This document shows, piece by piece, positions 1-24,824 of a DNA stretch of 24,824 nt. Each line of letters begins with the position of its first letter. Position 1 is the stretch's first letter. The position numbers were made by a program, and so were the translations under genes. Under the pieces are notes generated by a model that worked only from the letters and a program-made list of their open reading frames with translations, was not told the origin of the DNA and searched no databases. This DNA comes from a virus: IMG/VR virus record IMGVR_UViG_3300034272_000929, positions 1-24,824 of that record; one strand, 5' to 3'.

Positions 1-30
1 TTTGTTGACAAGTTCTAGAAAAGTTGCCAT
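1..30 (-). CDS. Start of a further late gene, cut by the window edge
   Basis: Only ten codons are inside the window (MATFLELVNK). The start is supported by an AGGAGGA Shine-Dalgarno at 43-49, 12 bases before the ATG, and by its place directly after the AT-hook gene. Short N-termini of this style occur in phage head-tail connector proteins, but ten residues cannot identify the product. Confidence 0.6.
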   Translation of the reverse strand, partial: MATFLELVNK

Positions 31-55
31 CGCCTCTCGTTATCCTCCTAGTTAG

Positions 56-796
56 TTAGCTTTCTTCCGAGTCGTTGAACTCAACCTTCTTAGGGCGACC
101 GGGCTTACGCGGAGCGCTCTCAACCACATCCATGTGGGCCATGGCGGCTTCCACTTCGACCTTGGCCTTCTCCAGCTCACGCTGGCGCTGGGCTTCGATA
201 AATGCATCAAGACGCGCATCACCGAGCTTCTCGCGGAGCAGAGCTGCAAACTCGGCCTCCTGCTTACGAGTAGGCCAGCGGCCGTACAAAGCAAGATACT
301 GGTTGCGAACAGTCAGCTTTTCTTCGGTAAGTAGCGACTTGATGACCGAAGGACCGGGGTTGCGGTTGTACTCTCGGAAGGCAATCGCCTTGACTTCAAT
401 TCGCGTATCAGTGTTCTGACCAGTGGCAGGATCGATTACTTCTTTGGTGATCCAATCAGTGCAATCGTTGAGAGCACCGTCAACAATCTCTACAGGTACA
501 TCCACGATCACGCCTCGCGGGATGATCGTAGCAAACTTATTCACAAGGCACTGAACGGGGGTGTCGTTGCCATTCTGGTCCGTCTCGGCAATAGAGATGC
601 GGGCGAAGCCCGGAGGAATGGGGGTGTTCATGTCGTTGACGACACTTGCCACGACCTTGTTCTTCTGGCGATTGACAATAGCTCGGCGATAATCCTCTTC
701 ACCCCAAGAAGGGCGACCAGAGATGTTCAGGGCCTGTGCCATCTTCTTCAGCTCAGCCAAGGTCTTACCGTTCAGGTTAACAGTCTTGTTACTCAT
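56..796 (-). CDS. Putative virion or DNA-associated protein with SAP/Rho-N-like N-terminus and C-terminal AT-hook
   Basis: This 246-residue protein lies after the head genes, so it is probably made late and may be virion-associated (inference). Residues about 9-45 (NGKTLAELKKMAQALNI and onward) resemble the short helical SAP/Rho-N type nucleic-acid-binding fold. The middle (about 60-150) has an IPRGVIVDVPVEIV stretch of a kind I associate with phage structural proteins. Residues about 190-220 are charged and helical (REKLGDARLDAFIEAQRQRELEKAKVEVE). The tail contains RKPGRPKK with GRP at 233-235, the AT-hook core, followed by an acidic end. A GGAGATCAC ribosome site precedes the ATG. It is separated from the upstream gene by a strong terminator, so its own expression needs read-through or a separate promoter. 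Function is not established. Confidence 0.85.
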   Translation of the reverse strand: MSNKTVNLNGKTLAELKKMAQALNISGRPSWGEEDYRRAIVNRQKNKVVASVVNDMNTPIPPGFARISIAETDQNGNDTPVQCLVNKFATIIPRGVIVDVPVEIVDGALNDCTDWITKEVIDPATGQNTDTRIEVKAIAFREYNRNPGPSVIKSLLTEEKLTVRNQYLALYGRWPTRKQEAEFAALLREKLGDARLDAFIEAQRQRELEKAKVEVEAAMAHMDVVESAPRKPGRPKKVEFNDSEES

Positions 797-852
797 ATAT
801 GTGATCTCCTTAATGGAAACGAGGCCATTGTTGTTGGCCCATTTTGAGGTTT

Positions 853-896
853 GAAAAAGAAAAGGGGAAGGGAAGGTGTTTAGCCTCCCCCTCCCC
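853..896 (-). terminator. Strong Rho-independent terminator after the capsid genes
   Basis: Read on the minus strand, a 13-bp stem (arms 884-896 and 864-876, two G-U pairs, otherwise complete) closes a 7-base loop (877-883) and is followed by TTTTCTTTTTC. It sits just after the stop of the putative decoration-protein gene and before the AT-hook gene, and so should limit transcription past the capsid genes. Confidence 0.88.
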
Positions 897-940
897 TCGT
901 CTTATGTTAGCCACTAGTCCTTGTGGCGAGGTGTTACTCC

Positions 941-1519
941 TTAGATGCCGGAGCTATTGTCCTGATAGTCATAGACGTTAGCACCCGAGAACTCACCCAG
1001 CGTACGCTGCGGACCAACGAACTCAACCGTCAGTTCGAGGTTACGAGCCGTGGCCGGGTTGGTAGCCGCGTTACCGTCCAGAACAATTGCCACGTCAACA
1101 GTGCCGGTCGTAGCCGCAACAACCGGATTGATCGCGGTATTGCTAGCTGCACGCAGCGCCGTATTCGTGCTACCGGAAGCAAGCAGAGCAGCCGGAACAG
1201 CCGAAGCAATCGAGTCGCTCAGGTACGGATTGGTGGTGGCATCGAACGCCTTACGAGCGTCAACAGTCGTACGCTGGAAACCAACACCCGTGGCACTGAG
1301 GGTCGGGGAGGCGTTGGTCTCAAGGTCGTCGTTACGCAGAATCGCGCGGACAACCTGAACACCGGGAGCCAGACGCAGGAACTTGATGACATCGCCGCTC
1401 AGCAGCGCGGTGCCAGCCGGGATAACCACCCGAGCAGTGATGGAACTGACAGAGCCTTGCTCAACGGGGCGGTACGGGAGACCGCCGTTGTTGAACAGTT
1501 CCGAAGTGAAAATAGCCAT
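941..1519 (-). CDS. Putative capsid decoration/cement protein
   Basis: This 192-residue protein is encoded directly after the major capsid gene, with an AAGGAGGAC ribosome site. It is rich in Ala, Thr, Val and Asn, has few charged residues and no membrane segment, and looks beta-rich (for example AIVLDGNAATNPATARNLELTVEFVG). Small proteins immediately after the major capsid gene are often capsid decoration or head-stabilising proteins, and its composition fits a structural role. The transcript probably ends at the terminator just downstream. The assignment rests on position and composition, not on a motif, so it could be another minor head protein. Confidence 0.8.
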   Translation of the reverse strand: MAIFTSELFNNGGLPYRPVEQGSVSSITARVVIPAGTALLSGDVIKFLRLAPGVQVVRAILRNDDLETNASPTLSATGVGFQRTTVDARKAFDATTNPYLSDSIASAVPAALLASGSTNTALRAASNTAINPVVAATTGTVDVAIVLDGNAATNPATARNLELTVEFVGPQRTLGEFSGANVYDYQDNSSGI

Positions 1520-1553
1520 TTTGTATGTCCTCCTTAGTTATTGGTCGGTTGGA

Positions 1554-2576
1554 TTATTCAGTAGCCGCCGACTCAATGCGGACACCCCAGCGCTCGTTCA
1601 GGCGGGTAGCGCAGTACCAGAACACGTACGACGCAAAGCCACGCTGACCCAGCGGGTCGGTTTCGCTCTTGATGGAGCCCGGAGGATTCACGTCCAGCTT
1701 GAACGAGTTGCGGGTCTTGAACTCCGTAGTGCCCCAGAAGTTCTCGGCCATCACAACAATCGGGTACACGTCGGCAGCAGCGCCGTCACGCGAGCGAACA
1801 CCCGTGAAGGTCGGATTACCCGAACCCCAGAACGGCTCAAGGTGCGGAGTGAGGCAGAAGCGGATGCCTTCGCAAGCACCGATCTCGTACTCGTTCAGGA
1901 GCGTGCCCGAACCGTAACGCTGGCTCTCGATGAACTTGTCCAGATCGCGCAGATCAGCGTCCATGTCGGAGTGGGTGACGGCGATGTAACCAGCCTGCAC
2001 CGGCTCCGTGGCCTGACCCGTACCAGCGCGGATCATTGAGGTCATGTACTTGCCGTGGTTGTTACGCAGCACGTTGGTAGCAGTACGAACGTGCTCTAGC
2101 TGGACGGTGTCGTTGACAGTGTTACGCGAAGTAGCGGAGCCGGTATAGATGACCTGCGAACCACCGCGAATGGTCTGCCAGTTGATGAGTTCCTTCGTAG
2201 TACCCATCGCCTTGCCGAGTTCTGCACCGATCTCCTTGAAGCCAACGTCCGAATGGAAGTTGTACATCTTGTCGGTAACGCGGATGATCTTACCGTACTG
2301 ATCGACCTTATCGGTCACAGTCTCCTGCTGGAAGTTCTCAGCAGCCGGGGTCACACCCTCAACCAGACTGTTGGTGTCAACCTCGATCTCACGCATACGC
2401 TTCCACACAAGCGTGTCCGACTTGTTGGCAGGCAGCGGGGTACGAGTAATACCGGGCAGCTTGTCCAGCACCAGCCACGGTTCAGCGTTGACAAGAGCGT
2501 TCGGAACAGCGTAAATAGCAACGCGCTGGGTGATACTGGCGCTATCGTAGGCCAGAAAACCTTGATTGTAAGACAT
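1554..2576 (-). CDS. Major capsid protein, N4-gp56-like
   Basis: This 340-residue protein should be the main shell subunit of the head. It lies after the scaffold gene and has a strong AAGGAGG ribosome site 10 bases before the ATG. The block DKVDQYGKIIRVTDKMY (residues 89-105), the preceding LVEGVTPAAENF and the general size match what I know of N4-gp56 family capsid proteins, in which a strand-forming QYG-x-x-(I/V)-x-VTD segment is typical. The remainder (ELGKAMGTTKELINWQTIRGG, then HVRTATNVLRNNHG) is consistent with the HK97-type fold. No cleavage site is evident. The family call is by eye and moderately firm; the role is firm from synteny. Confidence 0.92.
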   Translation of the reverse strand: MSYNQGFLAYDSASITQRVAIYAVPNALVNAEPWLVLDKLPGITRTPLPANKSDTLVWKRMREIEVDTNSLVEGVTPAAENFQQETVTDKVDQYGKIIRVTDKMYNFHSDVGFKEIGAELGKAMGTTKELINWQTIRGGSQVIYTGSATSRNTVNDTVQLEHVRTATNVLRNNHGKYMTSMIRAGTGQATEPVQAGYIAVTHSDMDADLRDLDKFIESQRYGSGTLLNEYEIGACEGIRFCLTPHLEPFWGSGNPTFTGVRSRDGAAADVYPIVVMAENFWGTTEFKTRNSFKLDVNPPGSIKSETDPLGQRGFASYVFWYCATRLNERWGVRIESAATE

Positions 2577-2610
2577 TAGTGTCTATCCTCCTTGATAGAT
2601 GGGATTTCGA

Positions 2611-3882
2611 TTAGAGTTTCAACTTACCCTGAGCAATGGCTCGATCCATCTCTTCGAGAAACGAATCAAACTCAGGGGTGCCCGGAGGAGGTGGATTCTT
2701 AATCCGCTCTTCGAGCGACGGCTTGTGGCCGGGGGGTGGCGCACTTCGAGCCGGGGCAGCAGCACTCGTAGTCAAGCGCGCCTGCCGGGCCTGCTGGACT
2801 TGAGCCGCACGAGGATCAACCTCGGGCTGGGATGGCTGCTGAGTGGGCTGTTGCTGCTGGACGTAACCGTGGGCTGCGTTGTACTGGCTTGCCCATTCAG
2901 GGTAGTAGTTCTTCAGAAGCTCTTTGTGGATAGACGGGCTGAAAGGGTCAGCCTGATACCACCGCTGAAGATGCTCTGGCATTTCCTGAAGGAACTGCTG
3001 CCAAGGACTCCACTTAGTCTTCGGATCAACGTAGTCGATGAAGTCAAGGGCTCCGGGCATCTGACGCTCAAGCTCGAAGCGGCTCTGTTCAACGAGACGA
3101 GCCTCCTCTTGCTCTGCCAACTTAACCTTCAGTTCTTCCACGGCAGACATATCAACCTTCGGAACCGAGCTAGCCATAAGCTGCTGGGTTTCGACAAGAG
3201 CATCTCGGGTCAGTTCGAGAAGATCGGCTAGCTCGGGGTCAGTCCCCTTGACTCGTGCGATCTTATCGGTTAGCTCTTGAATCTTACGAGCGTTCGCGGT
3301 CTGCGTGTTAGCTGGAGTAGCGGTCGGGTTCGACGGCTGGCTAACCGCTCCATCGCGGAGTCGTTGTTCAAGTTGTTCGCGCTGTTTGCGCTCTTCTTCG
3401 TACTTCTTCTGGAAAGCGGTCTGACGACCAATCTCAGAACGATACCGCTGCTCGTGGTACTCGCGAGCTTTACGCTCTTGTTCGAGCCGCTCTTCGACAA
3501 TCTTACGAACAGACGGGTCAAGGGAGTGGAGCCAGTCCTCGTTCGGGTTACTCGGTTCACTTTGGGAAGTTGCGCCTTCCTTGGCGCTTGTGCCGCCTTC
3601 CGCTGGAACCGTCGTGGATTGGTTCGCTTCGGTGTTCGCGGGAGGAACCTCCGGCTCATCTACCTTTACGCTACTTTCAACCCCACCACCACCACCGAGG
3701 AACTTCTGCAACTCTTCTTCAACCTTGGCAATCTCTTCAAGGTTGTTTGAAAGGAGAACCTGCTCGTACTTTTCAGCAAGCTGATTCTGAAGTTCTTCAC
3801 GGGAAAGCTCCGCTGCGGGAGTGTCCGGTGATTGGGACTGATTGTACTGTTGTTCAGTCTGATTGTCAATAGTGTCGCTCAT
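2611..3882 (-). CDS. Putative head scaffolding protein
   Basis: This 423-residue, highly charged protein is encoded between portal and major capsid, the usual place of the scaffold that guides procapsid assembly and leaves before DNA packaging. Residues about 20-65 and 125-185 are Glu/Lys/Gln-rich predicted coiled coils (for example ERLEQERKAREYHEQRYR). A run of five glycines follows the first coil. A more ordered part lies at about 285-345 (PGALDFIDYVDPKTKWSPWQ). After a Gln/Pro/Ala-rich linker, a short basic helical tail ends in LEEMDRAIAQGKLKL, similar to scaffold C-termini that bind the coat protein. The ATG is preceded by AAGGATC. A promoter-like site lies inside the first 15 codons. The role comes from position and composition. 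Confidence 0.88.
   Translation of the reverse strand: MSDTIDNQTEQQYNQSQSPDTPAAELSREELQNQLAEKYEQVLLSNNLEEIAKVEEELQKFLGGGGGVESSVKVDEPEVPPANTEANQSTTVPAEGGTSAKEGATSQSEPSNPNEDWLHSLDPSVRKIVEERLEQERKAREYHEQRYRSEIGRQTAFQKKYEEERKQREQLEQRLRDGAVSQPSNPTATPANTQTANARKIQELTDKIARVKGTDPELADLLELTRDALVETQQLMASSVPKVDMSAVEELKVKLAEQEEARLVEQSRFELERQMPGALDFIDYVDPKTKWSPWQQFLQEMPEHLQRWYQADPFSPSIHKELLKNYYPEWASQYNAAHGYVQQQQPTQQPSQPEVDPRAAQVQQARQARLTTSAAAPARSAPPPGHKPSLEERIKNPPPPGTPEFDSFLEEMDRAIAQGKLKL
3841..3869 (-). promoter_or_regulatory. Sigma70-type promoter embedded in the scaffold start
   Basis: On the minus strand, TTGACA (3864-3869) is followed after 17 bases by TACAAT (3841-3846). It lies inside the first codons of the scaffold gene. 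The 16 bases GAACAACAGTACAATC are identical to those of the second coding-embedded promoter at 14127-14155. Transcripts would begin near 3834 and could boost capsid genes downstream. Confidence 0.6.
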
Positions 3883-3942
3883 GTTTCTTGTGATCCTTTT
3901 TATTAGCGGCCCGAATGGGCGGCTTGGACGGTTACGAGGGGG

Positions 3943-4143
3943 TTAGTTGTAAGCCTTCTCAAGAGCTTTCTTGAGCTTGCTAATCTCGTCCCACCGCCCT
4001 CGTAACTTGTCGGTGTAAGACTGGTCGCCGTCCCGAAGGACGGCGTTTACCACTTGCTGCTCATGTTCTTCCAGTAGCTTTTTGATCCACCGGAAGGTTC
4101 CGCTATCAGGGTCAACGTAATGACCATCCACCTCTTTTGCCAT
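3943..4143 (-). CDS. Small charged protein between portal and scaffold
   Basis: This 66-residue protein's ATG overlaps the portal stop by one base (TAATG), so translation is probably coupled to the portal. It is hydrophilic and mostly helical (WIKKLLEEHEQQVVNAVLRDG, then WDEISKLKKALEKAYN) with no cysteine or membrane segment. The C-terminal half could form a coiled coil. It has no motif I recognise. Its place inside the head module suggests an assembly role (inference). Confidence 0.8.
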   Translation of the reverse strand: MAKEVDGHYVDPDSGTFRWIKKLLEEHEQQVVNAVLRDGDQSYTDKLRGRWDEISKLKKALEKAYN

Positions 4144-6398
4144 TAGACACCCGATCCTGTTTTAGCCTTGAGTTGCATTTCCTCGCGCATAAGTGCTCGT
4201 TCCGAAGCACCTTCAGCGGCCGAGATACCAGCAAGGAACCGCTCGGTTTCATCCGCCATGTTCTGCTTCTCAAGCTGGGCAATGACCTTGGCTCGATCTG
4301 CTTCACTACGGGCTGCAAGCTGAAGCATAGCGATCTCACGCTCAGTCTGGACTTGAAGCACCCGGCTCTGGGCATCAAACTTACGAGCCTCAATCTGCTC
4401 AAGGTTAACCATCTCCTCCAAGCGAAGCTGCTGGAGTTGCTTGGTGCTTTCAAACTGGAACTTCTCTCGCTCGAATGCCAGACGCTCTCGTTCCATTTCA
4501 ACACGACTACGCTCAATTTCCAGCTTAACTTGGTTCGGATCGGGAGGCTGAGGCTGTTGAGCACGCTCTTGACGAATCTGCTCCACTTGCTCAGGGGTAC
4601 GAATGATCCCCATCTCAGGTAGACGCATCATCGTAAGGCGAGCGCGGGTCATGCTACTCTGGTCAACGTGGTCAGCCAGCTCCGGGTTCTGGGCCGCTTC
4701 AACCGACAACTTCTCAAGGTTGGCAATTTGGATTTGCTTGTTGCGCAGTTCGGTAGAACTACGAACATCCACCTCGAAGTCGAAGTTAGCGAACTCAGGC
4801 CGCAGGTTGTACTGAATATTCCAGTGGTACATACGATCAATCAGCTTCTGGGTGATGCAGTCATCCCAGCTTTCAGCCTTCATATCGGTGACAATCGTGG
4901 CTGCTTGCTGGAGAATCGCCATACCAGTGGCTGAGTCACCACCTACCTGAGCACCGCCCATCCCGCCTGCAATCAGGTTGATACCCGACTCTTCTTGTGC
5001 CCATTGCTGAGCAAGCTGGAGAAGAGGCATCAGAGAAGGCGTAACGTTAGCCGGGACAAACTCCTTGAACACTTGCGAGACATCTTGCAAGGTCGAGTCC
5101 GTCACGTTAAGAATCATGTGTGGGCGGAGGGTCCAGTCACCGCCTTGCGGCTCAACGTAGTCCTTGTTAACGATGATGATCGGACCCGACGAGATACTTG
5201 CATTATCAAGTATCATGTGCAGAGTAGACGTGTGGATACGCTGGCTATCCTCCATCTCGATGGGAAGACCGAAGCCGAACGGACTGTTCGGGTCTTTCTC
5301 CCACACACACGCCATGTAAGGCAGCTCGTAGGCCCCTTCAATGGCCTCCAGAGAAGCTCGGATAACCCGACCGTTACACACCCACACCTCGCCCATGTAA
5401 GAGTTACCAAGGCTGTCGTAGGTGGGTTGCAGGCCAAGCGCGTTAGCTTGCTCAACCGAGATAGGTCCGTTGTACTCGATGACGACGTACTTGTGCTTGA
5501 GGTAGTTCTCACCCGAGTCGGTCTGAGCACGCACATCCGCAAAGAACTCAGCGTTGTACTCATCCGGTCCGTTCTTCAACAAATCACGGATAGCGTCGTC
5601 GAAGAAACCCTCGGACGTAGCCAGCTTGGCGAACTGAGTCTTGGACATCGGATGGATTTCGATAGCCCACTCTGCATCACAAATATCATTGACCGTCGTA
5701 TCCGGGTAGAACATCCACGGATCAACACGGTAGACTTCAGGAGCGGGAATCGTCTCATAGGTGGGAATTGCTACGAGAGAACCATCAGGCGCTTGCGTGG
5801 ATTGATACACACGCTTGGGCTTGAGGCTGGGGACTGGACCTTTGAGGACACCCGTGCCAAGACGAACCATATCGGAGATCGCTTGACGGGCTTTGGGTCC
5901 GTACTTGGTAGCGCTCAGTTGATCGTAGATTTCTTGCTCAAGGGCTCGGGATGCATTCGCCGCGAGAGCGGGGTCGACGTCAGGCCGGGGACTGGGCTTG
6001 ATGTCCCAGTTCTTGTCTCCCCCGGAGAATTGCTGAGACCAAATCTGAGCCTCGGCAATCTTGCACTTTTCTGACACAAGGTTGTGATCCGGTCGAACCC
6101 GGTTGACCCCTTGCGTGTGTGAGTCGATAGTATTACCGCGATTCGAACTCTTGTTCCCTAGGAGTAGGCGTGTTCCTCGTCGCCACTCTTCTTCTTTTGT
6201 GTTACGGTCGGAGGAAGCGAGTCGCCATTTCTCTTCGATAGAGTGAGCCAACCCGTCAAGTAGCTGACGGCGTTGGTTATCGATGGCTTCCGCTTCCTCT
6301 TGAATCCGCATCATTTCTTCGGGGCTAAGTTCGATCTCGGCAACGATGACTGCATCTACGGGGGCTTCCCTAGATGTCATACTTGCGGCCTGATCCAT
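4143..6398 (-). CDS. Portal protein with long helical C-terminal extension
   Basis: This 751-residue protein should form the ring at the unique head vertex through which DNA is packaged. Length, position directly after the large terminase and the N-terminal half (NRVRPDHNLVSEKCKIAEAQ, later DPNSPFGFGLPIEMEDSQR) fit the P22-type portal group. After about residue 590 the chain becomes a long charged helix (LEIERSRVEMERERLAFERE, then LARS-type Ala/Glu-rich helix), probably the barrel or a coiled-coil extension reaching into the head. The start overlaps the terminase end by 29 bases and has an AAGGAGG site about 11 bases upstream; a second Met seven codons in has no comparable site. The downstream gene overlaps by one base. 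Confidence 0.93.
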   Translation of the reverse strand: MDQAASMTSREAPVDAVIVAEIELSPEEMMRIQEEAEAIDNQRRQLLDGLAHSIEEKWRLASSDRNTKEEEWRRGTRLLLGNKSSNRGNTIDSHTQGVNRVRPDHNLVSEKCKIAEAQIWSQQFSGGDKNWDIKPSPRPDVDPALAANASRALEQEIYDQLSATKYGPKARQAISDMVRLGTGVLKGPVPSLKPKRVYQSTQAPDGSLVAIPTYETIPAPEVYRVDPWMFYPDTTVNDICDAEWAIEIHPMSKTQFAKLATSEGFFDDAIRDLLKNGPDEYNAEFFADVRAQTDSGENYLKHKYVVIEYNGPISVEQANALGLQPTYDSLGNSYMGEVWVCNGRVIRASLEAIEGAYELPYMACVWEKDPNSPFGFGLPIEMEDSQRIHTSTLHMILDNASISSGPIIIVNKDYVEPQGGDWTLRPHMILNVTDSTLQDVSQVFKEFVPANVTPSLMPLLQLAQQWAQEESGINLIAGGMGGAQVGGDSATGMAILQQAATIVTDMKAESWDDCITQKLIDRMYHWNIQYNLRPEFANFDFEVDVRSSTELRNKQIQIANLEKLSVEAAQNPELADHVDQSSMTRARLTMMRLPEMGIIRTPEQVEQIRQERAQQPQPPDPNQVKLEIERSRVEMERERLAFEREKFQFESTKQLQQLRLEEMVNLEQIEARKFDAQSRVLQVQTEREIAMLQLAARSEADRAKVIAQLEKQNMADETERFLAGISAAEGASERALMREEMQLKAKTGSGV

Positions 6399-7983
6399 TT
6401 AATGATTGCCCTCCTTGGCGGGAAATTGGGGGTTGTTTGGCGTGCTTAAGCGCCTGCGTGGCATACCTTAACGAATCCTGAATATGGTCGTTTTCTTTGA
6501 TGATGCGGCCTTTCTGATCTCTTCGATATACAACATACTCTTTTGCAAGTTCAGAGAGGCTTCGGAAGAACTTTAGCCGGCCCGTAGCCAGCATTTCTTG
6601 GATTTGGTAGATACCTGCCTCAACAGAGTTGTCGGCTGGAAAGAGCTTCAACCCGAGATCACGGTACATATTGAAGAGTTGCTTACCGTCAACCTGAGAA
6701 CGGCCTCGGGATGCTGGATCGATAGCGATAGGTATCCAATCACCACGGCCTTTAATCGCCGCAGCGTGGACAAGAGGCTCTGCCTGCCCTCGCTTGTATT
6801 CTGAGTAGGCGAAAACTTCTTTGGTATCGGGATTTTCAGCCAACCAAATACAGGCGGTGTTGTTCCAACCCACGTCCATACCCGCGATTTTCTTCCAGTG
6901 CTTGGGGATATCAAAGTCTTTGACAAGGATTTCTTCAAGCGGGATGGTGAAAATCGTACCCGAACCCATCGAAGGGAGACCCTTAGAGCGAGATTCCTTT
7001 AAATGGGGAGGAGTGGCGTCCAACATGCGCTTCTTGGCATCTTCGGTGAGCCACTTAGCATCGTCCCAGCCTGCAATAATGACTGCCTTAGACGTTCCTT
7101 CCGTCTTTTCGATGGAATCGATCTCGCCTCTACGCAATCGTTCCTTGGCTTGTTCCTCGGCATCCTCTCGGGATAGCTTTACAATACCCGGAATCTCAGA
7201 ACCACGGGGAAGGAAGTCAGCGTTGTTGTAGAAAGAAAGGACGAGAGGGGTTAGACCAGCCAGAGGAGTAGCAGTGACGTACAAGATACCGTTGGTGGTC
7301 ATCGTACGAAGGTATGCCTCGGAGTAAATATCAGCCGGAGGCAGCTCATCCATCCACACAAAGTCTTTCTGTGTTCCGTAGAACGAAACGATACCCTGCT
7401 CAGATGACTTGAAACCAAGTCGGCTCGTACCACCCGAGATGTGCTTCACAAGAACGTAGTCAACTGCACCGCCTGAATTGGGACGATACACAACCTTCTC
7501 AATCCGGTCAGCGGGAATCATCCCGGTGCCCATCTTACCGATGTCGCCAAGCAACTCTTTCTGCACGATGTCTCGGCAGGTTTCCTTGTTATCGCCTACA
7601 GCCCAACCATCGGTGGGCTTATCGAACTTACGTCCAGGCCACCAATCCGGGTATTCCCCGAGAAGATGGCAAGCGGTCTGGAAAGCTCCGGCAATGGTCT
7701 TGCCGCAACGATTCGCCGCAGAGAAATACGTTTCTTGATAGTCCCTGCTAGCCGAGAAAAAGGCGTAGTGTTTTGGGAGATTCTCAATACCGTACGGAGT
7801 GCCGGGAATAAACCACCTCACCCAACCACTCAGTTTCTCAGCCTCTTTCTTCGCTTCCAGCGTCTCTAGAAGATCAATCAAGTATTGAGTACCGTCATCC
7901 GAGCCAAGCTCAATGGGCTTGTCCAGATCAACAGTATCTACCTTAAACACCATCGTATCGTCAAAACCAAGCTTACTCGCCAT
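6370..7983 (-). CDS. terL: Terminase large subunit (packaging ATPase and nuclease)
   Basis: This 537-residue protein should cut concatemeric DNA and pump it into the head through the portal. The Walker A motif is SAANRCGKT (88-96). Walker B with the catalytic Glu is FVWMDE (208-213), and a TATP coupling motif lies at 237-240. The C-terminal RNase H-like nuclease shows its acidic residues at D370 (GMDVGW), D422 (IDPAS) and D499 or D503 (NDHIQDSLRYA). The sequence TGWAVGDN near 125-131 and the general plan resemble P22 gp2-type terminases. The ATG lies 11 bases inside the end of the small-subunit gene, and the 3' end overlaps the portal gene by 29 bases, so the three genes form one coupled unit. 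All key residues are present. Confidence 0.96.
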   Translation of the reverse strand: MASKLGFDDTMVFKVDTVDLDKPIELGSDDGTQYLIDLLETLEAKKEAEKLSGWVRWFIPGTPYGIENLPKHYAFFSASRDYQETYFSAANRCGKTIAGAFQTACHLLGEYPDWWPGRKFDKPTDGWAVGDNKETCRDIVQKELLGDIGKMGTGMIPADRIEKVVYRPNSGGAVDYVLVKHISGGTSRLGFKSSEQGIVSFYGTQKDFVWMDELPPADIYSEAYLRTMTTNGILYVTATPLAGLTPLVLSFYNNADFLPRGSEIPGIVKLSREDAEEQAKERLRRGEIDSIEKTEGTSKAVIIAGWDDAKWLTEDAKKRMLDATPPHLKESRSKGLPSMGSGTIFTIPLEEILVKDFDIPKHWKKIAGMDVGWNNTACIWLAENPDTKEVFAYSEYKRGQAEPLVHAAAIKGRGDWIPIAIDPASRGRSQVDGKQLFNMYRDLGLKLFPADNSVEAGIYQIQEMLATGRLKFFRSLSELAKEYVVYRRDQKGRIIKENDHIQDSLRYATQALKHAKQPPISRQGGQSLNGSGRKYDI

Positions 7984-8377
7984 TGCTCGTCACCTCTCCT
8001 TCAATGATTCGTGGGAGAAGCCCGGGCAAGTGCGCTTGCAGGCGTTTGACCAATTCTTCCTTTGTAATCTCCGTATTGACCGAGAGTTGCTTGACATTCT
8101 GCTCGGTCTTGTCAGCCCATCCGAAGTGATGGCTCATGCGAGCCTTCCAGACGGCTGTGTTGAAATCCTTATCGTGGATCGCTAAACGACCCTGACGTTC
8201 GTTCCATGCCTCAGCAATGTCATTACCGCGCTCAACGAGTTCTCGGAACGCAGCGCTAGTTTGACACTTCTGTGCGAACTGTCGCTTGGTCAGTTCCATG
8301 TACTCAGCTACTTCCACATTAGTGTAGCCCTGTTTGTACAAGGCGATAATCTCTCCGGCCGTGAAATCCTTAGCCAT
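7973..8377 (-). CDS. terS: Terminase small subunit
   Basis: This 134-residue protein lies directly upstream of and overlaps the large subunit, where it should recognise the packaging site and regulate the motor. The start chosen is the ATG at 8377 (MAKDFTAGEI), preceded by AAGGAGATC; the open frame extends further up without a credible ribosome site. Residues about 5-45 (AGEIIALYKQGYTNVEVAEYM) form a helix-turn-helix as expected for small terminases. This is followed by a helical middle with a WKARMSHHFGWADKT segment, common in this group. The tail is the oligomerising or large-subunit-binding part by analogy. Confidence 0.9.
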   Translation of the reverse strand: MAKDFTAGEIIALYKQGYTNVEVAEYMELTKRQFAQKCQTSAAFRELVERGNDIAEAWNERQGRLAIHDKDFNTAVWKARMSHHFGWADKTEQNVKQLSVNTEITKEELVKRLQAHLPGLLPRIIEGEVTSNGE

Positions 8378-8403
8378 ACGTATCGATCTCCTTATCGAGG
8401 AAA

Positions 8404-8417
8404 CGGCCGAAAGGCCG
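8404..8417. other. Short perfect hairpin upstream of the small terminase gene
   Basis: CGGCC (8404-8408), a GAAA loop as read on the plus strand, and GGCCG (8413-8417). In the minus-strand transcript the loop is TTTC. No U-run follows, so it is not a standard terminator. It is one of several short GC hairpins placed in gaps of this genome. Confidence 0.5.
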
Positions 8418-8450
8418 AGGGTTGTTAGCCCCCGGCCCCGGCGATAAACA

Positions 8451-8855
8451 TCAACCCAGCTTAACCAACACACCCTCAAAGGTAAGGATCGCCGGAGGCG
8501 GCGGACTAAACTGGGGAAGAGGGTACACCACCTCACTCTTAACCACGGCCTTGAACTCCAGAGCACCATCCGGTCGTCGATCAAACTCAATCGAGCCCGC
8601 TTCAACATCCACCTTGTTACGAATCGAGTCCATAAACCCACTAGCCTTCGGCTGGTTGAGAAGGAACGTCAATTCGCTACGGTTGCTTGCACCAACCAAC
8701 CAAACTTGCTCGCCACGTTCGTTGAACGAATAGATGGCAACCGAGTGAGTCTCCTCACCGAAGTTGTTGATGAACACACCGTACCCCGACTTCTCGGGAT
8801 TGTACCACACACCAGAAATATCCACAGTAGGACTTGACTTCTTTGACTTCGCCAT
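8451..8855 (-). CDS. Small beta-rich protein with repeated aromatic strands
   Basis: This 134-residue protein is encoded between the lysozyme and small terminase genes, with AGGAG about 13 bases before the ATG. The segment SGVWYNPEKSGYGVFI (14-29) and the later AIYSFNERGEQVWLVGAS resemble a pattern I know from bacterial exported proteins, in which G-x-W-(Y/W)-NP-x-x-SG-x-G is followed by a W-rich strand. Here there is no signal peptide, only a basic MAKSKKSS start. A Pro-rich stretch (PLPQFSPPPPAIL) precedes the last strand. No enzyme motif is visible. It may be a virion or lysis-accessory protein; the function is unknown. Confidence 0.78.
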   Translation of the reverse strand: MAKSKKSSPTVDISGVWYNPEKSGYGVFINNFGEETHSVAIYSFNERGEQVWLVGASNRSELTFLLNQPKASGFMDSIRNKVDVEAGSIEFDRRPDGALEFKAVVKSEVVYPLPQFSPPPPAILTFEGVLVKLG

Positions 8856-8950
8856 ACGCTTGTGTAGCTCCTAGTTACGGTTGATGGGTTTGAGCGGTAA
8901 GGTGCTTTATTTGACCGGGCACTTGCTCAAGGTGAACGACCAAAAGATAC

Positions 8951-8964
8951 GGATCACCTCCTTT
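8951..8964 (-). promoter_or_regulatory. Extended anti-16S sequence (super Shine-Dalgarno) without a clear gene
   Basis: The minus strand reads AAAGGAGGTGATCC, complementary over at least 13 bases to the conserved 3' end of bacterial 16S rRNA. It lies in the 126-base gap after the lysozyme gene. Only doubtful reading frames follow: a 22-codon frame from TTG at 8943 (stop 8875) and a 16-codon frame from GTG at 8957. GGTGA here could also pair with TCACC about 18 bases later, hiding the site. Confidence 0.5.
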
Positions 8965-8981
8965 GCGGGTACTACTTTCTA

Positions 8982-9722
8982 CTAGTCGCTCTTCTTAAGC
9001 ATGAAGTAAATACCAAGAAGAGTAACGCCAACGAAAAGCAAAGACAACCATTCATTTAGATGCGCCACAGGCGCGAGTCCCTCCTTTACCGCTTCGAGTT
9101 GAGCGGTTTGGGTGAGGGCTGCACCACCGGCTGTGAGAGCTGCTCCTGCCTTTTTGTTGCTTTGCTCGGTATTGGGCGTGGGGTCGGGGACCAAGTTGGA
9201 GGAGGGGCCGGTAGGCTTGTCCGTGACCAATTCTTCGGCATCGACTGAGTTCTCCCGTGTAAACGTAGTCCCCGAAAGAAACAGATCAGCCTCTTCCTTG
9301 CGTCGGTTAATCAATCCTTGAACAACTTTTCCGCCTGATTTCCTCCACTTGGGGAACTCAGCGTAGGCCCCGGCGAAGTCGGACCGATTGATTTTCCGAA
9401 GCATCGTTGAAGTGGCGAACTGAGTTGTACCGATGTTGTAGCAAAGCGACATAATTGCATCCCATTGGGGCTGGGACAACTTCACTTTAATCAGGTCTCG
9501 GCAAACAATCTCGTCTTGAGAAACATGTTGTATGAGAAGCTCGTGTGCTTGCTCGCGGGTAATCTTGTTACCGGGGAAGGCGTACCTTGGATCGGTAATA
9601 CCCCAGCCAATCGTAGGCTTACCGGCCAGATCAATGTACGTCTCTTCGACAAAACCTTCCCACTGTTTAATCAGGGCAAGTCCTTGTCCCGAGATTCGCA
9701 TGCTGTGGTTTGGGTTGGTCAT
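8982..9722 (-). CDS. GH24 (T4/lambdoid-type) endolysin with C-terminal membrane segment
   Basis: This 246-residue protein should cleave the N-acetylmuramic acid to N-acetylglucosamine bond of peptidoglycan at lysis. Residues about 10-150 are the lysozyme domain. The catalytic triad Glu22, Asp31 and Thr37 sits in WEGFVEETYIDLAGKPTIGWG (not shown whole), with the 9- and 6-residue spacing of T4 lysozyme E11, D20 and T26. The second half has a Pro/Asn-rich linker, an Ala/Gly-rich stretch and a hydrophobic helix at about 226-242 ending in KKSD. There is no N-terminal signal or SAR helix. GH24 enzymes usually end after about 150-165 residues, so the last 90 residues are an addition. The tail resembles small holin-like membrane modules, and no separate holin is next to it. 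The ATG has GAGG 8 bases upstream. Confidence 0.93.
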   Translation of the reverse strand: MTNPNHSMRISGQGLALIKQWEGFVEETYIDLAGKPTIGWGITDPRYAFPGNKITREQAHELLIQHVSQDEIVCRDLIKVKLSQPQWDAIMSLCYNIGTTQFATSTMLRKINRSDFAGAYAEFPKWRKSGGKVVQGLINRRKEEADLFLSGTTFTRENSVDAEELVTDKPTGPSSNLVPDPTPNTEQSNKKAGAALTAGGAALTQTAQLEAVKEGLAPVAHLNEWLSLLFVGVTLLGIYFMLKKSD

Positions 9723-9744
9723 CTATGAACCTCTTGTTCGTGTG

Positions 9745-10092
9745 TTATCCGATCCATCCGAAGGATGAGCCGGCTGTAATGACATCCCCCGCATCCGGGG
9801 ACTCTTCCTCTGTCACCGTTACCGAAGTACCAGCGACAACGATAGACCATCCTCGGACTGTTCCTAGTTCGCTTGCCCAGTATGTGCCGTCGTTCAGGCC
9901 ACCGACCGTCCAAACGCCAGCATTGTTCGCACGCACAGTGGCGACCTGCGCACGACGTAGCGAGACAAGCACCTCACTGCCAGGCGTCGCCCCCGAGCCG
10001 CTGACCACGGCAACAGCGCGGTTTCCGAACGAAAGCATCGTGGGCCGGCTGCGATCTGGAACGATGATACCGATGTCTCCAAGCGCACTCAT
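9745..10092 (-). CDS. Small beta-rich protein coupled to the fibre-like genes
   Basis: This 115-residue protein starts at the ATG at 10092, whose first bases overlap the stop of the upstream gene (ATGA); an earlier in-frame ATG at 10110 would overlap it further. It is rich in Gly, Val, Ser and Thr with alternating strand-like stretches (AVAVVSGSGATPGSEVLVSL, then WSIVVAGTSVTVTEEE) and looks like one or two Ig-like beta domains. Translation coupling to the neighbouring tail-fibre-like genes suggests a part of the tail or its tip. There are no catalytic motifs. Confidence 0.82.
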   Translation of the reverse strand: MSALGDIGIIVPDRSRPTMLSFGNRAVAVVSGSGATPGSEVLVSLRRAQVATVRANNAGVWTVGGLNDGTYWASELGTVRGWSIVVAGTSVTVTEEESPDAGDVITAGSSFGWIG

Positions 10093-11078
10093 ACGAGCGG
10101 GTCCTGCCAAGTGTCAGTGGTTTCGACAATGACCTTGCCGGCGGAGTTGGCTACCGCGCCTACGAACTGAAACTGCGCAGAGGGGTCGTATCCTGCGGCA
10201 TTGAAAGTGTCGCCATATGCGACAGTCGTGCCGCCTGCGTTAACGTTGTGCAAGGGCGACCACAGATTGGGGAAAAATCCGGCCGATTGCTGATTTGAAA
10301 GAGTCGAACCAGCTGTGCCATTCACCCAAAGTTGAGGGGGGCTGATAAAAAGCTCTCCATCATCATTTGGCGCCTTTGGGCCAATGGTTCCGGCAAAACC
10401 TGATGAAGATGTGCCGGTAGTCCCCTCTGTGATGAAAGCTGCGCGCGGTGCCTTTGACACACCATCAACAGTTCGCATCGCAAAAAGACGCGGCCCGCTT
10501 ACGCCCGAGTATGCAGATTGAAACATCTGCGCGGCTTGCGATTCAGAGGAGTTGTTCGCGCTTGCTCGCACATTGACGACATAGTTCCAAGAGTTGGCAG
10601 AACGAATAGGCGAATACCTGCCAAAAACATATGTGTCGGCAGAGTTTGTTCCATTTCTTACGGAAAGGATTAGCCAGTTTTCATCAGCAACAAGAGTCCA
10701 AGCGCGAGCGGTTGTGTCCAGAGTGTCTGATGCCCGCCAAACGCTATTGGCATCCGTCACGTCTGACAAAGACGGGAACGGGTCAACCAGCGTGTCAACG
10801 TCGGTTGCACCCTCGGCGGCGCGCACAAGCGCCTCGCGGAAACCGCCGGTGCCGCTGCCGTCGTGGACAACGCGAAGGAATCCAACACCGTCAACAGTTC
10901 GGTAAACGGCCTTATTCGTCCCCGTAAAAAGCAGCGTCCAGCCCTTTTTCGGGAGCGATCCGTAAGCGGTTCCGGTGCCAGTCAGGCACGTCGTCAGCAG
11001 ATTGACGAAGCCGTTGCCCGTGGTGCCGTTCAGGACCGGCGCGCCAGAGTCCGTGCTGAGGTAGGTGGTGACGCTCAT
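10089..11078 (-). CDS. Putative tail-associated structural protein
   Basis: This 329-residue protein overlaps the preceding and following genes by four bases each (ATGA junctions). The N-terminus (MSVTTYLSTDSGAPVLNGTT) and the GWTLLFTGTNKAVYRTVDG segment match a type seen repeatedly beside tail fibre genes in phages of Proteobacteria. The chain is beta-rich, Ser/Thr/Gly/Asn-heavy and has no membrane segment or cysteine pairs. It is most likely a virion protein, possibly part of the tail tip or a fibre accessory. No receptor-binding or enzyme motif could be recognised. Confidence 0.85.
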   Translation of the reverse strand: MSVTTYLSTDSGAPVLNGTTGNGFVNLLTTCLTGTGTAYGSLPKKGWTLLFTGTNKAVYRTVDGVGFLRVVHDGSGTGGFREALVRAAEGATDVDTLVDPFPSLSDVTDANSVWRASDTLDTTARAWTLVADENWLILSVRNGTNSADTYVFGRYSPIRSANSWNYVVNVRASANNSSESQAAQMFQSAYSGVSGPRLFAMRTVDGVSKAPRAAFITEGTTGTSSSGFAGTIGPKAPNDDGELFISPPQLWVNGTAGSTLSNQQSAGFFPNLWSPLHNVNAGGTTVAYGDTFNAAGYDPSAQFQFVGAVANSAGKVIVETTDTWQDPLV

Positions 11079-12229
11079 ACGATGTTAGCCTCCACAATCA
11101 AAGTCGCCCCGGTCACAGTGCCGCTCACGGAGGTAATCTCAAACTCAATCAAGTCTCCATCCCCGATGTTTGTCCACCCAGTAGCAGAGCCCGTACCACG
11201 AGCACCCCCACTGATCGAGGGAGGAGAGCCAGCCGTAATAGCCGTAAACGTTCCGCTGGAGAACGGACGAATCCGAACATCCACCGTGATGTCACCTGAG
11301 CTACCAGACTTGGGAAGAAGCGTCCATGCTTGAGGATCAAGACCGCTTGTGGCTCGAAGCTCAAATCGAAGTCCCGAGGTAAGCGATTGATCCACCCCGT
11401 TTACTCGACCACCATCCCAACCAACCGTGAGGTTGGTGGAGGATGGGCCTCCAGAGATAGCAAGATCGCCCGGACCAAGCAGACTGTTGCCGTTGACCGT
11501 CTTAATGTTTGTACCAGAGACAAGAGTGTTTTGTTTTGTAGTCGGATCAAAGTTACCCGCATGCCACATCGCATTCCCGTTGAACTCGGGAGCAGTGCTC
11601 TCACTGGTAAAAACGAAAGCGGCCGTATCACTACCGCCATCACCGACGGCCTCTAACCTCCAACCTGTGTTGGTTGATCCGGTACGACCCATCTCTAGCT
11701 TCGAGTACGATCCGGCGTTCGTGGGATGATCGTACTGGACCGTGAGGATATCCGTTCCCACAACGGTCTTAGTGCCAGCACTTGAGGGTCCAATTTGAAG
11801 AGAGGCGGGGATGGTCAGCTTAGTGCCATCCCACGCCGTTCCGGCGATACCTCCAAACGCTCCCGCGTTGTTGTACTGGAGTTCGGTTGGGGAACCACCG
11901 GGAGTACCGCCACCCCCGGTAGGGGCTTCGTTTACCCACTGGTTAGTGCCCGAGTCCCAAGTAAGAACATCACCGTCTTGGACGGATGTGATGGTAACAT
12001 TGCCGATGTCGTCTAGGTTCCCGACGGTCTGTGGCGGAAGCGGTTGATTCTCCCACACCATCAGGGTTTCGTTATACACCAGAACGTCGTTGTTGTCCGG
12101 GTTGGAGATCAACACATCGCTGATCTCCCCCAGCTCCGTCTCTTGAAGAATACCCTCAAACAGCTTACGAAGCGTTACTTCTTCATCGACTTGAAAAGGA
12201 AAAAGCTTTGACTTCCGAATGTCAACCAT
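11075..12229 (-). CDS. Putative tail fibre protein
   Basis: This 384-residue protein probably extends from the tail and contributes to host contact. It has fibre-type motifs. Two related units, NNDVLVYNETLMVWENQ (about 46-62) and DGDVLTWDSGTNQWVN (about 85-100), follow the D-x-L-x-(Y/W)-x-x-x-x-x-x-W-x-N pattern. ELQYNNAGAFGG, AMWHAGNFDP and IKTVNGNSLLGPGD are all common in phage tail fibres. A GGGG linker separates the N-terminal attachment part from the distal part. The end (about 300-384) is a compact Gly/Ser/Thr-rich beta region. The start has an AAGGAGGG site; the 3' end overlaps the next gene by four bases. Confidence 0.88.
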   Translation of the reverse strand: MVDIRKSKLFPFQVDEEVTLRKLFEGILQETELGEISDVLISNPDNNDVLVYNETLMVWENQPLPPQTVGNLDDIGNVTITSVQDGDVLTWDSGTNQWVNEAPTGGGGTPGGSPTELQYNNAGAFGGIAGTAWDGTKLTIPASLQIGPSSAGTKTVVGTDILTVQYDHPTNAGSYSKLEMGRTGSTNTGWRLEAVGDGGSDTAAFVFTSESTAPEFNGNAMWHAGNFDPTTKQNTLVSGTNIKTVNGNSLLGPGDLAISGGPSSTNLTVGWDGGRVNGVDQSLTSGLRFELRATSGLDPQAWTLLPKSGSSGDITVDVRIRPFSSGTFTAITAGSPPSISGGARGTGSATGWTNIGDGDLIEFEITSVSGTVTGATLIVEANIV

Positions 12230-12266
12230 CGTGGATAAAGCCCTCCTTGGCTAGGTCTAGAGTCGA

Positions 12267-12461
12267 TTAAAGGGCAGGCGCTTGGTAGTTCGTGTCGGTC
12301 ACGCCACCATCAGCGTTGAGCTTAGCTGCAAGGGTAGCACCCCAAGCACGGAGGCTTTCGATGTTGGCCTCAATTTCAGCGAAAGCGTCGGCCAATTCCT
12401 TGGCCTTGTCGCTATCACCTTGGCTGAAGAAGTCGCGGGGTTTCAAGTTTGCTGCGGGCAT
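12267..12461 (-). CDS. Small helical protein in the fibre cluster
   Basis: This 64-residue protein has an excellent AAAGGAGGT site before the ATG. Its sequence is helical with an Ala-rich amphipathic centre (ELADAFAEIEANIESLRAWG) and a short conserved-looking end, AKLNADGGVTDTNYQ. I have seen similar tails in small phage virion-region proteins. It may be a minor structural protein or fibre trimerisation helper (inference). No further function can be read. Confidence 0.82.
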   Translation of the reverse strand: MPAANLKPRDFFSQGDSDKAKELADAFAEIEANIESLRAWGATLAAKLNADGGVTDTNYQAPAL

Positions 12462-12489
12462 TTGGTATTACCTCCTTTCGGTTGGTTGT

Positions 12490-13161
12490 CTAGTTACACT
12501 CAGGTCGGTTAAGGTTGAAAGCGCACCAGTTTGTGTTGTTCAGCCACCCTCGGCACTTGTGAGTACCATCGAGAGGGGACACAGGGCTGGTGTTAAGCTG
12601 GTAAAGAGAATCGGGTACAGAGGCTCCACCGCCACCTTCTCGGATGTAATACCGAGCCCGTGGACTACAACCTCCGAGCGGACTACAACCTTCCCCGCTA
12701 GGAATCCACTGAAGACGCTGGTACGTCCACGAGTACACAGGGGCGGTGTTCCACTCAGGCCACGCCGTAAGGCGTTGGTTGTACGTCCACAGGTACACTC
12801 GGGAAGAGGGGGCAGTGGTTGGAGAACTGGTGGGGTTAATACCCCGATACCGCTCGTAGAAGAAAGCCGGATGTTCCCAAGGAAGATAGTTACGATCTCC
12901 TCGGCAAGTAGAACCAGCCTTAACATCCCACGTTGAGAAGCACGTAGCTGTCTTTCGACGTTCGTCTAGAAAACACTCCCACTGAAAAGTCACTCCAGCC
13001 GGAGGCTCTCCATTCAACACAAGGTCTCCGTGGGAGTACAGGACATCCCATTCCGGCTGGGGGAGAGGCCAAGGATAACTCACATCGCTAGGTCGCCACT
13101 GGTTGTCCGGAAGAACGGGGGCCGTGACTTGTGCGATTGCAAACAGGAACGGAAGAATCAT
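12490..13161 (-). CDS. Putative exported Cys/Trp-rich protein
   Basis: This 223-residue protein begins with a hydrophobic stretch (MILPFLFAIAQVTAPVLP) that could be a signal peptide or membrane anchor, though it lacks the usual basic residue near the start. The rest is rich in Trp, Tyr and Pro and has eight cysteines, consistent with disulfides in an exported protein. Two related segments, VYLWTYNQRLTAWPEW and VYSWTYQRLQWIPSG, suggest an internal duplication. It lies between the glycine-rich protein and the fibre genes. It could be a surface or superinfection-related protein or a virion part; neither is shown. No lipobox and no enzyme motif are seen. Confidence 0.78.
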   Translation of the reverse strand: MILPFLFAIAQVTAPVLPDNQWRPSDVSYPWPLPQPEWDVLYSHGDLVLNGEPPAGVTFQWECFLDERRKTATCFSTWDVKAGSTCRGDRNYLPWEHPAFFYERYRGINPTSSPTTAPSSRVYLWTYNQRLTAWPEWNTAPVYSWTYQRLQWIPSGEGCSPLGGCSPRARYYIREGGGGASVPDSLYQLNTSPVSPLDGTHKCRGWLNNTNWCAFNLNRPECN

Positions 13162-13194
13162 GTTGGGTTAAAGCCTCTTTGTTGTTGTCTAGGG

Positions 13195-14073
13195 TCAGTA
13201 AACGATTATGTACACAAAACCATCACCACCTCTACCACCAGCACCGGAATCACCGACAGAATCGGTAGCTCCGCCACCGCCTGCACCACCAATACCCAAG
13301 ACACCATCGCCACCCTTCTGAGCATTTCCAGTGATGGAAGCAGCCCCACCACGAGCAGGGGTCAACAGCGAAGTCACGGGAAACGGACCGGGGATCGATG
13401 CATCGAAAGTAGCGTTAGCACCGGGAAGAGGGTCACTCGGAGGGCTGGGGATGATTGTGGGGGCAATCAAGCTATTGTCAGCAAGAGCATCTCCACCCGG
13501 CCCGGTAGTATTCAAATACCGAAAGACGGAAGAGAATTCGACGTTAAACACAGCAGGAACAGTGCTTGATCTTTGGACAGCAGTACCACCACCACCAACA
13601 GCCCCGCCTACAAGGGTATATGTATACCCGTTGATTGTAACGGTTGTGTTACCTCCTGCTACCCCGTTGTTTCCGTTGGTGGAGTTTGTGGTCTGAGCAG
13701 CTCCACCAGCCCCACCCGCACCAATGTCAAAGGAAATTGACGAAGGGAAGTCACTTGCGTTGAAGATACCGAGCAACCGAGGAACGGAGCTAGTTCCTTG
13801 CGTGCCTCCACCTCGGATACTTGCCGCAGCTCCTTTTCGTCCAGAACCGCCACCCGGACCACCACCACAAGCCCACACCTCCACCTTCGTACCGAAGTCG
13901 GGCTTGGACCACGTCCCCGCTCCGGGGGTGGTAAGCAAATACGTAGCTAACGGATTGTCTCGGGAACTAGCCGTCAACGAAGCCAAATCCCGGACCCGAC
14001 GACGCTTCTCTCCGTCCATTTGGTTCAAGATGCGATTGGACTTTTGTTTTTCAGATCGATTGAATGTAGACAT
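13195..14073 (-). CDS. Glycine-rich fibre-type protein
   Basis: This 292-residue protein has a basic N-terminus (about 1-40, NRSEKQKSNRILNQMDGEKR) followed by LTTPGAGTWSKPDFGTKVEVW, the entry strand typical of Gly-rich fibre domains, then ACGGGPGGGSGRKGAAAS and many Gly-rich turns. The C-terminus alternates Gly loops with strands and ends in DGFVYIIVY. Similar Gly-rich domains form polyglycine helix bundles or adhesin tips in phage fibres, so a receptor-binding or fibre role is plausible. The ATG has GGAGGG 9 bases upstream. A sigma70-type promoter (14127-14155) ends about 50 bases before the start, so it probably leads its own transcript. Confidence 0.85.
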   Translation of the reverse strand: MSTFNRSEKQKSNRILNQMDGEKRRRVRDLASLTASSRDNPLATYLLTTPGAGTWSKPDFGTKVEVWACGGGPGGGSGRKGAAASIRGGGTQGTSSVPRLLGIFNASDFPSSISFDIGAGGAGGAAQTTNSTNGNNGVAGGNTTVTINGYTYTLVGGAVGGGGTAVQRSSTVPAVFNVEFSSVFRYLNTTGPGGDALADNSLIAPTIIPSPPSDPLPGANATFDASIPGPFPVTSLLTPARGGAASITGNAQKGGDGVLGIGGAGGGGATDSVGDSGAGGRGGDGFVYIIVY

Positions 14074-14114
14074 GGTCCTTACCCTCCGTGGTGGGACTCG
14101 TGGTATGTATGAGC

Positions 14115-14558
14115 CTAGAGTCGCGGATTGTACTGTTGTTCGGGGGTGTTGTCAACTAGCATGGAGGGATTTCGTTCTCTCCACACCCGTAAGTGTTGAT
14201 GTGCTTTGGCTTCGATGTACGGGTCGTAGGGAAGGTCGTACCCGCTGGACCCATCCCAATCTTGGAAGTAATCCCGGTAGAACGTCACCTTTTCCGCGAT
14301 GTGTGAGTGCTCCCGTTGTAGTCGCACCAAGTCCTTGGAAATCCAATCGAAGTCGTAGTCCGAAATCGTTGACTGGTACATCCGGTAGTACAGGAACGAA
14401 TGAAGAACCACCCTTCGCCTATGTCGGTTGATGAGTTCCCCGATCTCTCGTTCGGATTCTTCAAGAGGTGGGTCGTAGATGATCCTCCAAGGCTCAGACC
14501 TCCTAGGAGCCTCCGTAAGCCCCTCTCCACCCTTACCCGCACCCTCGGCCTTACCCAC
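14115..14558 (-). CDS. Protein with a helical segment like the N-terminal (Ia) domain of NAD-dependent DNA ligase
   Basis: This 147-residue protein has a GTG start that overlaps the preceding gene by eight bases. Residues about 42-84 (INRHRRRVVLHSFLYYRMYQ, then STISDYDFDWISKDLVRLQ) match the plan of the LigA Ia domain, L-x-x-x-(L/V)-x-x-H-x-(F/Y)-L-Y-(H/Y)-x-x-D-x-x-I-x-D-A-x-Y-D followed by a Leu/Glu helix and EH. In LigA this domain binds NMN/NAD. The rest (FQDWDGSSGYDLPYDPYI) is a phage-type tail; no adenylation Lys domain is present. It is not a ligase by itself; it could bind NAD or NMN, or use the fold for something else. The last codons contain a promoter for the next gene. Confidence 0.85.
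   Translation of the reverse strand: MGKAEGAGKGGEGLTEAPRRSEPWRIIYDPPLEESEREIGELINRHRRRVVLHSFLYYRMYQSTISDYDFDWISKDLVRLQREHSHIAEKVTFYRDYFQDWDGSSGYDLPYDPYIEAKAHQHLRVWRERNPSMLVDNTPEQQYNPRL
14127..14155 (-). promoter_or_regulatory. Sigma70-type promoter for the glycine-rich fibre gene
   Basis: On the minus strand, TTGACA (14150-14155), 17 bases, TACAAT (14127-14132). It lies at the very end of the ligase-like gene, encoding its DNTPEQQYN. The start site would be near 14120, giving a leader of about 47 bases before the ATG at 14073. Confidence 0.7.
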
Positions 14559-14883
14559 GGTCTAGGTCGGGCTTAGAGAGGCTCTCAGGCGCCTTAGCGT
14601 TGATGTTGTTGATCCGCTCTTCCCATCGAGCACAAAGTTTGTCTGCTTCGGTCATGATCGCGTCGATGTTATCCACCCCAGCCAGAACTTTACCGCCGAG
14701 CTTGATCGGATGATTGAACGCAGTCCGGAGAACCTCGGGATCGTTTTCCAACCCGGCACGGTGTTCTTGCCTGAGCTTTTCCAGCTCCATTCTTGTTTCG
14801 TACCGATTCCTCGATTCGACGGAGAGGTCGTGGATGAGCTTGTTGAGTTCGGGGGTGGGGAGGTGGGAGTAGTCGGAGGTCAT
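14551..14883 (-). CDS. Small helical protein of unknown function
   Basis: This 110-residue protein starts at the ATG at 14883, which overlaps the stop of the preceding gene (ATGA); a longer open frame exists upstream but has no support. It is charged and helical (NRYETRMELEKLRQEHRAGL), with a later ADKLCARWEERINNINAK helix. It has no motif I recognise. It is one of five coupled small genes at the beginning of the minus-strand block. Confidence 0.8.
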   Translation of the reverse strand: MTSDYSHLPTPELNKLIHDLSVESRNRYETRMELEKLRQEHRAGLENDPEVLRTAFNHPIKLGGKVLAGVDNIDAIMTEADKLCARWEERINNINAKAPESLSKPDLDRG

Positions 14884-15038
14884 TGGTTCAATCCCCTTGG
14901 GTTCCAAGAGACGGTAACGCTCTTGAGGGGCTTAACACCCCACTCGCTGTGGGTCATAAGTTTTTCAAGCCTGTCGTTTAACAAGTCGATCTCGGCCATA
15001 ACGCGGTTGATCTCAGCCTGCCATTCTTCGTGGGTCAC
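14880..15038 (-). CDS. Very small helical protein of unknown function
   Basis: This 52-residue product starts at GTG (VTHEEWQAEINRVMAEIDLL), with GTGA overlapping the upstream stop and an ATGA junction downstream. It is highly charged at the start, probably one helical hairpin, then a SVTVSWNPRGLNQ tail. Coupling at both ends is the main evidence that it is real. A longer frame from further upstream would run deep into the previous gene and is rejected. Confidence 0.75.
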   Translation of the reverse strand: MTHEEWQAEINRVMAEIDLLNDRLEKLMTHSEWGVKPLKSVTVSWNPRGLNQ

Positions 15039-15427
15039 TTGGTCAAATCCTCGGTGGAGACGGTAAGGGGTTTGGTTCGATCCATCGTACCGGGAAACTT
15101 GGACTCGGGACGAACGAACATCGAGAACTTCTCTCGGATAGCCCACGCACAAGGATCGGGAATCCGAATCTCGGAGGGATCGTCCCACGGCCAGATGGGA
15201 AGACCACGCCAGTATTCCCATCCCCACACTTGGAAATGCTTTCCCGTCTTGGCTTTGTGTTCGTCGCTCAAGCGGTTGAACTCGTACACGGCTTTCCAGT
15301 AATCCCGTCCCGTCTCGAAGTCGTGGGGGTTGGGGTACTTGATTCCATCCGGGGGTGGAACACCGAAGGGACTTGTCATGTCGAAGTTGTCGGGGACTGG
15401 TTCACACATCTCGGCTAGGGTTTTCAC
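15035..15427 (-). CDS. Trp/Pro-rich protein of unknown function
   Basis: This 130-residue protein has a GTG start that overlaps the upstream stop (GTGA), and its own stop overlaps the next gene in the same way. The centre is aromatic (GRDYWKAVYEFNRLSDEH, then FQVWGWEYWRGLPIWPWDD). Two cysteines are present. There are no membrane segments. I do not recognise the family. Position in the leading, coupled cluster suggests expression together with the ligase-like gene. Confidence 0.8.
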   Translation of the reverse strand: MKTLAEMCEPVPDNFDMTSPFGVPPPDGIKYPNPHDFETGRDYWKAVYEFNRLSDEHKAKTGKHFQVWGWEYWRGLPIWPWDDPSEIRIPDPCAWAIREKFSMFVRPESKFPGTMDRTKPLTVSTEDLTK

Positions 15428-15669
15428 TTCAGGCGCTCCTCGATTTCATCGACCAACTTTGCCATCACCGCGTAATCCGTAGAGCCGTTCTCGATCATCA
15501 GGCGGAGAATGTCCAAGTGGGATTTGATCCGATCAAGCATGATCTCACCAGTCGTGGATCGGTGACGCGCATGCTTACCGTCCCTTGCCAGCTTACGGCG
15601 GTAGTGGCGCTTTTGGTAGTAGTACTTGTCGGTGGTGTCCAGATCAGGGAATTCGGTGCACTTAGCCAT
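15424..15669 (-). CDS. Basic small protein, first gene of the minus-strand block
   Basis: This 81-residue protein starts at the ATG at 15669, with GGGAGGCG about 12 bases before. The longer frame from 15732 lacks a ribosome site. The N-terminal half is very basic (YYYQKRHYRRKLARDGKHAR), which could bind nucleic acid; the second half is helical and acidic (DYAVMAKLVDEIEERLK). It follows a long G-poor leader, so its synthesis may be controlled at the RNA level. Function unknown. Confidence 0.82.
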   Translation of the reverse strand: MAKCTEFPDLDTTDKYYYQKRHYRRKLARDGKHARHRSTTGEIMLDRIKSHLDILRLMIENGSTDYAVMAKLVDEIEERLK

Positions 15670-15940
15670 CGTCGTCTTTCGCCTCCCGGCGCAAGTGTTG
15701 TGGGGAGACGCCAAGATAATCACCCGGCGCAAGAGTGTCTAGTATCTTACAAACCGAAGGTTTAGACGGTATTAAGAAACTACGGAGTAGTAGAAGTATT
15801 AAGTCTTAAGGAAGGTTAGAGAGATTAAGAGTATTGGAAGAAGGGTAGATTACTCTTGGTAGGTTGAAGGAGTACTTCTTCGTAAGAAGAAGTCTTAAGT
15901 TCTTAAGGATAGTAGTATTAGTACTAGTATTAAGAGCTTT
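15670..15940 (-). promoter_or_regulatory. Long G-depleted transcribed leader with one hairpin; no gene in this stretch
   Basis: This is the probable 5' leader between the promoter at 15947-15975 and the first gene of the block. By hand count the minus-strand RNA has about 44 C and 11 G in the 160 bases 15781-15940, so it is C-over-G skewed, YC-rich and largely unstructured. Repeats of CTTAA, TACTACT and ACTTAATA occur. One perfect hairpin lies at 15874-15893 (8-bp stem ACTTCTTC/GAAGAAGT). These are the traits of Rho-utilisation (rut) leaders, so Rho-dependent attenuation is possible. No credible reading frame was seen from 15670 to 16065. Confidence 0.5.
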
Positions 15941-15946
15941 TATTCT

Positions 15947-15975
15947 TTGATACCACGGTTCAAGCAAGTTGTCAA
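15947..15975 (-). promoter_or_regulatory. Sigma70-type promoter for the minus-strand late block
   Basis: TTGACA (15970-15975) is followed after 17 bases by TATCAA (15947-15952) on the minus strand. Transcripts would start near 15940 and read the long G-poor leader, then the coupled genes from 15669 leftward. Confidence 0.65.
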
Positions 15976-15985
15976 GTCCCCCATC

Positions 15986-16027
15986 GCCAAGCAGAGCTTG
16001 GCTCTTATCACCCCCGCCAGAGGCGGG
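15986..16027. other. Pair of perfect short hairpins with AGA loops
   Basis: The first hairpin is GCCAAGC/GCTTGGC (15986-15992 and 15996-16002). The second is CCCGCC/GGCGGG (16013-16018 and 16022-16027). Both loops are AGA on the plus strand. They lie between the HNH-like gene and the promoter at 15947-15975. No U-run follows on either strand, so they are not standard terminators. They may mark an mRNA 3' end or a processing site. Confidence 0.5.
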
Positions 16028-16065
16028 TACTGTTGCCGATCATACAACCACCTTATCCAACAATC

Positions 16066-16758
16066 TCATACACTTACCACAGGAATCGTATACCTCCTGT
16101 TCCTCCTCAACTCCTTCGGTAACACCTCCTTAAGCTGAATGTTTCCCAACTGAAGAGGCAACCTCGTATCCACCCGCTCTAACCGTATGGAACCACCCCT
16201 TCCCCCATCCCTCGTATCCCGGATGTACTCGGCTACCGTACCCATCCAAGGGTACACATAACTCACCATGAACGAGCCCATCACAACCGAGACGAACTCA
16301 TCCCGACTCAAATCAACTGGAATCTTGGCCATCTTCCACACATCGAGAAGATACTCGTACCGATACCCCATATCAAGCCTTCTGCGTCGTTCCCGAGCAT
16401 CAAATCCCTTAAGTCTCTTCTTCCGATTCTTCCACGCCTTCTTGGCTACAACTCCTCGATCCATCCCCTTAACCAGCTTGTTTAGCTTGTCTTGTTCGTC
16501 GGGTCGAAGGGGTTTGTTGGAGAAGTACGCCTTACGAAAGAGGTAGTCCGCGTAGGACGTGATTGGAGGCGCCTGTATGTCACACCCGGTAGGGTGGGTG
16601 GGGGTCGGCTCTAGACAAGCCTCTAAGAGCTTCCTGTTGAGTTCTAGGACCATTGGACAAACATCTGCTCCCTCTAGCGAGGGGTAGTCCGCCCCCACTT
16701 CGTGGGTACTGTTGCAAATGACACAGTATCTGCTTTGTAGATCGTCGTTACAGTCCAC
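16066..16758 (-). CDS. Zinc-ribbon-like protein with HNH/homing-endonuclease-type C-terminus
   Basis: This 230-residue protein has a GTG start preceded by AAGGAG nine bases upstream and its own TTGACA/TACAAT promoter. Residues 12-34 contain C12, C15, H19 and C34, a possible zinc site. Residues about 80-130 are very basic (VVAKKAWKNRKKRLKGFDAR, then ERRRRLDMGYRYEYL). Near the end, SIRLERVDTRLPLQLGNIQL followed by KEVLPKELRRNRR runs parallel to the S-L-D-R-I-D-x-x-x-x-Y-x-P-x-N-x-R-W-A...Q-x-x-N-R-R signature of phage HNH-type nucleases. The central Asp and Asn are there, but the usual His and aromatic residues are not obvious, so activity is doubtful. It may be a diverged homing nuclease reused as a DNA-binding protein. 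Confidence 0.8.
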   Translation of the reverse strand: MDCNDDLQSRYCVICNSTHEVGADYPSLEGADVCPMVLELNRKLLEACLEPTPTHPTGCDIQAPPITSYADYLFRKAYFSNKPLRPDEQDKLNKLVKGMDRGVVAKKAWKNRKKRLKGFDARERRRRLDMGYRYEYLLDVWKMAKIPVDLSRDEFVSVVMGSFMVSYVYPWMGTVAEYIRDTRDGGRGGSIRLERVDTRLPLQLGNIQLKEVLPKELRRNRRYTIPVVSV

Positions 16759-16799
16759 AGGTTGTAACTCCTTGATGCGATTGTTAAAAGTAGTGCCCG

Positions 16800-16828
16800 A
16801 TTGTAGATGTTCTGTGCCCCCTTGTCAA
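16800..16828 (-). promoter_or_regulatory. Near-consensus sigma70 promoter for the HNH-like gene
   Basis: TTGACA (16823-16828), 17 bases, TACAAT (16800-16805) on the minus strand. The start would be near 16793, about 35 bases before the GTG at 16758, with the AAGGAG ribosome site in between. Confidence 0.78.
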
Positions 16829-17031
16829 GATACTCAGGGAATTACGGAAGGAAATCGTTAAGTTCGTAATTGGGATTTTTACCGGGAGGTTGAGGGGCCA
16901 CCCCCACCACCCCACCCCATCGCGAAGGGGATACCCCCGGGGGTCTAGATTCAGCCAGAAGGCCAATAGGCCATTAGGCCAAGAATTACCAGCCAATAGA
17001 ATGGAAGGCGGATCAAGATTAGAGTAGGGCT

Positions 17032-17093
17032 AGCTAATGCGATAGGCGCTGACTGGTAATAGGAAGCCAATAACCAGCTAATGCATTAGGCGC
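17032..17093. repeat. Direct 18-base repeats in the control region
   Basis: AGCTAATGCGATAGGCGC (17032-17049) and AGCTAATGCATTAGGCGC (17076-17093) match at 16 of 18 positions, spaced 44 bases apart. The same CTAATG/CATTAG core recurs around them (near 16972, 17113, 17281, 17293). Confidence 0.7.
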
Positions 17094-17277
17094 ACTAGAC
17101 CAATTGAATAAACATTAGCCAGTCAAATATGAAATTGAAAAGGTAATGGGGAATGCCCTGTTAACATTTCCCACGGTACACCAGTCACGACAGTGACGGT
17201 ATGGGACTGTTAAGTAATGGACAGGTAACACACAAGGTGGCTGGGGAGGACACAATCGGCCCCATTAATATACACTT

Positions 17278-17301
17278 GTGCATTAGACTTTGCTAATGTA
17301 C
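17278..17301. repeat. Inverted repeat built from the CATTAG/CTAATG core
   Basis: A 9-bp stem (17278-17286 with 17293-17301, one G-T pair) encloses ACTTTG. It lies about 20 bases before the rightward promoter and could be a regulator site or part of an origin. Confidence 0.55.
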
Positions 17302-17318
17302 CCATGCCTAAGATGTTA

Positions 17319-17333
17319 TGTTATACTGTAACA
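17319..17333 (+). promoter_or_regulatory. Extended -10 promoter overlapped by an inverted repeat
   Basis: TGTTATACT (17319-17327) is an extended -10 element (TGn plus TATACT) with no good -35. It is embedded in TGTTA-TACTG-TAACA (17319-17333), an operator-like inverted repeat whose half-sites also occur at 17159-17166, 17208-17212, 17226-17230 and 17314-17318. Transcripts would start near 17334 and lead into the plus-strand genes. Confidence 0.5.
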
Positions 17334-17361
17334 GTAAGGGCCTGAGGGTAGAGCTATACAC

Positions 17362-17399
17362 GCGCGTGAGCGCGCATCCCTATCCCGCACGCTGTGCGG
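17362..17399 (+). other. Two short GC hairpins in the rightward leader
   Basis: GCGCG/CGCGC (17362-17366 and 17371-17375, loop TGAG) and CCGCAC/GTGCGG (17385-17390 and 17394-17399, loop GCT). GGGTAG at 17346-17351 can also pair with CTATCCC at 17380-17386 with one bulged base, in competition with the second hairpin, so an RNA leader with alternative folds is possible. Confidence 0.5.
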
Positions 17400-17412
17400 T
17401 GGCCTCTCTCAC

Positions 17413-17430
17413 TTGACACAATCGTTTACA
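17413..17430 (+). repeat. 18-base motif, copy 1
   Basis: TTGACACAATCGTTTACA, 77 bases before the first plus-strand gene. Related copies lie at 18723-18740 (15 of 18 identical) and 19775-19792 (16 of 18), each upstream of a plus-strand start. It contains a -35-like TTGACA but no consistent -10 follows. Confidence 0.6.
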
Positions 17431-17506
17431 AAATAGTCCTTGCCAACCGGATCAGCCCGTGTCAATCTAGCCTCACACCGCAGCACACACACGGGAACCA
17501 ACACAA

Positions 17507-17635
17507 ATGAACACCTACTCCGTCGAGTACACAGACAACCTTACCGATGCTGAAATCGAGCATCTGATGATTGAACTAGCGCGTATCGAATCCGAATCGA
17601 GCGCGGACTTAGACTGTTTGACCTACTGGAGCTAA
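17507..17635 (+). CDS. Small acidic protein, first rightward gene
   Basis: This 42-residue product (MNTYSVEYTDNLTDAEIEHL and onward) ends in TAA four bases before the next start. It is acidic and helical, with no motif. The leader has a CA run and GGGAA about 11 bases before the ATG, the same style as in the neighbouring plus-strand genes. It is short, but position, leader and frame support it. Confidence 0.68.
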   Translation: MNTYSVEYTDNLTDAEIEHLMIELARIESESSADLDCLTYWS

Positions 17636-17639
17636 TGCT

Positions 17640-17837
17640 ATGAACTCTAAAGAAGTCCAAGCCCACGTTTTCTTGGTGACTCTTGACGAGCACGGAGTTC
17701 CCGACACAATCAAAAAGAATGGGAAAATCATCAGCGCTGCGACAAAAGACGCGCAGAGGATTTTACGATCACTGGACAAAGGTGTTATCCCTCAGGGTGT
17801 TAGCATTGTAGAGTGTAAAAGGGGCTCACAGTCATGA
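17640..17837 (+). CDS. Small protein of unknown function
   Basis: This 65-residue protein has GGAG eight bases before the ATG, and its end overlaps the next gene by four bases (ATGA). Sequence features include VFLVTLDEHGVPDTIKKNGK and a later LDKGVIPQGVSIVECKRG. It appears to be a compact alpha/beta fold, soluble, with one cysteine. I do not recognise the family. Confidence 0.78.
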   Translation: MNSKEVQAHVFLVTLDEHGVPDTIKKNGKIISAATKDAQRILRSLDKGVIPQGVSIVECKRGSQS

Positions 17838-18061
17838 ACCGCAAAGAATACTCCGCTTACAACGTCCTGCTTCGTCAAGTGTCATCCGAACGAGCCGAGC
17901 GCGACTGTTCTGCCCTTGCTCGCTCCAGCCTATACCAGTACGAAAAGAGGGAGCGCGAGCGTATCGAGCGGCGCAACAATCGTTTACTAGTGTTGTCGGT
18001 TTGGGTGTTGACAACGCTAGTTTGTTGTGTCACTATCCTTACCACAACGTTCACCAATTGA
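17834..18061 (+). CDS. Small single-span membrane protein
   Basis: This 75-residue protein has a charged helical N-terminal part (about 15-50, many Arg and Glu, YEKRERERIERRNNR) and one hydrophobic segment at 51-72 (LLVLSVWVLTTLVCCVTILT). The Arg cluster before the helix predicts the N-terminal part inside the cell. It overlaps the preceding gene by ATGA. Small membrane proteins in phage early regions can inhibit host functions or exclude other phages; a holin role is also possible but unsupported by location. Confidence 0.78.
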   Translation: MNRKEYSAYNVLLRQVSSERAERDCSALARSSLYQYEKRERERIERRNNRLLVLSVWVLTTLVCCVTILTTTFTN

Positions 18062-18066
18062 CCCAA

Positions 18067-18118
18067 GGCCGCAAGGCCGACCACAGCGGCGCAAGCCGCC
18101 CACGAGCCCGGAACGGGC
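18067..18118 (+). other. Three consecutive mini-hairpins in a leader
   Basis: GGCC/GGCC with GCAA loop (18067-18078), GCGGC/GCCGC with GCAA loop (18086-18099), and GCCCG/CGGGC with GAA loop (18106-18118). They fill the gap between the membrane protein stop and the next ATG at 18136. GCAA is a stable GNRA tetraloop, so the hairpins should fold in the plus-strand RNA. Confidence 0.6.
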
Positions 18119-18135
18119 GAGAAGGAACCGCACAC

Positions 18136-18726
18136 ATGCGCAAGATCGAAAAGAACATCTATACGTTTCCCGAGCTAGGGCCCCGCGCCCAAGAGCATGC
18201 GCTCGGCAAGTATCGTGAAAACTTCGACTTCTCTTTTCACTCGGAGTGTGTTATCGAAGACGCGAAGAAATGCGCCGCGCTTTTGGGGATCGACATCGAC
18301 AAGGTGTATTACTCCGGCTTCTGGAGTCAAGGCGATGGCGCATCTTTTACCGGCTGGTATCACTACAAGAAAGGGGCTGCCCAAGCTATCCGTGAGCATG
18401 CCGGGCAGGATAAAGAGCTGCACAAGATTGCAAGCGCACTCCAACGGATTCAGCGTAGGCACTTCTATTCAATCGGCGCCAAGATCACACAGTCTGGCCG
18501 CTACGTCCACGAGGACACCATGAGTGCAGCCGTGTTTGATACCCGCACAGACTGGGACGTATCCAACGATACAGCGGAGGAAGTTCTAGATATTCTCCGA
18601 GACTTCGCCCGCTGGATTTATCGCAGCTTGGAAAGCGAATACGAATTCTGGACCAAAGACGAAACAATCATCGAACAGTTTTGCGAGCTAACCTACGAGT
18701 TTGACGAAGAGGGCGCTTGGGTTTGA
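18136..18726 (+). CDS. Phage/bacterial family sometimes labelled antitoxin-like; function unknown
   Basis: This 196-residue protein has a start at 18136 set by AAGGAA and by the absence of any ribosome site for the longer frame. It carries the block KVYYSGFWSQGDGASFTGWY (about 56-75), then KKGAAQAIREHAGQDKELHKIA, FYSIGAKITQSGRYVHEDTM and a long C-terminal helix (EEVLDILRDFARWIYRSLE). I know this pattern from many phage and proteobacterial proteins, some of which carry the label antitoxin of a toxin-antitoxin system. I see no toxin gene beside it and no DNA-binding motif. The stop lies inside a copy of the 18-base motif. Confidence 0.85.
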   Translation: MRKIEKNIYTFPELGPRAQEHALGKYRENFDFSFHSECVIEDAKKCAALLGIDIDKVYYSGFWSQGDGASFTGWYHYKKGAAQAIREHAGQDKELHKIASALQRIQRRHFYSIGAKITQSGRYVHEDTMSAAVFDTRTDWDVSNDTAEEVLDILRDFARWIYRSLESEYEFWTKDETIIEQFCELTYEFDEEGAWV

Positions 18727-18740
18727 CACAATAGTTAACC
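18723..18740 (+). repeat. 18-base motif, copy 2
   Basis: TTGACACAATAGTTAACC, 15 of 18 identical to copy 1. It overlaps the stop codon of the preceding gene and lies 100 bases before the ATG at 18841. Confidence 0.55.
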
Positions 18741-18840
18741 CTCGCCCCCTTGTGCTAGAGTCTTCCCATGTGCGAGGATTCTAGCCCGAGCCGAGCGATA
18801 ATCGCGCAGCCGACACCACCAACTAACACGGGGAAGCAAA

Positions 18841-19197
18841 ATGCCCCCCACCAAAGTTTACACGGACAAGCTTGGAACTGAAACCGTCAAAGTACGACAA
18901 GGAACCGCACACATGGCAAAGAATCACGGCGACACATATCAACTCATTGCAGCGCTACGCCAAGCTACTGCACTAGACCTCAACAAGTTAGCTGCCAGCG
19001 GGATCAATGTGACAATCAGCAGCTACACCGACAACAAGCCGAACCACGTCGATACAGTGACCCTTAATGCAGACGTTTGTGAGGGCTTGAAAATTGCACT
19101 TATTCAAGCTATAACAAGCACAATCGCAAGCCGTAAGCAGTCACTTTCAATGCAATTGCGAGATATCGAAAAGGCCCAAGAGGAGCACAAACCATGA
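18841..19197 (+). CDS. Small protein with two possible starts
   Basis: From ATG 18841 (GGGGAAG five bases upstream) the product is 118 residues. From ATG 18913 it is 94 residues (MAKNHGDTYQLIAALRQATA). The inner start carries AAGGAACCGCACACATG, identical over 17 bases to the initiation region of the gene at 18136. Both may be used, or the first part may be a former leader peptide. The body is a helix, then strands (NVTISSYTDNKPNHVDTVTL), then a long C-terminal helix (IASRKQSLSMQLRDIEKAQE). No known motif. The end overlaps the next gene (ATGA). Confidence 0.8.
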   Translation: MPPTKVYTDKLGTETVKVRQGTAHMAKNHGDTYQLIAALRQATALDLNKLAASGINVTISSYTDNKPNHVDTVTLNADVCEGLKIALIQAITSTIASRKQSLSMQLRDIEKAQEEHKP

Positions 19198-19481
19198 GCG
19201 CACGTATCACAATCAAACACCTTCGCCCTCTCGTTGACCGCCTGAACCGTACAGCCGGCACTTCCCTTGAGCCTTGGTCGCGTGGGGAAGACGGCAAGCT
19301 CCGATCCAACATCGGTAACTTTCACATCGACAGCGCTTACGGTGGCTACAGCCTGCACCAGATGGCAAACGAGTGCGGCGGAGTCCGCGACGTGTTCCGC
19401 GTCGGACACATCTCCGCTCGCGCCTTATACGACCAAATCCACGCATTCTTGAGTGGGATTGAGTACGCGCGGGGCGAGTAA
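19194..19481 (+). CDS. Small phage protein with conserved YGGY...GGV pattern
   Basis: This 95-residue protein is coupled to the preceding gene by ATGA. The segment NFHIDSAYGGYSLHQMANEC, then GGVRDVFRVGHISARALYDQI resembles a widespread family of small phage proteins of unknown role, in which an A-Y-G-G-x-x-L strand precedes N-E-x-G-G-V. The N-terminal ITIKHLRPLVDRLNRTAG is helical. No catalytic or metal-binding set is clear. It could be an early host-takeover factor (inference from position only). Confidence 0.82.
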   Translation: MSARITIKHLRPLVDRLNRTAGTSLEPWSRGEDGKLRSNIGNFHIDSAYGGYSLHQMANECGGVRDVFRVGHISARALYDQIHAFLSGIEYARGE

Positions 19482-19487
19482 CACCCG

Positions 19488-19767
19488 AGCCGCTTAGATA
19501 CACCCACCACACACACACAAGGGAAGTACCCTCACATGAAACTCACAGACTGTGACCTTACCCGTCCTTTCACTCACCCGGGCTTCTTCGGCGCGTTCTG
19601 CATCATCGACGGCAGTTTCTGGATTCACCGGGATAACCCGGAAGACTTCAAGGACGAGGCTTTCATCCGAGAGCATTGCTTCCCGGTGAAGCGGCACATT
19701 GATGACCTCACGGCCTTCGACCTGCTGCGCACGGACTGGTATAACGTGGATTAAGCCGCTTAGATAC
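19488..19767 (+). repeat. 14-base repeats flanking the small gene at 19536
   Basis: AGCCGCTTAGATAC occurs at 19488-19501 and 19754-19767, each immediately after (or overlapping) a stop codon. The copies bracket one small gene and its leader, as expected if the unit moved or duplicated as a cassette. Confidence 0.6.
19536..19754 (+). CDS. Small acidic protein of unknown function
   Basis: This 72-residue protein follows a CA-rich leader with AAGGGAAG before the ATG. The sequence has a FFGAFCIIDGSFWIHRDNPE strand pair and an acidic helical end (HIDDLTAFDLLRTDWYNVD). Two of the three cysteines are in the first third. No family is recognised. AGCCGCTTAGATAC, found just before its leader, recurs exactly at its own stop codon (19754-19767). 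Confidence 0.76.
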   Translation: MKLTDCDLTRPFTHPGFFGAFCIIDGSFWIHRDNPEDFKDEAFIREHCFPVKRHIDDLTAFDLLRTDWYNVD

Positions 19768-19774
19768 GCCACCC

Positions 19775-19792
19775 TAGAGACAATCGTTTACA
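19775..19792 (+). repeat. 18-base motif, copy 3
   Basis: TAGAGACAATCGTTTACA, 16 of 18 identical to copy 1, 71 bases before the ATG at 19864. Confidence 0.55.
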
Positions 19793-19863
19793 CTTCTAGG
19801 GTTGCGTTTCTAGTCCGCTTTGCTTCAAGATGTACCCACACACACAACAAAGGACACCCGATC

Positions 19864-20220
19864 ATGTTCACCAAACCCTTTTCCCGCTTCGACGTTGTTC
19901 CCGGTGACTCAATCACTTGCACCGTGGATGGCACGGACTACACAGCCGCCATTCGCCATGATGGGGACACGACACCCGACGATTACGAGTGTTATACCCC
20001 CGAACAAATCCGATCATGGAAGGATGACGATTGGTGTTTTGTGGGCGTCGTCATCACTGCGGAGCGTAACGGAGTTGATCTTGGTTCCTTCGACTCTCTT
20101 TGGGGTATCGAGTCCGATAGCGCTCCCGATTACTTGCTTGAAATCGCAAACGACTTGCTGAACGAGTCCATCCCACAAGCCAACGAAGCCCGTAAGCGTG
20201 TCGCGCTTGCAATGGCTTAA
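19864..20220 (+). CDS. Small acidic phage protein of a common family
   Basis: This 118-residue protein starts at 19864, with AAAGGA nine bases before and a CA run further up. The blocks FDVVPGDSITCTVDGTDYTA, then PDDYECYTPEQIRSWKDDDW, then FVGVVITAERNGVDLGSF and SLWGIE match a family I have seen often in phages of Proteobacteria, function unknown. The N-terminal half is a small beta domain, and the C-terminal half is helical (PDYLLEIANDLLNESIPQA). Confidence 0.85.
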   Translation: MFTKPFSRFDVVPGDSITCTVDGTDYTAAIRHDGDTTPDDYECYTPEQIRSWKDDDWCFVGVVITAERNGVDLGSFDSLWGIESDSAPDYLLEIANDLLNESIPQANEARKRVALAMA

Positions 20221-20270
20221 GCGATAATCTACGCTCACCGAACACAACCCCAGAGTATCTACTCCGCTCA

Positions 20271-20310
20271 CCGGCCCCGGCCGGCTCACCCCGCAAGCGT
20301 CGCTAGACGC
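20271..20310 (+). other. Pair of mini-hairpins in the leader before 20328
   Basis: CCGGC/GCCGG (20271-20275 and 20280-20284) and GCGTC/GACGC (20297-20301 and 20306-20310, loop GCTA), in the 107-base gap between two genes. No U-run follows. Confidence 0.5.
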
Positions 20311-20327
20311 GACTATCGGAGATTGCT

Positions 20328-20726
20328 ATGCCCATCGTCCAGACAGTAGACTACGCAGACTTTTCCGCTGCCTTTCGTCGTTACGAGCGCCGTGACCAGT
20401 TTGAAAACCTGCGCTGGCTTTATGACTACCTCGAAGAACTCTCCGATGATCTCGGCCAGCCTATCGAACTCGACGTTATCGCCTTGTGCTGCGAGTATTC
20501 CGAGGAATCGTGGGACGATGTAGCCAGCAACTGCTTTATACACAGCATCGACCTACCCGACCCCGCCGACTACTCCGATCTTGACGAGGGTGGCGAAGTC
20601 ATCCCGGGTACGCTCGATGAAGAAGCCTTCGCCGAAGCCCGACGCGAGGCGATCCTTGAGTATCTTCGGGATAACACGTCCGTATGTGGGTACGATGACG
20701 AAACGGTGTTGTATGCCCAGTTCTAA
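20328..20726 (+). CDS. Small acidic protein of a phage/bacterial family, function unknown
   Basis: This 132-residue protein contains VDYADFSAAFRRYERRDQFE, then LRWLYDYLEELSDDLGQPIE and LDVIALCCEYSEESWDD. This combination (Y-D-F-x-x-A-F, a helical LEEL segment, then E-L-D-V-I-A-x-C-C) recurs in many phage and bacterial proteins without known function. The C-terminal part ends in EYLRDNTSVCGYDDETVLYAQF (not all shown), typical of the family. A CGGAGATTGCT ribosome site precedes the ATG. Confidence 0.85.
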   Translation: MPIVQTVDYADFSAAFRRYERRDQFENLRWLYDYLEELSDDLGQPIELDVIALCCEYSEESWDDVASNCFIHSIDLPDPADYSDLDEGGEVIPGTLDEEAFAEARREAILEYLRDNTSVCGYDDETVLYAQF

Positions 20727-20745
20727 CCGAAAGGAGATAACCAAA

Positions 20746-21564
20746 ATGACCACCACTAAGAACCCGAAGTACGTTTACGTACTCCGCGTCAACGACCCGG
20801 AGAACAAGTCCCGCAACAAAACCTTTCAGTACCCGAAGAAGGGCACCGTGACCGCTCCCGATTGGATTCCCGACCCCGTGTGTGGTCGTGGTCTGCACGG
20901 GTGGGAGAATGGTGAAGGTGATTACTTGGCGGCAGATTGGCACGAAGACGGGGTTTGGCTTGTTCTCAGAGTGCTTGAATCTGACCTTGTGCGGCTTAAC
21001 GGTAAAGTGAAGTTCAAGACCGGCACTGTCGCCCACGCTGGCACCAAAGAAAGCGCAACGCGCTACATTTGGGAGAAGACAAAGGCTCCCCGTATTATTG
21101 GGTTGGTTCTCACGGGTGGGCATCGCTCCACCCTCACGGGTGGGGATAAATCCACCCTCACGGGTGGGGATAAATCCACCCTCACGGGTGGGCATCGCTC
21201 CACCCTCACGGGTGGGGATTACTCCACCCTCACGGGTGGGTATGGTTCCACCCTCACGGGTGGGGATAAATCCACCCTCACGGGTGGGGATAAATCCACC
21301 CTCACGGGTGGGCATCGCTCCACCCTCACGGGTGGGCATCACTCCACCCTCACGGGTGGGTATGGTTCCACCCTCACGGGTGGGGATTACTCCACCCTCA
21401 CGGGTGGGCATCGCTCCACCCTCACGGGTGGGTATGAATCCGTACTCTGTTGGCGCGTATGGGATGGTCAACGCCACCGCCTGCACGTCCGCTATACCGG
21501 CGAAGGCGGTATCGAATCAAATAAGGCATATCGGTTTGTAAATGGTGAAGTGGTGGTTGTGTGA
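20746..21564 (+). CDS. DUF7666-like protein with 14 ice-nucleation-like octapeptide repeats
   Basis: This 272-residue protein has AAAGGAG before the ATG. Residues 1 to about 115 form a domain with VCGRGLHGWENGEGDYLAAD, then VWLVLRVLESDLVRLNGKVK and FKTGTVAH, which looks like the phage domain DUF7666. Residues 122-233 are fourteen exact octapeptides LTGGxxST, with xx being HR, DK, DY, YG, HH or YE. Written as GYGSTLTG they closely match the AGYGSTxT repeat of bacterial ice-nucleation proteins, including the T-L-T motif on which their ice-organising face depends. This predicts a short beta-solenoid with a TxT ladder. The end (residues 234-272, finishing YRFVNGEVVVV) is a small cap. There is no signal peptide, so it probably works inside the cell or in virions. 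Ice activity is not implied with so few repeats. Confidence 0.9.
   Translation: MTTTKNPKYVYVLRVNDPENKSRNKTFQYPKKGTVTAPDWIPDPVCGRGLHGWENGEGDYLAADWHEDGVWLVLRVLESDLVRLNGKVKFKTGTVAHAGTKESATRYIWEKTKAPRIIGLVLTGGHRSTLTGGDKSTLTGGDKSTLTGGHRSTLTGGDYSTLTGGYGSTLTGGDKSTLTGGDKSTLTGGHRSTLTGGHHSTLTGGYGSTLTGGDYSTLTGGHRSTLTGGYESVLCWRVWDGQRHRLHVRYTGEGGIESNKAYRFVNGEVVVV
21109..21444 (+). repeat. Tandem 24-base array, 14 units
   Basis: The core CTCACGGGTGGG recurs at an exact 24-base period from 21109 to 21432. In each unit 18 of 24 bases are essentially invariant and only six (two codons) vary. Units 2-6 and 7-11 (120 bases each) differ at two bases only (gattac against catcac), showing a recent block duplication. 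The array is in frame in the gene at 20746. Confidence 0.95.
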
Positions 21565-21818
21565 GAGAACACCAAGAACCGGCTACCGCATCCGCTCGCG
21601 ATGGAGCGTGCGAGCTAGCTAAAGCTTCCGTCTGCGCAAATGACGCCTTGCGCGAACTCTTCGCCGTATTCATCCCCTCTCGGGGTGACATCCCCCCGGT
21701 ATCCCTTACCACAGCACGAGGGGCTATTTCCCACTGCGAAGCACTTCGAGAGCTAGGCCACACTGACGCAGATTACTTTCGGTATACTTGCGAACACTCA
21801 GACGGTTTCGACCACTAG
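21561..21818 (+). CDS. Small protein of unknown function
   Basis: This 85-residue protein has a GTG start overlapping the stop of the repeat protein (GTGA), so translation is probably coupled. The first half is Ala-rich and helical (TASARDGACELAKASVCAND), the middle PSRGDIPPVSLTTARGAI, and the end acidic and aromatic (HTDADYFRYTCEHSDGF). Three cysteines; no motif recognised. Confidence 0.75.
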   Translation: MREHQEPATASARDGACELAKASVCANDALRELFAVFIPSRGDIPPVSLTTARGAISHCEALRELGHTDADYFRYTCEHSDGFDH

Positions 21819-21837
21819 CAATAAAGGAGCGCACAAC

Positions 21838-21909
21838 ATGACTACCGAAAGCCGCACGTGGAAGAAGTATGTGACGAACTGCATCGCCACTGTAAACAGG
21901 AGCATCTGA
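21838..21909 (+). CDS. Very short coupled peptide
   Basis: This 23-codon frame (MTTESRTWKKYVTNCIATVN and three more) has a strong AAAGGAG ribosome site, and its stop is one base before the next ATG. It may be a leader peptide that couples translation to the gene at 21911, or a real small protein. Confidence 0.55.
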   Translation: MTTESRTWKKYVTNCIATVNRSI

Positions 21910-21910
21910 T

Positions 21911-22108
21911 ATGCCCCACATGCTAGTAAGCCTAGGCAAAGACGTGTTCTCCCTCGTCTACGCCATCCACCCCAAACCATCCGTTATCCGAAAGGCGATT
22001 GAACTAGCCTTTCCCATTGCCCCCGGCTTGGCTGTATCGTACCGGGACAGCGCTTCCGGGGCTTGGTATCGGGTTTGTAAACTGACTGAACACGAGGAGA
22101 AGAAGTAA
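21911..22108 (+). CDS. Small protein of unknown function
   Basis: This 65-residue protein has AGGAGC seven bases before its ATG, and its stop overlaps the next start (TAATG). Alternating strands and a helix (VIRKAIELAFPIAPGLAVSY) suggest a compact fold; the end RVCKLTEHEEKK is basic then acidic. No family recognised. Confidence 0.78.
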   Translation: MPHMLVSLGKDVFSLVYAIHPKPSVIRKAIELAFPIAPGLAVSYRDSASGAWYRVCKLTEHEEKK

Positions 22109-22614
22109 TGTACCGAGACAGCCAAATATTCAAGGTCACACAGCAACGAGATAGATTCCTCGATCTTGTGGAATGGGTCGAACGTAACCCCGGCCTCCAC
22201 CCCAACAATTTGAAAATGGTCCTGTTGCAGGCTGCTGAAAGCGTACGATCGGAAATGAAGGATGAGGAGACGAGCACTAAGATTTCACCGGGTCCGTGGG
22301 TGTGGGTGTCTGACGGTTACTGTACTCAGCTTCTAGATGCGAACGGGGAAGTCGTCATGGATGATGGGTCAGCCGGGGGTGAGTATGCTCCGGTTATTGA
22401 ACCTGACTCAGCCAACGCTCACCTAATCGCGGCTGCGCCGGAGCTGCTAGAGGCGTTGCGCGAATTGCTCGCAATGTCGCCAGCCAAGGCGCCGGCCGCA
22501 GGATTGATTGTAGGGATCGAAGACAGGCACAGCAAAGCGATTAAATCGGCCCGCGCAGCCATCGCCAAGGCACGAGGAACGAGTACCGACAAGCCCACCG
22601 GAGAGACGCCTTGA
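22108..22614 (+). CDS. Two-part phage protein with common C-terminal module
   Basis: This 168-residue protein is coupled by TAATG. Residues 1-50 are a helical N-terminal part (RFLDLVEWVERNPGLHPNNL). Residues about 60-155 match a module common in phages of Proteobacteria, consisting of PGPWVWVSDG, GEVVMDDGSAGGEYAPVIEP, then ANAHLIAAAPELLEALRELL and a final ARAAIAKARG helix. Usually the module stands alone, starting near the PGPW part, so the first 50 residues look like an addition. Function unknown. Confidence 0.85.
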   Translation: MYRDSQIFKVTQQRDRFLDLVEWVERNPGLHPNNLKMVLLQAAESVRSEMKDEETSTKISPGPWVWVSDGYCTQLLDANGEVVMDDGSAGGEYAPVIEPDSANAHLIAAAPELLEALRELLAMSPAKAPAAGLIVGIEDRHSKAIKSARAAIAKARGTSTDKPTGETP

Positions 22615-22838
22615 TGATTTCCGTTCCCTATCTGTGGTTTCTCGGAGGGTGTGCTCTCACTCTAGGCTACCTCATCCTCCGATCCTACGCCCACGAGTGC
22701 GAGAGCCTAGCCGATTTGTTCGACGAACCAAGCCACCGGCTTGCTAGTTTCTGGTACACTGTGCTAAGCATCCTCCCCGTTGGGGTGGTTGTGTGTTTCG
22801 CGGTAAGTGCGTTCCTTTACTTTCTCGGAGGTAAGTGA
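22614..22838 (+). CDS. Two-span membrane protein
   Basis: This 74-residue protein starts at the ATG at 22614, which shares one base with the preceding stop (TGATG). It has two hydrophobic segments, about 3-22 (SVPYLWFLGGCALTLGYLIL) and about 47-71, joined by an acidic loop (ECESLADLFDEPSHRLAS), and a short GGK tail. Size and topology would suit a holin, but the plus-strand location, far from the lysozyme gene, makes this uncertain. It could instead be an exclusion or host-membrane factor. Confidence 0.8.
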   Translation: MISVPYLWFLGGCALTLGYLILRSYAHECESLADLFDEPSHRLASFWYTVLSILPVGVVVCFAVSAFLYFLGGK

Positions 22839-22839
22839 T

Positions 22840-23112
22840 ATGAGTGGAGTTGACGACGGCGGCCCGGCTTTTCCGCAGACGGAAGAAGTATACAACCGCA
22901 ATGATGATCGCCGGACTACGCAAACAACTGGCGGCATGTCCCTCCGCGACTACGCGGCTATTAAGGCAATGGCCGCGGCGATGGTCAACGCACAGCTTCC
23001 GGGGATCACGAACCCAGACCCGCCTAAGGAGACAATGGACGCTTTGGACGAAGCGTGCGTTGGCTTCTACCGGATTGCAGACAGCATGCTTAAAGCCCGA
23101 GAGGTGAAGTGA
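22840..23112 (+). CDS. Small phage protein with GMSLRDYAAIKAM motif
   Basis: This 90-residue protein has GGAGG eight bases before its ATG. GGPAFPQ near the start and GMSLRDYAAIKAMAAAMVNA further on are hallmarks of a common small phage protein family of unknown role. The end is helical (DALDEACVGFYRIADSMLKA). Coupled to the next gene by TGATG. Confidence 0.85.
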   Translation: MSGVDDGGPAFPQTEEVYNRNDDRRTTQTTGGMSLRDYAAIKAMAAAMVNAQLPGITNPDPPKETMDALDEACVGFYRIADSMLKAREVK

Positions 23113-23390
23113 TGAACGCAGAGACAGTCCGCCCGATGGTGATGAAGGCGGCGGACGTTATTTGTGAAATCGAGTCGTACTCCAGCATCCTGCCAAAAGA
23201 AAAACTGTGGGGTATGAACTCGCTAAAATACACACACGAGGCCAAGAAAATCCTCACTGAATGCGGGGCGCTGGAGTGTCTGGAGGCGTTGGAGAAACAC
23301 CAGAAAGCATCAACCTACGCAGAGGAAAACGACGCCAATGCCGCAGGATACACGGCCATCGCCAATGTCTACGGGAGCGCGCCAGAATGA
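23112..23390 (+). CDS. Small helical protein of unknown function
   Basis: This 92-residue protein starts at ATG 23112, overlapping the previous stop by one base. It is helical throughout (MVMKAADVICEIESYSSILP, then ECGALECLEALEKHQKASTY), with three cysteines. It ends with an ATGA overlap. No motif recognised. Confidence 0.78.
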   Translation: MNAETVRPMVMKAADVICEIESYSSILPKEKLWGMNSLKYTHEAKKILTECGALECLEALEKHQKASTYAEENDANAAGYTAIANVYGSAPE

Positions 23391-23455
23391 CTAACACCAC
23401 CAACGCGGGGCCGGTGTTGCCGGATACGGGCGCAGAACGTAAGGAAACGAAATGA
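23387..23455 (+). CDS. Tiny coupled protein
   Basis: This 22-residue product (MTNTTNAGPVLPDTGAERKE plus TK) has ATGA overlaps at both ends, which is the main support. It is hydrophilic with Pro and Gly. It may serve mainly to pass ribosomes along the message. Confidence 0.6.
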   Translation: MTNTTNAGPVLPDTGAERKETK

Positions 23456-23673
23456 AAAAGACAGGCTCAAAAGAAGTTGCGGAACTTTATTCATCTATGC
23501 GCGAGGAAATAGAACGCTTGGTAGTTGAGAATGAGGCGCTGCGGGCGGATGCGGAGCGGTATCGGTGGGTCAAAGAGAATGATGTGGAGGCGGCTAATTT
23601 ATTCAACTCTACATCCGGTGATTTTTACGATCACTATATCGACGCCGCCCGCGCGGCGAGGGGAGAAGGGTGA
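23452..23673 (+). CDS. Small coiled-coil phage protein with ADAERYRW motif
   Basis: This 73-residue protein has a coiled-coil first part (MREEIERLVVENEALRADAE), then RYRWVKENDVEAAN, a pattern frequent in phage proteins, and the ending IDAARAARGEG. It is coupled at both ends (ATGA before, TGATG after). Its final codons resemble those of the next gene. Function unknown. Confidence 0.82.
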   Translation: MKKTGSKEVAELYSSMREEIERLVVENEALRADAERYRWVKENDVEAANLFNSTSGDFYDHYIDAARAARGEG

Positions 23674-23825
23674 TGTGGGACGTAGCAAAGGGAGGCGAGC
23701 ACATCGGCGTATATGCCGGTGATTCGTCGGACGAAGCAATCAGGGCGGCGAAGGATCACGCGGAGAATCTTTCCGTGGCGTTGCCGCGCGGTCCTTGGGA
23801 AGCCGCACGCGCGGCGAGGGAGTGA
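23673..23825 (+). CDS. Small protein related at its end to the preceding one
   Basis: This 50-residue product (MWDVAKGGEHIGVYAGDSSD and onward) starts at the ATG inside TGATG. It ends in WEAARAARE, similar to the AARAARGEG end of its neighbour at DNA level too (GCACGCGCGGCGAGG against GCCCGCGCGGCGAGG). A short duplication is likely. Function unknown. Confidence 0.75.
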   Translation: MWDVAKGGEHIGVYAGDSSDEAIRAAKDHAENLSVALPRGPWEAARAARE

Positions 23826-23829
23826 CCAC

Positions 23830-24027
23830 ATGCCCACCTCCCTCCCCCTAAACTACTCCCGCTGTTCCAGCGATAGTTGTATCCTCCGAGCTAAGTGCCT
23901 ACGATGGACAGACACAACGCATAAGGTCTTTCCTTGGGCTCTTAGTTGGACGGATTTCACGGAGGCTTGCGAAGCGAGCCCGGATAGTAACCACTTCATC
24001 CTAGACGAGAGGAAAGGAGTAAAGTAG
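23830..24027 (+). CDS. Small Cys-rich protein, possible metal site
   Basis: This 65-residue protein has C12, C17, C23 and C47 in an RCSSDSCILRAKCLRW context, matching a small phage family with C-x4-C-x5-C spacing that probably binds zinc or an iron-sulfur cluster (inference). The remainder is aromatic (VFPWALSWTDFTEAC). The start is the ATG four bases after the upstream stop. Confidence 0.8.
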   Translation: MPTSLPLNYSRCSSDSCILRAKCLRWTDTTHKVFPWALSWTDFTEACEASPDSNHFILDERKGVK

Positions 24028-24028
24028 C

Positions 24029-24208
24029 ATGCCAATTAACATGGGCTACGTGATGTGTGAGAATACATACCGAGCACTACAAGAGACATGCGATGCTCTT
24101 GCACACAAGGAAATCTCCGAACTAAGCGAATCAGAACAGCGGTACGCGGAGAAGTTGTTCAGGCTGTGTCGTGAGGTTGCAGACAATTACCTTTGGGATG
24201 GGGAGTGA
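24029..24208 (+). CDS. Small helical protein of unknown function
   Basis: This 59-residue protein (MPINMGYVMCENTYRALQET and onward) has AAAGGAG ten bases before its ATG and shares one base with the next start (TGATG). The core is helical and acidic (SELSESEQRYAEKLFRLCRE), with three cysteines. No motif recognised. Confidence 0.8.
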   Translation: MPINMGYVMCENTYRALQETCDALAHKEISELSESEQRYAEKLFRLCREVADNYLWDGE

Positions 24209-24726
24209 TGGTGTCCAGCAATCAAATTATCTACGGCGAAACGTGGACAACCGAGGATCGACGGAACGTTCTCCGCCTAGCAGCCATGTGCGACGGACTC
24301 CCCTCCTACCGGGTAGACTACGACAAGCACGGGAACCCACTTATAAGCCACGGTAAGCCTCACGTAAGGGCTTCGGAGTACCTACCCACAGGGTGCCTAG
24401 CTCCGTCGCTCCTAGAGGCTGACGGATGGACTTCTAACGGTAGCCTGTACGGGGTACTGACGCGGGATGATGTGAACGGTGTGGCGTGGGATGCAGTCCA
24501 GAACGGTAGGCGTGAGCGGTTGAAGTTCGCCTTCCGTGATGTGAACAATCCGTACAAGCGTAGCCCCTTGATTTCGTTGGGTTCGATGGCGTACTACGCC
24601 CTGTTCCACGGGTACGGATCGGTCCCATCGTCCCTTCGGTGTCACCTCGTTAAGCTTGGGTACAGCGGCGATCTCCATACTACGCCTCAAGGCGGTAGAT
24701 GTTCTAACAACAGTGCGAAGCACTAG
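24208..24726 (+). CDS. Protein of unknown function, last complete rightward gene
   Basis: This 172-residue protein starts at ATG 24208 with GGGGAG just before; an in-frame ATG at 24193 lacks a ribosome site. The sequence contains DRRNVLRLAAMCDGLPSYRV, a Trp/Gly segment WTSNGSLYGVLTRDDVNGVA, and a final HTTPQGGRCSNNSAKH. Two or three cysteines may pair with the terminal one. No family recognised. Its late codons run into a low-GC stretch. Confidence 0.8.
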   Translation: MVSSNQIIYGETWTTEDRRNVLRLAAMCDGLPSYRVDYDKHGNPLISHGKPHVRASEYLPTGCLAPSLLEADGWTSNGSLYGVLTRDDVNGVAWDAVQNGRRERLKFAFRDVNNPYKRSPLISLGSMAYYALFHGYGSVPSSLRCHLVKLGYSGDLHTTPQGGRCSNNSAKH

Positions 24727-24784
24727 ATAGTATCTACTAACCAGTAGAGTAGAACTAACAAACCAAAGAAAGAAAGAGAGAGAT

Positions 24785-24824
24785 ATGTTCTACAAGAACT
24801 CTAATCTAGAAGTAACTAACAATC
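24785..24824 (+). CDS. Start of a further gene, cut by the window edge
   Basis: Thirteen codons (MFYKNSNLEVTNN) after a purine-rich AAAGAGAGAGAT leader. This is too little to identify. The leader (24727-24784) is AT-rich and has one 6-bp hairpin (24733-24748, TCTACT/AGTAGA). Confidence 0.45.
   Translation, partial: MFYKNSNLEVTNN

Follow-up and report, generated by a model that had tools for sequence, protein, structure and literature searches.

A G-poor untranslated leader RNA opening a podovirus operon: a candidate Rho-entry site with a boxA-like signal

The leader and its neighboring genes

The stretch of DNA analyzed here, which we call the window, is a 24.8-kb virus record (24,824 nt), a fragment of a larger phage genome; near relatives are longer, at 62.5 kb for G001 and 64.2 kb for G002. 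The phage is a podovirus, and the named phage closest to it by terminase is Stenotrophomonas phage StenR_269 (terL 45% identical). A minus-strand block encodes the major head protein, portal, terminase, endolysin, and tail proteins, and the operon is headed by an untranslated leader followed by four small genes of 81, 130, 118, and 147 aa. G001 proteins include a family A DNA polymerase and a ribonucleotide reductase. An RNA polymerase was not found among the scanned G001 proteins, so transcription and its termination are expected to depend on the host's RNA polymerase and Rho. Leaders were compared in the window and in G001, G002, and G003, with G004, partial at its 5' end, as a fifth leader for some counts. 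This gives four to five leaders in all, and those of G001, G003, and G004 are mutually close.

In order of transcription, two dyads and a promoter are followed by GCTCTTAA, a covarying hairpin, CCTACYAAG, a linker, an AAACC/GGTTT hairpin, GATACTAGACACTCTTGCG, about 60 nt of further sequence, and the first gene (Table 1). The good promoter claimed in the original prediction is a sigma70-type sequence found in the same place in all three relatives that reach it. The leaders behind this phage's other promoters are short and ordinary. The three late promoters (3841-3869, 14127-14155, and 15947-15975, minus strand) share, beyond both hexamers, a spacer motif near GAACnnCnG before the -10. The two dyads (15986-16027) have the same TCT loop and are identical in four contigs; lying beside the promoter, they are possible binding sites.

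Table 1. Features of the leader locus and of the promoters of the block, in order of transcription
Feature	Position	Strand	Observation
sigma70-type promoter ahead of upstream gene, TTGACA-N17-TACAAT	16800..16828	-	also in G001, G002, G003, G005
upstream gene P0001, 230 aa	16066..16758	-	N-terminal Cys/His cluster by eye; 91/74/70% identity in relatives
perfect dyad CCCGCC-TCT-GGCGGG (minus strand)	16013..16027	.	single copy per record; 4/4 contigs; ends 36-37 nt before -35
perfect dyad GCCAAGC-TCT-GCTTGGC (minus strand)	15986..16002	.	single copy per record; 4/4 contigs; ends 9-10 nt before -35
sigma70-type promoter TTGACA-N17-TATCAA	15947..15975	-	10/12 match; 4/4 contigs
whole untranslated leader	15670..15940	-	predicted start near 15940; base counts, no ATG
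boxA-like GCTCTTAA	15930..15937	-	sole copy on either strand of the window
hairpin ACTTCTTC-TTAC-GAAGAAGT	15874..15893	-	stem covaries in relatives
leader motif CCTACYAAG	15855..15863	-	sense copies in the leader only, 4/4 contigs (1, 3, 1, 1)
G-poor, nearly unstructured linker, 82 nt, candidate Rho entry site	15792..15873	-	C27 G3; composition and fold
small hairpin ACTAC-TCC-GTAGT	15779..15791	-	sequence, fold
small hairpin AAACC-TTC-GGTTT	15751..15763	-	stem conserved, loop variable
conserved element GATACTAGACACTCTTGCG at leader's end	15728..15746	-	same letters in 5 contigs, of which one matches the window fully in this region
first gene, 81 aa, basic	15424..15669	-	absent from relatives
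next sigma70-type promoter inside block	14127..14155	-	without G-poor leader; also in relatives
further sigma70-type promoter inside block	3841..3869	-	without G-poor leader; also in relatives

The leader had been predicted to hold back the whole late block. This does not fit the promoters at 14155-14127 and 3869-3841, which lie inside the block without such a leader, so that the leader alone would decide only the first four small genes. The basic 81-aa protein had also been put forward as the factor that acts on the leader. It has no match with E < 0.2 in the three relatives that carry the leader, and this absence rules it out as a conserved factor. The gene upstream, P0001, always adjoins the leader in relatives. 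It has no Pfam or PHROG family match, including to antiterminator families such as Q, its best PDB sequence match has an E value of 0.21, and no occurrence in bacterial genomes was confirmed. The predicted structure is of low confidence (mean pLDDT 38.6), and the C-terminus is HNH-like by eye only.

Three other features of the window were noted. A direct repeat, CCCGGCGCAAG(T/A)GT, occurs at 15685-15698 and 15723-15736, just ahead of the first gene. An ORF at 14115-14558 (minus strand) encodes a stand-alone Nlig-Ia domain (Pfam E 2e-24), which in NAD-dependent DNA ligase is the N-terminal part that binds NAD+, with the rest of the ligase absent; similar ORFs in G001 and G002 were judged by eye. 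A 327-aa protein (20581-21564, plus strand) has weak Pfam matches to ice-binding repeats and DUF7666, and a repeat-rich G001 protein resembles it by eye only.

Composition, structure, and conservation of the leader

The base count of the original prediction, 44 C versus 11 G at 15781-15940, is exact (minus strand A51 C44 G11 T54). Because 15670-15940 as a whole contains C74 and G38, the depletion is concentrated in about 15750-15945. A composition scan against the rest of the genome, proposed together with that prediction, returns the leader as the lowest-G 160-mer in all four records. In the window, the G-poorest 160-mer of both strands begins at 15784 and contains 10 G (next best 18); the same leader locus has 9, 9, and 8 G in G001, G002, and G003 (next best 17, 16, and 18), against record means of about 42.5 G per 160-mer. 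In 200 second-order Markov simulations of the window, the minimum on either strand was 15 G per 160-mer (mean of minima 24.3), so the observed 10 G exceeds the depletion expected by chance.

All five leaders, that of G004 being partial at its 5' end, contain 7-10% G and 19-26% C, with A+T at about 65-73%. In each of them the transcribed strand has more C than G, and this strand specificity favors selection on RNA rather than on DNA. When 80-mers are ranked by C:G, the leader comes first in the window and third in each of the other three records; the competing 80-mers include the antisense strand of the neighboring upstream gene, and the leader is extreme without being alone. As predicted, the leader contains no gene: none of the five leaders has an ATG. 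The sole ORF of at least 50 aa over the leader on the same strand (53 aa, TTG start, 15967-15806) has no counterpart found in the relatives (best tblastn E 0.29). The G-poor leader is genuine, unusual, and conserved.

The end of the upstream gene is biased the other way. The last 350 nt of the P0001 gene contain 51 C versus 83.7 expected (z -6.6) and 126 G versus 104.5 (z +5.3), and the C and G contents of its first 342 nt are ordinary for the protein (z 0.1 and 0.4), with expectations drawn from the codon usage of 15 other late genes. In the relatives, the region from 500 to 100 nt before the -10 end has 8-17 C and 27-42 G per 100 nt, and the first 200 nt of the leader have 5-14 G per 100. 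C depletion upstream thus flips to G depletion at the promoter. This flip is the strangest part of the locus, and no single known process accounts for it.

The original prediction described the leader as having few hairpins, which is accurate for the linker at 15873-15792 but not for the leader as a whole. The window linker has an MFE of -4.5, a lack of structure matched by 7 of 1500 stretches drawn at random from the record; across the leaders, linkers are 72-87 nt long with 3-4 G and MFEs of -1.1 to -4.5, versus record means of -17 to -22. The whole leader, in contrast, folds better than mononucleotide shuffles (z -4.3; -2.5 to -3.2 in four relatives), and this folding arises from small A-U-rich hairpins. 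A small hairpin precedes CCTACYAAG, a motif that also has one antisense copy in G002. Its stem is perfect in four of four leaders and ends 7-12 nt ahead of the motif, an arrangement with a chance of 0.005-0.0165 per leader in shuffles. In a hand alignment on CCTACYAAG, four of the eight stem pairs are altered on both sides. Among 500 shuffles, 13, 2, and 8 reach the three counts (double change, pair types) and none reaches the covariation score. Support for stem covariation is moderate, since the aligned rows were chosen as hairpins and number only four, with the G001 and G003 stem in common. An intrinsic terminator was not found at 15747-15940; a weak candidate with an interrupted tail, ATTATCTTGG, lies at 15737-15721.

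Leader identity is 0.28-0.47 in five of the six contig pairs (shuffled pairs 0.27-0.38) and 0.74 for G001/G003, and it is near the shuffled level in four of the six. The flanks are 69-95% identical between relatives; pairwise values among the four contigs are 0.73-0.85 for the dyads and promoter, 0.87-0.95 for the leader-end element, and 0.69-0.94 toward the end of the upstream gene. At the level of sequence, then, the composition, layout, and hairpin geometry of the leader are kept while its letters have mostly changed, as would be expected of a site read by its composition. No close match to the leader was found among phage records (one 37-base stretch, E 0.4). Among 22 loci scanned for more distant counterparts, none stood out as clearly G-poor beyond the named relatives, the low-GC contigs being uninformative.

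The boxA-like core GCTCTTAA lies at +10, +7, and +11 in three leaders (+10 in the window, +7 in G003), with 0-2 other sense copies per record, and is absent from the leader of G001, so that three of four leaders carry it. The same core occurs in lambda nutL, which reads cGCTCTTAAaaa. A boxA or nut site is expected to have a core GCTCTT(T/A)A; relative to GYTCTTTAANA, given as the gammaproteobacterial boxA consensus in PMC5725501, the leader sequence has one mismatch within the core. The G002 leader holds five copies of GCTCTTAA. Within this leader (L051, 6818-6909) lies a tandem array of a 14-nt unit, AGCTCTTGCTCTTA, in 6.5 copies with 13 GCTCTT, an expanded boxA-like array. A scan of viral contigs for a promoter with boxA gave no general link between boxA and downstream C over G (81 hits versus 56 control promoters, P 0.28; the scan matched at least 120 stretches, and the figures hold among the 80 loci listed). 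Two of the hits, in Pseudomonas phage TL (Bruynoghevirus; L124 and L144), are near-identical promoters followed by GCTCTTAA and CTTAAG-type hairpins. The C-over-G bias at these promoters is much weaker than in the leader, and a promoter-linked boxA core was not found in a PaP3-like record.

Interpretation of the G-poor leader

The reading we favor is that the leader is an untranslated entry site for Rho that also carries a boxA signal for Nus factors, and we put the probability of a role for Rho at roughly 40%. From the features above we infer a scheme of transcription start, Rho loading, termination, and timed relief by a factor. The host sigma70 promoter at 15975-15947 would start an untranslated RNA of about 270 nt, with a small hairpin and a boxA-like signal for Nus factors near its 5' end and a middle kept G-poor and single-stranded over 72-87 nt for Rho loading. 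Rho would then halt RNA polymerase in or just after the leader unless the polymerase were modified, whether through Nus factors acting at boxA or through a phage protein, for which P0001 (16066-16758) is the best candidate. Alternatively, escape from Rho could occur if ribosomes reach the first gene in time.

Several properties are consistent with this scheme. The linker is about as long as a Rho primary site. As in a rut site, C exceeds G over about 80 nt of untranslated RNA; the little secondary structure also expected of such a site is seen in the linker only. The hairpin adjacent to the boxA-like core is as expected of a boxA or nut site. Rho prefers YC pairs, and the window linker has 19 of them versus a mean of 11.2; the linkers of relatives have 7-12 versus record means of 9.8-11.9, with no clear enrichment. 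The Rho-leader idea of the original prediction survives in part: composition kept as sequence drifts, an untranslated leader, the 72-87-nt linker, and a lambda control described below speak for it, and the 81-aa factor, the gating of the whole block, and the YC content of relatives do not. What favors Rho entry is that it would explain the removal of G rather than C; boxA would explain the start of the leader, and neither explains everything.

A Nus-factor leader without attenuation, which we consider unlikely, would use boxA and the hairpin to load NusB/S10 and partners and make the polymerase Rho-resistant downstream, the G-poor stretch being open merely for RNA looping. The boxA core at the start of three of four leaders, the enrichment of GCTCTT in StenR_269, and the covarying hairpin all suit such a leader. 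The G001 leader, however, has no core, the translated genes of the operon should need little protection, and no reason emerges for a stretch that is poor in G rather than in C. A passive 5' UTR, in which the sole pressure ahead of the first gene is to avoid start codons, Shine-Dalgarno sites, and stable folds, would account for the missing ATG, the nearly unstructured linker, and a freely drifting sequence. We doubt this explanation as well, given that small hairpins are retained via compensatory changes, that the leader folds better than shuffles, and that the same phage's other promoters manage with short, ordinary leaders.

The A+T-rich island, the adjoining dyads, and the bias flip at the promoter could instead mark a site acting as DNA, for example an origin of replication or an unwinding element. 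We regard this as improbable: an unwinding element requires no strand asymmetry, and, the leading strand being G-rich, a bidirectional origin should show a flip of the opposite sign. In G001 and G002 the global minimum of the skew is some 6-7 kb distant, and neither sign nor position fits a replication origin at the leader. Quite improbable is a functionless local mutational bias of the transcribed strand. It could explain drift at fixed composition, but transcription-linked deamination is expected to deplete C, not G, on this strand, and the upstream gene is oppositely biased in its last 350 nt only. That the dyads are N4-type virion RNA polymerase promoters, making the locus a start of early transcription, is very improbable, and we reject it on the loop sequence and the absence of polymerase matches. 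In its favor, the 3-nt loops are closed by C-G, and StenR_269 has a putative virion polymerase, proposed by the authors of that genome on the grounds of its size, its helix content, and its lack of cysteine (PMC10747016); the related 2162-aa G001 protein also lacks cysteine. The loops, however, are TCT or AGA rather than the G..A that N4 promoters need (PMC4496689), and Pfam and PDB sequences gave no RNA polymerase match (in one polymerase search the control matched no genome, which makes that search alone uninformative).

Returning to the Rho-entry leader, a more elaborate version is a composition-coded switch, which is possible at best and rather unlikely. Rho would be repelled by the C-poor end of the upstream gene and drawn to the G-poor leader, where its loading would be forced with the sequence otherwise free; the upstream protein, acting at the dyads or at the boxA and hairpin, would release the operon. 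Rho sites lack a consensus and are therefore hard to find. If the leader is a Rho site, its conserved flanks, randomized letters, and kept composition would be direct evolutionary evidence of selection on composition, and the set of leaders would form a natural variant series in which Rho's requirements could be tested. Relief of the leader by the upstream protein, if it occurs, would represent a further type of phage antitermination.

Comparison with known systems

A comparable phage leader was not found in the open-access literature on phage late operons, Rho-dependent termination, and boxA. The lambda Q late leader is similar in that a promoter is followed by about 200 nt of leader, with the regulator gene just upstream. 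It differs in not being G-poor (53 G and 43 C of 200), and P0001 has no Q family match. The lambda Q late leader ends in an intrinsic terminator.

StenR_269, the nearest phage by terL, has an A+T-rich gap of 356 nt at a matching distance, about 7.8 kb before terL, with four GCTCTT versus 0.17 expected. This gap is only mildly G-poor (55 G and 73 C of 356), and the gene upstream of it has no significant similarity to P0001; a resemblance suspected by eye was rejected, as shuffled sequences reached the same score in 40% and 51% of cases.

In E. coli suhB, boxA overlaps rut in a G-poor leader, as reported in PMC5725501, so that boxA and rut, the latter a candidate here, again share one G-poor leader. 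According to the same source, the suhB rut lies near the 5' end, overlapping boxA, and acts with translational repression; the G-poor part here is about 200 nt long and well ahead of the first gene.

Lambda nutR/tR1 belongs to an early operon, is N-dependent, and has rut split around nut, in contrast to the leader, where the hairpin comes before the linker and none of the known antiterminator families is recognized. Both nonetheless combine a small hairpin with a boxA core inside untranslated RNA that is poor in G, and the same scan detects both: in lambda 37900-48502 (10.6 kb), just one of the six 160-mers with the least G is on the plus strand, and this one, 38218-38377, lies over the annotated rutA, nutR, and rutB.
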